From Paludibacteraceae bacterium (GTDB lineage Bacteria > Bacteroidota > Bacteroidia > Bacteroidales > Paludibacteraceae), in contig JAFZLC010000040.1 of NCBI GenBank assembly GCA_017551675.1, forward strand, positions 1-64,000: a stretch of 64,000 nucleotides of DNA, written 5' to 3'. Under the pieces are notes generated by a model. That model saw only the letters and a list, made by a program, of their open reading frames with translations, ran no database searches and was not told where the DNA came from. The position numbers and the translations under genes were made by a program. Below are positions 1 through 64,000 of the stretch, one piece after another (within the stretch, counting starts at the first letter, position 1; every line of letters starts with the position of its first letter).

Positions 1-2
1 AG

Positions 3-509
3 TACCAAGAACAGCAAGATACCGTTAAGAACAATCGTGAATACGAAAACCTTTCCAAGGAAATCGAATTCCAACAATTGGACATCGAATTGCACGAAAA
101 GAAGATCAGAGAAGCTAAGAAATTAAGCGAAATCAAGAAAGAAGAGTTACAAAAAACTCAAGATTTGATTGCTGATCGTCAAGAAGCTTTAGTTCAAAAG
201 AAAGCTGAATTGGACGAAATCGTATCTGAAACAAAACAAGAAGAAGACAAACTTCGCGATAAAGCAAAAGAGATTGAAGCAAAAATCGAAGATCGTCTGT
301 TGAACGCATTCAAACGTATTCGTAAAAACGCAAGAAACGGATTGGCTGTCGTTCCTGTTGAACGCGACGCTTGCGGTGGATGTTTCAACAAAATTCCGCC
401 TCAAAGACAATTGGATATTCGTTTGAGAAAAAAAGTAATCGTTTGCGAATATTGCGGAAGAATTCTAATCGACCAAGAAATGGCTAGCGAAGAAGAACAC
501 AATGCTTAA
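3..509 (+). CDS. C4-type zinc-ribbon coiled-coil protein (5' end outside the window)
   Basis: The reading frame is open from the left edge, so the start lies upstream; the TTG at 78 is only an internal codon. The visible part is a long Lys/Glu-rich coiled coil followed by a zinc ribbon with two CxxC pairs (CGGC and CEYC, 20 residues apart). This is the architecture of the DUF164/CT398-like family, common in Bacteroidetes, usually about 250 residues long; roughly the last 168 are present. The biochemical role of the family is not settled; a nucleic-acid or protein-scaffold role has been proposed. It ends in a strong hairpin shared with the convergent gene downstream. Confidence 0.85.
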   Translation, partial: YQEQQDTVKNNREYENLSKEIEFQQLDIELHEKKIREAKKLSEIKKEELQKTQDLIADRQEALVQKKAELDEIVSETKQEEDKLRDKAKEIEAKIEDRLLNAFKRIRKNARNGLAVVPVERDACGGCFNKIPPQRQLDIRLRKKVIVCEYCGRILIDQEMASEEEHNA

Positions 510-532
510 GAGTTAGCTGATTCTCAATAAAC

Positions 533-569
533 AAAAAAAAAGTGTATCTCATCGATACACTTTTTTTAT
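533..569. terminator. Bidirectional intrinsic terminator
   Basis: An 8-bp stem (541-548 with 554-561, AGTGTATC/GATACACT) with a 5-nt loop is flanked by an A-run on the left and a T-run on the right. It can stop both the zinc-ribbon gene and the convergent hydrolase gene. Confidence 0.85.
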
Positions 570-587
570 TTCTGCTATAACCTGTTT

Positions 588-1910
588 TTAGAATCTACCA
601 GAAAGGATTTCTTCCAACATAACCACCATACCACTGATGTGTTGAAGAAGTGGGTCGGAAAGCAATATGGAGTTGTTGTTGATAACCTTTGTCTCCACAT
701 AATTGTTGCTTAATCCAGCAACAGCCTCTTCGAAATTAGAGAATGGCACTACACCGTCAGGATTAGCATGAAGAAGTTTCAAACTATACTGAGGTTGCCA
801 TCCGTGACATAGATTTTGACGATCCATCAATTCAAGAAGCTTAGCCAAATGATCTGGATGCTCTGTGATATATTCCATATTGAGGATATCGCCAAGAGAC
901 TTGCCATTAAACTTCAACATCATATCAATCACATTCTCACTGTTGTTCTTGACAGCCTGAGGAACACCCGTTGAAAGAGCCCATGGTGTAAAGAAATCCT
1001 CATATCTCATGTCAGTCACCTCTGATGGATAGCTATTGAACATACTGTTGATTACAAGAGGAATCACAGATCCAAGTCCCATCTTCTTTCCCTGCTCATA
1101 ATCTTCCATATAAGTCTCGAAGGTACGACGAAGATCGTACGGACCATCACCGCAATACACTTTATCAAGATTGATTCTCTTTTGTGTATTCATATCCAAT
1201 TGTTGTACTCTGCGAAGGGAAGCCAAAGAGACTGATCCACCTTGTGAATAACCTACGATATATGATTTGTATGATTTATCAAGTGCAAGATTCTTTGCTT
1301 TTGCATAGTCCAATAGAGCAATAAGAGCATCTACACTGGTACGACCGTGAACCTCATGGTTCAAATACAAATCAGGATGATCAGCGGTTGAACCAAGACC
1401 AATATAATCAGGAAGGATACAAAGTGCACCCGTTGCAGCCATAATTGCTTCTACTGAAGTATACTGTGTAGGAATCATTGCAAAACCAATCTGAGTACCA
1501 TGATTGATCAACATCACCTTATTCATTTTACGAAGAAGTGGATATACAATCAAAGCGGAAGCATTCACTGGAACCATATTCTGGTCGAGTGTTTGGTATT
1601 CGATACGGACCACTTTGTACAAAAGAGGAACTAACGCTTTGGTGGTAGCACCTTGTTCGTTGTTTTGATTTTTGCTTGCCTCTTTGTAAACTCTATCCAA
1701 ACCATCGAAGATGTCAGCATCAACGCTTTTCTTCATGTCTCCAACAGTCATCTCATAGAGCTCTTGTTCTGTCACCTCCGATTCATCTAGCACGATGAAA
1801 GAAGGCTCACTACTTTGATTCTTTTCTTGGACATCCAAGACTTCTTGATCATTACAAGAAGCTAATCCTGCAAGGATAATCGCCAAGGCGATAAAAAGTT
1901 TCTTTTTCAT
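588..1910 (-). CDS. Secreted alpha/beta-hydrolase lipoprotein (lipase/esterase-like)
   Basis: A 440-residue protein with an N-terminal hydrophobic segment ending in the lipobox LASC (Cys19), so it should be lipid-anchored in the envelope. GYSQGG places the nucleophile at about Ser222. LPDYIGLG near residues 166-173 and a late Asp (in HANPDGVVPF) and His (in LLQHISG) are consistent with an alpha/beta-hydrolase triad. Overall shape resembles bacterial relatives of the secretory lipase (LIP) family. The substrate cannot be read from the sequence; ester or peptide hydrolysis are both possible. It is transcribed alone; a TATATTAG box on the minus strand (plus 1952-1959) is a possible promoter. Confidence 0.8.
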   Translation of the reverse strand: MKKKLFIALAIILAGLASCNDQEVLDVQEKNQSSEPSFIVLDESEVTEQELYEMTVGDMKKSVDADIFDGLDRVYKEASKNQNNEQGATTKALVPLLYKVVRIEYQTLDQNMVPVNASALIVYPLLRKMNKVMLINHGTQIGFAMIPTQYTSVEAIMAATGALCILPDYIGLGSTADHPDLYLNHEVHGRTSVDALIALLDYAKAKNLALDKSYKSYIVGYSQGGSVSLASLRRVQQLDMNTQKRINLDKVYCGDGPYDLRRTFETYMEDYEQGKKMGLGSVIPLVINSMFNSYPSEVTDMRYEDFFTPWALSTGVPQAVKNNSENVIDMMLKFNGKSLGDILNMEYITEHPDHLAKLLELMDRQNLCHGWQPQYSLKLLHANPDGVVPFSNFEEAVAGLSNNYVETKVINNNSILLSDPLLQHISGMVVMLEEILSGRF

Positions 1911-2068
1911 TTCAAATGATTGTTACTGAATAATTAAATAAAATTATGGTTCTAATATACAAAAAACAATGGAATCATAAAAATATTTGTTTCTTTTAAA
2001 TCACAGATAACAACAAGGGCCAACTTCTTTCGAAGTCAGCCCTTATCTATTCGAATGATCGTTTGACC

Positions 2069-4681
2069 TTAAATCTTAGCGCATAAGATATCAAACGCCT
2101 TACTTAAACCATCTATATTCTTACCACCAGCCTGAGCGAAGAATGGTTGTCCACCTCCACCACCTTGAATTTCTTTGGCAGCCTCTCTAATCATTTGCGT
2201 TGCATTATAACCAGCAGCAACAACATCATCAGACAATGCCACAGTCAACATTGGTTTTCCTTCTACAGAGGTTGCAGCAACGAAGACTAGTTTTTCCTTC
2301 ATCACATTACGAATTTGGAATGCCACAGACTTAACAAACTCTGGTGAGAAATTACCTTTGAAGGTGATGAGTTTAGCAGCGCCCTTGTCTTGAGCAGTCT
2401 CAATCAACTTATCACGCATTTGAAGTACCTTTTCTTGTACATGAGCATCAACAGTCTTCTTCAAATCAGCATTCTCTTCAATAGTCTTCTTGATTGCTTG
2501 TACCAAATTAGGAGTATTGTTGAAGAATGTCTTCAAATCACGCAACATATCTTGTTGATTATTCATCATCTCCTCCACCTTAGCAGCAGAGATAGCCTCA
2601 ATACGACGAACACCAGCTGCAACCGAAGTTTCCATCAAAATACGAATCATTCCGATTTCACCTGTAGCCTTCACATGAGTACCACCACACAACTCGATGG
2701 ATGGACCATATTTAATCACACGAACCGTATCTCCATATTTTTCGCCGAACAAAGCCATTGCACCCATTTCACGAGCTTGTTGGATTGGCATGTCACGGAA
2801 CTCTTCCAATGAGATATTCTTTCGAACCATCTCGTTGGCAATCTTCTCCACCTGACGTAATTCTTCGTCTGTCACCTTCTGGAAGTGAGAGAAGTCGAAA
2901 CGTAGAGAATCCGCAGAAACCAATGATCCTTTCTGCTCAACATGTGTACCCAACACCTGACGCAATGCATAGTCTAACAAGTGAGTAGCAGTGTGGTTGC
3001 ATGCAATCTGCTGACGTTTAGCAAGATCCACCACTGCACGGAACGATGCAGATGGATCAGTTGGCAAATTCTTCATCAAATGTACACTAAGGTTATTCTC
3101 CTTCTTTGTGTCTATGATTTCATATTTTGCACCATCCGACTCGATATAACCTGAATCGCCCAACTGACCACCCATCTCTGCATAGAAAGGAGTCTTGTCA
3201 AAAACGACTTGGTACAATTCAGTATTCTTTTGTTTTATTTTTCTATAACGAAGGATTTCAACATCCGTATCCAACAGATCATAACCTACGAATTCAGACT
3301 CGCCTTCACGAAGAGAAACCCAGTCGCCCGTCTCAACAGAAGCAGCATTACGAGCACGTTCTTTTTGCTTTTGCATCTCAACGTTAAACTCCTCCTCATT
3401 AACGGTCATACCATTTTCACGAAGGATCAACTCCGTCAAATCCAATGGAAATCCGAAAGTATCATATAAGGTGAATCCATCTTTACCAGATATCTCAGTT
3501 TTTCCAGCAGCCTTCGTATCATTCATCACTTTGTCCAACAAACGGATACCCGTTTCCAACGTACGAAGGAAAGATTCCTCTTCCTCTTTTATCACCTTCA
3601 CAACTAACTGTTGTTGGGCAATCAATTCTGGATAAGCCTCACCCATCGTTTCAATCAACACAGGGATCAACTTATACATGAAAGCGTTACGTTGACCTAA
3701 GAAGGTGTAACCATAACGAACAGCTCTACGAAGAATACGACGAATCACATAACCTGCCTTTGCGTTAGAAGGCAACTGACCATCCGTAATAGAGAAGGCA
3801 ATCGTACGGATATGATCAGCAATCACACGCATAGCGATATCCGTCTCTTTCTTCTGACCATATTCAAAGCCACTGATTTGTCCAATAACCTTGATGATTG
3901 GTTGGAACACATCTGTATCGTAATTGGATTTCTTTCCTTGCAAAGCCATACAAAGTCTTTCGAAGCCCATACCTGTATCCACATGCTTAGCAGGAAGAGG
4001 TTCCAAAGAACCATCCGCCTTACGATTGAATTGCATGAAGACATTGTTCCAAATCTCAATTACCTGCGGATTATCTTTATTTACCAATTCAACGCCTGGA
4101 ACGATAGCACGTTCAGAGTCATCACGAAGGTCTATGTGAATTTCTGAGCAAGGTCCACAAGGTCCCGTGTCTCCCATCTCCCAGAAATTATCATGCTTGT
4201 TTCCATTGATGATACGATCTTTTGGTAAGAACTGAGCCCAGATTTCTGCAGCCTCATCATCACGACTTAAATTGTCCTCCTTACTACCTTCAAATACAGT
4301 TGCATATAGACGGTCTGAATCCAATTTCAATACATCCACAAGATATTCCCATGCCCAAGAGATCGCCTCTTTCTTAAAGTAATCGCCAAAAGACCAGTTA
4401 CCCAACATCTCAAACATTGTATGATGATAAGTATCTAATCCCACCTCTTCCAAATCATTATGTTTTCCACTGACACGAAGGCATTTCTGCGAGTCCGCGA
4501 CACGAGGATACTTTCGAGGTTGATTACCCAGGAATATATCCTTAAACTGATTCATACCCGCATTGGTAAACATCAATGTAGGGTCATTCTTGACCACCAT
4601 AGGCGCAGAAGGAACAATTGTATGTCCTTTCGATGCGAAGAAATCGGTGAACGATTTACGTATTTCCTTTGCTGTTAACAT
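2069..4681 (-). CDS. alaS: Alanine--tRNA ligase
   Basis: Charges tRNA-Ala with alanine and edits mischarged Ser/Gly. The protein has the class II catalytic core at the N terminus ([32 protein letters not shown]), the editing-domain zinc motifs HTATH and CGGTH, and a C-terminal C-Ala region ending in a [14 protein letters not shown] stretch. Length (about 870 residues) is normal for the family. I chose the ATG at 4681 because the protein then starts [11 protein letters not shown], as in relatives; an in-frame ATG at 4699 would add six residues. It is divergent from the M23 peptidase gene, with promoter boxes for both in the short gap. Confidence 0.97.
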
Positions 4682-4734
4682 GTTAAATATTTTAGCCATC
4701 GGAGATTTTTGGAAATCCCCTCTATTCTGAAGCG

Positions 4735-4742
4735 CAAAATTA
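4735..4742 (-). promoter_or_regulatory. -7 box of the alaS promoter
   Basis: TAATTTTG on the minus strand matches the Bacteroidetes -7 consensus TAnnTTTG and lies about 55 nt upstream of the chosen alaS start. Confidence 0.6.
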
Positions 4743-4763
4743 GCATTTTTCTATAAAAAAAAT

Positions 4764-4771
4764 TACCTTTG
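4764..4771 (+). promoter_or_regulatory. -7 box of the M23 peptidase operon promoter
   Basis: TACCTTTG followed by CA matches TAnnTTTG. It is 32 nt upstream of the M23 peptidase ATG and back-to-back with the alaS promoter. Confidence 0.65.
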
Positions 4772-4802
4772 CAATGTAAATTGTAAAAAGAATTTATCAA
4801 AT

Positions 4803-5774
4803 ATGGCAAAAGCAAAATTTCAATTCAATCCTAAGACACTCTCTTTTGAGCGGATTGATAACACCATAAAGCACAAATTCGGCAGTTTCATCTCCCATCT
4901 TCTAAGTGGAGTTCTTGTCGGACTTGCATTTTTTATTGTCTTCGCACTCTTCATCGACTCTCCACAAGAGAAAGAGTTGAAAAGTGCCAATGCAGAATTG
5001 GAGGCCCAATACAAACTGTTAAGTTCTCAGTTGGACCAAATGCAATATGTTTTAACAGACATTGAGCAACGCGACGACCAACTCTACCGTTCTGTTGTTC
5101 AAGCAGAGCCTGTTGCTGCCAATCTGAGAAGACTGAACCACTCTCAAAGAAGATACAACGACATCCGTCAGAAGACCAATTCTGAAATCGCCGCAAAAAC
5201 CGTGGCACAGTTGGAAGACATCAAAAGACAGTTATACATACAATCTGTCTCATTCGACGAGGTGGTGAACCTTGTACGCAACAAGGAAGATATGTTGCTA
5301 AGTATCCCAGGCATTCAGCCTGTTATGAACAAAGACCTCCGCAGAATGGCCTCCGGTTTCGGTATGAGAATAGACCCTATCTACAAAACACCTAAGTTTC
5401 ACGCAGGAATGGACTTTTCGGGCGACACTGGCACGGAAATCTATGCTACTGGTAAGGGTGTCATCGACTTCAAAGGATGGATGCAAGGATATGGTAACAC
5501 GGTCATAATCGACCATGGATATGGGTATAAAACGCTTTACGGTCACTTAAATGGTTTTGTCAAAACCTTGCGTGTAGGTTCCAAAGTGTCTCGAGGTGAT
5601 GTCATTGCCTATATGGGTAACACGGGCAAATCAACGGGTCCACACCTTCATTATGAGGTTCATTACAGGGATAAAGTGACCGATCCACGCAATTTCTACT
5701 ACATGGATTTGTCTCCTGAGCAATATGACGAAATGATTCAAATCACCTCCAACAATGGAAACGTGTACGACTAA
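4803..5774 (+). CDS. M23 family peptidoglycan endopeptidase
   Basis: A 323-residue envelope protein that should cleave peptidoglycan cross-links. It has a cytoplasmic N terminus, one membrane span near residues 35-52, a coiled-coil region, and a C-terminal LytM/M23 domain with the zinc ligands in HAGMDFSG and HLHYEVH. All expected M23 ligands are visible, so it looks catalytically competent rather than a degenerate activator. It heads a tight cluster: the MerR gene starts inside its last 20 nt, and the TRIC channel gene overlaps MerR in turn. This peptidase-MerR arrangement beside alaS is, to my knowledge, common in Bacteroidales. Confidence 0.92.
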   Translation: MAKAKFQFNPKTLSFERIDNTIKHKFGSFISHLLSGVLVGLAFFIVFALFIDSPQEKELKSANAELEAQYKLLSSQLDQMQYVLTDIEQRDDQLYRSVVQAEPVAANLRRLNHSQRRYNDIRQKTNSEIAAKTVAQLEDIKRQLYIQSVSFDEVVNLVRNKEDMLLSIPGIQPVMNKDLRRMASGFGMRIDPIYKTPKFHAGMDFSGDTGTEIYATGKGVIDFKGWMQGYGNTVIIDHGYGYKTLYGHLNGFVKTLRVGSKVSRGDVIAYMGNTGKSTGPHLHYEVHYRDKVTDPRNFYYMDLSPEQYDEMIQITSNNGNVYD

Positions 5775-6153
5775 TCAAAACTTTGAGAGCAAAAGGAAAC
5801 TCTACTACACCACTAGCGAAGTGGCAGCCTTGCTGAAGGTCAACGAATCCACGCTTCGCTTTTGGGAGAAGGATTTTCCCTTCACGCAACCACAAAAGAG
5901 TCCGAAAGGAACCCGTCGCTACACACAGAAAGAGATTCGAAACATTCAACTTGTGCAATACCTATTGAAAGATAGGAAACTCACCATTGACGGAGCCAAA
6001 CTGCTATTGAAAGAGAAGAGAGATGAGTTGGAGAAAAAACACGAAATGGTTTTGAAGCTACAACACATCAAAACAGAGATTCAATCTATTCGAAAGGCTT
6101 TCGACCAACATTTAAACATTACAGAAGATGATGCTGACGGAATGGCTAACTAA
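5755..6153 (+). CDS. MerR family transcriptional regulator
   Basis: A 132-residue protein whose residues ~16-80 form a MerR winged-helix domain: YYTTSEVAALLKVNESTLRFWEKDF is the helix-turn-helix and first wing, followed by GTRRYTQKEI. The C-terminal half is a helical dimerisation arm. There is no cysteine-rich metal site, so it is not a classic metal sensor. It overlaps the M23 gene by 20 nt and the next gene by 26 nt, so translation is probably coupled. The effector is unknown; a role in envelope or cell-cycle control is only guilt by association. Confidence 0.9.
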   Translation: METCTTNQNFESKRKLYYTTSEVAALLKVNESTLRFWEKDFPFTQPQKSPKGTRRYTQKEIRNIQLVQYLLKDRKLTIDGAKLLLKEKRDELEKKHEMVLKLQHIKTEIQSIRKAFDQHLNITEDDADGMAN

Positions 6154-6781
6154 CATACAATTCAATCAAGAACTATTTACTGAAATTATCGAATACATTG
6201 GTACTTTTGCCTTTGCCATAAGTGGTATTCGACTAGCAGCAGGAAAAGATTTTGATTTGTTTGGAGCATACGTTGTCGGACTTGTGACTGCCATCGGTGG
6301 AGGAACGATTCGTGACCTATGCTTAGACCTCACGCCCTTCTGGATGCTGAATGCAAGTTACCTAATATGGACCGCCACGGCTCTTATCTTTGTCATATTA
6401 TTCAGGAAGCATCTTATCCGACTAAACAACACATTCTTTATTTTCGACACCATTGGATTGGCACTTTTCACCGTGGTGGGAATCGAAAAAACATTAGATT
6501 GCAACTACGCCTTTTGGGTAGCCATCATCATGGGAACCATCACAGGTGCAGCCGGAGGAGTCATACGCGACATCTTTATTAACCAAATACCACTGATATT
6601 CAGAAAAGAGATCTATGCCATAGCATGTATCATTGGTGGCATAATATATTACATAAGTTCCAAATTCATTGACGACATCACATTAGTGCAAATCATCAGT
6701 GCATTGAGTGTCATTCTCACAAGGGTCATAGCCGTCAAATACAAGATTGGGCTTCCACATATTAAGGGGGAGGCGAATTAA
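6128..6781 (+). CDS. Trimeric intracellular cation (TRIC) channel-type membrane protein (UPF0126)
   Basis: A 217-residue integral membrane protein with about seven hydrophobic spans, arranged as two repeats, each with a Gly-rich kinked segment (GGGTIRDL and GAAGGVIRDI). This duplicated motif defines the UPF0126/YadS family of bacterial TRIC channels, K+-permeable trimers in characterised members. The start codon overlaps the end of the MerR gene by 26 nt, the last member of a three-gene operon. Confidence 0.9.
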   Translation: MMLTEWLTNIQFNQELFTEIIEYIGTFAFAISGIRLAAGKDFDLFGAYVVGLVTAIGGGTIRDLCLDLTPFWMLNASYLIWTATALIFVILFRKHLIRLNNTFFIFDTIGLALFTVVGIEKTLDCNYAFWVAIIMGTITGAAGGVIRDIFINQIPLIFRKEIYAIACIIGGIIYYISSKFIDDITLVQIISALSVILTRVIAVKYKIGLPHIKGEAN

Positions 6782-6786
6782 GATTC

Positions 6787-6810
6787 AAGGCGCCTTCCGT
6801 CAATCGCCTT
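6787..6810 (+). terminator. Possible weak terminator after the TRIC gene
   Basis: A 6-bp stem AAGGCG/CGCCTT with a 12-nt loop lies just after the stop codon. No T-run follows, so the call is weak. Confidence 0.3.
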
Positions 6811-6941
6811 ATTCTGAAACGAACAAGCAACACAAGGGGGATTTTAGATGAATCACACACAACAGAATTTCCCTTTGAATATTTTTAACACCTTCCTCTA
6901 AAAATACTTCACAAAACGTAGATTAAATCAAAAAAAAAGCC

Positions 6942-6949
6942 TATCTTTA
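6942..6949 (+). promoter_or_regulatory. -7-like box upstream of a T9SS cargo gene
   Basis: TATCTTTA differs from TAnnTTTG at the last base. It is 47 nt upstream of the ATG at 6997, in an AT-rich gap otherwise without signals. Confidence 0.45.
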
Positions 6950-6996
6950 CAGAAAATTTCAATTAATTACGCAAACTCTTAAAAATAAATACAAAA

Positions 6997-8043
6997 ATGA
7001 GAAAATTAATTACTCTTTCAGCTGCATTAGCTTTGTCAGTGGGTTGTTTCGCTCAGTACAGTTTGTCATTCGAGGCAAACGGATTGAGAGAAGGTGACTA
7101 CAGAAACATGAAACAGATTGAGTATGTAGAACAATCCAACGCTGGTGCCAATCAAGTATGGGACTTTTCTAAGTCAAAAGTATTAAAAGACTTCTACATC
7201 AGTCAAAACGAAGATTTGTTGAACACTTCTACTGAAGGTTACAGATTAAGTTGCGACGAAGGTGGTGAAAAGAACACTTTGTTTGAAATCACTTCAAGCG
7301 AAAAGAGATTCTTCGGACTTCAAAACAGCAACACTACATTGACTCTCGACGAGCCAATCGTTGATTTGATGTTCCCTCTTTCTTTCGGTGATGGAAAATC
7401 TGGTGTATATTCAGGTGCTCTTCAAAGTGGCAACACAACAAGCTACTTCGATGGTACATACGTAACAAAAGCTGACGCTTGGGGTACTTTGATCCTTCCT
7501 GACGGAAACGTTTACAAAAACGTACTTCGTGTTAAGGTTGACAAAGAATACACTGAGACTTTCGGTCAAAGCACTTACAAAATCAGCTCTATCCGCTATC
7601 AATACTTCGCAGAAGGTGCTCGCTACCCTATCATCATCACAATTGAGCAAGAGTACACTCCTGAAAGCGGTTGCAAATGCAAAAACTCAAAATACACTGC
7701 AATGTATATGGAGAAACCTGCAGTTTACAAAAATGACGCAATCAAAGTCGCTAAGAAGAAGAGTTCTAAGGGTGAAATCGCTTCTTTCAACTATCTTGCT
7801 TCTCCAAACCCATTCGCAGAGTCTTTGAACGTTTCATTTGACCTTGTAGAAAATGCAGAGGTTATCATTGAAATCCATGATTTGAGCGGAAAGGCTGTTC
7901 TTAAGTTGTTCAAAGAGAACTTGACTTCTGGTCAATACTCTTACGACTTCGAGACATCTGCTCTCCTTCCTGGAACTTATACACTCACCATCAAAGTTAA
8001 CGGCAAACTTTACGCTAACAAGATGTTGAAATCTGGTATGTAA
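6997..8043 (+). CDS. Secreted protein with T9SS C-terminal sorting domain
   Basis: A 348-residue exported protein with a signal peptide ending near CFAQ (residue ~20). The last ~80 residues form a type IX sorting domain: ASPNPFAESLNV, a middle IEIHDLSGKAV strand pair and a final LPGTYTLTIKVNGK segment, so it should pass the outer membrane and be anchored or released by PorU. The 250-residue central part is beta-rich with a CKCKN cluster and no catalytic motif I recognise. The coding sequence favours a restricted codon set, suggesting high expression (inference). It has its own promoter-like box and ends in a strong hairpin. Confidence 0.85.
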   Translation: MRKLITLSAALALSVGCFAQYSLSFEANGLREGDYRNMKQIEYVEQSNAGANQVWDFSKSKVLKDFYISQNEDLLNTSTEGYRLSCDEGGEKNTLFEITSSEKRFFGLQNSNTTLTLDEPIVDLMFPLSFGDGKSGVYSGALQSGNTTSYFDGTYVTKADAWGTLILPDGNVYKNVLRVKVDKEYTETFGQSTYKISSIRYQYFAEGARYPIIITIEQEYTPESGCKCKNSKYTAMYMEKPAVYKNDAIKVAKKKSSKGEIASFNYLASPNPFAESLNVSFDLVENAEVIIEIHDLSGKAVLKLFKENLTSGQYSYDFETSALLPGTYTLTIKVNGKLYANKMLKSGM

Positions 8044-8064
8044 TCAATTATTGAAACATATTTT

Positions 8065-8094
8065 AAGGGACGCAATACGCATTGCGTCCCTTTT
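8065..8094 (+). terminator. Intrinsic terminator / REP-like palindrome
   Basis: A perfect 12-bp stem (8065-8076 with 8081-8092) with an ACGC loop is followed by TTTT-like sequence. The core GACGCAAT..ATTGCGTC is shared with another palindrome at 63689-63712. Confidence 0.8.
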
Positions 8095-8111
8095 ATTTAA
8101 AAACTTTCACA

Positions 8112-8555
8112 ATGAGAAAAAGCTTATCCCTACTATTTTTCTTCTTCCTCTCATTATCCTGCTTCGCTCAATCTGCAGGAGACAAACTATTAGGCGTCTA
8201 CTTCTTGGAACACGATGGAGACCGTTCTAAAGTAAGAATTACCAAAAATCCAAATAACACCTACAAAGTACAAGTCTTCTGGATGGAAAACATGTACGAT
8301 AAAAACGGCAAATTACGTGTAGACCAAAAGAATCCCGACGTTACCAAACGTAACACTAGAGCCGACCAAATCGTCCTCATCAAAGACCTAACCTACTACA
8401 AAGAAGGCGTATGGAAAGATAGTAAAATCTATGACCCAACTCGCGGATCTTTCTTCACGGTAGAACTGAGATTCAAAGATGCTGAAACACTGGCTGTCAA
8501 AGGCTCTTGGGGCATATTCAGCAAGACAATCTATTGGAAGAAACTGAAAGAATGA
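8112..8555 (+). CDS. DUF2147 domain-containing secreted protein
   Basis: A 147-residue protein with a signal peptide (MRKSLSLLFFFFLSLSCFAQ) and a DUF2147 domain: a small beta-barrel with GVYFLEHDGDRSKVRI, YDKNGKLRVDQKNPD and SWGIFSKTIYWKK. The family is periplasmic and of unknown function. I chose the ATG at 8112; a TTG at 8082 would start inside the preceding terminator and is rejected. The gene lies 18 nt after that hairpin and 3 nt before the MATE transporter gene, so the two are probably cotranscribed. Confidence 0.87.
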   Translation: MRKSLSLLFFFFLSLSCFAQSAGDKLLGVYFLEHDGDRSKVRITKNPNNTYKVQVFWMENMYDKNGKLRVDQKNPDVTKRNTRADQIVLIKDLTYYKEGVWKDSKIYDPTRGSFFTVELRFKDAETLAVKGSWGIFSKTIYWKKLKE

Positions 8556-8558
8556 TGA

Positions 8559-9866
8559 ATGAACAGAAAGATTCTTAAAATCGCCATTCCTGCCATTGCC
8601 ACCAATATCACCATTCCACTCCTAAGCATGGTCGATATTGCCATCGCAGGACATCTTGGAAACGAATCATTCATAGGAGCTGTCTCCGTTGGCAGCACAC
8701 TAATCAACATATTCTACTGGAATTTCGGATTCCTCCGCATGGGTACAAGCGGACTAACAGCGCAAGCCTTTGGTGCAAAAAACTTCCCTGAAGCCATCAA
8801 CACCTTATTGCGTTCTGTTTTTGTATCCCTTTTGGCCTGCATCATCATCTTCCTCCTTAAAAACATTGTACAAAAAGTTGCCTTCGACTATATGAATACC
8901 TCTCCAGAGGTGGAAGAAGCAGCTATTTTATACCTTAACATCTGCATTTTAGGTGCACCTGCTGTGATGTGCCTGTATAGTTTCAAAGGATGGTTTATCG
9001 GAATGCAAAACTCCGTTTTCCCGATGATCATAGCCATATCCATTAATATTATCAATATCATCTGCAGTCTAATTTCTGTTTTCGTATTACATCTAGGTAT
9101 TGCGGGCATTGCTGTAGGTTCCCTTATTGCACAATATTGCGGTATTCTCATTGCCATTCTACTATGGAGAAAGAAATATAATAATCTCTTCCCCTACATT
9201 AATAAAAAGGAGATTTTTGACACTCAAAAGCTAAAACGATTCACCACTCTAAATGGAGGTATCGCCATAAGAACCATTTGTCTTACCGCCGTAACATGCT
9301 TCTTTACATTGGCAGGAGCCAAGCAAGGAACCGTCTTATTAGCAGTCAACACCCTCCTAATGCAACTATTCTCCATCTTCTCCTACTTCACAGACGGATT
9401 CGCTTATGCAGGCGAAGCATTAACCGGTCGATATATTGGTGCCAAAGACCCCATCAACATGAACAAATCAATTGTTTATCTGTTTTTATGGGGATTCGGT
9501 TTAGTTGGCATATTCTCAATCATCTACCTTTTCTTCACGCCCAATATTCTATCCATACTAACAGACAAGGAGAATGTAATAACGGCTGCCAACGACTATC
9601 TTCCGTGGGTGGTAGCAATCCCTATCTGTGGATTCTCTGCTTTTCTATGGGATGGAGTTATGGTAGGCGCCACAATGGCAAAAGGAATGGTCTATGCAAT
9701 GTTATTTGCCTCCGTTTCCTTTTTCCTTCTATACAACCTTCTCATTACAGAACATGGTAACGATGGACTATGGATAGCCTTCCTAACCTACCTCGCTATA
9801 AGAGGAATTGTTCAAACCATCTATTTTATAGGAAAGAAAAAGTCACTGTTCATACCGAACAAATGA
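8559..9866 (+). CDS. MATE family multidrug efflux transporter
   Basis: A 435-residue membrane protein with about 12 hydrophobic spans, in two pseudo-symmetric halves, opening with RKILKIAIPAIATNITIPLL and the IAGHLG motif of the first helix, typical of the DinF-like MATE branch. It should export cationic drugs or metabolites in exchange for Na+ or H+. The start ATG at 8559 is 3 nt after the DUF2147 stop; an overlapping ATG at 8555 is out of frame and soon stops. It converges on nrdG, and no clear hairpin lies in the 59-nt gap. Confidence 0.93.
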   Translation: MNRKILKIAIPAIATNITIPLLSMVDIAIAGHLGNESFIGAVSVGSTLINIFYWNFGFLRMGTSGLTAQAFGAKNFPEAINTLLRSVFVSLLACIIIFLLKNIVQKVAFDYMNTSPEVEEAAILYLNICILGAPAVMCLYSFKGWFIGMQNSVFPMIIAISINIINIICSLISVFVLHLGIAGIAVGSLIAQYCGILIAILLWRKKYNNLFPYINKKEIFDTQKLKRFTTLNGGIAIRTICLTAVTCFFTLAGAKQGTVLLAVNTLLMQLFSIFSYFTDGFAYAGEALTGRYIGAKDPINMNKSIVYLFLWGFGLVGIFSIIYLFFTPNILSILTDKENVITAANDYLPWVVAIPICGFSAFLWDGVMVGATMAKGMVYAMLFASVSFFLLYNLLITEHGNDGLWIAFLTYLAIRGIVQTIYFIGKKKSLFIPNK

Positions 9867-9925
9867 CTCTTAAGTTATACGACTATTGATTCAGGAGGAT
9901 CTATTCCAAAGTATTCTACTGATAA

Positions 9926-10390
9926 TCACTTTCGCCAAAATTTACTGGTGATATCCATCAGTTCCCCATTAAAGATGCTATATAATCTTTGATTGGTTGT
10001 TCTACTATTCAACGGACCGCAATCTTCGCGATATGGTCCCACCTTTATATAATCGAAATCAGCCAAAGGAAAGGATTCTGGCAAGTTAGGCTTGCCAGAA
10101 TACCATCCCACTTTTAACGGCTGATACTTTTCTTTTATGTAATGTGCCAAAGAAGCTACCGACTTATGATCTGCATCACCACCCATGAAGCATATACAAG
10201 TTACATCCTTGCCATACTTCTCAATCAACGCATCCAAAGAGGTCTCATTCAACTCCTCTCCCACATCTTCCATTAAATACGGACTGTGACATCCAACACA
10301 ACGATTCGGACAATTAGATATATTGATAGCCAATGTCACCTCGTTGGGTATTTCCTGGAAGACTATATCATAATCAGCATACTTTAGCAT
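9926..10390 (-). CDS. nrdG: Anaerobic ribonucleotide reductase activating protein
   Basis: A 154-residue radical-SAM activase that installs the glycyl radical on NrdD. The iron-sulfur ligands are visible as CPNRCVGC (CxxxCxxC) around residues 28-35. A CFMGGDADHKS segment follows, as in other NrdG proteins, and the length is typical. It begins 6 nt after the nrdD stop, so the two form one operon. Its presence implies growth without oxygen. Confidence 0.95.
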   Translation of the reverse strand: MLKYADYDIVFQEIPNEVTLAINISNCPNRCVGCHSPYLMEDVGEELNETSLDALIEKYGKDVTCICFMGGDADHKSVASLAHYIKEKYQPLKVGWYSGKPNLPESFPLADFDYIKVGPYREDCGPLNSRTTNQRLYSIFNGELMDITSKFWRK

Positions 10391-10396
10391 ACCATA

Positions 10397-12484
10397 TTAG
10401 TATTTTGCATAGAATCTTCTAGATGCCTCTCTCTGACGAGCCTCTGAGAAGTTGCTGATACGTTTCATGTAACCAATCACACGAGTCAAGTAATCGACAT
10501 TCTTACTTTGGCAATGAGGACATTCCTTCAAATAACGTTTGTCAATGTGACCACAATCGTTACATACAGTGTTAGGAATATTGAATGTAAAGTAGTTACA
10601 TCCCTCTTTAGCTGCCACACGAATCAACTGACGATATTGATCTTTTGTCAAATGCTCCTCCAAATTCATGTGTAGAGCAGAACCTCCCGTCAAGTGTTCG
10701 ATGTACTTACGACCATGTAAGCGGAACTTATCCACCACATTCAATGAGGTATCCTCAACGATATAGAAGTAACTATTATAGCAATCACGAGGAACTGAAT
10801 AGCCATCCTCACGATCCCATTTTGCATGTTTCACACCCACATTTTCTGCAGGAATCATTTCGCAGTTGAACATCACATCCTTTGTACGATACTTCTTATT
10901 GTAACGTTCAACCAAGCCTAAGATGCTTTGTACGAAACGAACATATTCAGGATTATCCTTGATGACAATACCCATAAACTCAGCAGCTTCAACCAAACCG
11001 TTAACACCGATGGTTAGATATTGACGAGACAAGTTAATGTAACCAGCATCAAACAATGGCAACAAACCTTTTGATTGAAGATATTTCAAGTTCTCATTGT
11101 AAGCCAATTGAACCTTATGAACCAAATCAACTACCTCTTCCAAATAGGTTAAATAAGGAATACCGTTCTTCACAGCAAACTGAACACAGCGATTCAAATT
11201 GACTGTCAACACGCTCTTAGAACCCGTTGAAACACCACCTGCACCCAACGTGTAGCTAAATCCATTGTCTTGGATCTCATTTCTCAAACGGCAACAGCTA
11301 CTCAAAGAGTCTGCATTATCACTGATATAAGTGAAGAATGAGTGTCCTTCAGCATACATCTCAGCAGTGAAATCACCCCACTCCTCATCTTGAGGTTCGC
11401 CATCCTTTGTCAACAACGCCATGGTCTCTACTGGGAATGTCAAGACAGTCTTGGTTCTCTCTGCATTAAACCATTTCATGAAACGTTTTTGCAACCAGCT
11501 TAATGATTCCCAATCAGGACGAGAGCCATCAGGGAAGACGAAATTCTCGAAAAGACTATTGAAGTAGTATTTATCGTAATAGGAGATATTCCAGAATACA
11601 GCTTGGAAGTTACGAGCTCCTGTTGGTTGGTTGATTGAATAGACAATCTGCTCGAAGCAATCTGTAATCACCTTATCCAAAGAGCGTTGACGGGTAGACA
11701 AATCAACCACCTTGTCTGGCTCCTTATAATAATCCTGTCCATATTCCTTCTGAATGAAGTAATTCATATACATCAAGAACTCAGGAGTAGCACATGCACC
11801 ACTCAACATACTTGATACCATGAACACCATATTAACAAATCCACCACAGAAAGACTTCAAATTGGTTGGTTTCTTTGAGTTACCACCAATAGCCAACGTA
11901 CCACCGATCAACCAAGGATACATGGTGATACTAGCGCAATAATTGGCCAAACTGGTTTCATCATTCTTGTAGATAAAATGTTGGTTCAATAGTTGCAAGT
12001 ATTTATCTGATGTCTCCTTACCATACATCTCCTTCAAACGATCAACCAACAGACGACGGTTCAAACGGATGAAGTTGGACTTTGGCAACTCACCTATCAA
12101 AGTGGCAATATTCTTATTCTCTACATTAGCATTGGCATCATACTTACTACCAGAAGCAGAATTAGAGGCATTACTATAATCTGTAAGGAATTGCAGTTTG
12201 TCGCGGACTTCACGGTCTTCTAAATGTTTTTGACGGTACAAGATGTATGACTTTGCCACAGAAAAATACTTTTCTGTCATCAAGGAAAACTCAACTTGGT
12301 TCTGAATTTCCTCCACACTCATACCATTATGAATACTCAGACGACCTAAAATGTCTGTTAAAATCTCTTGTGTCGCGAAACTGCCTACGGACAAAAATGC
12401 TCGAGAAATAGCGTTTTTAATCTTATCTACCGAAAATGGCTCTGCTTTTCCGTCGCGCTTTACGATAAAAATATTCCCACTCAT
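10397..12484 (-). CDS. nrdD: Anaerobic ribonucleoside-triphosphate reductase
   Basis: A 695-residue class III reductase making dNTPs under anaerobiosis. It has an N-terminal ATP-cone (residues ~5-90, FIVKRDGKAEPFSVDKI), a large ten-stranded barrel, a C-terminal zinc site (Cys641, Cys644, Cys655, Cys658) and the glycyl-radical motif RVIGY with Gly671. No part is missing. It precedes nrdG on the same strand. The 270-nt upstream gap is AT-rich; I could not pick a confident promoter in it. Confidence 0.96.
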   Translation of the reverse strand: MSGNIFIVKRDGKAEPFSVDKIKNAISRAFLSVGSFATQEILTDILGRLSIHNGMSVEEIQNQVEFSLMTEKYFSVAKSYILYRQKHLEDREVRDKLQFLTDYSNASNSASGSKYDANANVENKNIATLIGELPKSNFIRLNRRLLVDRLKEMYGKETSDKYLQLLNQHFIYKNDETSLANYCASITMYPWLIGGTLAIGGNSKKPTNLKSFCGGFVNMVFMVSSMLSGACATPEFLMYMNYFIQKEYGQDYYKEPDKVVDLSTRQRSLDKVITDCFEQIVYSINQPTGARNFQAVFWNISYYDKYYFNSLFENFVFPDGSRPDWESLSWLQKRFMKWFNAERTKTVLTFPVETMALLTKDGEPQDEEWGDFTAEMYAEGHSFFTYISDNADSLSSCCRLRNEIQDNGFSYTLGAGGVSTGSKSVLTVNLNRCVQFAVKNGIPYLTYLEEVVDLVHKVQLAYNENLKYLQSKGLLPLFDAGYINLSRQYLTIGVNGLVEAAEFMGIVIKDNPEYVRFVQSILGLVERYNKKYRTKDVMFNCEMIPAENVGVKHAKWDREDGYSVPRDCYNSYFYIVEDTSLNVVDKFRLHGRKYIEHLTGGSALHMNLEEHLTKDQYRQLIRVAAKEGCNYFTFNIPNTVCNDCGHIDKRYLKECPHCQSKNVDYLTRVIGYMKRISNFSEARQREASRRFYAKY

Positions 12485-12687
12485 TTTATCTATTAAATTT
12501 AAAATTTTATGTTACTAATTTTCTATTCAGACTTAGCGATAGGGTCACATCGAAATATCTTTTGGATACCTCCATCTCATTATTGCACTATAAACATTCA
12601 AAACTTGTACTAAGAAAAACAACGAAACATCATCCCGTTTTGCCTTTTTAAGTGCTTTCTACTCCAACTCTAAGGACAAAACAAAAA

Positions 12688-12718
12688 TAGGGATATAATT
12701 GAAATAATTATACCCCTA
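12688..12718 (-). terminator. Intrinsic terminator after the porin gene
   Basis: A 13-bp stem (12688-12700 with 12706-12718, one G-U pair) and 5-nt loop; on the minus strand it is followed by a T-rich run. It separates the porin from nrdD. Confidence 0.75.
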
Positions 12719-12754
12719 TTCGATTAAGTTATTAACAAAATCACAAATCGCTGA

Positions 12755-14137
12755 TTACCAAGCATATTTGATCATTGCACATATTCGATTATTAGCTACA
12801 GTATGATCTGCATTCGCTTCGCCAAAGATATTGCGAGTACCGTATCCAACAGATGTCAATTCATACTCCAAACCTAAGGTCAACTTGTTCACATTGTAAG
12901 TAATAGCTGGACATATTCTCCATATGTAATCAATGTTAGATGCTCCATTCACATATAAGTCACCTACAATTGCTTTTCTCGCACCAAAGTTATTAAAGTA
13001 TCCCAAGAACAAGTTTCCTTTCACCTTGCTTCCGTATGACAAGTTCAACCATGTGGAGAAGCTACGCAAAGGAGCATAATCACGAGTACCATCCTCATTA
13101 AAGCCAACCACACCATATCCACTCATCATGTTCAAATGCGCAGTGTTTTGTCCGAAGACTCCCTTCCAACGCAACAAGAATTTATCCTTCTTATAGTTGA
13201 TGAACATCATTGGAGAAACAGAGAAGGCATACTCCTTAACAACACGCTTAGTTGTGTCTGTAACCGTTTTCTCCACCTCATTCACTTCTGCAATGGAATT
13301 ATCTTCATTGAATGTAGTATCATTCACAAAAATTTTCTTTTCGTATGGGAAATCCATGATTGTGCGTGGACGAAGACGTAACATATCGAGACCCGCACCT
13401 ATTTGGAATCCTTTCTCATTAGCATAATCCAATCCGATGAAGAATTCTGGCATGATAGCCTTCGTTTGGTATTCATCAGATTTTCCGTTAGGACCTACAG
13501 ATTTATATTGGAATTGCCAAATTGCAGCCAATGTATAGCGCATTTTTCCTACCGTATAATCATAGCGAATCTGAGGAGAACGGCTGAAAGGTTGGAACGG
13601 AGAACCCGAAGCCAAACCAAGCACATCAGGGAGATCACCCGACATAGGATGCCAAGCCTGACCAGCCAAGATGGAATTGTGTTGCCATTTCATCTTCATA
13701 TAAGCCTGACGGATACGAAGCATAGTAGTGCTAGTAGCAAAACCACAGAAGTCTGTTTCGAATTTAGCTGAGAGATCTGCATTCAAAGCACGCACACCCG
13801 AGATATCCAATCCCAAACGAGAAGTGATTGCTAAGAAATTGGCAGTTGAAACATCGTTCAAATCCTCATCATGCGTTTCATTCCAACTCTCATCCTTTGG
13901 TATCTGGTTGTACAATCCAGCATTAGACTGAATATTTTGACGAGAATCGTAATAAAAATAGTTACGAACAAAGCCGTATGGTTTAAACTTCACCTTACCC
14001 ACGGAGAGTGATTTTTCAGAAGTTCCCCCTGAAATCGGCTCCTCCGAAATCACTTTTGCCACGACAACAGAATCCTCCTGTGCCATCAATGCATTAAACG
14101 ACAGAACTGCCGCTGTTAGAGCTATAATTCGCTTCAT
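12755..14137 (-). CDS. Outer-membrane porin-like beta-barrel protein
   Basis: A 460-residue protein with a signal peptide (cleavage after LMAQ) and then beta-barrel sequence: alternating aromatic/hydrophobic strands such as KFKPYGFVRNYFYYD and a C-terminal aromatic strand ending in KYAW. The YGFVRNYFYYDSR start of the barrel resembles the DcaP-like porin family, but that is recall and unverified. It lies directly downstream of the DASS symporter on the same strand, so it may be the outer-membrane pore for the same anion. A hairpin between the two genes could set their ratio. Confidence 0.75.
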   Translation of the reverse strand: MKRIIALTAAVLSFNALMAQEDSVVVAKVISEEPISGGTSEKSLSVGKVKFKPYGFVRNYFYYDSRQNIQSNAGLYNQIPKDESWNETHDEDLNDVSTANFLAITSRLGLDISGVRALNADLSAKFETDFCGFATSTTMLRIRQAYMKMKWQHNSILAGQAWHPMSGDLPDVLGLASGSPFQPFSRSPQIRYDYTVGKMRYTLAAIWQFQYKSVGPNGKSDEYQTKAIMPEFFIGLDYANEKGFQIGAGLDMLRLRPRTIMDFPYEKKIFVNDTTFNEDNSIAEVNEVEKTVTDTTKRVVKEYAFSVSPMMFINYKKDKFLLRWKGVFGQNTAHLNMMSGYGVVGFNEDGTRDYAPLRSFSTWLNLSYGSKVKGNLFLGYFNNFGARKAIVGDLYVNGASNIDYIWRICPAITYNVNKLTLGLEYELTSVGYGTRNIFGEANADHTVANNRICAMIKYAW

Positions 14138-14160
14138 TTTATTTATTTAATATCATTAAA

Positions 14161-14188
14161 AATGGACACGAAACCAATCGTGTCCATT
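14161..14188 (-). terminator. Intercistronic hairpin between symporter and porin genes
   Basis: A perfect 11-bp stem (14161-14171 with 14178-14188) with a 6-nt loop; a T-run follows on the minus strand. It sits only 23 nt before the porin ATG, so it may be an attenuator or RNA-processing site rather than a full stop. Confidence 0.65.
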
Positions 14189-14202
14189 TATGTTCATTTA
14201 CA

Positions 14203-15831
14203 TTATCCCAACAAGCTGCTGAAATTAAACAACAGCAAATAACCAAGAATCAAGCTAACGATACCGACAAAGATTCCCACAATAGCCATCTCGCTTTGTT
14301 TGATGAATCCTTTCTGATAGGCGATAGCATTCGGAGGTGTTGAAATAGGCAATGCCATTGCGAAAGAAGCAGACAAAGCCAAACCAACGATCAATGTAGT
14401 TGCTCCACCATAAGGATCCAATTTTGGACCCATACCTTTGGCGATTGACACAAAAATAGGAATTAACAAAGCTGCAGTAGCCGAGTTAGACATAAAGGTG
14501 GACATAACCAAGCACAGAACGCCAGAGCCAAGGATTACTGCGATGGTTGACCAAGATTTGAAGTCGATAGACTTAACAACATGTTCAGACATCGTCATCA
14601 CCTTTCCTGTTTCAGGATCTAAAACGCCAGATGCACTTTCCAATCCAACACCTAATGCGAAACCACCAGCTACAAGCCAAAGCACGTCCCAATCTATCTT
14701 TGCCAAATCTTTCTTTCCAAAAACACCAGTCAAGCAGAATACCGCAAACGGAATCAATGCCACCACATTAGCATTAACATTGAACAATGCCTTTCCAAAT
14801 ACCCATAAGAAGATGGTAACTGCGAATGTCACATAAACGACATATGCCTTAGGGCTCTTATCTATATCACCGTCGATTTTCACTTCAATTTTCTCTTGTT
14901 TTGAAGGGAAGAACTTACACAAAAAAAGCCAAGCAATAAACAAGATAAGAAGTGCCAAAGGAACCATCAACATCATCCATTTACCAAAGCTAATTTCTAA
15001 TCCCATGCTCTCCAACCATCCTGTAGCAACAACGTTAGGAGGAGTACCGATAGGAGTTCCCACACCACCGATATTCGCAGCAACTGGGATAGCCAATGCC
15101 AAACCGACACGGCCCTTATTATCCGATTCCGGCATAGTAGCCAACACTGGAACCAAGATAGCTATCATCATGGCAGCAGTAGCAGTATTACTCATAAACA
15201 TTGAAAGAATAGCCGTAACGAACAAGAAACCTAACATCACATATTTAGGTTTTGTTCCGAAAGGCTTCAGAATAGCTCTTGCCAAAGTAGCATCCAATTT
15301 ATATTTAGTAGCAGCAATAGCCAAAACAAATCCACCCATGAAAAGCATCACTGTTGGGTGAGCGAAAGCAGCCATGATTGATTTAGACGACAAAGTTGGA
15401 ATTTTTTCACCTCCATACAAAACACTTTTTTTCATAGCACCATTCAATGCCTCTTTCAAAGCATACGTATCACCATTAGACGAGATACCGAAAAGGTCTG
15501 CCAATCTATGCATATTATCCAGATTCTCCATATCACCATAACCATCGTGAAGGAAAGATAACATACTATCGGACGTGGTCAGCAGCATCAGCACCATCAC
15601 CACCACGGAAGTACCCCAAATAGGAATAGGTTCCATAATCCACATTACTGCAGCCATCACAAAAATGGCAATAATTCTTTGCTCAATCACCGTCAAACCC
15701 TCAACACCGAAGAAGTCTGTAGGAAGAGCCCAAATAAGACTCGTCAACACTATTGTCACCAATAAACCAATCACCTTCTTTTTCTCGATACCGAAGATAA
15801 GGTTATTCTGCGGTCCACTATTACAATCCAT
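14203..15831 (-). CDS. DASS/SLC13-family sodium:anion symporter
   Basis: A 542-residue inner-membrane transporter with 11 or more hydrophobic spans and two repeats. Each repeat carries the Ser-Asn-Thr type hairpin motif (SNTATAAMM and SNSATAALL), followed by a Pro-rich turn (GTPIGTPPNVV and LPISTPPNAIA). These bind Na+ and the carboxylate substrate in VcINDY. Likely substrates are C4-dicarboxylates, citrate or sulfate; the sequence does not decide. An extra ~70-residue soluble insert follows the first helices (residues ~85-155). It has a clear promoter and the downstream porin as a possible partner. Confidence 0.9.
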   Translation of the reverse strand: MDCNSGPQNNLIFGIEKKKVIGLLVTIVLTSLIWALPTDFFGVEGLTVIEQRIIAIFVMAAVMWIMEPIPIWGTSVVVMVLMLLTTSDSMLSFLHDGYGDMENLDNMHRLADLFGISSNGDTYALKEALNGAMKKSVLYGGEKIPTLSSKSIMAAFAHPTVMLFMGGFVLAIAATKYKLDATLARAILKPFGTKPKYVMLGFLFVTAILSMFMSNTATAAMMIAILVPVLATMPESDNKGRVGLALAIPVAANIGGVGTPIGTPPNVVATGWLESMGLEISFGKWMMLMVPLALLILFIAWLFLCKFFPSKQEKIEVKIDGDIDKSPKAYVVYVTFAVTIFLWVFGKALFNVNANVVALIPFAVFCLTGVFGKKDLAKIDWDVLWLVAGGFALGVGLESASGVLDPETGKVMTMSEHVVKSIDFKSWSTIAVILGSGVLCLVMSTFMSNSATAALLIPIFVSIAKGMGPKLDPYGGATTLIVGLALSASFAMALPISTPPNAIAYQKGFIKQSEMAIVGIFVGIVSLILGYLLLFNFSSLLG

Positions 15832-15920
15832 AATAAATATAAAATATAAATTTGTTAGTTATTAATTCATCTTTTATTGTTTATTTAAATAGGTGTAACA
15901 CCCACCCTTCAAAAAAACTT

Positions 15921-15928
15921 CGCAAATG
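15921..15928 (-). promoter_or_regulatory. Promoter of the symporter gene
   Basis: TACATTTG on the minus strand matches TAnnTTTG, with TTTG (plus 15949-15952) 20 nt upstream as the -33 element. Confidence 0.65.
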
Positions 15929-16079
15929 TATAAAATGCGCATAAATTATACAAAAAGAAAAGAGAAAAGATTTTCACAATTTTTACACCCTATTTTTAAC
16001 ATAATTTAACTTTCGTACACATTTTATAATATTTTACACAATTCTAAAATTTAAAAATTGTAAATTAAAAAATAAAGTG

Positions 16080-16087
16080 TATCTTTG
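16080..16087 (+). promoter_or_regulatory. Promoter of the acyl-CoA carboxylase operon
   Basis: TATCTTTG followed by CAC is an excellent -7 box; a TTG at 16058-16060 lies 19 nt upstream as the -33 element. The leader to the ATG at 16256 is about 160 nt. Confidence 0.75.
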
Positions 16088-16255
16088 CACCGAAATTAGC
16101 CAAATAAGGGCTAGTAGATTCGTTGAATTAATGATCAATTTAATCAACCTAAGTTTTTAAAATCGAAAGGGAGAGACACAGTACAGGAGATGGTTGTGAT
16201 GTAAGACTGACATTAATGTGCAGAGAGTGTTCAATCCTGATTAAATGTTTTGTGT

Positions 16256-17779
16256 ATGATATCTAAAATTCTAGTTGCCAATAGAGGGGAGATTGCGATG
16301 CGCGTCATGCGTTCATGTAAGGAAATGGGCATAAAGACCGTGGCAATTTATTCCGAAGCTGACAGAACGTCAAGGCATGTATTTTTTGCCGACGAAGCCG
16401 TTTGTATCGGACCTGCGCAATCCTCCGAGAGTTATCTGAAAATTGACAACATCATTGCAGCAGCAAAAAAATTCAATGCTGATGCCATCCATCCAGGATA
16501 TGGCTTTCTATCTGAAAACGCCGAATTTGCAAAGCGTTGTGAAAAGGAAGGAATCATTTTCATTGGAGCTCCATACAAAGCAATTCAAGACATGGGTGAT
16601 AAGATCACCGCTCGCAAGCTGATGATTGCGGCCGGTGTTCCTGTTGTTCCCGGAACTGAAAGACCTCTTGAATCTTATGAAGAGGCGCTTGAAACAGCCA
16701 AGAAAATCGGATTCCCTGTGATGATCAAAGCATCTGCAGGTGGTGGAGGTAAAGGAATCAGAATCATTCGCGAAGCCTCCGAATTGAAAAATGCATACGA
16801 CAGTGCCATTTCAGAAGCAATTGCTTCCTTTGCTAATGGTACTATATATATGGAAAAACTCATCGAGCACCCTCATCATATAGAATTTCAGGTGTTGGCC
16901 GACAAACATGGTAACGTCGTTCACCTTTTCGAACGTGAATGTTCCATCCAACGCAAGCACCAGAAAGTAATTGAGGAGACTCCTTCTCCAATCATGACTG
17001 AGAAAGTGCGTAAAGAGATGGGTGAAATTGCAGTTCGTGCAGCAAAAGCTGTAAAATACGAAGGTGCAGGAACCATCGAATTCATGGTTGACGACAAACT
17101 CAACTACTACTTCTTGGAGATGAACACCCGTTTGCAAGTGGAGCATCCTATCACTGAAGAAGTGCTTGGAATCGACTTGGTAAAAGAGCAAATCAAAGTA
17201 GCCAACGGCGAACCACTACGCTTCAAACAAGAAGACTTATCACAACGTGGTCACGCCATCGAGTGTCGTATCTGTGCAGAGGATGCAGAAAACGGATTCA
17301 CACCTACTCCAGGCATCATCAAACTGATGACAGAGCCTTCTGGTATCGGCGTACGTGTAGACAGCTTCTGTTACGAAGGATATGAGATACCTATCTACTA
17401 TGACTCCATGTTGAGCAAACTCGTCGTATGGGCTGCCAACAGAACCTACGCCATCGAACGTATGCGCCGCGTTTTGTACGAATACAAAATCACAGGTACA
17501 AAAACCAACTTGTCATACTTAAGAAAGATATTGGAAGTGCCTGACTTTGTCAAAGGTCATTACACCACATCCTTCCTCGATGACAACAAACAAGTGTTGG
17601 AAGAAATCACATTGGAAGATGAGACGGAAGAGACTCACGACACAGAAGATATCGCAGCTATTGCTGCCTATTTCGATTATCTTTTGAACGAAGAACGTCC
17701 TGCTATCTGTGCAAACGACAACCGTCCAATCAGCAGATGGAGAGAATTCGGAAAACGTACGAACTTAAGGACATTGTAA
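16256..17779 (+). CDS. accC: Biotin carboxylase subunit of an acyl-CoA carboxylase
   Basis: A ~507-residue ATP-grasp enzyme that carboxylates biotin using ATP and bicarbonate. It shows the N-terminal Rossmann-like start MISKILVANRGEIA, the glycine-rich ATP loop KASAGGGGKGIR, and the catalytic stretch FLEMNTRLQVEHPITE. A C-terminal extension of about 50 residues beyond the usual E. coli AccC length is acidic. I chose ATG 16256, which gives the canonical N terminus; a TTG at 16250 would only add two residues. First gene of a three-gene operon with the biotin carrier and carboxyltransferase; the set resembles propionyl/acetyl-CoA carboxylases of Bacteroidales. Confidence 0.93.
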   Translation: MISKILVANRGEIAMRVMRSCKEMGIKTVAIYSEADRTSRHVFFADEAVCIGPAQSSESYLKIDNIIAAAKKFNADAIHPGYGFLSENAEFAKRCEKEGIIFIGAPYKAIQDMGDKITARKLMIAAGVPVVPGTERPLESYEEALETAKKIGFPVMIKASAGGGGKGIRIIREASELKNAYDSAISEAIASFANGTIYMEKLIEHPHHIEFQVLADKHGNVVHLFERECSIQRKHQKVIEETPSPIMTEKVRKEMGEIAVRAAKAVKYEGAGTIEFMVDDKLNYYFLEMNTRLQVEHPITEEVLGIDLVKEQIKVANGEPLRFKQEDLSQRGHAIECRICAEDAENGFTPTPGIIKLMTEPSGIGVRVDSFCYEGYEIPIYYDSMLSKLVVWAANRTYAIERMRRVLYEYKITGTKTNLSYLRKILEVPDFVKGHYTTSFLDDNKQVLEEITLEDETEETHDTEDIAAIAAYFDYLLNEERPAICANDNRPISRWREFGKRTNLRTL

Positions 17780-17824
17780 GTCTTTTCGTTTCTAGAAAAA
17801 GAATATTAACAAAACAAAATAAGT

Positions 17825-18349
17825 ATGAAAATTAAAGTCGGAAACAAAATCAAAGAGATTTCCCTTGTTAACAAAGAAAATAACAAAGTGGAGATTTTGG
17901 TGGACGATAAGACATACAACCTTGACATTGTAATGGCAGAAAATGGACTTTGTTCCATCATCACTGAAGATGGCCACTCATACAATGCAGAACTAAAGCC
18001 AAGCGAAAACAATCAAGACTATACCGTAAGCGTTGCTTTCAACACATTCCATGTTGAAATAGTCAATCCTTACCAATACGGAACCAAAAAGGCAAAATCA
18101 AACGAGAAGCAAGACAAAGTCTTCTCTCCAATGCCAGGAAAGGTAATCAGAATATTGGTGAAAGAAGGAGAAATCGTCAGAGCTGGAAGTCCAGTAATCA
18201 TCATCGAAGCCATGAAGATGCAAAGCGAATACAAGGTAAAAGATGATTGCTTAGTGAAGAAAATATTAGTGAACGAAGGTGACAACATTGCAGGCAACCA
18301 ATCATTGATTGAGTTGGGCGAGGCACCAGAAGAGGAAAATATAAACTAA
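17825..18349 (+). CDS. Biotin carboxyl carrier protein
   Basis: A 174-residue protein whose last ~75 residues are a biotinyl/lipoyl domain: SPMPGKVIRILVKEGE, then the biotinylation motif EAMKM with the acceptor lysine. The N-terminal ~100 residues form a beta-rich domain that probably docks on the other subunits. It carries CO2 from the biotin carboxylase (45 nt upstream) to the carboxyltransferase (39 nt downstream). A 21-nt repeat copy lies in the latter gap, starting two bases after the stop codon. Confidence 0.93.
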   Translation: MKIKVGNKIKEISLVNKENNKVEILVDDKTYNLDIVMAENGLCSIITEDGHSYNAELKPSENNQDYTVSVAFNTFHVEIVNPYQYGTKKAKSNEKQDKVFSPMPGKVIRILVKEGEIVRAGSPVIIIEAMKMQSEYKVKDDCLVKKILVNEGDNIAGNQSLIELGEAPEEENIN

Positions 18350-18350
18350 A

Positions 18351-18371
18351 GGTGAGTTCTATAAATTCGCC
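18351..18371 (+). repeat. Short imperfect palindromic repeat, copy 1
   Basis: Core GTTCTATAAATTCGCC preceded by GGTGA, giving GGTGA..TCGCC arms. Related copies are at 54959-54979, 58046-58061 and, degenerate, 56072-56085. Confidence 0.6.
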
Positions 18372-18388
18372 ATTTAAAAAAAAGTGAT

Positions 18389-19909
18389 ATGTCTTCAAAC
18401 GAAAGATTTATAGAGTTGAATCGAATAGCGGAAGCTGGTGATGCAGCTCGTATCGAAAAGCAACATAAAGCTGGCAAATTAACAGCCAGAGAACGTATTG
18501 CGATCCTTTTAGACAAGGGAACATTCGTCGAAATAGACAAGTTTGTCATCCATCAATGTCACAACTTTGGTTTGGACAAGCAACAACTAGCCGGAGACGG
18601 TATCGTTGGTGGATACGGAAAAATAGATGGTAGATTAGTTTACGTATATGCTTATGACTTCACCGTGTTTGGTGGTTCACTAAGCAGAACGAATGCAAAC
18701 AAAATCGTCAAGTTACAAAAATTAGCATTAAAGATGGGTGCGCCTATCATTGCGCTAAACGACTCTGGAGGTGCTCGTATCCAAGAGGGCGTTTCTAGTT
18801 TGGCTGGATATGGCGACATCTTCTATCAAAACACCATCGCTTCTGGTGTGATACCTCAGATATCTGTTATCTTAGGTCCTTGTGCAGGAGGTGCTTGCTA
18901 CTCCCCTGCTCTAACCGACTTTATCTTCATGGTAAAAGAACATAGTCACATGTTCGTAACCGGACCAGAAGTTGTTAAGACCGTCACTCATGAAGAGGTA
19001 GACAAAGAGGAATTGGGTGGTGCTTCAGTTCACAACTCAACAAGTGGAGTGGCTCACTTCATGGGAGAGAACGAAGAAGACACACTGATGATGGTTCGTG
19101 AGTTGTTGGCATTCTTACCATCCAACAACATGGACGACACCCCTCAAGCTCCTTATTCTTCAAGCATGGAACCTTCAGGTGCTGATTTGGATAATTTCAT
19201 TCCAACAGATCCAAGTAAGCCATACGATATGAAAGAGTTGGTGGAAAGTGTAGTTGATGGTGGTTATTTCTTTGAAATCCAAGAGAACTTCGCGCCAAGC
19301 ATATTGGTTGGTTTTGCCAGAATAGAAGGTAAAGTAGTTGGAATTGTAGCTAACCAACCTGCATTCCAAGCTGGTGTGTTGGACATCGACACATCTGACA
19401 AAGCTGCTCGTTTCATTCGTTTCTGCGACTGCTTCAGTATTCCTATTGTATCATTCGTGGATGTACCTGGATTCCTTCCTGGTTGCACACAAGAACACGG
19501 AGGTATCATCCGCCACGGAGCTAAAATCGTCTACGCTTATGTAGAAGCAACAGTGCCTAAGATTACTGTTATCACAAGAAAGGCATACGGAGGAGCTTAC
19601 ATCGTTATGTCAAGTAAGCACACAGGTGCAGATGTAAACTTTGCTTATCCAAATGCAGAAATCGCCGTAATGGGTCAAGACGGAGCTGTCAACATTCTTT
19701 ACAAGAAAGTAAGCGACGAAGAAAAAGAAAAAGCAAGAAAGGAATATGAAGAGAAATTCTCTAATCCTTATCGTGCAGCTGAATTAGGTTATATTGATGA
19801 AATCATATTGCCATCTCAAACAAGAGAGAAATTGATTCAGGCGTTGGATATGACGCACACAAAAATTCGTGCAAATCCAGCCAAGAAACATGGAAATATA
19901 CCTTTGTAA
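18389..19909 (+). CDS. Acyl-CoA carboxylase carboxyltransferase subunit (propionyl-/methylmalonyl-CoA type)
   Basis: A 506-residue crotonase-fold carboxyltransferase transferring CO2 from biotin to an acyl-CoA. Both halves are visible: the N half with NDSGGARIQEGVSSLAGYG and GPCAGGACYSPALTDF, and the C half with FVDVPGFLPGCTQEHGGIIRHGAK and RKAYGGAYIVMSSK. The single-chain N+C form and the GNIPL C terminus are typical of PccB/MmdA. It could serve propionyl-CoA carboxylation or methylmalonyl-CoA decarboxylation in the propionate route; no membrane decarboxylase subunits are nearby, which favours carboxylation. Confidence 0.92.
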   Translation: MSSNERFIELNRIAEAGDAARIEKQHKAGKLTARERIAILLDKGTFVEIDKFVIHQCHNFGLDKQQLAGDGIVGGYGKIDGRLVYVYAYDFTVFGGSLSRTNANKIVKLQKLALKMGAPIIALNDSGGARIQEGVSSLAGYGDIFYQNTIASGVIPQISVILGPCAGGACYSPALTDFIFMVKEHSHMFVTGPEVVKTVTHEEVDKEELGGASVHNSTSGVAHFMGENEEDTLMMVRELLAFLPSNNMDDTPQAPYSSSMEPSGADLDNFIPTDPSKPYDMKELVESVVDGGYFFEIQENFAPSILVGFARIEGKVVGIVANQPAFQAGVLDIDTSDKAARFIRFCDCFSIPIVSFVDVPGFLPGCTQEHGGIIRHGAKIVYAYVEATVPKITVITRKAYGGAYIVMSSKHTGADVNFAYPNAEIAVMGQDGAVNILYKKVSDEEKEKARKEYEEKFSNPYRAAELGYIDEIILPSQTREKLIQALDMTHTKIRANPAKKHGNIPL

Positions 19910-20296
19910 TTATTCAAAGAGAAAAGCAAACAGGGAAATCGAATTTCGTTTCCCTGTTTTTTTTGTGTTGAAAAATATTTTCGTGGAATTGGTCGATTTA
20001 ATCAGACTGATTTCATACAGAGGCATTGCATACACATTTCTTCAACTTCCCCATTGATAAACAACAAGATATAAAATAGGGCATATCACCACGGGAGATT
20101 ATGTAATTCATTTCACTTATTATTTTTTTCTAAAACAATCCATTTGCAAAGTAAAATCGATGAGTTTTTCTGCAAAAACACGCAATAAAATGTGTGTTTT
20201 TGTTCGATAACAAAAAAAAATTACATAAATTAGCACCCAAAATAAAAAAGAGAAGAAAATTAAACTAACATTAGTATAAATTTAAATTAGTATTTT
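19910..20296. other. Intergenic region between carboxylase operon and T9SS gene
   Basis: It begins with the carboxylase terminator. A second inverted repeat, CAAAAACAC (20173-20181) with GTGTTTTTG (20194-20202), precedes a TAAATTAG box near 20225-20235 that may be the promoter of the next gene. No gene is seen in the middle stretch. Confidence 0.4.
19929..19964 (+). terminator. Intrinsic terminator of the acyl-CoA carboxylase operon
   Basis: A 10-bp stem (19929-19938 AACAGGGAAA with 19949-19958) with a 10-nt loop followed by at least six Ts. Confidence 0.85.
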
Positions 20297-21706
20297 ATGA
20301 AAAAAGTAAGTTTACTCGCATTCGCAGGACTCTTGTCTATGAGTTCTTTCGCTGATCCTTTTTACATTGTAAAGGACGGACAACTGCAAGATGGTTACTC
20401 TATTAACATGGCAGATGGTGGTGACATTATGGAATTTGGCGTTGCTGCTCCAGATGGAGCTATTGCAGCTAAATACACACATAAAGACCAATACAAAGAC
20501 ATCTATTTCGATTGTACAAAAAATCCTATCAACACTCATGAGGCATGGTATATGGTAATTGAATATATGTTGCCAGAAAGTGCTTGTGACCAATCAGAAG
20601 ACGGTCTTTTGTTCAACGCTATCACTACTGAAAACGGTGCAAAGAAGACTATGTTCCGTGCAGGTTTGTTCGCTGGTGATTATGCAGCAAGATCAGGAAA
20701 CGAAGATTTAGCAGTAGACAAAGCTGATGCTAACATCCTTTGGGATGGAACTCTTCACGCAGTAGCAAACGTATGGAAATCAGAAGGAAGATTGGTTTAC
20801 TTGAACCCACAAACTCCTACAATTGATCAAATTGGTTTCTCTTATTGTCGTGATTTGAAAGCAAATGTTGTTGAAGATCCTGTCTACATCAAGACAATTG
20901 CTTTCTTGCCTTACGGAGAGTGCTACAGACCAATCTACGCTGAGAACTTCGAGCCAAATCAAGGTTTGATTGATCCATGGGTTAACGGAAACATGACTAA
21001 TGTTCCTGTTGAATTCACAACTGGAGGTTATTTAGTTGAAGGTAATGGAGAACAATCAAGAGAGTGGACAATGAACCTTGATCCAAAAGAGGTATACTTG
21101 GATTATGAAATGCTTCACCAATTGTATGTTCACGGAACAAAAGCTTCTGAAATCAAGAACATCGAATTAGGTGCTAACGCAAACGGTAAATTGGTTGCTA
21201 ACGCATTGGTTAAATACAAATGGGTTGATGAAGCAACTTCCGCACCTTTCTATGAAGATGTAGACAACCAAGGTCTTGGCGCATGGGCTATCTTCAACGA
21301 CGAAGCTAACACAACAGTTAAATTGTTCGGTGAAGGAACAAACATTCCTGCAGAATGGACAGAGTTAGAGAACGAAATCACTATCCCAGAGGGTGCAACT
21401 AAAGTTTCTTTGAAATTCCAATCTAACGAGAAAGATTACGGTTACGTTATCGATAACATCCAATTAGGTCTTTGTGCTCCTGCTGTTGACGTAAACGAAA
21501 TCGCTAGCGAGGCTGCTGCAGCTGCTATCTATGTAGATGGTGACATCGTTAAAGTTTATAGCGACGCTGACGCTACTATCGAAGTTTATTCTTTGACTGG
21601 TGTTAAAGTTGCTAACGAGAACATCTCTGGTTTGGCTGCTGGTTCTTACATTGCTAAGGCAAACACAGCTAACGGTGTTATCTCTCAAATCATCATCAAG
21701 AAATAA
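20297..21706 (+). CDS. Secreted protein with T9SS C-terminal sorting domain
   Basis: A 469-residue exported protein with a signal peptide ending near SSFA (residue ~19). The N half looks like beta-sandwich modules with Trp/Tyr-rich strands; residues ~285-400 resemble a carbohydrate-binding-like jelly roll (ATKVSLKFQSNEKDYGYVID). The last ~70 residues are a T9SS sorting domain: DGDIVKVYSDADATIEVYS, LTGVKV and a terminal GVISQIIIKK. No catalytic motif is recognised. Codon choice is strongly biased to a few triplets, suggesting an abundant surface protein (inference). It is monocistronic with a strong terminator. Confidence 0.85.
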   Translation: MKKVSLLAFAGLLSMSSFADPFYIVKDGQLQDGYSINMADGGDIMEFGVAAPDGAIAAKYTHKDQYKDIYFDCTKNPINTHEAWYMVIEYMLPESACDQSEDGLLFNAITTENGAKKTMFRAGLFAGDYAARSGNEDLAVDKADANILWDGTLHAVANVWKSEGRLVYLNPQTPTIDQIGFSYCRDLKANVVEDPVYIKTIAFLPYGECYRPIYAENFEPNQGLIDPWVNGNMTNVPVEFTTGGYLVEGNGEQSREWTMNLDPKEVYLDYEMLHQLYVHGTKASEIKNIELGANANGKLVANALVKYKWVDEATSAPFYEDVDNQGLGAWAIFNDEANTTVKLFGEGTNIPAEWTELENEITIPEGATKVSLKFQSNEKDYGYVIDNIQLGLCAPAVDVNEIASEAAAAAIYVDGDIVKVYSDADATIEVYSLTGVKVANENISGLAAGSYIAKANTANGVISQIIIKK

Positions 21707-21724
21707 TCTTATTTCTAGATAAAG

Positions 21725-21757
21725 AAAAGACTGGCCAATTGGTCAGTCTTTTTTTTA
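21725..21757 (+). terminator. Intrinsic terminator
   Basis: A 12-bp stem (21725-21736 with 21741-21752, one G-U pair), an AATT loop and a T-run. Confidence 0.85.
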
Positions 21758-21851
21758 TCATTATCATCTCCCATAGAACAACGTTCAATCATTTTTTTAA
21801 TTTTTTACATCAGATGTTCCTCCGAAAAGCCTTTTTTTTCATGAAAAAACA

Positions 21852-21859
21852 TATCTTTG
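21852..21859 (+). promoter_or_regulatory. -7 box upstream of the patatin-like gene
   Basis: TATCTTTG followed by C matches TAnnTTTG and leaves a leader of about 100 nt. Confidence 0.6.
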
Positions 21860-21965
21860 CGCAGGGTCTTCAATAAATTCCCCCGGAAATCATAAAATAG
21901 GGATATTTATATGCATCACATCTTAATGTAGCATATATATAATTCCTAATAAAAAGGTAACAACA

Positions 21966-24269
21966 ATGGTGAAGCGACTAAAACTCACACTGTTAATTTT
22001 TCTTCTTGTCAGTTTCATTCCCGCAGCACATGCGCAAAAGGTGGGCTTAGTGTTAAGCGGAGGTGGAGCCAAAGGATGTACGCACATAGGTGTCATTCGT
22101 GCTTTAGAAGAAAATGGAATACCTATTGATTATATAGCGGGAACTTCCATGGGAGCCATCGTGGCATCATTATATGCCATGGGCTACACACCTGATGAAA
22201 TGGAAGAACTGTTATCGTCTGAAGACTTCATCACTTGGCAAAGAGGTCAAATCACTGATAATCTAAAATTCTTTTTTAAAAGTGAAGATGAAACGCCCGA
22301 ATTTGCTGCATTCAAATTAAACATAGACGATTCTCTAAGTATAAAACCGATACTGCCTACCAGTTTTATATCTCCTGATCAGATGAATCAGGCTTGTATG
22401 TATCTTTTTTCTCAAGCCAGTACTGTATGTAAAAATAATTTCGACAGCCTATTTGTTCCATTTCGTTGTGTGGCTACCGACGTTGTCACCAAAGCACAAC
22501 ACGTGCATAGGAAAGGGGATCTCGGCGATGCCGTACGTACGTCTATGACCTTTCCTTTCGTATTCAAACCCATCAGTGTCGACAACCACCTTATGCTTGA
22601 TGGTGGAATATACAACAACTTCCCCATCGACGTGATGAAAGATGAATTAAAAGCCGACTATATTATAGGTAGCTCCGTAAGTGCCAATAGCACCACTGCC
22701 AGAGGTGATGATCCATTCGTATTGTTGGAAAATCTGATTATGCAACATACCAACTACGATCTTTCCGAACTAAACGGCAAGCACCTTCACTTTCACTATA
22801 CAGATGTCAGCCTACTCGACTTTCACAGAGCCAAAGAGCTTATTCAATATGGTTACGACAGCACAATCGCCCACATGGACGAAATAAAGGCGAAAGTGTC
22901 AAGACGCATTGACAAAGAGACTGTCAATGCAAAACGAGCTGCTTTCAATCAGAAGAAACCACCACTCGTATTCAAAAATGTGATTGTAAGAGGCGTAAAC
23001 ACGCAACAGAAAATCTACATAGAGAAGAATTTTCATAGCGATAACGAAACCTTCGATTACGAAAGTTTTAAGCACACCTATTTTAAACTTCTATCTGATA
23101 AAAAAATCGGTGAAATCATCGCCCATGCTCAATTTAATCAGCAAACGGGATACTATGACCTCATACTGGATGTCACGTTGAATGATCATTTCAAAATAGG
23201 AATCGGAGGAAACATCTCCTCCACCTCTTCCAACCAACTATACATCGGACTTAAATATTTAGGAATGCGTTATCTATCGTATGATGTTTCTCTTGATGGA
23301 CAAATCGGTGTGTTATACAAAGATGCTCATTTACAAGCGAGAATCGATTTTCCTTCTCAGCTACCATTCTGTGTGAAACTCATAGCCGACATCAATCATT
23401 TCTCCCATTCAAGCAAGCAGTACGCCTTCTTTAAGACAGATATTCCAACGGAAGCGTTCAGCACAGAATTCTACACAAAAGCCAAAATAGCCATTCCATT
23501 TTTCCTTAAAGGGGAATTCAATGCAGGTGTGGGATATGGAACCATCAAAAACACCTATCACGGTCCATACACAACCGGAGAGAATGAGTTTGATGCAACG
23601 AAGTATAATCTAGGTACAGCACTGTTCCAATTCAATCACAACTCTCTTTCCCACAAACAATTTCCAACAGGAGGAACCAAGGCGAAGATTACAGCTCAAT
23701 ATATATTCGGAAAAGGTGAAAGTGAAAAGATAGATAACATCGACAATTATTTAGTGAAAGTGAAAGAGACAAATAATAACAATTGGATTCAAGTGTCTGG
23801 ATTGATAGACCACTACTTTCCTCTTTCCAAACGCTTCACCTTAGGTTTGTTAGGAGAATCCGTCTTCTCCACCCACAAGTTAGAAGGGAATTACATGGAG
23901 ACATTGTTGATGTCACCCGCATTCACTCCCACCAAACACTCTATGATGGTGTTCAATCAAGCGTTCCGTTCTAAGATCTATTTCGCAGCAGGAGTGAAAC
24001 CCATCTACAATCTCAACAAGATTCTCCACCTTCGCTTCGAAAATTATCTGTATGTTCCCTACCGGGCCATTCAGCAAACAGCTTTGTTCTCTGCCACATA
24101 CGACGAACCATTCCAGAGATTGTATCTTATTAGTGAACTGACTGCCGTAGCCCAATTAAAATACATAACTGCAAGCGTATATGTCAATTGGTACAGTTAT
24201 CCAGAGAAAAACTTTAATGCGGGATTAAACATCGGATATCTAATCTTCCACGACAAATTAATCGAATAG
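21966..24269 (+). CDS. Patatin-like phospholipase fused to an outer-membrane beta-barrel
   Basis: A 767-residue protein with a signal peptide (cleaved after AHAQ). The patatin domain starts at once: oxyanion loop GGGAKG (residues 32-37), nucleophile Ser61 in GTSMG, and partner Asp212 in LDGG. Residues ~330-400 resemble a POTRA-like module (VFKNVIVRGVNTQQKIYIEK) and ~400-767 a BamA/TamA-type 16-strand barrel. This matches the PlpD-like type Vd autotransporter plan, found widely in Bacteroidetes. It should hydrolyse phospholipid acyl chains at or outside the outer membrane. Monocistronic by context. Confidence 0.9.
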   Translation: MVKRLKLTLLIFLLVSFIPAAHAQKVGLVLSGGGAKGCTHIGVIRALEENGIPIDYIAGTSMGAIVASLYAMGYTPDEMEELLSSEDFITWQRGQITDNLKFFFKSEDETPEFAAFKLNIDDSLSIKPILPTSFISPDQMNQACMYLFSQASTVCKNNFDSLFVPFRCVATDVVTKAQHVHRKGDLGDAVRTSMTFPFVFKPISVDNHLMLDGGIYNNFPIDVMKDELKADYIIGSSVSANSTTARGDDPFVLLENLIMQHTNYDLSELNGKHLHFHYTDVSLLDFHRAKELIQYGYDSTIAHMDEIKAKVSRRIDKETVNAKRAAFNQKKPPLVFKNVIVRGVNTQQKIYIEKNFHSDNETFDYESFKHTYFKLLSDKKIGEIIAHAQFNQQTGYYDLILDVTLNDHFKIGIGGNISSTSSNQLYIGLKYLGMRYLSYDVSLDGQIGVLYKDAHLQARIDFPSQLPFCVKLIADINHFSHSSKQYAFFKTDIPTEAFSTEFYTKAKIAIPFFLKGEFNAGVGYGTIKNTYHGPYTTGENEFDATKYNLGTALFQFNHNSLSHKQFPTGGTKAKITAQYIFGKGESEKIDNIDNYLVKVKETNNNNWIQVSGLIDHYFPLSKRFTLGLLGESVFSTHKLEGNYMETLLMSPAFTPTKHSMMVFNQAFRSKIYFAAGVKPIYNLNKILHLRFENYLYVPYRAIQQTALFSATYDEPFQRLYLISELTAVAQLKYITASVYVNWYSYPEKNFNAGLNIGYLIFHDKLIE

Positions 24270-24315
24270 AAAAGTTATTTTATTGAATTTATTTTATTGA
24301 TTAAGTGGTTTGTTG

Positions 24316-24323
24316 TATATTTG
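24316..24323 (+). promoter_or_regulatory. -7 box upstream of a lipoprotein gene
   Basis: TATATTTG matches TAnnTTTG, 39 nt before the ATG at 24363; a TTG at 24297-24299 lies upstream at a slightly short spacing. Confidence 0.55.
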
Positions 24324-24362
24324 GGAGAAATTTATAAAGTATAAATCTAATTTTTAAAAAAC

Positions 24363-25088
24363 ATGAGACGCACTCTGTTATTTTTATTACAAGTATTAAC
24401 CATTAGTTGCATCATTACATCCTGTGAAAAAGAAGAAGGAGAAGGAGGAACGGCAACCATTTTCGGTATCGTTTATAAAGTAATCGATGATGGCAAAATC
24501 ATTCAACAAGCTGATGGTTCTTATACGTTTGACAAGGACACGATTATAGCAAAAGATGAAGATGTCTATATTATCTATGGAGAGCATGACTTCGGATATG
24601 ACGACAAAACCAGCACAAGTTTCGACGGAACATATTGCTTCAAACACCTCTATGCAGGCAATTACACGTTGTTCGCATTATCTGATTATGCATCTGGAGA
24701 TAAGCAACCTACATTAGTAAATATCGAACTTACAGAAGGTAGCACATTATGTCCTCCCGACATTTATATCTACGACGGAAAAAATGTAGGAAAATGTGGA
24801 ATTGTCGGAACTGTAGAAGCTCTTTATAAAGAGTCTGGATGGATTCCAGGATTCTCTTTGCGTGTCTATGCTCAGAAAGTAGGTTCATTGGATGTCAGCG
24901 ACACAAGAGCTGATGGAAATGGAGTGTACGCATTCCCTAAATTAGATCCATACTCCACATATACCATATATGCAGAGTCTGAGCCATACAAGAACGAAGG
25001 TATAGAACCTGCTAAAATCACAGTCACAACAGGTGCTGCAGGAACTATCTTTAAGGCAGAAGAGACTATCTATGCATATATTAACTAA
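24363..25088 (+). CDS. Lipoprotein with carboxypeptidase-regulatory-like beta-sandwich domains
   Basis: A 241-residue protein with a lipobox ITSC (Cys21) followed by an acidic EKEEGEGG linker. Two beta-sandwich modules follow: residues ~27-125 and ~130-240. Each holds a G-x-Y-x-F type turn (SFDGTYCFKHLYAGNYTLFA and GNGVYAFPKLDPYSTYTIYA), the signature of CarboxypepD_reg/CNA-B-like domains. No enzymatic residues are visible; a binding or structural surface role is likely. The gene sits 75 nt before rpoD on the same strand. Confidence 0.75.
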   Translation: MRRTLLFLLQVLTISCIITSCEKEEGEGGTATIFGIVYKVIDDGKIIQQADGSYTFDKDTIIAKDEDVYIIYGEHDFGYDDKTSTSFDGTYCFKHLYAGNYTLFALSDYASGDKQPTLVNIELTEGSTLCPPDIYIYDGKNVGKCGIVGTVEALYKESGWIPGFSLRVYAQKVGSLDVSDTRADGNGVYAFPKLDPYSTYTIYAESEPYKNEGIEPAKITVTTGAAGTIFKAEETIYAYIN

Positions 25089-25163
25089 GTCAACCCTTAC
25101 CATTTTTTGAGGGAATATCACAATTGGATTTTTCGTATTCCGACAATCTGATTTGCGTAAAGA

Positions 25164-26033
25164 ATGAGACAATTAAAAATAAACAAATCCATCACCAATA
25201 GGGAAAGTGCCTCTTTAGACAAATATCTGCAAGAGATAGGTAGAGAGGAACTAGTCTCTGTTGAAGAGGAGGTGGAACTAGCCCAAAGAATAAAAAACGG
25301 AGATCAAAAGGCTTTAGAAAAACTTACTAGAGCCAATCTTCGTTTTGTCGTTTCCGTTGCAAAGCAATATCAAAATCAAGGGCTTAGTCTGCCCGACCTT
25401 ATCAACGAAGGCAATGTGGGGTTGATTAAAGCTGCTGAAAAATTCGATGAAACACGTGGCTTTAAATTCATATCTTATGCTGTATGGTGGATACGTCAAT
25501 CCATTCTTCAAGCCATTGCCGATCAGTCTCGTATTGTACGTCTTCCTCTCAACCAAGTAGGATCACTCAATAAAATAAACAAAGCCTTCTCTCAATTTGA
25601 ACAGCAAAATGAAAGAAAGCCTTCGGCTGAAGAGGTGTCTGAAATCTTAGACATTCCAACCGATAAAATCTCAGAAGCTCTGAGAGCATCAGGAAGACAC
25701 ATCTCCGTTGATGCACCTTTTGACCCAAATGACGGAGCGGACAACAGTCTGTTAGATGTCCTTGTCAATGAAGATTCTCCTCATGCAGATAAATCTCTTA
25801 TCAAAGAGTCCCTTTGCGAAGAGATTGAAAGAGCGCTCTCCACGCTATCCGAAAGAGAAAATAAAATCATAAAGATGTTCTTTGGAGTAGGAGGATATCC
25901 AGAAATGACACTGGAAGAGATTGGAATTCAATTAGACCTCACCCGAGAAAGAGTGCGTCAAGTCAAAGAAAAAGCTATTCGGAAACTTCGTCAAAACTCA
26001 CGCAGCAAAATGCTGAAGACCTATTTAGGATAA
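25164..26033 (+). CDS. rpoD: Primary RNA polymerase sigma factor, RpoD/SigA type
   Basis: A 289-residue sigma-70 factor. It has region 1.2 ([20 protein letters not shown]), region 2 ([32 protein letters not shown]), region 3 and region 4.2 ([20 protein letters not shown]). Region 1.1 is absent and the length is that of the Bacteroidetes housekeeping factor, which reads the TAnnTTTG promoters seen throughout this window. It is followed after 23 nt by the metallo-hydrolase gene. A TGATTTG stretch 14 nt before the ATG could be its own promoter, but this is uncertain. Confidence 0.95.
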
Positions 26034-26056
26034 AGTGGTCACCCGAAAAGATTAAC

Positions 26057-26866
26057 ATGAAAATTAAAATCATCATTGAAAATACAGTATTCCAAGCCGA
26101 CGCGAAAGCTGAGTTAGGATTCTGCGCATATATAGAAACGAAGAGTCACCATAAAATACTTTTCGACACAGGACAGACAGGTCTTTTTGCTGACAATGCC
26201 AAAATCTTCGAAATACCAATAGATCAAATCGACTCGTTGGTTCTTAGTCATGGTCACTATGATCACACTGGTGGTCTTCAACGTTTTCTACAATTAAACG
26301 ATCATGCAAACATTTACGTCAAAGAAGGATATGACAGTAACAAATACAACAAAGTAGGGAAATATATTGGCCTCCCAAAGGATGTCCAAATACCACCCCA
26401 CCGCCTGCATATCGTCAAAGAGACAACAGAAATAACAGAAGGGGTGTTTATCTCACCTAAAATCACAATATTCGACCCTAACGAGACTCATTTCACTCAT
26501 CTTACCATTCGAAATGGAGAGGATTGTAAGGAAGATACTTTTGACGATGAACAATATCTAGCCATTGTCAACAAAGGAAAGTTGTCTATCATCAGTGGAT
26601 GCGCTCATCGAGGAATCGTCAACACCATCACAAGTGCCATGCAAACATTCCTTCTGCCTATTGATTTGGTAATGGGTGGATTTCATACGCTCCACGAAGA
26701 CGAGGCTACCATTCATCGATTGGCAGACAAATTAAATACACTTGAAATAAATAGAATCATAGCTTGTCATTGCACAGGCATCGACCAATATGCTCAACTC
26801 AAAAGAGAATATCACGGGGATATCAGTTACGGACATGTAGGATTAAACGTGGAAATAGACGATTAA
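26057..26866 (+). CDS. Metallo-beta-lactamase-fold hydrolase
   Basis: A 269-residue cytoplasmic protein with the dinuclear-metal motif HGHYDH at residues 65-70, a later His in SGCAHRGIVNT, Asp/His in MGGFHTLHED and a terminal ACHCTG His. These are the expected ligands of the fold. The closest family by feel is the 7,8-dihydropterin-6-methyl-aminobenzene phosphate synthase-like group annotated in anaerobes, but the substrate is not established. It probably shares the rpoD transcript. Confidence 0.87.
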   Translation: MKIKIIIENTVFQADAKAELGFCAYIETKSHHKILFDTGQTGLFADNAKIFEIPIDQIDSLVLSHGHYDHTGGLQRFLQLNDHANIYVKEGYDSNKYNKVGKYIGLPKDVQIPPHRLHIVKETTEITEGVFISPKITIFDPNETHFTHLTIRNGEDCKEDTFDDEQYLAIVNKGKLSIISGCAHRGIVNTITSAMQTFLLPIDLVMGGFHTLHEDEATIHRLADKLNTLEINRIIACHCTGIDQYAQLKREYHGDISYGHVGLNVEIDD

Positions 26867-26946
26867 ACAATAATGATTGTCCGCAAAGTATACAATAATA
26901 AGTAGCCGTTTATTTTTATATCTTATAAACCCGAAACAAGAGCGAT

Positions 26947-29900
26947 TTATTTCCCCTTCTTTTTCTTCTCTTCGTTCGCAGACTCCTCCTCGACCGTTTC
27001 TTCATCCTCTTCCTTCTTCTTAAAGACGCGCTTCAACGCTTGCCAGTAATTACGTGTCAATTCAGAGAACGAATCGAAATCTTCGCGGTAGACAATACCG
27101 ACTCCCTGTGTATATCCCGTTTGTTTGAAATATCCGTTATTCGATCGGTTAAACGCCTTCGTACGAAGTTTACCCGACTTATTCAATTTATATTCGATAT
27201 CAACATCAATGATTTGTGTATTCGACAGATTATCCTCCTCAGTAATCACATCACGATAACCGAAGTTACCATTTAAGGCCAAACGATCATTTAAGAATTG
27301 TGTGGAGAGAGCCACATCAAACTCAGTGGATGTAGTACCATCGTAAGTTGCGTTTGGTCTATAATTCAATCCAATATTCACATCCTGATTCATCTTAGAA
27401 ATCCAACTTGTCAACTGAGAGGACAATGTAGAGAATCCTACTGAAGACAAATCATTTGTTGCGACCATACCATTGTTCATCTTATCCAACGTGTAGAAAT
27501 GTCCGAATGCCAAAAGTGAAGCCACATTACGATTCATAGCCTCATCTGTATTAATGGCTGTCCTCAATCGACTTTTCACATCCTCGTCAGAATTAGGTAA
27601 TTCGATGTCAAATTTGATGGTTGGAGAATTGATGGTTCCCTTCAGGTTCAACAGACAATTGACTGCTGTTGTATTTCTACCCTTAGGCACCTCTATAATA
27701 TCACCAATCGGAGCATTCAGTCCGTATTTTGCTTTTATATTCAAATCTGCATTATAAGGGCTACCCGACCATTGAACGATACTACCCTTAATGATTTCAA
27801 ACTTTCTGGATATCACACTCTGAATGGTAAATAGATACTCTCCTTTTTCAATTTCATAACCACCATACATTTTAAAGTTGTTATCCTTTTGATTGTAGGT
27901 CATACGAAGTGCACCCGTTCCATTTCCACGAATCACATCGCCCTGTTGTTGATCCATAATCAATTGGATCTGGGCATCAGGTGTTGCCTCCATATCCAAT
28001 GTCAGTTGAATATTTGTATGCGAAGCATTCTTTTTCTCACTCAGCTGTCTCATTTTCTCTCGACGGATACGACGTTTCTCTGCCATCGACTTTTGGTCTT
28101 CATGTTGCACAAAGGTGACAAAATTACCCTCCTTAGCCGTCGTCGTACCTTCAATTGGAATTGTAAGAAGCGTATTCGGCATGGTTCTCATGACCAAGTT
28201 CATGTTTGCCACATCCTGATTTCCAGACAAACGAGCTTCTCCTTTTGCATAAACCTTTCCATAGAATGTCTCGTTATCCTCTTCCTTCGTATTCATCATC
28301 AACATGTTATCGCACTTCATATTGAAGGCATATTTCAAATTACGAAACGCATCGTGCAACAACATACCCGAGACAACACCATAATGTCCTTCTGTATCAA
28401 ACAACTGAGTCTGATTCAACTCGATAGTATGAGGTGTTAACTTAACAGAGTCACTCAATACATAGGAGGTTTTTAAGAAATCCACGCTAAACGCCATATT
28501 CTTTACAAAGACCGTTCCATCCAGACCAATATTTCCGAATTTACCATACGCCTTCAAATCACCCGTGGCTGTTCCCGTATTATTCTGAAGTACATTGTTC
28601 AAATATTTACGAAGAAACTTCAAATCAACATCTTTCAAATGTCCTCCAATAAACAAAGAGTCATTACCCAAGAAGACACCTCCATGCAATGTACTTTTCG
28701 ACAAATCTTGTTTTCCCTCTATCATAGAGAGAAGATCCACATAAAAGTCGATGCATTTTTCCTTTTCCTTCCATGAAGATTTAACCGACAAATCTCCCAA
28801 CAAGCAATCATTCAAAGCACCATCATAGACATACAAGTCGCCTTTGAAGTATGGAAGATTAAAGAGTTTGAATAAATAGACATCACCTGCCGTCACACCA
28901 TTAAATGAGATATCCTTATTAGCAATGATGTCACTAATATAACCCAAGTACAAATCACTGAAATGAATATTGATGCTATCCGACACCACAGAAGAGTTAA
29001 CACCGTTGATACACAGGAACTGAGATCCATGTTCAAACAGGAAACTATCCACCTTTATCCATTTCTTATCCAAATAGATCTTGCTATCCTTTATTTTCCA
29101 TATTGTATCATTCAGAATAACTTTTGATGGCTTAATATGGAAATCGGCTGTCACACCTTCTCCTTTTACATAATCCTTAAAATCTGCATTCAGCTCCACC
29201 TTTCCGCTATAGGTTTCTTCCACAGAATTGCTAAAGCTAAAGTCTACATTGACATTGTTATCCTTTGCATTCGAGTTGAAAGAGAGGAAATATGGATTAC
29301 GCATTTTATTTTTAGGCAAGTAGGTCGTTCTGCAAACCAGTCGTAACTGATCATACGGATTTTCGCATAAGATAACACAATCGTTCATATACGATTCTTT
29401 CTTACGCAGACGAGGAGCATCCACACGAACACGGAATTTCTCCTTCTCTTCATTCAAGAAGCCTTGAACCCTAGCCTCTTCGACAACCACAACTGGCATC
29501 GGATAGACATCATGAATAGGCTCCAAGTTTTCTACCGTAAAGTTAAAGGTGAACCGATTACTTCTACCCTCTTTTTTCACAATCGGTTTTTCTTCCTTTA
29601 AGATAGAAGGCATATATTTCTGAGCAATATTATACAATAAAGCATACAAAGATGAAAAGGAATAGGTACCCGACAATGAGCCATTCAGATAATCCGAATA
29701 GACGGATAATTTTTTCTCATTATTGGAGAGCGTCGTAGCAGACAGACTGAAATTACTAATACTCAACTCTTTATCATCTTGAGTCAGCACAACATTATCC
29801 ATAGAGAAGGAGCCTTCCAAATCATCCAAATTTTTACCAACAAAATTGGTCTCCACATTGAAAGAGACATGAGCATCTTCTGCATTCTCCAACAGATGGG

Positions 29901-31464
29901 TCTTCACTAAATCAATGTCATTAACATTAGAGACAAAATGGAACAATGGTTTTTCCTTACGCAAATCAGATTTACCGATGAAACTCAATTCCGCATTCTT
30001 GTCACTCATGATCATCTTTCCATCAAAACCATCGTTGTCAAATTTTCCTTTCAGACTTACATTCTGGTAACAATAGTTTTTATAATAGATCGAATCGATG
30101 GCACCTTCCGCATCCAAAACGAAATTTCTATCGGCCAACTTATCCAATGTCACATTCATTTTAAATGCCACATTTCCCAATTTAGAAGATACGCCAAAGA
30201 GTTTGTCAAGATGACAATCAGTGGTATTAATATTACCCACTATTTTGTATGAATTCAACAACAAATCAGGAGAGCTAACCGAAACAGAAGTATTTACGAA
30301 ACCTAAATTAGATGTCACGACACCCTCCGTTTTCATATTCGACAAATCGCCAATCAATGTACCACGATAAGAGAAAGTGCCGACAGAATCTAATGCAGAA
30401 GGCAATTGAATATCACGTTCCAATGCAACACGCAGAATTTCCTGCAGCTCTGTCGAATTAGAGGATATTTGTTCCAATGTACCATTCAATTTCACATCTT
30501 GAGAATTCGGGAAGAAATCCGACATCAGGAGGTCGCCCGACACACAGGATGCATTACCGTATTTGATGGAGAGATCATCCATTTGCAAATGTGTGAGATA
30601 GCCATAAAAATTACCCTCAATCTGCAACTGTTGCTGCAGATTTTCCAACGATGGTTTTAATGCTGCGAAATCAGACGGGTGAATGACAGAAGGCGTAATG
30701 GACAACTCGCCTCTCAACAAATGAATCGGATCTTTAAACGCACTCATCCCGTTATGATAAACTGTAAAATTGGCGATATTCAATTGACTCTTAGGAGTTT
30801 CCAATAAGAAATTGTTAACTTCAATAACGTCATTGTCTGATTTTATTTTAGCAGAGATGTTATCCACTTCAAAACCCGATTGTTCCTTAAACGATATGTT
30901 ATCCATCAACACAGAGATTTCATTATGTTGAAAGGCATTGACATACATGCATCCATTGATTTCATAAATGTTCAAATCATTTGGATTCAAACGTCCAATC
31001 ATCTGATTTTTATAAGGATTCTTATAAGCGATGCGACAATCATTGAAGGCAACCGACTCTATATCCATCGACCATTTGAAGGACAATGTATCATTGTTGT
31101 CAGGTCGAAACGCATCCACAAAGAATTGGAAATTCGGCACTTGCATTGAATCCATAGAGAGATTTGCCTCCAATCCTGAAAACTGAACCGTTCGGAAAGA
31201 GATCTGTGAAGAAAGCAGTCTCCACAAATTAATAGTAACTTTCGTACGATCCATAAAAAGCATAGTGTCTTGGTTCAAATCCTCGATATAGACATCTTTC
31301 AAGACAAAGCTATTAGGGAAATTCCACTCTATTTGATCAATGGAAACACGGCTACCCACCTGATGTGAAAGGCTATTAGTAATGACAGAGACGACCGACT
31401 GCTGCATCTTCTTATTCTGTAATGCAACATATCCAAAAAGCAGGAGTGCGAATATCACGCCCAC
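26947..31464 (-). CDS. tamB: Translocation/assembly module TamB-like protein
   Basis: A giant (1505-residue) envelope protein of the AsmA/TamB superfamily: one N-terminal membrane helix, then over 1200 residues of repetitive amphipathic beta-strands forming a bridge across the periplasm, and the conserved C-terminal DUF490 domain (from about residue 1090). It should act in outer-membrane biogenesis or lipid transport. It ends in a Lys/Glu-rich tail. The start is uncertain: GTG 31464 falls inside the hydrophobic helix. The frame remains open 12 codons further up (to a stop at 31501-31503) and encodes the expected KR-rich cap, but without ATG. Divergent from tsaD, an arrangement I recall as common in the phylum. 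Confidence 0.9.
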   Translation of the reverse strand: MGVIFALLLFGYVALQNKKMQQSVVSVITNSLSHQVGSRVSIDQIEWNFPNSFVLKDVYIEDLNQDTMLFMDRTKVTINLWRLLSSQISFRTVQFSGLEANLSMDSMQVPNFQFFVDAFRPDNNDTLSFKWSMDIESVAFNDCRIAYKNPYKNQMIGRLNPNDLNIYEINGCMYVNAFQHNEISVLMDNISFKEQSGFEVDNISAKIKSDNDVIEVNNFLLETPKSQLNIANFTVYHNGMSAFKDPIHLLRGELSITPSVIHPSDFAALKPSLENLQQQLQIEGNFYGYLTHLQMDDLSIKYGNASCVSGDLLMSDFFPNSQDVKLNGTLEQISSNSTELQEILRVALERDIQLPSALDSVGTFSYRGTLIGDLSNMKTEGVVTSNLGFVNTSVSVSSPDLLLNSYKIVGNINTTDCHLDKLFGVSSKLGNVAFKMNVTLDKLADRNFVLDAEGAIDSIYYKNYCYQNVSLKGKFDNDGFDGKMIMSDKNAELSFIGKSDLRKEKPLFHFVSNVNDIDLVKTHLLENAEDAHVSFNVETNFVGKNLDDLEGSFSMDNVVLTQDDKELSISNFSLSATTLSNNEKKLSVYSDYLNGSLSGTYSFSSLYALLYNIAQKYMPSILKEEKPIVKKEGRSNRFTFNFTVENLEPIHDVYPMPVVVVEEARVQGFLNEEKEKFRVRVDAPRLRKKESYMNDCVILCENPYDQLRLVCRTTYLPKNKMRNPYFLSFNSNAKDNNVNVDFSFSNSVEETYSGKVELNADFKDYVKGEGVTADFHIKPSKVILNDTIWKIKDSKIYLDKKWIKVDSFLFEHGSQFLCINGVNSSVVSDSINIHFSDLYLGYISDIIANKDISFNGVTAGDVYLFKLFNLPYFKGDLYVYDGALNDCLLGDLSVKSSWKEKEKCIDFYVDLLSMIEGKQDLSKSTLHGGVFLGNDSLFIGGHLKDVDLKFLRKYLNNVLQNNTGTATGDLKAYGKFGNIGLDGTVFVKNMAFSVDFLKTSYVLSDSVKLTPHTIELNQTQLFDTEGHYGVVSGMLLHDAFRNLKYAFNMKCDNMLMMNTKEEDNETFYGKVYAKGEARLSGNQDVANMNLVMRTMPNTLLTIPIEGTTTAKEGNFVTFVQHEDQKSMAEKRRIRREKMRQLSEKKNASHTNIQLTLDMEATPDAQIQLIMDQQQGDVIRGNGTGALRMTYNQKDNNFKMYGGYEIEKGEYLFTIQSVISRKFEIIKGSIVQWSGSPYNADLNIKAKYGLNAPIGDIIEVPKGRNTTAVNCLLNLKGTINSPTIKFDIELPNSDEDVKSRLRTAINTDEAMNRNVASLLAFGHFYTLDKMNNGMVATNDLSSVGFSTLSSQLTSWISKMNQDVNIGLNYRPNATYDGTTSTEFDVALSTQFLNDRLALNGNFGYRDVITEEDNLSNTQIIDVDIEYKLNKSGKLRTKAFNRSNNGYFKQTGYTQGVGIVYREDFDSFSELTRNYWQALKRVFKKKEEDEETVEEESANEEKKKKGK

Positions 31465-31587
31465 AATGGCCAGTAATATGTAGGTAAATCGTTTTATAAC
31501 TCAAGCATATTAGGCCTTACCGTTTCCCGGGAAAGCATAAGTTTTACACAATATGGAAGCCTCTCTAATTTTCCACAATTCAAAATA

Positions 31588-31595
31588 CAAAAATA
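31588..31595 (-). promoter_or_regulatory. -7 box candidate for tamB
   Basis: TATTTTTG on the minus strand matches TAnnTTTG; an overlapping TATTTTG lies immediately downstream. Confidence 0.45.
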
Positions 31596-31640
31596 AAAAA
31601 TAGTTTTCAGAGATTAGGTGCTTTTATTCCTCGTTTTTTG

Positions 31641-31648
31641 TAATTTTG
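31641..31648 (+). promoter_or_regulatory. -7 box of tsaD
   Basis: TAATTTTG followed by CA matches TAnnTTTG, 25 nt before the tsaD ATG. Confidence 0.6.
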
Positions 31649-31673
31649 CAATCGTTTAAAAATTTTTAACGAT

Positions 31674-32699
31674 ATGGGCAAACCAGTTAATATTTTAGCG
31701 ATTGAATCTTCATGTGATGACACCTCTGCAGCCGTCTTAAGTGACGGTTATCTTTTGTCCAACGTCATTGCCAGTCAAAAAGTTCACGAAGCCTATGGAG
31801 GAGTGGTGCCAGAGCTTGCTTCTCGCGCACACCAACAGAACATTATTCCCGTTGTTCACGAGGCTATCAAACAGTCTGGCATAACCAAAGAGGAACTATC
31901 TGCCATTGCTTTCACTCGCGGTCCCGGATTAATGGGTTCTCTATTGGTCGGCACATCCTTTGCTAAAGGATTGTCTCTGTCGTTAAACATTCCATTGATT
32001 GAAGTAAACCATCTGCAAGCTCATATCCTTGCTCACTTCATACAAACTAAGGGTGAAGAAAAGGAGAATCCAAAATTTCCTTTCCTATGTCTGCTGGTTT
32101 CTGGAGGCAATTCACAAATCGTACTCGTTAAGAGTCCTCGCGATATGGAGATCATTGGTCAAACCATCGACGACGCCGCAGGTGAAGCATTCGACAAATG
32201 CGCTAAAGTCATGGGACTTCCCTACCCTGGTGGTCCTGTCATCGACCGTCTTGCTAAAGAAGGCAACGAAAATGCATTCCAACTATGCAAGCCACAAATT
32301 CCTAATTACGACTACAGTTTCAGCGGATTGAAAACTTCGTTTCTCTACCTACTGAGAGATGAATTAAAGACGAATCCCAACTTCATAGAGGAGAATAAAA
32401 ATGACCTATGTGCTTCCCTACAGCACACAGTCATCGACATTCTTATGACAAAACTACGCAAAGCAGTTAAAGACTTGGGAATCAAACAAGTGGCAGTCGC
32501 AGGTGGTGTCTCCGCCAACTCTGCTCTGCGTGCAGCATTCGAAGACCATGCCAAAAGATACAAATGGACTATCCACATACCAAAATTCTCCTATACCACA
32601 GACAATGGTGCCATGGTGGCAATAGCAGGGTATTTCAAATATTTGGACAAAGAGTTCTGTGACATTTCTCTCCCTCCATTTTCTCGTGTCGAGGTGTAA
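31674..32699 (+). CDS. tsaD: tRNA N6-adenosine threonylcarbamoyltransferase
   Basis: A 341-residue ASKHA-fold enzyme that completes the t6A37 modification of ANN-decoding tRNAs with TsaB, TsaC and TsaE. Recognised by ILAIESSCDDTSAAVL at the start, the metal-binding HLQAHILAH motif, the VSGGNSQIV phosphate loop, DDAAGEAFDK and the late GGVSANSALR. Full length for the family. The DUF481 barrel gene follows 11 nt later and is probably cotranscribed. Confidence 0.96.
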   Translation: MGKPVNILAIESSCDDTSAAVLSDGYLLSNVIASQKVHEAYGGVVPELASRAHQQNIIPVVHEAIKQSGITKEELSAIAFTRGPGLMGSLLVGTSFAKGLSLSLNIPLIEVNHLQAHILAHFIQTKGEEKENPKFPFLCLLVSGGNSQIVLVKSPRDMEIIGQTIDDAAGEAFDKCAKVMGLPYPGGPVIDRLAKEGNENAFQLCKPQIPNYDYSFSGLKTSFLYLLRDELKTNPNFIEENKNDLCASLQHTVIDILMTKLRKAVKDLGIKQVAVAGGVSANSALRAAFEDHAKRYKWTIHIPKFSYTTDNGAMVAIAGYFKYLDKEFCDISLPPFSRVEV

Positions 32700-32710
32700 A
32701 TTAGGACAAT

Positions 32711-33469
32711 ATGCATAAGAAACAGACATACATCATTATTGCCTTTTTCATCTCGCTGTTTTTCAATTTCACGCAACTATGGGCAGAAGAGCCAGCAAAG
32801 GAGGCAAAGAAATGGAATTTTTCCGCCTCTGTGGGAGGAGAATACAATGAAGGAAACGTACGAAACTTTGGATTGAAATCAAAAGTACAGGTTGAAAGGG
32901 ATGACAGCACGCTATCGTTCAACTCATTGTGCAAGTATGTGTTACGCAAAGAAAACGGGGATGAAACAAACAATGGAATCGAGGCTGCTATCAAAGTAGA
33001 TTGGTTTCAGCACAACATCTGGTCTCCTTTCGTTGCTGTAGAGTATTTCGCAAATAAGCACAAAGGGTACGAATATCAAATCTGTGCGCTAACCGGAGGA
33101 AAATTTAAAATCTACGAGAAGGAGAAAATCTGCAACTACTCTATCAGTGCCGCATTCGTCTTCGATCAGGCTGAATACACATCCAACGAGGAAGAGCTTG
33201 ACAATATCAACTATAGAATCTCCATTCGTCCGAAGATGCGACAAAAAATAGGTGAAGTGTTGACCATCAAAGCTTTGTGTTTCTACCAACCAAGTATTTT
33301 CGATATCAGCGACTATCACATTTTAAGTCAGGTCGCCTTCGAATGCAAAATCAGCACCCATTTCTTTTTCGACGTCAATTTTGATTACGAACGAAGGAAC
33401 AAAGTGCCCTCTGAAGAATACAAAAAAGACGATTTCTCCACAGAGTTTTCGCTAACCGTAAAATTCTAA
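32711..33469 (+). CDS. DUF481-type outer-membrane beta-barrel protein
   Basis: A 252-residue exported protein: signal peptide cleaved near LWAEE (residue ~25), then GNVRNFGLKSKVQVERDD and a regular run of amphipathic strands ending with the outer-membrane-type strand EFSLTVKF. This fits the DUF481 (YdiY-like) putative salt-induced outer-membrane family; function unknown. It starts 11 nt after tsaD, which suggests a shared transcript but not a shared task. Confidence 0.78.
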   Translation: MHKKQTYIIIAFFISLFFNFTQLWAEEPAKEAKKWNFSASVGGEYNEGNVRNFGLKSKVQVERDDSTLSFNSLCKYVLRKENGDETNNGIEAAIKVDWFQHNIWSPFVAVEYFANKHKGYEYQICALTGGKFKIYEKEKICNYSISAAFVFDQAEYTSNEEELDNINYRISIRPKMRQKIGEVLTIKALCFYQPSIFDISDYHILSQVAFECKISTHFFFDVNFDYERRNKVPSEEYKKDDFSTEFSLTVKF

Positions 33470-33528
33470 GGGGAATTTCCACCAGACAACATTTTTCAAA
33501 AATAATTGTCAATTCAAAACATTTTTCT

Positions 33529-33536
33529 TATATTCG
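33529..33536 (+). promoter_or_regulatory. Promoter-like box upstream of a lipoprotein gene
   Basis: TATATTCG is one base off TAnnTTTG; TTG at 33506-33508 lies 20 nt upstream. Confidence 0.45.
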
Positions 33537-33605
33537 CACTAAACGCATAGCGATTAATTCTATGAGATGTTTGGTAAAGTAATATAAATTTAAACCGAAA
33601 CGGAT

Positions 33606-34424
33606 ATGAAACATAAGGCATTGAATTATATAAAAGGGGCTTTTGCATTCTCCTTATTATCACTACTCTTTTTCTCATGCAAAGATGAACCAGAAGAGAA
33701 ATTAGAGATTCACGACAATCTTCCCGGCACATGGATTTCGAAGAAATGTGTAGAATTGGAACTACGCTCCGGTTCCACTTGGATGTACGATGAGACAGCC
33801 ACGCACAAAGAGGGAGAATGGCTCAACATTCCATTTACCTTTACAAACAATAGCACATATCGAATCGAATACAAAGAAAGTGACAATTACATTGTGAAAT
33901 ACAAAAGCAACTACGTAACAGATGGTGATACCATTTTAATGAATCAGCTCGATAGTTTCCCTTGTCATAAAGCATGTGTCACCTTCAACAATCGCACCAG
34001 CATGATAATGAGCATCTGTAGTGTGAACGAGAAAGGCAAAAAGATTAAAACAGAATATCACTTTGAGAAGGAAGCCTCAACACGTCCAGAGCAAGCTTTT
34101 CAAAGCGTTGCCATCAAACATAACGAAGAATATATTTGTTCGTCGGTCAACCACGAATACATCAGTACCTTCTACATAAGCAGTTTGGCGGAGAGTGTTC
34201 TGTTGAAGATCAACAATTCAGAGAATATCACATTGACAAGCAACAATCCGATACTCGTCATCAACGACGACGTATATTTGGCCAAATCGAAAGAAAATTT
34301 AAAAGCTGGAGACACAGCTCTGTTCTACTTTGACAAAGAGAAGAAGACACTTAACTCCACGCATACAGATAAAGATATTGAAGAGAACAGTATTGGAGAA
34401 GTTCTCTTTTGGATGATTAAGTAA
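33606..34424 (+). CDS. Lipoprotein of unknown function
   Basis: A 272-residue protein with a lipobox LFFSC (Cys26) followed by an acidic linker. Residues ~38-140 read like a lipocalin-type or DUF5004-like barrel opening (LPGTWISKKC, GEWLNIPFTFTNNSTYRIEY); the rest is beta-rich. I do not recognise a family with confidence. It has its own promoter-like box and ends in a bidirectional terminator. Confidence 0.7.
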   Translation: MKHKALNYIKGAFAFSLLSLLFFSCKDEPEEKLEIHDNLPGTWISKKCVELELRSGSTWMYDETATHKEGEWLNIPFTFTNNSTYRIEYKESDNYIVKYKSNYVTDGDTILMNQLDSFPCHKACVTFNNRTSMIMSICSVNEKGKKIKTEYHFEKEASTRPEQAFQSVAIKHNEEYICSSVNHEYISTFYISSLAESVLLKINNSENITLTSNNPILVINDDVYLAKSKENLKAGDTALFYFDKEKKTLNSTHTDKDIEENSIGEVLFWMIK

Positions 34425-34448
34425 TGGACACACATATAACAATTGAAA

Positions 34449-34477
34449 AAAAGCCCTTGCTTCTGGCAAGGGCTTTT
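34449..34477. terminator. Bidirectional intrinsic terminator
   Basis: A 12-bp stem (34449-34460 AAAAGCCCTTGC with 34466-34477) and a 5-nt loop, between the lipoprotein gene and convergent panB. Confidence 0.85.
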
Positions 34478-34508
34478 ATATTGATAGCAAAAGGTATTCA
34501 ACCCTCAA

Positions 34509-35324
34509 TCAATACTGTTCATTCTCATTAGGGAAATCGCCTGACTGCACATCAGCGATATAGTGTTGAATAGCCTCCGTCATCTCGTCAGCCAAGTTTG
34601 CATAACGACGAAGGAACTTAGGAGAGAATCCCTTGTTGATACCCAACATATCATGTACCACCAACACTTGACCGTCAGTAGCACCACCCGCACCAATACC
34701 AATCGTTGGAATAGAGATTGATTCTGTTACTTTCTTAGCCAGTTCTGCTGGAATCTTCTCCAAAACAAGAGCATAGCAACCTGCAGCTTCCAATTTTTTA
34801 GCATCCTCAATCAACTTCTGAGCCTCTTTGTCATCTTTAGCACGTAAAGCATACGAACCATATTGATTAACCGACTGAGGCATCAAACCAAGGTGACCCA
34901 TAACAGGGATACCTGCATTGATGATTTTCTGAATGCTAGGCAACACTTCTTCCCCACCCTCAATCTTAATAGAATCAGCGCCCGACTCCTTCATAATACG
35001 AGCAGCAGAACGCACAGCATCCGCTTCAGACGATTCATAATAACCGAAAGGCATGTCCACCACTACATGTGCACGGCTAACAGCACGCACAACACACTGA
35101 GCATGATAAATCATCTGATCCAACGTGATCAATAAAGTGGTCGGATAACCTGCCATAACGTTTGCAGCAGAATCACCCACCAAAATAACATCAACACCCG
35201 CCTTATCAACGATAGAGGCCATAGAGAAGTCGTATGACGTCAGCATAGAAATCTTCTCTCCTTGTGTCTTCATCTTACGAAGTACACTCGTTGTTACTTT
35301 TTTTATTTCAGTATGTACAGACAT
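34509..35324 (-). CDS. panB: 3-methyl-2-oxobutanoate hydroxymethyltransferase
   Basis: A 271-residue TIM-barrel enzyme forming ketopantoate from 2-oxoisovalerate and methylene-tetrahydrofolate, the first committed step to pantothenate and CoA. Motifs: MLTSYDFSMASIVDKAGVD, VGDSAANVMAGY (metal-binding Asp), VVDMPFGYY, KIEGG, GHLGLMPQSVNQYG and IPTIGIGAG. No other pan gene is in the window. It has a strong promoter box. Confidence 0.95.
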   Translation of the reverse strand: MSVHTEIKKVTTSVLRKMKTQGEKISMLTSYDFSMASIVDKAGVDVILVGDSAANVMAGYPTTLLITLDQMIYHAQCVVRAVSRAHVVVDMPFGYYESSEADAVRSAARIMKESGADSIKIEGGEEVLPSIQKIINAGIPVMGHLGLMPQSVNQYGSYALRAKDDKEAQKLIEDAKKLEAAGCYALVLEKIPAELAKKVTESISIPTIGIGAGGATDGQVLVVHDMLGINKGFSPKFLRRYANLADEMTEAIQHYIADVQSGDFPNENEQY

Positions 35325-35350
35325 TTCAAATATTTTTTAAAATAACCATA

Positions 35351-35358
35351 CAAAGGTA
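35351..35358 (-). promoter_or_regulatory. -7 box of panB
   Basis: TACCTTTG on the minus strand matches TAnnTTTG, 26 nt before the panB ATG. Confidence 0.65.
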
Positions 35359-35390
35359 CATAATTTTTCAATTGGATAGACACCTCAACC

Positions 35391-35885
35391 TTAAGGAAAA
35401 ACACGTCGTATAAAAACACGCAAAAAATAAAACAGCAAATAGGTTGTCATTGCACACGTTGCTAAAATAAGAACGAATGCAATAGCTCTCCAATAATAAA
35501 TAATAGTAGGTTCTTCTCTTAAGAATATCGTGTTTTTATCAAACGAATGAGAATACGTAATAATAGGAGTTCGATTCTTAACCATATCATAAGAGGTGAA
35601 GTCTAACTGCATGGGCTTGTGTCCCGAATAAATATAAAGAGAGAATCTATTCTTATTTTTGCTATAACCTACAATCGAATCGACGTCATACTTAGTATCT
35701 CCCTCAGAAAGATAATAATCTCTGTTTTCATCAACAATACAATAATAATTTGCATATGTTAATTTCAATCCATATTGCATAGTATGATAATCTTTCAAAA
35801 GGGCATTACCGTATCTGGCTGCATGGTTTTCCCCAATCAAAAGGATAAGTAAAAAGGACAAGATTAATATACAAATGTGTTTCAT
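35391..35885 (-). CDS. Small membrane protein of unknown function
   Basis: A 164-residue protein with an N-terminal hydrophobic segment (signal peptide or anchor), an exported ~100-residue beta-rich part (YYCIVDENRDYYLSEGDTKY) and a C-terminal membrane span at ~132-155 followed by a basic RVFIRRVFP tail. No family is recognised. It starts 27 nt after the sulfatase-modifying-factor-like gene on the same strand, so the two probably form an operon. Confidence 0.65.
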   Translation of the reverse strand: MKHICILILSFLLILLIGENHAARYGNALLKDYHTMQYGLKLTYANYYCIVDENRDYYLSEGDTKYDVDSIVGYSKNKNRFSLYIYSGHKPMQLDFTSYDMVKNRTPIITYSHSFDKNTIFLREEPTIIYYWRAIAFVLILATCAMTTYLLFYFLRVFIRRVFP

Positions 35886-35912
35886 GATTTTTTTTAAGAT
35901 TCATACCAAGAT

Positions 35913-37514
35913 TCACCAATCACTTCTTTCCGACATTTTAACAAGATTAGTTTTCTCTATTTCTTCCTCCGAATCCTCATAGATTGGTTCCGGATATTCA
36001 TCTCCATCCTCATAATCATAAAATTCATTCTCATTCACAAGTACACTATATTTAGCAATGCCTTTTTCATAATCTATGTCTACAAAACGTGTAGTTTCCG
36101 CTATCGGACTTATACTTTCGTCTCTAGTTTCTCTTACTAATTCAAATTCTCCATCATGATACTTAAAATGATACTCCCAACCGCCATAACGTCCATGAGA
36201 ATATGATACGTGTAATTGATGAGATTGATTGTCATAAGAAACATCCAACGTAGGAGCAAAATACACTCCTCCATCCTCATTCTCAGATGGGAAACATTCA
36301 TAATTATAGGAAGTCACTTCAAAATATGAGCCTCTGTTCATTACCAACAAATACCCACGTGGGTTTCTATCAATAAGAGTATCTTTTTCAACAGATTTAT
36401 TTCCATCCGGATAAGCATAATATGTATCATATTCATATCGACTGCTATTAGAATCACAAACACAAACCATATAATCGCCTAAGCCATCTCCATCAAAATC
36501 ACCTTGAGTCCAATAGTCCTCAAAACAATACTCTTTGGGAACCAAAGTTGGAATCTGATCTTCTGATGCACATCTTTTCGGTTGGTTTACATTCTCATAG
36601 AAAGTGTTTCCTGGAAATATTCTTTCTGTTTCCTTTTTTATAATATGTACAGAATCCTTCATATCTACTTGGCCTCTTGACGACAAAGCCAAACGGAATC
36701 CTGTGCAACACTCATATGAAACTGGTTTGCTGCGATATGAAATACGGCAAGCAATAGTATCATCACTTTTCCAATGTCCACCACGAATCACTTTGTAAGA
36801 AGCAAGGCGAGAAATGCATATGGGATTTATACTGGGAGAATATCTATAATAGCATTTGTCGAAATCATCACCACACCACTCCTCAACGTTGCCACACATA
36901 TCATAAATTCCAAGTTCGTTTGGCTTTTTCGTAGCAACAGGATGAGTCTGATTATGGTTTTCTTTAAGTATTCCATATCGTTTCGGTGAACAATTGACCT
37001 TTTTATCTCCAGAGTTTTCCCAATACCATGCTACCTCGTTCAAATCATTGCTGCCAGCATATTTATAATGTCTGCTCTTTTTCCCTCCTCGTGCGGCATA
37101 CTCCCATTCCGCTTCTGTGGGGAGACGGAAATTTTTACCAGTCTTAGCATTTAGTTTTTGCAGAAAAATCTGAGCATCGTTCCAACTTACATCATAAACC
37201 GGATAATCATCACCAAGTCCATATCCACATTTTTTAAACTTTTCTCCCATGACAGCGGTCCACAAAGATTGGGTGACCTCCGTTGTCCCGATATAGTAGT
37301 CGGATAATGTGACCTGATGTGTTGGTTTCTCACAACTATATACATCATCACCCTGTTCTTCTGTTGCCCCCATGATAAATGAACCACCTTTCACTTTAGT
37401 CATCGTGAAAGAGACACTGTCAACCTTAAATGTCACTTGTCTATTTCTTGAAGCATGGATATCACAGAATGACAAAAAGATAAAGGTTAAAAATATTATT
37501 CTTTTCAACAACAT
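35913..37514 (-). CDS. Secreted formylglycine-generating-enzyme (SUMF1)-like domain protein
   Basis: A 533-residue exported protein. Residues ~35-280 are a SUMF1/FGE-fold domain: VKGGSFIMGA, TEVTQSLW, PVYDVSWNDAQIF, RLPTEAEWEYAARGG, NELGIYDMCGNVEEW and a final VIRGGHW..CRISYR..GFRLAL. The cysteine pair of true FGEs (C336/C341 in the human enzyme) does not align here, so sulfatase activation is doubtful; structural or EgtB/GldJ-like roles are possible. Residues 339-348 (DFDGDGLGDY) form a calcium-loop-like motif opening a ~190-residue acidic C-terminal region. Operonic with the small membrane protein. Confidence 0.75.
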   Translation of the reverse strand: MLLKRIIFLTFIFLSFCDIHASRNRQVTFKVDSVSFTMTKVKGGSFIMGATEEQGDDVYSCEKPTHQVTLSDYYIGTTEVTQSLWTAVMGEKFKKCGYGLGDDYPVYDVSWNDAQIFLQKLNAKTGKNFRLPTEAEWEYAARGGKKSRHYKYAGSNDLNEVAWYWENSGDKKVNCSPKRYGILKENHNQTHPVATKKPNELGIYDMCGNVEEWCGDDFDKCYYRYSPSINPICISRLASYKVIRGGHWKSDDTIACRISYRSKPVSYECCTGFRLALSSRGQVDMKDSVHIIKKETERIFPGNTFYENVNQPKRCASEDQIPTLVPKEYCFEDYWTQGDFDGDGLGDYMVCVCDSNSSRYEYDTYYAYPDGNKSVEKDTLIDRNPRGYLLVMNRGSYFEVTSYNYECFPSENEDGGVYFAPTLDVSYDNQSHQLHVSYSHGRYGGWEYHFKYHDGEFELVRETRDESISPIAETTRFVDIDYEKGIAKYSVLVNENEFYDYEDGDEYPEPIYEDSEEEIEKTNLVKMSERSDW

Positions 37515-37537
37515 AACTCTTCTATTAATTGATCAAA

Positions 37538-37545
37538 CAAATATA
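37538..37545 (-). promoter_or_regulatory. -7 box of the SUMF1-like operon
   Basis: TATATTTG on the minus strand, 23 nt before the ATG at 37514. Confidence 0.6.
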
Positions 37546-37587
37546 TGTAAATTCTTCTCTTATTGAAATTCAATGTTATAAAAAACC

Positions 37588-37611
37588 AAGGGAAGCTCCA
37601 CAGCTTCCCTT
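37588..37611 (-). terminator. Intrinsic terminator of the amidase/acyltransferase operon
   Basis: A perfect 10-bp stem (37588-37597 AAGGGAAGCT with 37602-37611) with a CCAC-type loop; on the minus strand it is followed by a run of Ts. Confidence 0.75.
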
Positions 37612-37735
37612 AATCAATTTAACCTAAACCTAACTTAAAAAAAATCTAAACGTTTTGTTTTCACCGCAAATATCCATTTTTTTTGTTAATTTTCACACAA
37701 AATTTCAAAAAAAATGTTCCTGATAATGCATTTTT

Positions 37736-38506
37736 TTATAAGCATTCAAAATCATCTGCATCTTTCCATGCGGGGAATTTCTCTCTAAATAGATGTAAAT
37801 CATCTATTTGTATATCTATTATGGCCGAATTCTCTTCCGTATCTGACAATGACAAGAGTGATTGCCCTTTCATGTCCAAAAGCATGGAATTACCGCCTTG
37901 TCTCCTTCCTTCCGAGTCGACACCCACGGCATTGACACCACAAACATAAACTTCGTTTTCAATCGCACGTGCTGGTAATAACGTTTTCCACGCTCCTATG
38001 CGCGCAGTAGGCCAACAAGCCATATATATGGCTAAATCATAGTCATTATTTCGCACACGAGAAAAGACAGGGAACCGTAAATCATAACAGATCTGCAACA
38101 GAATATTCCACCCAAGGTATGAAACGATCACACGTTTCTCCCCCTTCGTGAAGTATCGTCCTTCACTTCCCATCTGAAATAGATGTCGCTTGTCGTAATA
38201 AACAGGCTCATCCTCTGGCATAAGGAAAAAAGCTCTGTTATAATTAGTGCCATTTTCATGTATCATCAAACTGCCCGTAATGGCAATATGATACGACCGA
38301 CTCCACTCTTGCAACTGTTTTAACGTCGGTCCATCCTCCGTCTCAGCCAATGTCGAAGAATCAACACAAAATCCAGTGGTGAACATCTCTGGCAAAACCA
38401 ACAAATCAGTCTCCAAGAAATGTTCTTTGATCCATGTGTGAAGCGATTGCATATTAGCTTGCACATCACCCCAACGGACATTCATCTGAAACAGCGCAAT
38501 TCGCAT
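37736..38506 (-). CDS. Omega-amidase, nitrilase superfamily (YafV-like)
   Basis: A ~256-residue carbon-nitrogen hydrolase with the Glu-Lys-Cys triad in LPEMFTTGF, YDKRHLF and ICYDLRFPVF. LPARAIENEVYVCGVN and the C-terminal REKFPAWKDADDF are close to E. coli YafV, an omega-amidase repairing 2-oxoglutaramate-type products of glutamine/methionine transamination. I chose ATG 38506 (MRIALFQMN); it begins two bases after the upstream stop, whereas a TTG at 38518 would overlap it. Cotranscribed with the acyltransferase. Confidence 0.9.
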   Translation of the reverse strand: MRIALFQMNVRWGDVQANMQSLHTWIKEHFLETDLLVLPEMFTTGFCVDSSTLAETEDGPTLKQLQEWSRSYHIAITGSLMIHENGTNYNRAFFLMPEDEPVYYDKRHLFQMGSEGRYFTKGEKRVIVSYLGWNILLQICYDLRFPVFSRVRNNDYDLAIYMACWPTARIGAWKTLLPARAIENEVYVCGVNAVGVDSEGRRQGGNSMLLDMKGQSLLSLSDTEENSAIIDIQIDDLHLFREKFPAWKDADDFECL

Positions 38507-38507
38507 G

Positions 38508-39056
38508 CTATATGGCAAAATTATCAGGGTATTTCCCCTTAAAGGATGAATAATATTGTTTTACAGTCTGAACATCAGCCTCCTCATCACCCGTCAACTC
38601 AAGTGTTCGCTCTACCCCAGCCATCTTTTTTGAATAATCAAGATAAACCAAGAGAACGGGCACCTTTGCTTCTAATGCAATATAATAAAATCCTCTTTTC
38701 CAATTAGGGTTCGCCTTCCTCGTTGCCTCTGGCGTAATGGCCAAACAAAATTGTTCTCGAGTATTAAACTCATTTACCATCTGTTCCACCAAAGAGGTAC
38801 GCTTCTGACGATCAACAGGAACTCCCCCCATCAGTCTAAACAGATATTTCAAGGGGAAAAAGAACCACTCCTTTTTAATCAAAAAAGAGACTTTGTGCTT
38901 TCCGCCCACTGCGAAATAAAGCAATTCTCCCATCAACAAATCCCAATTACTCGTATGGGGTGCGACACAAAAGATTGCCTTCTCAGGAAGTTCCACCGAT
39001 AGTTTATACTTCCAACCCATCAAACGCAGCAAGAACGAAGATATTTTTTGTCTCAT
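38508..39056 (-). CDS. Lysophospholipid acyltransferase-family protein
   Basis: A 182-residue protein of the 1-acyl-glycerol-3-phosphate acyltransferase (PlsC-like) superfamily. The catalytic HxxxxD-type motif is HTSNWD in APHTSNWDLLMG; the substrate-binding region includes GGVPVDRQKR and the ITPEATRKANPNWKRGF segment that replaces the usual FPEGTRS. It is shorter than PlsC (about 240 residues) and may act on glycolipids or other acyl acceptors. First gene of the pair with the omega-amidase. Confidence 0.83.
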   Translation of the reverse strand: MRQKISSFLLRLMGWKYKLSVELPEKAIFCVAPHTSNWDLLMGELLYFAVGGKHKVSFLIKKEWFFFPLKYLFRLMGGVPVDRQKRTSLVEQMVNEFNTREQFCLAITPEATRKANPNWKRGFYYIALEAKVPVLLVYLDYSKKMAGVERTLELTGDEEADVQTVKQYYSSFKGKYPDNFAI

Positions 39057-39086
39057 CTATAACTTCTTTTAATCTCAAAAAACAGA

Positions 39087-39094
39087 CAAAGATA
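39087..39094 (-). promoter_or_regulatory. -7 box of the acyltransferase/amidase operon
   Basis: TATCTTTG on the minus strand, 30 nt before the ATG at 39056. Confidence 0.6.
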
Positions 39095-39117
39095 GAAACT
39101 TTCTGAGATTTTTACAC

Positions 39118-39125
39118 TATTTTTG
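39118..39125 (+). promoter_or_regulatory. -7 box upstream of the 39-46 kb gene series
   Basis: TATTTTTG followed by CA matches TAnnTTTG, divergent from the acyltransferase promoter. Confidence 0.5.
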
Positions 39126-39275
39126 CATCAACTAACACAAGGCGAGTCTCACAAATTCATCGCTTAAACAATAATTAGTGGGTAATATGAAATAAAATAC
39201 TAAAATCCTACGTAATTAATTAGGGAAATCATGAATAAGGATTCAACTGCAATTCCCTTAAAAACAATTTTAAAC

Positions 39276-40742
39276 ATGAAATTAAAAGGCAATCAAATAC
39301 TTCTTCTCATAAGCTTCATTGGCACACTTTTTTTTCTCTCCTGTAAAGATGAATTCACGACAGATAGTTCATACAGACTATCCTACTCCACTGATTCTCT
39401 GAAATTTGACACCATCTTCACAGAAGAATTGACGCCATTAAGTGTCATAAAAATATACAATGAGACTGACAAGGATATTCAAATTGAGAGTTGTGACTTG
39501 CTAACCCCGAACAACTGTTTTCAAATCAACCTGGATGGAAAAAGTGGAACTCACTTTGAAAACATCAATATCTTCTCGGGCGATAGTCTATATCTCTTCG
39601 TCCAATTCTTTTCTAACGAAGTGGGCGTAAATGCTCCGCTATTGATTGAAGGTTCCATCATCTTCTCCTACAACAAGAACAAGGAAAGAATCGTACTTAC
39701 AGCCTATGGTCAGGATGTTCACAGAATAAAAAGCGACACGATAAAAGGCAATGTTGAATGGACAAACGACAAGCCTTATATCATCTACGACACGCTTAGA
39801 GTCGACTCTACCGCCACCCTAACCATCCAAGAGGGTGTCACTCTCTACTTTCACCCTAGAGCTACCATGCGGGTAGACGGTCGGCTTATCTGCAATGGAA
39901 CATTCGATGCTCCAATTATTTTTAGAGGAGAACGCAAAGAAAAGAGTTATGAAAATGTCAACAACCAATGGGGCGGCATCCATTTTTCAGGGAACAGCAC
40001 CAACAATCAACTGTTGTTCACCGAGATAAAGAACGGATACTATGGCATAAAAATAGACTCTGCAGAGATAGACGAAAAGGTGCCTCGACTCATCATCGGA
40101 AACTCTCTCATTCAAAATGTAAAAAGAAGTGTATTAGATGCTCATTGTGCGAATGTATATGCCTACAATTCGCTTTTCTTACGTGGAGAGATTAGAAGCA
40201 ACGTCGTATTACAAGGCGGTATCTACACGTTTAATCACTGCACATTCGCCAAGACCTCTTCTGGTCAAGGAGAATACGGAATAACACCTTACACGGTTTT
40301 ACTAGCAGACAAATCAATCGATTCAACGCAAGGTAGTATTCCTCTTAATGCCCAATTTAACAACTGCATCATATTCAGTCTCAACAAAGAGACAAGTCTG
40401 AAATTCGAATGTGAGAATCCATCCGAACAGTTTCAATATAAATTCAACCATTGTCTTTTCCCAGCCAACAACATAGAGGAGGAGTTTTATTCTGATGAGT
40501 TTTTCATAGAAAGCGTCTGGGAGGAAAATCCTCAATTCGTATCACTCAAGAAGAATCCTGGATATGACTTTCATCTGGAAGAGAATAGTGCTGCCCGGCA
40601 GAAAGGGGACCTTGAAATTCTAAAATCTTTCCCAGAATGTTTAACGGACAAGGATAATATCACCCGACAAAACGAAACGCTTCCCGACCTGGGCGCCTAT
40701 CAATGGTATGAAGAGGTAGAGGAAGAAAGTGACAACCCATAA
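39276..40742 (+). CDS. Lipoprotein with predicted right-handed beta-helix region
   Basis: A ~488-residue lipoprotein; lipobox FFLSC lies 23 residues after the chosen ATG 39276. A farther ATG at 39231 would put 15 polar residues before the signal sequence. The first ~135 residues form a beta-sandwich (choice-of-anchor-like: KFDTIFTEELTPLSVIKIYN). Residues ~150-440 contain repeated short strands (YIIYDTLRVDSTATLTIQEG, MRVDGRLICNG, SLIQNV, YAYNSLFLRG, FNHCTF, FNNCIIFS) typical of parallel beta-helix proteins. The C terminus (LPDLGAYQWYE) resembles polysaccharide-active beta-helix proteins. Activity unknown. The nuclease-fold gene starts 5 nt later. Confidence 0.75.
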   Translation: MKLKGNQILLLISFIGTLFFLSCKDEFTTDSSYRLSYSTDSLKFDTIFTEELTPLSVIKIYNETDKDIQIESCDLLTPNNCFQINLDGKSGTHFENINIFSGDSLYLFVQFFSNEVGVNAPLLIEGSIIFSYNKNKERIVLTAYGQDVHRIKSDTIKGNVEWTNDKPYIIYDTLRVDSTATLTIQEGVTLYFHPRATMRVDGRLICNGTFDAPIIFRGERKEKSYENVNNQWGGIHFSGNSTNNQLLFTEIKNGYYGIKIDSAEIDEKVPRLIIGNSLIQNVKRSVLDAHCANVYAYNSLFLRGEIRSNVVLQGGIYTFNHCTFAKTSSGQGEYGITPYTVLLADKSIDSTQGSIPLNAQFNNCIIFSLNKETSLKFECENPSEQFQYKFNHCLFPANNIEEEFYSDEFFIESVWEENPQFVSLKKNPGYDFHLEENSAARQKGDLEILKSFPECLTDKDNITRQNETLPDLGAYQWYEEVEEESDNP

Positions 40743-40747
40743 ATAAT

Positions 40748-41788
40748 ATGAAAAGAAATTTCTATCTAATGTTTTTTATCGTTGTTCTTTTATGGACAAC
40801 CAACATTGCACTACACGCGAAAGAGGATTTTGAGAGTTTCAGAATCATCAGTTACAACCTGGAAAATCTGTTTGATTGCGTTGACGACTCGCTCACTAGC
40901 GATGAATCCTTCACACCAACAGGTGATCACGAATGGACGGAAGCTAAATTCTGGGTCAAAATCAACAACCTATCAAGAGCCATCACTGCCGCAGGAGAAT
41001 GGCAAACGCCCATTTTGATTGGATTATGCGAAGTGGAAAATGCTTATGTAGTGAAAGAACTACTCTATCACACGCAATTGCGAGAGATTGGATATCAATT
41101 CGTTCACAAAGACTCACCCGATCTGCGCGGTGTGGATGTGGCGCTTGTTTATCACCCTCAACAGTTTCATCTCATCGCAGAAGAATTTATTCCAGTACAT
41201 ATCACAGATGGGAAACCCACACGCGACATATTACATGCGACAGGCATATTGACCAACGGAGACACACTTCACGTCTTCGTCAACCACTGGCCCTCTCGCT
41301 ATGGAGGCGAATTAGAATCTGAAGACAAACGGATAGCCGCTGCCACAACACTACGAGATGCGACAGACGCACTCTTTGCAAAAAATAGTCGTTCTAAGAT
41401 TATTATCATGGGAGACTTCAACGACTATCCAGATAACAATAGTTTAATTCATGGGTTATGTGCGGTTTCTCCACAAAAAAGTTATATCTTTGACCAACTT
41501 TATAATCTGAGTTATCCCATTCATGAAAAAGGTGATATTGGCAGTCACAAATTTGGCGGGAAATGGGGAATGCTCGACCAATTCATCGTGTCGGGCGCAC
41601 TATTGGATTCTGAAGCCTCCTGCTTCGTACAGCAAGATGGATTGAAAATATGTCAGGAGAAATTTTTATTGAAAGAAAGTGCCACTGGATATGCACCCAA
41701 ACGTGCATTTTTAGGAACTTTCTTCGCTTATGGGTATAGTGATCATCTACCCATATACATTGATTTAACAATTAAAAACAAAAAATAG
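40748..41788 (+). CDS. Secreted endonuclease/exonuclease/phosphatase-family protein
   Basis: A 346-residue protein with a signal peptide (cleaved near LHAKE) and the full EEP catalytic set: SYNLENLFD, GLCEVEN (metal Glu), HVFVNHWPSRYGG (His), MGDFNDYPDNNS (Asp/Asn) and YSDHLPIYID (Asp-His). It should hydrolyse phosphodiesters or phosphomonoesters outside the cytoplasm, for example extracellular DNA or phospho-compounds. Spacing (5 nt from the lipoprotein, 2 nt to the kinase) indicates one operon. Confidence 0.88.
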   Translation: MKRNFYLMFFIVVLLWTTNIALHAKEDFESFRIISYNLENLFDCVDDSLTSDESFTPTGDHEWTEAKFWVKINNLSRAITAAGEWQTPILIGLCEVENAYVVKELLYHTQLREIGYQFVHKDSPDLRGVDVALVYHPQQFHLIAEEFIPVHITDGKPTRDILHATGILTNGDTLHVFVNHWPSRYGGELESEDKRIAAATTLRDATDALFAKNSRSKIIIMGDFNDYPDNNSLIHGLCAVSPQKSYIFDQLYNLSYPIHEKGDIGSHKFGGKWGMLDQFIVSGALLDSEASCFVQQDGLKICQEKFLLKESATGYAPKRAFLGTFFAYGYSDHLPIYIDLTIKNKK

Positions 41789-41790
41789 AC

Positions 41791-42942
41791 ATGGGCTTAT
41801 TGGCTAAAATCGGGAAAATCAAACTCACTCCATTTATACACATTATCGTATGGTTAATGTTTCTTGTATCTCCTATTTTTGTCTTTCCAAACAGAGACAA
41901 TGTAAACACCATACACTATATTCGACATGTAGTAACCACACTATCACTCATGTCCATTTTCTATCTGAACTACTCTCTTCTCATCAAAAAATTCATGATC
42001 AATGGAAAATGGAAACATTTTCTTCTATACAACCTCATAAGTATTTCCATCCTCTGTGGAATAAACTATGCTGTTCATGCCGAGACTCAACCCATTATGG
42101 AAGCAGAACGGACTGAGCGTCAGAACCAAGAGCGTGCTAGTATCGTGAAATATATGAAAGAGCACAACTGTGGTGAATTGGAAGCTCGAATCCAAGCTGA
42201 CAAAATCAGAAGAAGTAAAAACAAAGGAAGCGACATGTGGGGAATACTCTTTAACTTTATTGCCTACATTTGTTTCATCGGAACAGCCATCGCCCTACTT
42301 TCCATGAAGAGACTTTACTTAAATGAGCAAGAGAGGAAAGAAGCCGAACAAAAAAAGGTGGAAGCCGAACTCAAAAATCTCAAAAATCAGCTCAACCCTC
42401 ACTTCCTGTTCAACACGCTCAACAACATCTATGCACTGATAGCCATCAGTCAGGACAAATCGCAAGAGGCTGTCATGGAACTAAGCAAAATGCTCCGTTA
42501 CGTGTTATATGACGCAGACACCGACACGGTACCCATCAGCAAGGAGGTGGAGTTTATCAGCAATTATGTGAAACTTATGAAACTACGTCTATCCAGCAAG
42601 GTGGATGTACAAGTAGACATGCAGGTGGATCGAAACCCAAGTTTCCCTATCGCCCCATTGTTATTCATATCAATGATTGAGAATGCCTTCAAGCATGGCG
42701 TTTCATCACAGCAGAACTCCTTCATTCACTTTTCCATCCATCTGACGGAAGATAACGACATCGTTTGCAACCTACGGAACAGCTATTTCCCTAAGGATGA
42801 GAATCAAGACAAAAGTGGATCGGGAATCGGCGTGGAAAACACTAAAAAAAGATTGGAACTGATATATCCAGGCAGACACTCTTATACGTATAGTGTAGAG
42901 GGAGATACGTACGTTTCAAATTTAACGATTAAAAATAAATAA
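41791..42942 (+). CDS. LytS-type sensor histidine kinase
   Basis: A 383-residue membrane kinase. Four hydrophobic spans lie in residues ~12-175, with a charged extracytoplasmic or linker segment at ~95-140. A coiled coil leads to the His_kinase (PF06580) motif LKNQLNPHFLFNTLNN, with the phosphoacceptor His. A degenerate ATPase domain follows (SMIENAFKHG, GSGIGVENTKKRLELIY). It pairs with the LytTR regulator 19 nt downstream. The sensed signal is unknown. Confidence 0.92.
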   Translation: MGLLAKIGKIKLTPFIHIIVWLMFLVSPIFVFPNRDNVNTIHYIRHVVTTLSLMSIFYLNYSLLIKKFMINGKWKHFLLYNLISISILCGINYAVHAETQPIMEAERTERQNQERASIVKYMKEHNCGELEARIQADKIRRSKNKGSDMWGILFNFIAYICFIGTAIALLSMKRLYLNEQERKEAEQKKVEAELKNLKNQLNPHFLFNTLNNIYALIAISQDKSQEAVMELSKMLRYVLYDADTDTVPISKEVEFISNYVKLMKLRLSSKVDVQVDMQVDRNPSFPIAPLLFISMIENAFKHGVSSQQNSFIHFSIHLTEDNDIVCNLRNSYFPKDENQDKSGSGIGVENTKKRLELIYPGRHSYTYSVEGDTYVSNLTIKNK

Positions 42943-42961
42943 CTAATACATAAAGGAAAGC

Positions 42962-43690
42962 ATGACACTAGATTGTATCATCATCGACGACGAGCCATTA
43001 GCACTCGGATTAATGGAAAGCTACGTAAAGAAGACCCCATTTTTGAATTTAGTAGCTAAGTTTGAAAATGCGGTAGAAGCAATGTCCACTTTAAAGGAGA
43101 ATCCTCCTCACTTATTGTTCCTTGACATTCAAATGCCGGAATTAAACGGACTAGAGTTCTCTAAAATCATCAAGGACAAGACCAAAATCATCTTTACCAC
43201 CGCCTTTCAGCAATATGCGTTGGAAGGATATAAAGTGAATGCATTGGACTATCTGATGAAACCCATCAGCTATCCCGACTTCTTGGAGGCTGCCAACAAA
43301 GCACTTGCTTGGTATGAAATGGCAAACACCGAACACAAAGAAGAGGGTGCGACAGAGAATCGCAAGAGAAGCATCTTTGTCAAATCAGACTATAAACTAG
43401 TTCAGATAGAACTTGACAAGATCACTCATATCGAAGGATTGAAAGATTATGTAAAAATCTTTGTGGAAGGAGAACAATACCCTATTCTATCACTTATGAG
43501 CATGAAATCATTAGAGACTATGTTACCTCAAGATCAGTTCATTCGTGTACACAGATCCTTCATCGTACAACCAAAGAAAATCAAGACCATCGAGCGAAAT
43601 AGAATCATCTTTGGAAAAGAATACATTCCAATATCAGATTCATACAAAGATAGTTTTCAAGCATTTCTTAATAAATACTCCATCTTATAA
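42962..43690 (+). CDS. LytTR-family response regulator
   Basis: A 242-residue regulator. The receiver domain has Asp9-Asp10 and the phosphoacceptor Asp55 in LLFLDIQMPELNG, with switch residues TTAFQQYA and the Lys in YLMKPI. The C-terminal LytTR DNA-binding domain (~137-240) has FVKSDYKLVQIELDKITHIE and RVHRSFIVQPKKI. It is the cognate partner of the upstream kinase. Targets are unknown; the neighbouring exported proteins are candidates. Confidence 0.93.
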   Translation: MTLDCIIIDDEPLALGLMESYVKKTPFLNLVAKFENAVEAMSTLKENPPHLLFLDIQMPELNGLEFSKIIKDKTKIIFTTAFQQYALEGYKVNALDYLMKPISYPDFLEAANKALAWYEMANTEHKEEGATENRKRSIFVKSDYKLVQIELDKITHIEGLKDYVKIFVEGEQYPILSLMSMKSLETMLPQDQFIRVHRSFIVQPKKIKTIERNRIIFGKEYIPISDSYKDSFQAFLNKYSIL

Positions 43691-43702
43691 CGTCGCATAG
43701 TT

Positions 43703-45280
43703 ATGGCTTCATACCAAAACATTCAGCTGGCACTTACACCCAAACAAGCTTTTGTCGAATCTGAATTGAAAGAGCAAATTGCAAAAAAGATTCATGTCAA
43801 AGCAGACCGCATCCGTACGATTCAAATCATAAAGAAATCAACCGATGCAAGAAAGCGCAATGACATCAAGATCAATTTGACTCTCAATGTCTATACAGAC
43901 AATACGCAACCTGAAAAGATTGAGCATTCATTTCATTATCAGGATGTACAAGACAAGAAGCCTGTTATCATAGTGGGTGCAGGACCCGCAGGAATGTTTG
44001 GTGCGCTTCGTCTCATCGAACTGGGATTGAAACCCATCATCATTGAGCGAGGCAAGATGGTAAGTGACAGAAAGAAAGATATCGCTCTGCTCAATCGTCG
44101 TGAAGGTCTCAATACAGAATCCAACTATTGCTTTGGAGAAGGAGGTGCCGGCACATTCTCTGATGGAAAACTATTTACACGTTCCAAAAAGAAAGGAGAC
44201 TGCAGTCGTATCTTAGACATCTTTCACATGCACGGAGCACAAGACTCCATATTGTATGAAGCACATCCCCATATAGGGACGGACAAACTACCAACCGTCA
44301 TCAAAAACATGAGGGAAACCATCCTTCAGCACGGAGGAGAAATTCATTTTGAGACGAAAGTGTCCGAACTGATTATTGAGAAAGAGACCATAAAGGGAGT
44401 ACGAACAACAGACGGTAAAGAGTGGCATGCCGATGCAGTTATATTGGCTACAGGGCACTCCGCACGCGACATCTACGAGATGTTACATCGTCAGGGCGTC
44501 GAGCTTGAAAGCAAAGGTTTTGCCATGGGAGTCCGTGTCGAACATCAGCAGAGATTGATTGATCAGATTCAGTATCACAGTAAGGAAGGAAGGGGCAATT
44601 ACCTACCAGCAGCCGAATACAATTTAGTGACACAAATAGAAGGTCGTGGAGTATACTCATTCTGTATGTGTCCAGGAGGATTCATAGTACCAGCCTCAAC
44701 AGGAATAGGCGAAGGGGTTGTCAATGGAATGTCATCCTCTTCACGCAACTCCAAATTTGCCAACTCAGGCATTGTCGTGGAGATTCGTCCAGAAGACCTA
44801 ACAGACTATCAGCAATATGGAGTAATGGCAGGTTTGAAATTTCAGGAGGCATACGAGCATCTATCTTACGAGAATGGTGAGGGAGACAAGGCCATTGCGC
44901 CAGCGCAGCGACTACGCGATTTCGTTCGTGGTGTTGAGTCAACCAACCTACCAGCCACCTCCTATCTACCAGGAATAAAGATATCAGCTATGCATCAATG
45001 GATGCCAGAATTCATTCGGAAAAGACTACAAGAGGGCTTCAAAGCCTTTGATCAAAAGATGCATGGATTTCTAACTAACGATGCAATCATCATCGGAGTG
45101 GAGTCACGCACTTCATCGCCCATCCGCATTCCACGAAACGAAGAGACGTTGGAACACATACGCATCAAAGGGCTCTACCCATGTGGAGAAGGTGCAGGCT
45201 ATGCAGGAGGCATCACTTCATCAGCGGTAGATGGAGAACGATGTGCTGAGGTGATTGCACAGAAAATGAACATTGAATAA
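43703..45280 (+). CDS. FAD-dependent oxidoreductase (COG2509-like)
   Basis: A 525-residue flavoprotein. After an N-terminal ~85-residue alpha/beta domain, the dinucleotide-binding GAGPAG motif lies at residues 92-97 in VIIVGAGPAGMFGALRLIE. Further family signs are FGEGGAGTFSDGKLFTRS, ILATGHSARD and a C-terminal GLYPCGEGAGYAGGITSSA. The family is widespread in Bacteroidetes and Firmicutes and lacks an assigned reaction. It starts 13 nt after the response regulator but may be functionally unrelated. Confidence 0.88.
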   Translation: MASYQNIQLALTPKQAFVESELKEQIAKKIHVKADRIRTIQIIKKSTDARKRNDIKINLTLNVYTDNTQPEKIEHSFHYQDVQDKKPVIIVGAGPAGMFGALRLIELGLKPIIIERGKMVSDRKKDIALLNRREGLNTESNYCFGEGGAGTFSDGKLFTRSKKKGDCSRILDIFHMHGAQDSILYEAHPHIGTDKLPTVIKNMRETILQHGGEIHFETKVSELIIEKETIKGVRTTDGKEWHADAVILATGHSARDIYEMLHRQGVELESKGFAMGVRVEHQQRLIDQIQYHSKEGRGNYLPAAEYNLVTQIEGRGVYSFCMCPGGFIVPASTGIGEGVVNGMSSSSRNSKFANSGIVVEIRPEDLTDYQQYGVMAGLKFQEAYEHLSYENGEGDKAIAPAQRLRDFVRGVESTNLPATSYLPGIKISAMHQWMPEFIRKRLQEGFKAFDQKMHGFLTNDAIIIGVESRTSSPIRIPRNEETLEHIRIKGLYPCGEGAGYAGGITSSAVDGERCAEVIAQKMNIE

Positions 45281-45358
45281 CTATTAATGATTATTTCAGC
45301 AAACATTTTAACCAAAACAAATGTAAGCTTTAAAAGTTCATATAAAGAAAAAATAATG

Positions 45359-45366
45359 TACCTTTG
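45359..45366 (+). promoter_or_regulatory. Promoter adjacent to the amidohydrolase start codon
   Basis: TACCTTTG followed by CAC is a strong TAnnTTTG match, only 8 nt before the ATG at 45375. The expected transcription start falls within a few bases of the start codon. Confidence 0.6.
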
Positions 45367-45374
45367 CACCCATT

Positions 45375-46163
45375 ATGATAATAGATTTTCACGCACACAT
45401 TTACCCTGCAAAAATTGCAGAGAAGGCAAGTAAAACCATTGGTGATTTCTATCACATCCCAATGGAATACAAGGGAAGTCCGGAACAATTATTAGCAAGT
45501 GGAAGCCGGATAGGTATCAAACACTACATCGTTCATTCCACTGCAACCGCCCCTCATCAAGTAGAGTCCATCAACAATTATATCATTGGTGAAACCATCG
45601 AACATCCCGAATTCATCGGTTTTGGTACCATTCACCCTGAATATGAGAATTTCGATGCAGAACTCAGACGTATAAAAGAGGCAGGACTTAAAGGTATTAA
45701 ATTACATCCCGACTTTCAAAAATTCGCCGTCGATTGTCCCGAAATGGACAAAATTTATGATGTCATCGCAGAACTAAAAATGCCAGTTCTCACTCACGCA
45801 GGTGATTTCCGATACGATTTTTCTGGTCCGCAACGAATTGCTCATGTGTTGGAGAAACATCCCGACTTAGTAATGATAGCAGCCCATTTTGGTGGTTACA
45901 CAGAATGGGACAAATCAGAGAAATACCTAGTTGGCAAAAACGTTTATTTCGACACTTCCAGCAGTCTCTGGAAAATATCCACAGAACAAGCCATGAGAAT
46001 CATCCACAATCATGGAGTAGACAAAATGCTGTTTGGTGTCGATTACCCTATGTGGGACCACAAAGAGGAGTTGGAGCGTTTCAACAAACTTGATTTGAAC
46101 AAAGAAGACAGAGACGCCATACTTTACAAAAATGCACTTCGCATATTAGGCATGAAGGAATAG
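45375..46163 (+). CDS. Amidohydrolase-2-family metal-dependent hydrolase
   Basis: A 262-residue TIM-barrel protein with the metal-binding HAH at residues 5-7 (DFHAHIYP), a central KLHPDFQKF, a His in LTHAGD, AAHFGG and the late Asp in GVDYPMWD. This matches the amidohydrolase-2 (decarboxylase/lactonase-like) group; substrate unknown. No signal peptide. The start follows the promoter box so closely that the transcript may be leaderless. It converges on the ACT-domain gene across a shared terminator. Confidence 0.88.
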   Translation: MIIDFHAHIYPAKIAEKASKTIGDFYHIPMEYKGSPEQLLASGSRIGIKHYIVHSTATAPHQVESINNYIIGETIEHPEFIGFGTIHPEYENFDAELRRIKEAGLKGIKLHPDFQKFAVDCPEMDKIYDVIAELKMPVLTHAGDFRYDFSGPQRIAHVLEKHPDLVMIAAHFGGYTEWDKSEKYLVGKNVYFDTSSSLWKISTEQAMRIIHNHGVDKMLFGVDYPMWDHKEELERFNKLDLNKEDRDAILYKNALRILGMKE

Positions 46164-46174
46164 AAACAAAAAAA

Positions 46175-46208
46175 ATAGAGACGATGATCAACATCGTCTC
46201 TATTTTTT
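46175..46208. terminator. Bidirectional intrinsic terminator
   Basis: A 12-bp stem (46175-46186 ATAGAGACGATG with 46192-46203), a 5-nt loop, with A- and T-runs on the two sides. Confidence 0.87.
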
Positions 46209-46223
46209 ATTACGGAATTACTT

Positions 46224-46643
46224 TTACTTAATCATATCTGATTGTAACATTCCTACATTGTTGCGTTTCAAAGCATCCAAAGCCTCTTGAAGCTTATCTG
46301 GACGGATAACGATATTTGCATTCTCACCTTCTGAGAAAGCATACATATATTCAATGTAGATACCCTCTTTTTCCAATATTTTCAATACTGAAGAAAGAGA
46401 ACCTGGTTGGTTACCAATCTTCAAACAGATGACATCCGTCAAAGAGACTGCGAACAAGTGCTCCTTCAATAATTTCTGAGCACGTTCTGGTTCATGCACA
46501 ATCACACGTAAGATACCAAAATCTGAGTTGTCGGCAACACTAAAAGCTGTCATATTAATACCTGCGCCTCCTAAGATTTCAGCCACATGGTTTAATCTTC
46601 CCACCTTATTCTCCAAAAAGACAGAAAGTTGTTTAATTATCAT
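46224..46643 (-). CDS. Tandem ACT-domain protein
   Basis: A ~139-residue protein consisting of two ACT domains (IIKQLSVFLENKVGRLNHVAE and ICLKIGNQPGSLSSVLKILE), the fold that binds amino acids in regulators. It has no catalytic part. I chose ATG 46643 (MIIKQLSVF), the form relatives take; an ATG at 46655 adds four residues. It lies 26 nt downstream of phenylacetate-CoA ligase on the same strand. An amino-acid-sensing or accessory role for the ligase is inferred. Confidence 0.87.
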   Translation of the reverse strand: MIIKQLSVFLENKVGRLNHVAEILGGAGINMTAFSVADNSDFGILRVIVHEPERAQKLLKEHLFAVSLTDVICLKIGNQPGSLSSVLKILEKEGIYIEYMYAFSEGENANIVIRPDKLQEALDALKRNNVGMLQSDMIK

Positions 46644-46669
46644 TTCGTCACACATAAAACATCTACAAT

Positions 46670-47974
46670 TTAATTCTTAAATACACGTTTATCTAACACA
46701 CGTTTTACTTTACCCTCACTTCTTTGAATTGTGCGAGGTTCAACCAAACGAATATCTGGTTGGATACCAACAACACTTTGTATCTTATGAGCAATTTTCT
46801 TTTTAAGCTCCATCATACTTCTCATGTCGTCTGTATAGTATTCTTGTTTTACCTCCACCATGATTTCAAAGGTGTCCGTATTGTTAACTCTATCTACCGT
46901 AATGAAGAAGAATGGTTCGAACTCTTCCAATTCACAGATGACTGATTCCACCTGACTTGGGAATACGTTCACACCACGGATAATCAACATATCATCGCAT
47001 CTACCCATGATCTTATCCATACGAACCAATGTACGTCCGCATGTACATCTCTCATAATGCAAAGCGGTCAAGTCTCTCGTACGGAAGCGGATCAACGGCA
47101 TACCCTCTTTTGTTAATGTAGTGAAGACCAACTCACCCTCTACACCCTCTGGCAATGGTTCTCCAGTTTCAGGATCAATGATTTCAGGGTAGAAATGATC
47201 CTCATTCAAGTGAGTACCACACTGACATTCACATTCGTAGCCGACACCTGGACCCATAATTTCAGTCAATCCATAGATATCATAAGCTTTGATACCCATC
47301 TTTGCTTCGATCTCTCTACGCATAGCCTCTGTCCATGGTTCAGCACCAAAGACACCCACACGCAAATTGAACTCTTCACGCTTATATGGGGAAGCCTCCA
47401 TTGCCTCAGCCAAATACATTGCATAAGAAGGAGTAGCTGCCAATGCCTTCACACCCAAATCATGCATCATCATGATCTGCTTTTGTGTATTTCCACTTGA
47501 CATTGGGATAACCGTTGCACCAATGTTCTCAACTGCAGAATGAGCACCTAATCCACCAGTAAACAATCCATAGCCATAAGATACTTGAACAATATCATTT
47601 TGCCCGAGACCATAAGCTGTCAAACAACGAGCACCCACTTCTTTCCATACAGCCAAGTCATTGTTGGTCAATCCAACCACAATCGGCTTACCTGTGGTTC
47701 CTGACGATGCATGAACACGTACAATCTCAGACATTGGGGCTGACAACAAACCAAACGGATAATAGTCTCTCAAATCTTTCTTGGAAGAGAAAGGCAATTT
47801 AACAATATCCTTTATGTCCTTTATGTCTTCCGGAGTTACTCCTGCGGCTTGCATTCGCTTTCTGTAAGGCTCACAATTATGGTAAACACGTTCTATTACA
47901 CGTTTGAGTCGTAAACTCTGAAGTTTTCGCATATCCTCGCGACTCATGCACTCTACGGTCTCATTCCAAATCAT
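46670..47974 (-). CDS. paaK: Phenylacetate--CoA ligase
   Basis: A ~434-residue adenylate-forming enzyme making phenylacetyl-CoA (or related aryl-acyl-CoA). The P-loop VHASSGTTGKP, the YDIYGLTEIMGPGV adenylation motif, RTRDLT and the hinge region MDKIMGRCDDMLIIRGVNVFPSQ are intact. In anaerobes it often serves aromatic amino-acid turnover with indolepyruvate oxidoreductase; no such gene is in the window. ATG 47974 is preferred over TTG 47983. Confidence 0.93.
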   Translation of the reverse strand: MIWNETVECMSREDMRKLQSLRLKRVIERVYHNCEPYRKRMQAAGVTPEDIKDIKDIVKLPFSSKKDLRDYYPFGLLSAPMSEIVRVHASSGTTGKPIVVGLTNNDLAVWKEVGARCLTAYGLGQNDIVQVSYGYGLFTGGLGAHSAVENIGATVIPMSSGNTQKQIMMMHDLGVKALAATPSYAMYLAEAMEASPYKREEFNLRVGVFGAEPWTEAMRREIEAKMGIKAYDIYGLTEIMGPGVGYECECQCGTHLNEDHFYPEIIDPETGEPLPEGVEGELVFTTLTKEGMPLIRFRTRDLTALHYERCTCGRTLVRMDKIMGRCDDMLIIRGVNVFPSQVESVICELEEFEPFFFITVDRVNNTDTFEIMVEVKQEYYTDDMRSMMELKKKIAHKIQSVVGIQPDIRLVEPRTIQRSEGKVKRVLDKRVFKN

Positions 47975-48008
47975 TTTTTTCAAAAAAATTAATAATTATT
48001 ACTTACGA

Positions 48009-48016
48009 CAAAAATA
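48009..48016 (-). promoter_or_regulatory. -7 box candidate for paaK
   Basis: TATTTTTG on the minus strand, 35 nt before the chosen ATG. Confidence 0.5.
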
Positions 48017-48111
48017 ATTGTAAAAATTCAAATACAACAATAGTTTTACAAATATCTGCATTTTTTCACACTTTTTATTTTTTCAAACCGCCATATTCAA
48101 TTTCAATTCAT

Positions 48112-48119
48112 TAATTTTG
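48112..48119 (+). promoter_or_regulatory. -7 box of the pspC-like/uvrB operon
   Basis: TAATTTTG followed by CGC matches TAnnTTTG; the leader to the PspC ATG is about 80 nt. Confidence 0.55.
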
Positions 48120-48201
48120 CGCATGCGTATATGCAACTCTGCAACCGCACAAATAATGGTTGAAAGCCATTAAACAAAACGAATTTTAAAAAGATATTGA
48201 A

Positions 48202-48381
48202 ATGGGAAAAGAATTAAAACGTTCAAAAGACAAAATGTTGTTTGGCGTTGCTGCCGGTATTGCCGAATATTTAGAGATTGACGTTACCATCGTTCGCATC
48301 GTCTGGGCTTTGCTCGTTATTCTATACGGAACGGGATTGATCGTCTATCTCGTATGTCTGTTGATAATGAAAAAAGATTAA
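48202..48381 (+). CDS. PspC-domain small membrane protein
   Basis: A 59-residue protein starting MGKELKRSKDKMLFGVAAGI. It has the PspC signature: a basic N terminus, GVAAGIAEYLEIDVTIVRI, then one hydrophobic span (about residues 32-56) and a KKD end. PspC-like proteins belong to envelope-stress (phage-shock) responses; this one is the minimal one-domain form. Its TAA is followed after 3 nt by the uvrB ATG, so the two are almost certainly cotranscribed. Confidence 0.88.
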   Translation: MGKELKRSKDKMLFGVAAGIAEYLEIDVTIVRIVWALLVILYGTGLIVYLVCLLIMKKD

Positions 48382-48384
48382 CAG

Positions 48385-50409
48385 ATGAAATTCAAGCTGG
48401 CATCCGAATTTGCACCTACGGGCGACCAACCTCAAGCCATTGAGGAACTCTCCGAAGGCGTCCTTTCTGGTACGCAGCATCAAACATTATTAGGTGTCAC
48501 TGGTTCCGGCAAAACATTCACCATTGCCAACGTTATAGAGAAAGTCCAACGTCCCACGCTTATATTAAGCCACAACAAGACATTAGCGGCTCAGCTTTAC
48601 AGTGAGTTCAAAAGTTTCTTTCCCGATAACGCGGTGGAGTATTTTGTCTCCTACTATGATTACTTTCAGCCGGAAGCGTATCTACCTAATACGGATACAT
48701 ACATAGAAAAAGACCTCTCCATCAATGATGAGTTAGAGAAACTTCGTCTGTCCACCACCTCTTCCCTTCTATCAGGAAGGAGGGACGTCATCGTGGTCTC
48801 CTCCGTCTCTTGTCTCTATGGCATAGGTAACCCAGATGATTTCTACAGCACCATGATCACCATCAAACGGGGTGCCATGATGAGTATGAACTATCTGCTC
48901 CGCAAACTGGTGGAAAGTTTGTACATCCGCAATGAAATAGAGCTGGACCACGGTCGATTCAGAGTGAAGGGCGACACGGTGGATGTTTTTTTAGCTTATA
49001 CGGATTTTATCATAAGGATTCATTTTTGGGGCGATGAAATCGAAGAAATTGAGTCCATAGACCCCATCAACAACATTCACATCGAGTCATTCGAAGAATA
49101 CAACATCTACCCCGCCAACCTGTTTGTCACCACGCAAGAGCGAATTAACAAAGCGGTTAACGAGATTCAGGATGACTTAAACACACAGGTTGAATATTTC
49201 CAATCCATCGGTAAAGTGTTTGAGGGTAAACGTCTATACGAACGTGTCAACTACGACTTGGAGATGATCAAAGAATTGGGACATTGCTCGGGCATCGAAA
49301 ATTATTCACGCTATTTCGACGGACGCAAACCGGGGACGCGACCTTTCTGTCTGCTGGACTATTTCCCAAAAGATTTTCTTTTAGTCGTTGATGAGAGTCA
49401 CGTGACCATTCCACAAATTCACGCCATGTACGGAGGTGATTTCTCCAGGAAAAGCACTTTGGTCAACTATGGATTCCGTCTTCCATCAGCATTAGACAAT
49501 CGTCCACTCAAGTTTGACGAATTTGAACAATTGGTGGGGCAAAGCATCTATGTCAGTGCCACACCAGCAGAATACGAATTGGAGAAATCGGGGGGAATAT
49601 TCGTCGAGCAGGTGATTCGTCCAACAGGTTTGTTAGACCCAATCATTGAAGTTCGTCCTAGTAACAATCAGATTGACGATTTACTTGAGGAGATTCAAGT
49701 CAGAGCAGAAAAAGACGAACGTGTCTTGGTCACCACCCTCACCAAAAGAATGGCAGAGGAGTTACAAGCCTACTTAGAGAAAATGGGCGTACGAAGCAAC
49801 TATATCCACTCAGACGTAGAAACATTGGATCGCGTACAAATCATGGAAGATCTACGAAAAGGATTATTCGATGTACTCGTAGGTGTCAATCTACTCAGGG
49901 AGGGACTTGATTTACCACAGGTGTCGCTTGTTGCCATTATCGATGCTGATAAAGAAGGCATGCTCCGTTCTCACAGAGCATTAACACAAACTGTGGGTCG
50001 CGCTGCCAGAAACGTCAACGGAAAAGCAATCATGTATGCCGACAAGATTACGCGAAGCATGCAACTCACCATCGACGAGACAAATAGGCGAAGAGAAAAA
50101 CAGATGGCCTATAATATAGAGCACAACATAACGCCAAAATCAGCCATCAAGAACAGCAAGTCTGTTCTAACGAGTGAAACCAGCAAAGCGGAAGTCAGTA
50201 GAAAAGAATACCCAACAGAGAATCTCCATTCCATAGCAGCAGAAGAGAGTCCGAAACTGCAAACAAGAACCGACATAGAGAAAGCCATCGAAAAGGCAAA
50301 AAAAGCCATGAAACAATGTGCAAAAAACCTCGATTTCATAGAGGCTGCACAATACAGAGACGAGATTTTGAGACTGGAAGGAATGCTAAAAAAAGGAGAA
50401 ACAAAATAA
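48385..50409 (+). CDS. uvrB: Excinuclease ABC subunit B
   Basis: A 674-residue DNA-repair helicase-like protein that loads at UvrA-marked lesions and positions UvrC. Walker A GVTGSGKT, the beta-hairpin YYDYFQPEAYLPNTDTYIEK, DESHVTIPQ, QTVGRAARN and a C-terminal UVR coiled coil (FIEAAQYRDEILRLEG) that contacts UvrC are all present. Full length. It follows the small PspC gene by 3 nt. Confidence 0.97.
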   Translation: MKFKLASEFAPTGDQPQAIEELSEGVLSGTQHQTLLGVTGSGKTFTIANVIEKVQRPTLILSHNKTLAAQLYSEFKSFFPDNAVEYFVSYYDYFQPEAYLPNTDTYIEKDLSINDELEKLRLSTTSSLLSGRRDVIVVSSVSCLYGIGNPDDFYSTMITIKRGAMMSMNYLLRKLVESLYIRNEIELDHGRFRVKGDTVDVFLAYTDFIIRIHFWGDEIEEIESIDPINNIHIESFEEYNIYPANLFVTTQERINKAVNEIQDDLNTQVEYFQSIGKVFEGKRLYERVNYDLEMIKELGHCSGIENYSRYFDGRKPGTRPFCLLDYFPKDFLLVVDESHVTIPQIHAMYGGDFSRKSTLVNYGFRLPSALDNRPLKFDEFEQLVGQSIYVSATPAEYELEKSGGIFVEQVIRPTGLLDPIIEVRPSNNQIDDLLEEIQVRAEKDERVLVTTLTKRMAEELQAYLEKMGVRSNYIHSDVETLDRVQIMEDLRKGLFDVLVGVNLLREGLDLPQVSLVAIIDADKEGMLRSHRALTQTVGRAARNVNGKAIMYADKITRSMQLTIDETNRRREKQMAYNIEHNITPKSAIKNSKSVLTSETSKAEVSRKEYPTENLHSIAAEESPKLQTRTDIEKAIEKAKKAMKQCAKNLDFIEAAQYRDEILRLEGMLKKGETK

Positions 50410-50794
50410 ACATAGAAGACTACAAATCAATAATATACAAAGAAAAATTTACATCATTTTCAGTTTTTTTTGGTGGCATAAAAAAAAAGATTATATTTGC
50501 ATCGTCTTTCGAAGAGGAAACTTTTCGATTATTTAAGATAAAGAAACACTTTTAATTTGTTACACTTAAATATTGCACTTATAAGTATCTGATAAGAAAG
50601 ACAGAAAAAGGCAAGAATTGAAAAGCACTTTTTGATTGGACGTTAACTGTACATTGATTCCCGCACAAAACTGAAGCGATTGAATATCAAAAAGAAACAC
50701 TTGATGAACAAGGGGATTTTTATGGGATAACGTGTTTATATTCAGTTGATTGAATATTTTTTAACCATAATTACATCTTTAAACAAAAAGTAAA
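50410..50794. promoter_or_regulatory. Regulatory gap and long leader of the xylan-degrading enzyme gene
   Basis: A 385-nt gap with a strong promoter at 50492-50499 and then about 290 nt of untranslated AT-rich leader. I see no gene, no strong terminator for uvrB and no riboswitch I know. Confidence 0.45.
50492..50499 (+). promoter_or_regulatory. Promoter of the multi-domain xylan-degrading enzyme
   Basis: TATATTTG followed by CATC, with TTTG (50469-50472) 19 nt upstream: a near-ideal Bacteroidetes promoter. Confidence 0.7.
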
Positions 50795-53700
50795 ATGAAA
50801 AACGCAAAACTCTTTATTCTTACAGCATTTACTATGTTGTTTGGATGTCTGGTAAGCAGCTATGCCGATCCGGATCCTAATTTTCACATTTATCTGTGTT
50901 TCGGGCAATCCAACATGGAAGGTCAAGGAACTATAGAAAACCAAGACAAAACTGTAGACAGTCGCTTCCAAGTATTATGTTCATACGACAACTGTGGAAG
51001 CCGAGCTAAAGGAAACTGGTATGATGCCACTCCCCCACTCTCATGTTGTAGTGGAGCGCACCTCGGACCAGTAGATTACTTCGGACGTACAATGGTAAAG
51101 AATTTGCCAGAGAACATCAAAGTAGGTGTTACAGTCGTAGCTATTGCAGGTTGTGACATTCAATTATTTGAAAAGTCAAACTACCAAAGCTATCGTCCAG
51201 AGTCTTACATGCAAAGCACCATTCAATCGTACGGAGGAAATCCTTACGGACGATTGGTAGAGATGGGAAAAGCCGCACAAAAGGTAGGTGTCATCAAAGG
51301 TATTCTTCTTCATCAAGGAGAGACCAACACAGGTCAAAGCAACTGGCCAAGCCGTGTGAAAGCCATTTACAACGATCTTTTGAACGATCTTGGTTTGAAG
51401 GGCGAAGATGTACCTTTATTAGTCGGTGAAGTTGTTCGTTCCGACCAAGGTGGACAATGTGGTAGTATGAACAATATCATCGCCAATGTACCAAGCACTA
51501 TTCCAAATTCATATGTTATTTCGGCACAAGGCTTAGGGAACAAAGGTGACGGACTTCACTTCTCTTCTGCAAGTTACCGTACATTGGGACAACGTTATGC
51601 AGAACAAATGTTGAAAGTGTTGAAGATGGAACCTTCTTCAGGAAGTAGCACAACTGACCCAGGAAGCAGCACAACCGAGCCTGGTGGTTCATCATCCACT
51701 TCAACCGACAACTGCGCCCCTGATCCATGCTCTATGAAGACAAAATATTCAGGAGGAAAATCTGTATCAGGAAATGTAAGACAAGACGTTGGTAATGGAT
51801 ATCACGTAGAGCAATGGCGCGATGGTGGAGGTGGAGACTTGACTGTGTTCGGAGGAAAAGCCGACTGCGCATTCAAGGCTAGCTGGAGTAACTCAGGTGA
51901 CTATTTGGCACGTGTAGGTTATTACGATGGTTCTAACTCTAAGAAATATACCGACTTGGGAGAAATCCACGCAGTATATAACTACACAAAACAAGGAAGT
52001 GGTGGAGGAAGCTACTCATATATAGGAATATACGGATGGACAAGAAGTCCGTTGATTGAGTATTATATTGTAGAAGATTCTTTCACTCCTAACGGAGGTG
52101 GTATGTTCTGGGATCAAAGCCGTAATGGACAAGCTGCAACCAAAGGAACCTATACAGTAGATGGTGTTACATATACTTTAAAGGTTGGAAAGAGAATCAA
52201 CCAACCTTCTATCGACGGTACATCTACATTCGACCAAGTATTCGCTATTCGTTCTTCTTATCAGACTTGCGGACACGTTAACATCACCGAGCACTTCAAG
52301 AACTGGGAGAAATTAGGTGTTAACCTAGGAGGCATATACGATTGTAAAATTCTTTGTGAAGTAGGTGGAGGTTCTGGTTCTGTGGAATACACATGTGCTA
52401 GTATGTCATGGAAAGGCAAAGAGAGTTCTCTCGGCGACTTGAGTTGCCAAGGAAGTGGATCAGGTTCAGGATCTGGATCTGGCAGTGGTTCTACTGTAGT
52501 AGAGCAAAAGCCATATAAAGATGCATTTACAATTCCTGGTGTCGTAGAGGCAGAGAACTATGATATCGGAGGTAACGGAAATGCCTACAATGATTCTGAC
52601 GACAACAACGAAGGAGACGCTAAATATCGTACAGATGAAGGCGTGGACATCGTAAAGACATCCGACGGAATGGCTGTTGGTTACACAACTTCTAGCGAAT
52701 GGTTGGAATATACAGTCAACGTAAAGAAAACTGCTAAATACAATGTTGAAGCAGTAGGATCTAACAAGAATGACGACGTGAAGTTCACACTTTACTTAGA
52801 TAACAAAGAGATTGCTTCATTATCTGGATCTTCCACTCCAAGCTGGGATGATTATGAGACAATCAAAGCAACAACATCGACCCTATCAGAAGGAAAACAT
52901 ATTTTGAAAGTAAAGATTGGTAACAACAACTGTAATCTGGACAAACTAACGTTCACAGAAGTAGACACAACAAGTGGAAGCGGTTCTGGCTCTGGTAGTG
53001 GTAGCGGTTCTGGAAGTGGCAGTGGCTCAGGTTCAAGCTCAGGTAGCGGTGCATCTAATCCTGCTGGCGTATACCCTATCAGCTATTCTGTAGAGAACAC
53101 AGGTGCTGATTGCGAAGATCCATCTTCATTAAACAAGAACAATTTGAAATCATGCAAGAATTTGCCTAACCCATTCGAGTGGGCAGATGGAAGCGGCAAG
53201 GTAACCGATTTCTGCGACTGGTCTTGCCGTCGTAATGAAATCAAGCGTGAGATTGAGTTCTGGGAGATTGGAGAGAAACCTAAATTCGACAAGTTGGAGG
53301 CATCCTATTCAGGAGGTACTTTGACAGTAAAGGTTTACAATGGAAGCAACTCACTTACTTTGACCAGCAAGATATCGGTTCCTTCTGGAAACGGACCACA
53401 CCCAATTGTGATTGGTATGGATGGCAACACAGGAAGTTTGGACAAATCTTTCTTCTCCAAGTGTATTCAAGTTCCATTCACCCATAAACAAATTGCAGGA
53501 TATAGCGCCGATGGCGGTAGAAGTCAAAACGATCCATTCTATAAACTATTCCCTGGTACATTTGATTCAAAAGCAGACTACTGCGCATGGTCATGGGGTA
53601 TCAGCCGTTTGATTGATGGTTTGGAGATTGTAAAAGACCAAATCAAAGCAGATCTTGGACATATTGCAGTAACAGGTTGCTCTTATGCTGGTAAGATGGC

Positions 53701-54556
53701 ATTATTTGCAGGAGCTTTCGACGAGCGTATTGCTTTAACAATCTCACAAGAGTCAGGTGGTGGCGGAATCAACGCATGGCGCGTTTCCAAAGAAATAAAC
53801 CAAAATGGTGGTGTTAATGGCGAAACCATCGAAGGTATTGAGAACACTGAATATAACTGGTTCTTGAATAGTTTCAAGAGCAACTTTCAATCACAAATCG
53901 ACAAGTTGCCTTACGATCACCATGAGTTAATTGCCATGTGTGCACCACGTGCTTTCTTAGCGTATGGTAATACAGACTACAATTGGTTAGGTGCTCCTTC
54001 TGGTGACATGGCACTAAAGGCAGCTGCGGAAGTATGGAAGGCCATGGGTATAGAAGATCGTTTCGGATATGTGATTGATGGCGGACATGGTCACTGCCAA
54101 GCATCCAACAGCCAGAACAATGCTGCTAAAGCCTTTATTCAAAAATTCCTTTTCGGAGATAATTCACAAAACACAAAGATTAGAAGCAGCAATGTTAACC
54201 CTAATTATAGTACAGGAAAATACGACTGGGGTGGACATACAATAGTGAATAACGGATGTGGAACAAGCAGTGTGACTGAGACAAGTGACGACTCAAATAT
54301 ATACGCACTTTCTCAGAATGCGCCAAACCCTACAGACGAAGAAACAACAATTTCGTTTAATGTTCCAGAAAGAACATTTGTTTCCATCGAACTATACAAT
54401 AGCTTAGGACAAAAAGTGAAAGATATAGTTGCAGGTGAATACACGGAAGGCGTACATGCTGTTACCTTCTCCACTGCAAATCTGCCAAAAGGCATCTATC
54501 ACTACGTGATGAAAGCAAATAATTTCGTGGATGGAAAGAGTATGATTGTTAAATAA
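50795..54556 (+). CDS. Secreted multi-catalytic xylan-degrading enzyme: SGNH acetylesterase-GH11-CBM6-CE15-T9SS
   Basis: A 1253-residue exported protein (signal peptide ends near SSYA, residue 24). Domains: ~28-276, SGNH acetylesterase (SASA/CE6-like), Ser39 in GQSNMEG, Asp252/His255 in DGLHF; ~307-543, GH11 endo-xylanase, nucleophile Glu422 in GWTRSPLIEYY and acid/base Glu522; ~572-724, CBM6 (VVEAENYD, EWLEYTVNV); ~757-1124, CE15 glucuronoyl esterase, Ser963, Glu986 and a His of DGGHGHC; ~1165-1253, T9SS sorting domain. Linkers are Ser/Thr/Pro- and Gly-Ser-rich. Together these could deacetylate xylan, cut its backbone and release glucuronate-lignin esters. The CE15 motif reads GCSYAGK, with Tyr where Arg is usual. 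No SusCD pair is near. Confidence 0.92.
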   Translation: MKNAKLFILTAFTMLFGCLVSSYADPDPNFHIYLCFGQSNMEGQGTIENQDKTVDSRFQVLCSYDNCGSRAKGNWYDATPPLSCCSGAHLGPVDYFGRTMVKNLPENIKVGVTVVAIAGCDIQLFEKSNYQSYRPESYMQSTIQSYGGNPYGRLVEMGKAAQKVGVIKGILLHQGETNTGQSNWPSRVKAIYNDLLNDLGLKGEDVPLLVGEVVRSDQGGQCGSMNNIIANVPSTIPNSYVISAQGLGNKGDGLHFSSASYRTLGQRYAEQMLKVLKMEPSSGSSTTDPGSSTTEPGGSSSTSTDNCAPDPCSMKTKYSGGKSVSGNVRQDVGNGYHVEQWRDGGGGDLTVFGGKADCAFKASWSNSGDYLARVGYYDGSNSKKYTDLGEIHAVYNYTKQGSGGGSYSYIGIYGWTRSPLIEYYIVEDSFTPNGGGMFWDQSRNGQAATKGTYTVDGVTYTLKVGKRINQPSIDGTSTFDQVFAIRSSYQTCGHVNITEHFKNWEKLGVNLGGIYDCKILCEVGGGSGSVEYTCASMSWKGKESSLGDLSCQGSGSGSGSGSGSGSTVVEQKPYKDAFTIPGVVEAENYDIGGNGNAYNDSDDNNEGDAKYRTDEGVDIVKTSDGMAVGYTTSSEWLEYTVNVKKTAKYNVEAVGSNKNDDVKFTLYLDNKEIASLSGSSTPSWDDYETIKATTSTLSEGKHILKVKIGNNNCNLDKLTFTEVDTTSGSGSGSGSGSGSGSGSGSGSSSGSGASNPAGVYPISYSVENTGADCEDPSSLNKNNLKSCKNLPNPFEWADGSGKVTDFCDWSCRRNEIKREIEFWEIGEKPKFDKLEASYSGGTLTVKVYNGSNSLTLTSKISVPSGNGPHPIVIGMDGNTGSLDKSFFSKCIQVPFTHKQIAGYSADGGRSQNDPFYKLFPGTFDSKADYCAWSWGISRLIDGLEIVKDQIKADLGHIAVTGCSYAGKMALFAGAFDERIALTISQESGGGGINAWRVSKEINQNGGVNGETIEGIENTEYNWFLNSFKSNFQSQIDKLPYDHHELIAMCAPRAFLAYGNTDYNWLGAPSGDMALKAAAEVWKAMGIEDRFGYVIDGGHGHCQASNSQNNAAKAFIQKFLFGDNSQNTKIRSSNVNPNYSTGKYDWGGHTIVNNGCGTSSVTETSDDSNIYALSQNAPNPTDEETTISFNVPERTFVSIELYNSLGQKVKDIVAGEYTEGVHAVTFSTANLPKGIYHYVMKANNFVDGKSMIVK

Positions 54557-54605
54557 TAATTATAATATCTCAACTTTTACTCCGTAAAGATTTCATTATT
54601 TAAGG

Positions 54606-54634
54606 GAAGGCTGGACTTCGGTTCAGCCTTCTTT
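54606..54634 (+). terminator. Intrinsic terminator of the xylan-degrading enzyme gene
   Basis: An 11-bp stem (54606-54616 with 54621-54631, including G-U pairs) capped by a TTCG tetraloop and followed by TTTAT. Confidence 0.7.
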
Positions 54635-54754
54635 ATCTTATATCGGTAACATTACAAGAGGGGAAAACCAAAAAAAGACAACCAAGATTTCCCTGATTGA
54701 CTCACTATTTACCATAAATAATTGATTACCCTATTTCATCGTTCTAAAACCTTG

Positions 54755-54841
54755 CGGTGAGAGGGGGATTCGAACCCCCGGAACGGTTACCCGTTCGTCA
54801 GTTTAGCAAACTGGTGGTTTAAGCCACTCACCCATCTCACC
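54755..54841 (-). tRNA. tRNA-Ser (anticodon GCT)
   Basis: An 87-nt class II tRNA: acceptor stem GGTGAGA/TCTCACC, anticodon loop TTGCTAA with GCT (plus 54805-54807), a long variable arm typical of serine tRNAs, a GGGGG-TTCGAAT-CCCCC T-arm and discriminator G. CCA is not encoded. It decodes AGC/AGU. Confidence 0.95.
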
Positions 54842-54896
54842 AAACCCCATTTATATGGATTTGTATATATCTGCAATCAAATCTGATTTGCGAGTG

Positions 54897-54904
54897 CAAA
54901 TATA
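54897..54904 (-). promoter_or_regulatory. -7 box of the tRNA-Ser gene
   Basis: TATATTTG followed by CAC on the minus strand, about 55 nt before the tRNA 5' end. Confidence 0.6.
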
Positions 54905-54939
54905 AGGACTCTTTTTTGAAAATCCAAAGAAATATTCAT

Positions 54940-54947
54940 TATTTTTG
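54940..54947 (+). promoter_or_regulatory. -7 box of mltG
   Basis: TATTTTTG with TTTG (54915-54918) 21 nt upstream; the leader carries the repeat at 54959-54979. Confidence 0.55.
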
Positions 54948-54958
54948 TAGAGTATTGA

Positions 54959-54979
54959 GGTGAGTTCTATATATTCACC
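54959..54979 (+). repeat. Short imperfect palindromic repeat, copy 2
   Basis: GGTGA..TCACC arms around the core GTTCTATATATTCACC, in the mltG leader. It matches the copy at 18351-18371 except for two bases. Confidence 0.6.
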
Positions 54980-55040
54980 ACAAAAATAATATTTTGTCTG
55001 ATAATGTGGTTTTATAGAGCCCATCTAAAAAGTAAAAACA

Positions 55041-56066
55041 ATGAAGAAAATATTGTCTAAAATAATTATCGCCCTCCTAATTTTAGGTGGAATCGCCGGC
55101 TTCGTCGGATATAAATATCTATTAGGAAGCAATGTCAAAACAAATTCGGATTCGCCCGTATACTTTGATATCTATTCCGATCAAGGATACAACTCTGTCA
55201 TGGAAAACTTGGAACTGACCGGAGTCATTCAAAACATGACATCTTTAAAATTAGCGGCCAAGCTATTAGGCTATCAAGACAAGGTGAAAGCAGGAAGATA
55301 TGAACTCACCGACGGATTGAGCAGTCTCAAACTCATTCAGAAACTACGAAGCGGTCGACAAACTCCTGTACGTTTCACATTCAACAACATTCGCACAAAA
55401 GATCAATTCGCCCAAAGAGTGGATGAGGTATTGATGATGAGTAAGGAGGAATTCCTTGAAGAGTTAGACAGTCAAGAGACCCTCAACAAATATGGCCTCA
55501 CCAAGGAAAACAACATAGCCATATTCATTCCAAACACATACGAATTCTATTGGAACATCACCCCTAAAGAATTCATCGAGAAAATGAATAAAGAGTATGA
55601 GAAATTCTGGACTGCTGACCGTCAGAAAAAATTAGCGGACTGTCAATTAACCCGTTTGGAAGTGAGCACCCTAGCCTCTATCGTAGAAGAAGAGACTATC
55701 AAGAATGACGAACGTCCTAAAGTGGCAGGACTCTATCTCAACCGTCTTCGTATTGGCATGATGCTTCAAGCGGACCCAACCGTAAAATTCGCACTAGGCG
55801 ACTTCTCTATCAAACGTGTGACTGGAGCAGGTTTTGTAGACTCCCCATATAACACATATAAATATGCAGGATTGCCACCCGGACCTATTCGTATTCCTTG
55901 CACAGGTGGTATCGATGCCGTACTAAACTACGAGCACCACGACTACCTATTCATGTGCGCAAAAAGAGATTTCTCTGGATACCATGATTTCTCCACCACG
56001 TTCGACGAGCATCAAAACAATGCTCATAAGTATCATAAAGAATTGGACAAGAAAGGAATAAAATAA
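55041..56066 (+). CDS. mltG: Endolytic murein transglycosylase
   Basis: A 341-residue inner-membrane enzyme that cuts nascent glycan strands and so sets strand length. It has one N-terminal span (residues ~7-28), a LysM-like module (YSDQGYNSVMENLELTG) and the YceG/MltG catalytic region with the conserved ASIVEEET (residues 212-219, catalytic Glu), PNTYEFYWN and PTVKFALGD followed by SPYNTYKYAGLPPGPI. Full length for Bacteroidetes. Confidence 0.95.
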   Translation: MKKILSKIIIALLILGGIAGFVGYKYLLGSNVKTNSDSPVYFDIYSDQGYNSVMENLELTGVIQNMTSLKLAAKLLGYQDKVKAGRYELTDGLSSLKLIQKLRSGRQTPVRFTFNNIRTKDQFAQRVDEVLMMSKEEFLEELDSQETLNKYGLTKENNIAIFIPNTYEFYWNITPKEFIEKMNKEYEKFWTADRQKKLADCQLTRLEVSTLASIVEEETIKNDERPKVAGLYLNRLRIGMMLQADPTVKFALGDFSIKRVTGAGFVDSPYNTYKYAGLPPGPIRIPCTGGIDAVLNYEHHDYLFMCAKRDFSGYHDFSTTFDEHQNNAHKYHKELDKKGIK

Positions 56067-56071
56067 TGCAG

Positions 56072-56085
56072 GTTCCATAAATTCA
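56072..56085 (+). repeat. Degenerate copy of the short repeat
   Basis: GTTCCATAAATTCA, right after the mltG stop codon; one mismatch to the core of copy 1 over these bases, arms not conserved. Confidence 0.35.
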
Positions 56086-56139
56086 TTTCGTAGGATCTTA
56101 AATAAATTTATTTCTATTAAAACGCTAAAATCACCTCAA

Positions 56140-57051
56140 ATGATGAAAAAAGTGATTTCATTCATATTATTTTCTGGATTAGGAATGTGTACAATCGCCA
56201 GTGCACAAACGATGAAAGAAAATCTATTCAACATGGTGTCAAGATGTCACGATGCATGGAAAAGTGAAGGCACAGATGTCGATGAAAATGGAAAAGAATT
56301 TGAATATGGAAGTATTAAGTACGACCTACCCAATGGGTATGTAGAGACGTCAGGAGGATGGCCTACCTGCGGATGCGGCTGTGAAGCTCAAGCGGCAGCA
56401 TTCAAGGATATCAACGGACGATACACCTATCTTAAATACGAAGAGTTCAACTGCGATGATTACGGTAAATCTGAATCCAATAGAGATATTCTGGATATCA
56501 TGCCAGAAGGGTTTGGACTAAAATCTTTCACCAGCTATTACTCATGGAAACCTTCAGACTACTCCTTCCAATTAAAATTTATCATTCCGAAAAAAGGCAC
56601 CGACATGAATGTCAAACTTCGTGTGCTCCCCTTAGGCTCTATTCCCAATGATGTAAATGGATTGACATACAAATCGAGAGGGAACATAAAAAATTATACT
56701 ACTTTACATTGTTTGAGACACGTGGCAGAAGCAGTTGATAATAATACTCTTCTCATGATGGCTGAAGGTAAATTTGACGAAATATCAACCGAACAGATAG
56801 AGCTATTTCAAAAGAGTGTTTCATCACACAGCAATGGTGGTGAAGACACAGACTCTGATGTTCTTTCTTGTATTATAGATGTAAAGAAGATGTATGACAT
56901 ATATCTGTCGTTGGATTGTGTTGACATGACACTGAAATGGAACAAACAGACTGCACGATTTGAAATAAAATCGAAAGGTCCCAAAGCTCCAGCTTGCTCT
57001 TTCAAAGAGTTTCTGACAAATGTGGTAGAATATGCCGACTATAGATGCTGA
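56140..57051 (+). CDS. Secreted protein of unknown function
   Basis: A 303-residue protein with a signal peptide (cleaved near ASAQT, residue ~23). A Cys/Gly-rich turn GGWPTCGCGCEAQAAAF lies at ~71-87; further cysteines are at CDDYG, LHCLRH, SCIID, SLDCVD, PACSF and the C-terminal residue, suggesting several disulfides in the envelope. No family recognised. It lies between mltG and a small membrane protein gene on the same strand, each with gaps of 58-73 nt. Confidence 0.7.
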   Translation: MMKKVISFILFSGLGMCTIASAQTMKENLFNMVSRCHDAWKSEGTDVDENGKEFEYGSIKYDLPNGYVETSGGWPTCGCGCEAQAAAFKDINGRYTYLKYEEFNCDDYGKSESNRDILDIMPEGFGLKSFTSYYSWKPSDYSFQLKFIIPKKGTDMNVKLRVLPLGSIPNDVNGLTYKSRGNIKNYTTLHCLRHVAEAVDNNTLLMMAEGKFDEISTEQIELFQKSVSSHSNGGEDTDSDVLSCIIDVKKMYDIYLSLDCVDMTLKWNKQTARFEIKSKGPKAPACSFKEFLTNVVEYADYRC

Positions 57052-57109
57052 TGTTTGATTTGCCACAAAAGAGATATAAGTTTATAACAATTAACATCGA
57101 AATAATATC

Positions 57110-57478
57110 ATGGCCGCTATTATCGGAACAATTGCCTTTTCAATCGTAATCGTTTTATCCATACTGATTATCTGTGGATTACCCCTAGGAGAATTAACCA
57201 TGGGCGGACAACACAAAGTGTTTCCTCCGCGGCTAAGAATCATTTTAATCTCACAATTGTTCTTACAGCTATTCTTTGTCGTCATCCTCTTACAAATGGG
57301 AGGCTACCTACCCTTATGGTTTTCCGAGCGAACAACAAGAATAATAGCTATCGTCATGGCTGTATATCTTTCAATCAACACCCTGATGAACTTTATTTCC
57401 AAAAGCAAAAAAGAAAAATACATCATGACTCCATTGTCACTGATCACAGCCATCTGCTTTTGGGTTACAATACTATAA
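57110..57478 (+). CDS. Small integral membrane protein of unknown function
   Basis: A 122-residue protein with four predicted membrane spans (about residues 2-25, 43-65, 75-95 and 104-122) and a short conserved-looking loop PLGELTMGGQHKVFPPRLR between the first two. The G-E-x-x-MGG-x-x-x-x-P pattern suggests a conserved small-membrane-protein family, but I cannot name it. It precedes the flavin-binding-fold gene by 25 nt. Confidence 0.65.
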   Translation: MAAIIGTIAFSIVIVLSILIICGLPLGELTMGGQHKVFPPRLRIILISQLFLQLFFVVILLQMGGYLPLWFSERTTRIIAIVMAVYLSINTLMNFISKSKKEKYIMTPLSLITAICFWVTIL

Positions 57479-57503
57479 ATAGCACTAACTAAAAACAAAA
57501 GAT

Positions 57504-57932
57504 ATGACAAAAGAAGAGCTTTTTAAATTAATGAATGAACATCCTGTGATGTACGTAGCCACCAACGACAATGGTCAGCCACGTGTGCGAGGCATATTGA
57601 TGTTCAAAGCAGATGAGAATGGTATTGTGTTCCACACTGGTGTAACAAAAGATTTCTACCGTCAATTGATAGCCGACCCTCGTTCTGAAGTATGTTTTGC
57701 TTGTGGCAAATACCAAATACGAGTAGAAGGAAAATTCGATTTGGTGGAAGATCGAGCAATAAAAGAGGAGATTGTCAACCATCCTTCTCGCAAGTTCCTT
57801 CAACCATGGAGAGCGCAGCAAGGTGATGAAGCATTCTTCAACTTTCTAAAAGTGTTCCGTATGCAACATGGCAAAGCGTATGTATGGTGCATGGAGGACA
57901 ACTTCAAACCAAAAGAGTACATTGAGTTATAA
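57504..57932 (+). CDS. Pyridoxamine 5'-phosphate oxidase-fold (flavin-binding) protein
   Basis: A 142-residue split-barrel protein: MYVATNDNGQPRVRGILMFKADENGIVFHTG and PRSEVCFACGKYQIRVEGKFDLVED are the typical FMN-binding strands of the PNPOx-like family. It probably binds FMN or F420-like cofactors; the actual reaction is unknown, with detoxifying reductase activity possible. Likely cotranscribed with the small membrane protein. Confidence 0.87.
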   Translation: MTKEELFKLMNEHPVMYVATNDNGQPRVRGILMFKADENGIVFHTGVTKDFYRQLIADPRSEVCFACGKYQIRVEGKFDLVEDRAIKEEIVNHPSRKFLQPWRAQQGDEAFFNFLKVFRMQHGKAYVWCMEDNFKPKEYIEL

Positions 57933-57953
57933 TATATTTGAGGAAGATAATCC

Positions 57954-58000
57954 GCCAGGGGTTTACCGACCGTCCGTAAACTACGATTACAACCCTTGGC
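57954..58000. repeat. Compound palindrome downstream of the PNPOx-fold gene
   Basis: Outer arms GCCAGGGGTT (57954-57963) and AACCCTTGGC (57991-58000), one G-U pair, with a nested GTTTAC (57961-57966) / GTAAAC (57976-57981) alternative stem. It could terminate the upstream gene or be a REP-like element. Confidence 0.5.
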
Positions 58001-58045
58001 ATTCTCTTTCCCCTCCTAGTTTTTCTGCCTATTTGTAAAGACGCG

Positions 58046-58061
58046 TTCTATAAATTCACCT
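58046..58061 (+). repeat. Short imperfect palindromic repeat, copy 3
   Basis: GTTCTATAAATTCACC, the same core as copies 1 and 2, upstream of the ORF6N gene. The left arm is replaced by GACGC. Confidence 0.55.
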
Positions 58062-58129
58062 ATAGTTCTATCTGTAAATAACGACAATCATGGCAATAAA
58101 AAAGTATCAACCTGTAAAGAATATAAAAA

Positions 58130-59059
58130 ATGAAAGATAATACTGACTTGGCAGAGAAAGCCAATTTGCAACCAGGATCTGCGAATAAGATTGATATTGA
58201 GAATATGATTTTCAATATTCGAGGGCAACAAGTTATGCTTGACCGAGATTTAGCAAGATTGTATAATGTCGAGACGAAAGTGTTGAATCAAGCAGTCAAA
58301 AGGAATTTAGAACGATTTCCAGATCGATTTAGATTTCAACTAACAGAAACAGAGACAGATAAACTGGTCACAAATTGTGACCGGTTGATTGTTTTACGAC
58401 ACTCAACTGTATGTCCATACGTTTTTACAGAACAAGGTGTTGCGATGCTCTCGTCTGTACTACGCAGTCAAACTGCCGCAGAAGTCAGCGTACAAATAAT
58501 GGATGCATTTGTTGCTATGCGACACTTTATAGTTTCAAACGCTGATGTATTTCAAAGGCTAGCTATTGTTGAACAAAATCAATTAACTATATTTGCTCAC
58601 CAAACTGAAACTGACAATAAATTAAATGAAGTCTTCAATCGTTTAGAAGCAGGTATTCATGTACCTTCACAGGGCATCTTTTTTGATGGTCAGATATTTG
58701 ATGCATATACATTTGTATGTAATTTGGTTCGTATGGCTAAAAAAAGCATTATTTTATTCGATAACTACATTGACGACACCGTGCTATTGATGCTCGACAA
58801 ACGAAAGAGTGAGGTCACTGCTCACATCTACACAAAGAAGATTACTCCTCAATTGAGATCAGACATCAATCGACACAATGCACAATACGAACCAATTACC
58901 GTGGAGGAATTCGCCAATGCACATGATCGTTTTTTCTGTATTGATAATGACGTTTACCATATCGGTGCATCACTCAAAGATTTAGGCAAGAAATGGTTCG
59001 CTTTCAGCAAGATGGAAATTACAACAGACGTTTTATCTCAAAAAGTTAGAGAAACTTAG
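58130..59059 (+). CDS. ORF6N domain protein with C-terminal PLD-like domain
   Basis: A 309-residue protein. Residues ~22-110 are an ORF6N (phage KilA-N-related) DNA-binding domain: MIFNIRGQQVMLDRDLARLYNVETKVLNQAV, KRNLERFPDRFRFQLT, PYVFTEQGVAMLSSVLRS. A coiled linker (~120-175) leads to a C-terminal domain with HDRFFCID, a variant HKD motif (His265, Arg267, Asp272), plus YHIGASLKDLGKKWFAFSKM, as in half-size phospholipase D-like proteins. ORF6N proteins are common in Bacteroidetes accessory islands. It converges on the type III restriction gene and shares a palindrome with it. Function unknown; regulation or DNA processing in defence is inferred from context only. Confidence 0.85.
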   Translation: MKDNTDLAEKANLQPGSANKIDIENMIFNIRGQQVMLDRDLARLYNVETKVLNQAVKRNLERFPDRFRFQLTETETDKLVTNCDRLIVLRHSTVCPYVFTEQGVAMLSSVLRSQTAAEVSVQIMDAFVAMRHFIVSNADVFQRLAIVEQNQLTIFAHQTETDNKLNEVFNRLEAGIHVPSQGIFFDGQIFDAYTFVCNLVRMAKKSIILFDNYIDDTVLLMLDKRKSEVTAHIYTKKITPQLRSDINRHNAQYEPITVEEFANAHDRFFCIDNDVYHIGASLKDLGKKWFAFSKMEITTDVLSQKVRET

Positions 59060-59086
59060 TAGAGGCACGTTATGCCGTGCCTCTAC
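59059..59086. repeat. REP-like palindrome at convergent gene ends
   Basis: A perfect 11-bp stem GTAGAGGCACG / CGTGCCTCTAC with a 6-nt loop. Its first base is the last base of the ORF6N gene's TAG stop, and the other arm contains the TAG stop of the restriction gene. It may act as a bidirectional terminator. Confidence 0.7.
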
Positions 59087-61842
59087 AAAAATAGGTTCCA
59101 ATCATCTGCCTTTTCGTAAGTATATTCTGTGGCATCGTTGAGATACCACAACCCGTTTCTCTTTTCAACTATACCGCCAACATATTTGTATTTCTCGCTG
59201 TTTTGATTCAACTCTGTAATATGCTTTGCCAAGCATTCCGCCTTATCTTTCGTTTCTTGCGATTTGGCAGTGATGCCGCCCTTGGTGTCGTAGATACCGA
59301 TGCTGTTGTCTTTAAATTTGACAATCCAATCGGGATAGAAGACACGCATCTCATTGGTTGTGCCATCTATGTAACGGAATCCTAAATCTTCTTTGCCAGT
59401 CCCGTTTTTCAGCCACCATTCAATTTTGTCTGCTTTTTGTTCCAGATAATCGATAAACTGCGTCTCGTTTTTTCTTCCGTTATACTCTTTCGCAAGATAT
59501 AAATCCACCAAACTGAGTTTGTTTGGATAGATTTCGTAATCAGTCGGACAACTTCTCTCTGTGCTGATGACAAAAGGTGTCGGTGTCTTCTCCATTGCCT
59601 CTTTACGTTTTTCCTCCAACTGCTTCTTCAATACTGGATAATAGTCCTTGATGGCTTGCGTGATGGCTGGACGGAATTTACTGTCAGCATTCCTAAAAAT
59701 ATCCTTGATGAAAACTTTATAAAAATCGGTCTCGATGTATGTCTGTAACGCATAATGTTTAAACCATACTCGTAACGCTGATTTTAGTTTTTGATAAGAT
59801 CGGGCCGCATTGCCTATGGTCGCTTCAGCATCATCCTGCTCTGTAATCAACTGGTAGCATAAGTTCGTGAAGATTTTCTCCACATCATTGGCGGATATTT
59901 CATACCGTGTGGTCTCATTTTCAGATGCTTGGTCAATCGTTTTAAAACGAGCATTCACCATAATGTCCTGACTTAATTTAGGTGATATGTCAACGCCTTT
60001 TTCTTGTAATTTAGAACCACCGTCATTCATAATTTGCTCTCCATCTATTCCAAACCATCGATTCATCGATTGAATGAATATGTTTTGAAACTCGCTGGCC
60101 TTTCCCACGTCACCATAAGTGGTACGTGAGATAAACTCCGTCTTCAAAGCGGGGTCGAGAACGAAACTTGTTAGTTTGTGACCTCTTATTTCTTCTTTAA
60201 AGTTATTTACAGATACCGTCAGAGCCGTTTCTGCCATGTTTTGGCTCTCCCTTGGTATGGCTGCCTCTATTTCTTCTTTGGTCTCATTTATAATGGCATC
60301 GCACTTTTTGACCACTTCATCTATCGCACGTTTTTCCGCCTCCTTTTCCTTGCTATCTTCCTTTGCAGATCCGTATTCGAATTGCGGTTCAGACACGTAT
60401 AGAGACAACAGATTTTCCTCAACATTGGATAGCTTTTTGCAAACCTTCGACACCATATCTTCCACTACCACCTTTTGTCCTTCATTTTTAGCAACTATTC
60501 GTTTCTGAAGTTCTGTCTTTATTTTCTCTTTCAACGATGAAACAGCGAATACCATTCGTTGCGTTGTCTGCATCTTTGCCGTAATGGTCTTTGGTTTGTT
60601 GGGATCTGTTTCTGGTATTTTATCCACCTCGTTACGTGAATAGTTGGTATAGAGATAACCTGTCTGCAGGGCAGGATATTCATCCAATCGTTTGTCGTGG
60701 ACAGCCATACGGCGGATTCGTCCCAACGTCTGTGTGCGAAATGTATCTGACTTTATCTCCCTGAACATCACCAATATATGTGCTCGCGGGCAATCCCAAC
60801 CCGTACCTGCAGCATATTTAAACAGGAGGAAAGCAACATGACTTTTATTGTCCGTAATGGTCTTTAACGCTTCAGTCTTAGGCACTCCACTCAACCATGA
60901 GACAATCTGATTCGACTCGATTTTTTTCACCATCTTCAGATACCTCATCACCAAGGTCTCTTTCTTCTCCACACCACGAGCCTCGGCATCCTTGTCGTCG
61001 TCTGGCAACTGAATGAGCACCAGCGGATTGATTTCCGCCCCGTAAGCTTTCCACTCCTCTATCAGCTGTTCTCGCTTCTCGATCGCCAAGTCGAGCATGA
61101 GTTTGTCCAAATCCTCCTCTTCATAGCGTTTCAAATCCTCTTCGGTCTGACTGACAATCTCCTTTTTGATGAGTCCTTCTTCAATCACATCTTTGATATT
61201 GACCTCGACCCAGCCAGCCTTGTGGTTTCTTACATCACTGAAGGAGGGTTCCTTTTCAGGCGTGGCACTTACTTTGACGATAATCCTTGGATTGAGCGGA
61301 TTGATCACATCACGGTAGGCTGATTCGGTGACGTTCTTATGACTCTCATCGATGATCATGATGATTTGACGACCTTCCGCTAACGTGTTTTCCGCCACAT
61401 CCTCGAAATAGAATCCAGCCTCCTTAATCAATTCAGGTTCCTCCGGACGACGGTTCTGCCGGTCGGCTGCACGACGAGACACCAATTTCTGCCAATTGAG
61501 AAAGAGAATGTCATTCTTCTTCAACTTGCCTTGCGAGAAATCTGCGATGGTGAGAAGTTTGTTACTAAGGTTGGGAAAGAAATAATCCATAAATTTCTCT
61601 TTGCTTTGCATAGCAAGTTCGTCTGAAAAAGTAATCCAGACGAATGCCACATCCTCGTCCCAGTCGGGTTGACGGCTGAGAGCGTCGATGAAGTGGGTGG
61701 TCATAAAGGTCTTGCCGCTACCTGTGGGAGCTTTAAGCGTTAGTTCTGCTGTGGAATCGTTGTGATTCCACAGATTTTTGAAACTTACGAGCATCTCATC
61801 GATAGCACGTTGTTGGAATGGAAAAGCGTTATATAGAGCCAT
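59083..61842 (-). CDS. Type III restriction endonuclease subunit (Res)
   Basis: A 919-residue SF2 helicase-nuclease. Walker A APTGSGKT is at residues 38-45, the DESH box at 165-168 and motif III SATPEKE at ~192-198. Helicase motifs V/VI are in KYAAGTGWDCPRAHILV and TLGRIRRMA. The C terminus has a PD-(D/E)xK nuclease core: YPDWIVKF..IGIYDTKGG. It cleaves DNA after collision of translocating complexes bound to unmethylated sites. Downstream of mod by 3 nt, one operon. Its stop codon is supplied by the palindrome at 59059-59086. Confidence 0.93.
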   Translation of the reverse strand: MALYNAFPFQQRAIDEMLVSFKNLWNHNDSTAELTLKAPTGSGKTFMTTHFIDALSRQPDWDEDVAFVWITFSDELAMQSKEKFMDYFFPNLSNKLLTIADFSQGKLKKNDILFLNWQKLVSRRAADRQNRRPEEPELIKEAGFYFEDVAENTLAEGRQIIMIIDESHKNVTESAYRDVINPLNPRIIVKVSATPEKEPSFSDVRNHKAGWVEVNIKDVIEEGLIKKEIVSQTEEDLKRYEEEDLDKLMLDLAIEKREQLIEEWKAYGAEINPLVLIQLPDDDKDAEARGVEKKETLVMRYLKMVKKIESNQIVSWLSGVPKTEALKTITDNKSHVAFLLFKYAAGTGWDCPRAHILVMFREIKSDTFRTQTLGRIRRMAVHDKRLDEYPALQTGYLYTNYSRNEVDKIPETDPNKPKTITAKMQTTQRMVFAVSSLKEKIKTELQKRIVAKNEGQKVVVEDMVSKVCKKLSNVEENLLSLYVSEPQFEYGSAKEDSKEKEAEKRAIDEVVKKCDAIINETKEEIEAAIPRESQNMAETALTVSVNNFKEEIRGHKLTSFVLDPALKTEFISRTTYGDVGKASEFQNIFIQSMNRWFGIDGEQIMNDGGSKLQEKGVDISPKLSQDIMVNARFKTIDQASENETTRYEISANDVEKIFTNLCYQLITEQDDAEATIGNAARSYQKLKSALRVWFKHYALQTYIETDFYKVFIKDIFRNADSKFRPAITQAIKDYYPVLKKQLEEKRKEAMEKTPTPFVISTERSCPTDYEIYPNKLSLVDLYLAKEYNGRKNETQFIDYLEQKADKIEWWLKNGTGKEDLGFRYIDGTTNEMRVFYPDWIVKFKDNSIGIYDTKGGITAKSQETKDKAECLAKHITELNQNSEKYKYVGGIVEKRNGLWYLNDATEYTYEKADDWNLFL

Positions 61843-61845
61843 GAT

Positions 61846-63750
61846 TTACTGATTTATAGATTTGTAGACATCGAGAATGGGTTGTGGAATCGCTTTAAGG
61901 GCGATGCCACGTAGATCGTCGAATTCGCTTTCGAAAATGTCGGGTGTACCCCAACAGAAAATATAGACGTTGATTTTGGGTATGGACAAAACGTTCAATG
62001 TCTCTTTTAATGACTGCAATTTTTCAATTTCCGCTACAAATTCGGGCAATTTTGCATAATTTTCCGTGAAAAATATGGCGGTGTACATTGAGGCTTTTTC
62101 CTTATTATCCGCAAATATTTGGTACGTATCGGTATGTGCGATTTCCTCCAGCGTATTTTCGCCCAAAGCGAGAAGATACCCAGCCTTACGTGATAGTTCC
62201 ACACGGTCGGCATCAATAGCATTATGGCTGGCATTTTTGCCAACAAAGGCAGTGCGATAATATTTCAATCGTCCACCTAGCCCTTCCATCTGTTTCCCTT
62301 TGGCATTGGTATAGCCACACATCACACGGCGGTTCCGTTCATAAGTGACATTCTCGCAGATATTATTGTCTCCCTCTCTTTGCTGCACTAAGATGCATTG
62401 TCGATGTCCGCCATCCTCCGCATTAAGTTTCATCGTGGCGTGTAGCGTTGTTCCAGAACCAGCGAAAAAGTCAAGAATGGTGGAATTTTCCCAACTAGTC
62501 ATTTGAATGATTTGGAGAATTAATCTTATAGGTTTTTTACCATTGGCATAAACAACATCTCCTTCCTTTGAAACATTGCCCATATCTTTATAAAATTCCT
62601 CCCACCAATCGCCTCTTATTTTTCTTAATCCATAGTCATTATTGAAATTATCACATTGTCCAAATGATGATTGTAGATTTAATAATTGCCTTAATTTATT
62701 ACCATTGTTAATAATGAAAAATATTTTATCATCTCTTTTTACTTTATAAACCTTCCCTTCTTCGAAATCATCGATATTGAATCCTGTTATTTTATCATCT
62801 GCAAATATGTTAGATACATTTTCTGAAACAAATTCTCGAAACGTAGGCTCTTCAAAATACATATCAGTTGCATTTCTCCACTTTATATTGGGGTATCTCT
62901 GAAGAAATACATCTTTTAAATTACACAATTGGTTGTCGTTTGTTATATATTTTGAATAATGACCATCAAATTCTGGTCTGTAATCATATAATATTCGCCT
63001 TGCTATATCTTTTCTTCCATTCTTAGAATAAACCAATATATACTCTGCATTTTTTACAATGTTTCCCAACTGTGCAGCTTTCACTTTCATTCCTTGTGTT
63101 GCTGACATCTCAACATGAATTGTGGTAACAAAATTCTCCTCCCCAAACACCTTATCACACAGTAGTTTCAAATTCGCCTGTTCGTTATCATCAATAGAAA
63201 TAAAGATTACACCACGGTCTGAGAGAAGGCTCTTTGCTAATTCAAGGCGTTTGCTCATAAAAGAGAGCCAATAACTATGACGTAAAGGATGGTCTGTTGG
63301 TACTGGCGAACCATCTGGGAATTCCTTTAGGATACGTTTGTCCTTATAGGTAAATCCATCACTGCCTGTATTATAAGGAGGATCGATATAAATCACATCG
63401 ATTTTACCACGGTGAGTATAATTTAAACATGTGAGTGCGTGATAGTTATCACCTTCAATAATAATATGGGGCGATGTTTCGTCGTCTGAATGCGTATCAA
63501 TTGCCTTTCCCTTCACCTCTTCGAGGATAGGAATTTTATTTTCTGATTCTGTCTCGAAGGCTTCGGGTACATCGAGCCAGGTTAGTCCATAACGTTGTTC
63601 CTTAATTTGGCTGTGCAGACGTGCTATTTCCTTCTCTAATTCACGGATTTTAATTTGCAATTCTGCGGTTGATGGAATGTCGGACGGCAGAGATGCAATG
63701 CATTGCGTCTCTACAATGGAATCATTGTTCGAATTATTTTTTACAGTCAT
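61846..63750 (-). CDS. Type III restriction-modification methyltransferase subunit (Mod)
   Basis: A 634-residue adenine-N6 methyltransferase and specificity subunit. A coiled coil (~28-52) precedes YGLTWLDVPEAFE. The catalytic motif IV DPPYNTGSDGF is at 123-132, and the SAM motif I FAGSGTT at about 427-433, giving the beta-class order typical of type III Mods. The ~270-residue stretch between them is the target recognition domain; it is more AT-rich than the flanks (62520-63060), as usual for variable TRDs. Residues ~13-21 (VETQCIASL) are encoded by a REP-like palindrome. Start ATG at 63750 abuts a repeat. Confidence 0.93.
   Translation of the reverse strand: MTVKNNSNNDSIVETQCIASLPSDIPSTAELQIKIRELEKEIARLHSQIKEQRYGLTWLDVPEAFETESENKIPILEEVKGKAIDTHSDDETSPHIIIEGDNYHALTCLNYTHRGKIDVIYIDPPYNTGSDGFTYKDKRILKEFPDGSPVPTDHPLRHSYWLSFMSKRLELAKSLLSDRGVIFISIDDNEQANLKLLCDKVFGEENFVTTIHVEMSATQGMKVKAAQLGNIVKNAEYILVYSKNGRKDIARRILYDYRPEFDGHYSKYITNDNQLCNLKDVFLQRYPNIKWRNATDMYFEEPTFREFVSENVSNIFADDKITGFNIDDFEEGKVYKVKRDDKIFFIINNGNKLRQLLNLQSSFGQCDNFNNDYGLRKIRGDWWEEFYKDMGNVSKEGDVVYANGKKPIRLILQIIQMTSWENSTILDFFAGSGTTLHATMKLNAEDGGHRQCILVQQREGDNNICENVTYERNRRVMCGYTNAKGKQMEGLGGRLKYYRTAFVGKNASHNAIDADRVELSRKAGYLLALGENTLEEIAHTDTYQIFADNKEKASMYTAIFFTENYAKLPEFVAEIEKLQSLKETLNVLSIPKINVYIFCWGTPDIFESEFDDLRGIALKAIPQPILDVYKSINQ
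63689..63712. repeat. REP-like palindrome inside the mod coding sequence
   Basis: A 24-nt loopless palindrome (AGAGATGCAATG / CATTGCGTCTCT, one G-U pair). Core matches the hairpin at 8065-8092. It is read in frame near the Mod N terminus. Confidence 0.7.
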
Positions 63751-63772
63751 TTTTGGCGAAATTTCTGTTGCG
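63751..63772 (+). repeat. ~22-nt repeat R, copy 1
   Basis: Starts TTTTGGCGAA and ends TCTGTTGCG; directly adjacent to the mod ATG. Identical to copy 3. Confidence 0.75.
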
Positions 63773-63807
63773 TGATTAATTATTTATTGTACATTCATAA
63801 CAAGCGA

Positions 63808-63874
63808 CGTGGGCCACTTGTTCGCAACAGAGGTATCGCCAAACACCCACAAGAAACAACAAGATAAGCCCACG
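63808..63874. other. Long imperfect hairpin upstream of mod
   Basis: CGTGGGC (63808-63814) pairs with GCCCACG (63868-63874), and CTTGTT (63817-63822) with AACAAG (63858-63863), across a 35-nt loop that contains the inverted copy of repeat R. Confidence 0.5.
63823..63843 (-). repeat. ~21-nt repeat R, copy 2 (inverted)
   Basis: On the minus strand reads TTTGGCGATACC..CTGTTGCG, differing from copies 1 and 3 at a few central bases. Confidence 0.65.
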
Positions 63875-63930
63875 CCTAAGCGGAGGTTACCTTTTATAGC
63901 TGTTTCCTGTTTTATTCTATTGATTTAAAA

Positions 63931-63952
63931 TTTTGGCGAAATTTCTGTTGCG
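63931..63952 (+). repeat. ~22-nt repeat R, copy 3
   Basis: Identical over 22 nt to the copy at 63751-63772, in the same orientation, 180 bp apart. Confidence 0.75.
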
Positions 63953-64000
63953 AGAATAAAAGCTAACACTTTGACATTATGTCAATTATATATTTATATC

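Follow-up and report, generated by a model that had tools for sequence, protein, structure and literature searches.

The gene at positions 50795..54556 (+ strand) of the window, that is, of the whole stretch of 64,000 nucleotides that was analyzed, encodes a chain of 1253 amino acids. It is very likely that this chain is a secreted enzyme with three predicted activities on decorated glucuronoxylan, belonging to a T9SS xylanase family whose modules have been swapped by recombination. The order of its parts is signal peptide, CE6-like SGNH acetylesterase, GH11, CBM6, CE15-B and T9SS type A tail. New here are the separate lineages in the GH11 slot, the conflict of ancestry in the CE15 core, and the clade of Tyr-type CE15 domains with Piromyces and Fibrobacter sequences nested in it.

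Gene and domain assignment

The gene was delimited by its open reading frame and domain scans, and the domains were assigned with Pfam and NCBIfam profiles, all five matches (SASA, GH11, CBM_6, GCE_fung and Por_Secre_tail) lying above the curated cut-offs. The initial annotation had read the same frame with exact coordinates and had called the same domains; it had made its reading depend on the assignment of GH11 and CE15 by domain search, and both are assigned. The active-site residues which it named (S39/D252/H255, E422/E522 and S963/E986, the last with an S-to-E spacing of 23) are all present. The gene is apparently monocistronic and is placed between uvrB (48385..50409, +), which was used as species yardstick, and an mltG/YceG-like gene (55041..56066, +); both neighbours lie outside the enzyme and are housekeeping genes, not PUL partners.

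Residues 1-24 (50795..50866, +), read by inspection, are a putative signal peptide. The first catalytic domain, residues 25-280 (50867..51634, +), matches Pfam SASA at 2.5e-34 (residues 30-274) and has Ser39, Gln174 (HQGE), Asp252 and His255; the SGNH fold and the GQSN, HQGE and DxxH motifs of CE6 are found in the sequence and the model. As the domain resembles solved structures only weakly in sequence (1ZMB, 4e-7), it was modelled by AlphaFold using an alignment with 37 relatives, which gave a pLDDT of 96.5. Among solved folds, the model comes closest to 1ZMB, whose title is putative acetylxylan esterase, and to Arabidopsis 2APJ; NanS and other SGNH deacetylases rank behind them, and the closest solved structures are only about 20% identical to the domain. 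Because of these two fold neighbours, along with the SASA match and the motifs, the prediction that the domain is a CE6-type acetylxylan esterase is well supported.

The xylanase domain, residues 302-545 (51698..52429, +), matches Pfam GH11 at 1.8e-34 (residues 334-531; 119 bits vs a cut-off of 27) and PDB 5GV1 at 6.8e-46, and the two catalytic glutamates of the family, Glu422 and Glu522, are in place. GH11 was present in 2 of the 391 other Bacteroidota genomes sampled, which bears out the earlier remark that it is uncommon in Bacteroidetes. The CBM6, residues about 571-726 (52505..52972, +), matches the Pfam CBM_6 profile at 1.2e-17 over residues 610-721 (64.8 bits vs a cut-off of 28.9). It is joined to CE15 by a Gly/Ser linker seen in the sequence (52973..53065, +), and a second GS run lies at the GH11-CBM6 junction. 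The CE15-B glucuronoyl esterase domain covers residues 758-1146 (53066..54232, +), with a Pfam GCE_fung match of 1.1e-66 over residues 845-1085.

The T9SS type A C-terminal sorting domain, residues 1177-1253 (54323..54553, +), matches Por_Secre_tail at 1.1e-7 (residues 1177-1244) and TIGR04183 at 3.8e-8. The window genome has SprA (sprA), the one gene by which the T9SS machinery was judged, and 79 matches to the TIGR04183 sorting tail, so that the tail and a machinery gene expected for type A cargo occur together; the T9SS signal named in the initial annotation is confirmed. The enzyme is predicted to be secreted by T9SS and to have a surface location.

Distribution of the architecture

The five-part architecture was found in 14 genes (12 complete) of 13 genomes, representing at least 13 related species, which belong to three genera (g1, g4 and g20) of one Bacteroidales family. 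The complete genes are those of G000, G014, G003, G009, G010, G001 and G002 in genus g1, of G018 (two genes) and G099 in g4, and of G121 and G105 in g20; the gene in G006 is cut by a contig end, and that in G015, which is UBA1181, a congener of the window genome, is broken by an assembly gap. The UBA1181 gene looks split into two ORFs (L155:6348-10074) because of a run of N at which they meet, and a real frameshift was ruled out. Five further genes (G034, G086, G144, G005 and G012) have the order CE6-CBM6-CE15-tail and are without GH11. The architecture is therefore not unique to the window genome, and the order of domains that was unfamiliar at first reading recurs in these three genera. It had also been asked whether the architecture is already widespread and characterized: it is shared within one family, and no sign of characterization was found, since a literature search for a polypeptide with glucuronoyl esterase, acetyl xylan esterase and xylanase gave no paper on the five-part chain or its activity.

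The matching named records are Paludibacteraceae/Bacteroidales draft genomes, several of which name yak, horse or rumen samples in their titles. CE15 matches occur in 86 of 393 sampled genomes of the order, and among the CE15 matches listed from these 393 genomes no frame of at least 1200 amino acids was seen outside the family, as judged by frame length and not by domain scans. Other shuffled chains of the family are GH11-GH11-CBM6-GH8, a BD-FAE with four GH11, BD-FAE-CE6-CBM6 and GH10-CE15. The T9SS chain at L178:4927-9150 (G034 C19), of 1408 amino acids, combines four GH11 domains with a BD-FAE-type esterase, and similar chains with four GH11 are present in L010 and L021.

Probable module exchange in the family

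The genomes nearest to the window genome by UvrB are G014 (98%) and G003 (97%), and in all three the enzyme gene stands beside uvrB. Amino acid identity between the window enzyme and those of G014/G003 is 93% in CE6, 100% in GH11, 99% in CBM6, 81-82% in CE15 and 83-85% in the tail. In 300-bp bins the DNA identity to G014/G003 is about 80-91% over most of CE6, 95-99% in GH11-CBM6 and 71-77% in most of CE15 (core, residues ~830-1150), and the flanks are mostly 85-93% identical (87-93% after the gene). The region at 56100-57600 of the window, with a 303-aa ORF lacking a Pfam match, is 97-99% identical to G003 at DNA level, vs 85-93% in most of the compared region.

In CE6, the window genome, G014 and G003 form a clade, and their GH11 domains are identical, but forcing their CE15 domains into one clade was rejected (AU p = 3e-59). 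By informative sites, the segment with ancestry in conflict with the sister species covers residues about 830-1150 (53282..54244, +), with a log-likelihood gain of 60, whereas 100 permutations gave no more than 9.5. A second gene of G010 (GH11-CBM6-CE15), a genome whose UvrB is only 82% identical, has a CE15 with 94% identity to that of the window enzyme, and the same CE15 type is carried by the five-part gene of G002 and a second gene of G015. For the proposed CE15 swap, breakpoints lying exactly at the Gly/Ser linkers are unsupported, as the segment starts on the left at about residue 830, within the domain. At least three distinct GH11 lineages occur in the GH11 slot, which in some genes is empty, whereas the CE6 tree follows the genera; in the GH11 tree, the slot domain of G002 is closest to a separate xylanase of the same genome.

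This mosaic of the window gene rests on draft genomes, and the conflict of the CE15 core at the uvrB-linked locus is best explained by module exchange, with recombination as the probable cause. Either the window lineage or the G014/G003 lineage may be the recipient of the segment, since this CE15 type also stands in the same frame in G002. It is unlikely that the window CE15 was instead produced by chimeric assembly, with a true gene resembling that of the sister species. The window genome is an assembly of 58 contigs, and the foreign segment is short, at about 960 bp, with sister-like sequence on both sides; but the reading frame and active site are intact, the same CE15 type recurs in the three other genomes named above, the two sister genomes are consistent with one another, and GH11 swaps elsewhere in the family show exchange to be general.

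Active site of the CE15 domain

Alignment to 8TRX, 8TRU and 4G4G gave the CE15-B triad as Ser963, Glu986 and His1100, with the glutamate 23 residues past the serine. The histidine, which had been left without a number in the initial annotation, is most likely the second one of GGHGHC: since catalytic His355 of 8TRX stands immediately before disulfide Cys356 (PMC11345330), His1098 was dropped for His1100. The pair Cys962/Cys1101, which in this family anchors the general base, is present and is predicted from sequence to form a disulfide. Tyr964 replaces the transition-state arginine of the GxSRxGK motif, so that this mark of CE15-B is missing; the tyrosine and the cysteine pair had both escaped the first reading. 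The absent arginine is not disqualifying for CE15-B, because tyrosine is also found at this position in PrCE15, still classed as CE15-B, and in 26 of 35 gut-fungal enzymes (PMC11345330).

In the paralog GH11-CE15-T9SS of the same genome (L115:6114-8438, G000 C18; also in G003 C57) the CE15 lacks the catalytic histidine and has arginine for a disulfide cysteine (GRSC for GCSY), and a homolog in G014 C3 is without CE15 altogether. The CE15 of the G000 C18 paralog is likely a decaying esterase or binding remnant, and its loss of the histidine shows that decay does occur in the family. Together with Tyr964, this could suggest that CE15 or CE6 of the window enzyme serves mainly as a binding or regulatory module and that GH11 is the sole working catalyst, which we consider quite unlikely: the window CE15 retains Ser-Glu-His and the cysteine pair, PrCE15 has a canonical triad with tyrosine, and Fl6 of Flavimarina, also without the arginine, has measured glucuronoyl esterase activity (PMC12247016), so that Tyr964 alone does not imply a dead enzyme. 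For a working CE15, the tyrosine could change rate or specificity.

Origin of the domains

Among solved structures, the window CE15 is most similar to PrCE15 from the anaerobic fungus Piromyces rhizinflata (8TRX; 7.4e-145, 59% identity), far ahead of FsCE15 of F. succinogenes (8TRU; 40%). In a CE15 tree of 54 sequences, one of them gut-fungal, a Bacteroidota clade (100/100) has the Piromyces enzyme and a Tyr-type paralog from Fibrobacter nested within it, and a Bacteroidota-only clade was rejected (p = 0.003, and p = 0.00013 in the 54-sequence tree); the precise sister groups of these two are weakly supported (81-83% bootstrap). Transfer of CE15 from Bacteroidota to fungi is the hypothesis favoured by these sequences, kept at that rank because the tree has a single gut-fungal member. 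The published suggestion that PrCE15 is related to FsCE15 by transfer (PMC11345330) is touched by these data, as PrCE15 is 59-62% identical to the window-clade enzymes and the second Fibrobacter paralog vs 40% to FsCE15, and the pairing of PrCE15 with FsCE15 was rejected in the tree test.

Assembly from parts acquired from Fibrobacter, raised as possible in the initial annotation, is very unlikely: CE6, GH11, CBM6 and CE15 are all known in Fibrobacter (PMC3079729) and a Tyr-type CE15 gene adjoins a CE6 gene in 4 of 7 Fibrobacter loci, but the window GH11 belongs to a clade made up mainly of Bacteroidota and separate from all sampled Fibrobacter GH11s, the Fibrobacter CE15 is nested within Bacteroidota and not the reverse, and the CE6 tree follows Bacteroidales genera, so that a Fibrobacter origin of GH11 and CE15 was rejected.

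In the Fibrobacter drafts L012, L013, L015 and L017, the Tyr-type CE15 directly beside CE6 is distinct from the solved FsCE15. Adjacent CE6 and CE15 genes were seen in Fibrobacter, Prolixibacteraceae, Prevotella and other Bacteroidales loci, in a sample biased by a query that held both domains and with 3 of 7 Fibrobacter loci lacking the pair; the fused chain fits this adjacency. In L219 and L220 (G995 and G843, of the same order) the CE15 reaches 339-346 bits with the fungal GCE model; it groups with a filamentous-fungal enzyme (91/84), for which transfer or contamination is possible.

The broader proposal joins two parts, namely a CE6...CBM6-CE15-T9SS frame that stays fixed while paralogs and neighbouring species repeatedly supply new sequence for its xylanase slot and CE15 core, and a Tyr-type CE15 that arose in Bacteroidota and passed to Fibrobacter and anaerobic gut fungi; we regard the two together as having an even chance of being right. 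If such a recombination-driven cassette system is true, each species would have its own combination of modules.

Proposed function and significance

In the proposed mechanism, the chain would be exported by Sec and passed through T9SS, with the tail removed and the protein either retained on the cell or released. CBM6 would anchor the enzyme to the plant wall, the CE6-like domain would strip acetyl groups and lay the xylan backbone bare, GH11 would cleave that backbone internally, and CE15 would hydrolyse the ester joining (4-O-methyl)glucuronate side chains to lignin. Flexible Gly/Ser linkers may tether the domains so that all steps act on one fragment, giving a possible synergy, and the catalytic modules may be swapped from one paralog or species to another, the CE6...CBM6-CE15-tail frame being kept. 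De-acetylation, backbone cutting and lignin-ester cleavage, as predicted, would be united in one natural secreted chain, and the 14 natural variants, differing mainly in one slot, are a ready set for testing the benefit of domain tethering.

Comparison with known systems

The acetylxylan esterases Fisuc_1766/1767 of Fibrobacter succinogenes are characterized and combine CE6 with CBM6 (PMC3079729), but they are separate genes with a basic terminal domain and a chain lacking GH11 and CE15. CesA of Ruminococcus flavefaciens (CE3 ... CE15) likewise has an acetylxylan esterase and a glucuronoyl esterase in one chain (PMC11345330), with CE3 instead of CE6, CE15-A instead of CE15-B and no GH11. A xylan-cutting domain is fused to CE15 in CkXyn10C-GE15A (GH10-CBM-CE15) and BeCE15A-Rex8A (CE15-GH8), which use other GH families and whose abstracts describe no CE6-type acetylesterase (PMC8280721, PMC8417218). 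PrCE15 shares the tyrosine after the nucleophile and the disulfide pair with the window CE15, but it is eukaryotic and was studied as a CE15 domain outside the five-part context.

The window enzyme also resembles the CAZymes of Ca. Paraporphyromonas polyenzymogenes / Ca. MH11, which PMC5831590 describes as non-PUL T9SS enzymes of rumen Bacteroidales with several catalytic domains, GH8-CBM6-GH11 among them; unlike the window enzyme, that set is given in the main text with CE1, CE3 and CE4 and with no CE6 or CE15. UBA1181 is attributed in PMC8026616 to Naas et al., i.e. to this same study of T9SS enzymes. The source of the window is a gut-dwelling relative of the rumen "Ca. Paraporphyromonas" group, and its enzyme, with predicted catalysis and secretion, is a real and conserved multi-catalytic T9SS chain, a variant of the multi-modular enzymes of rumen Bacteroidales.
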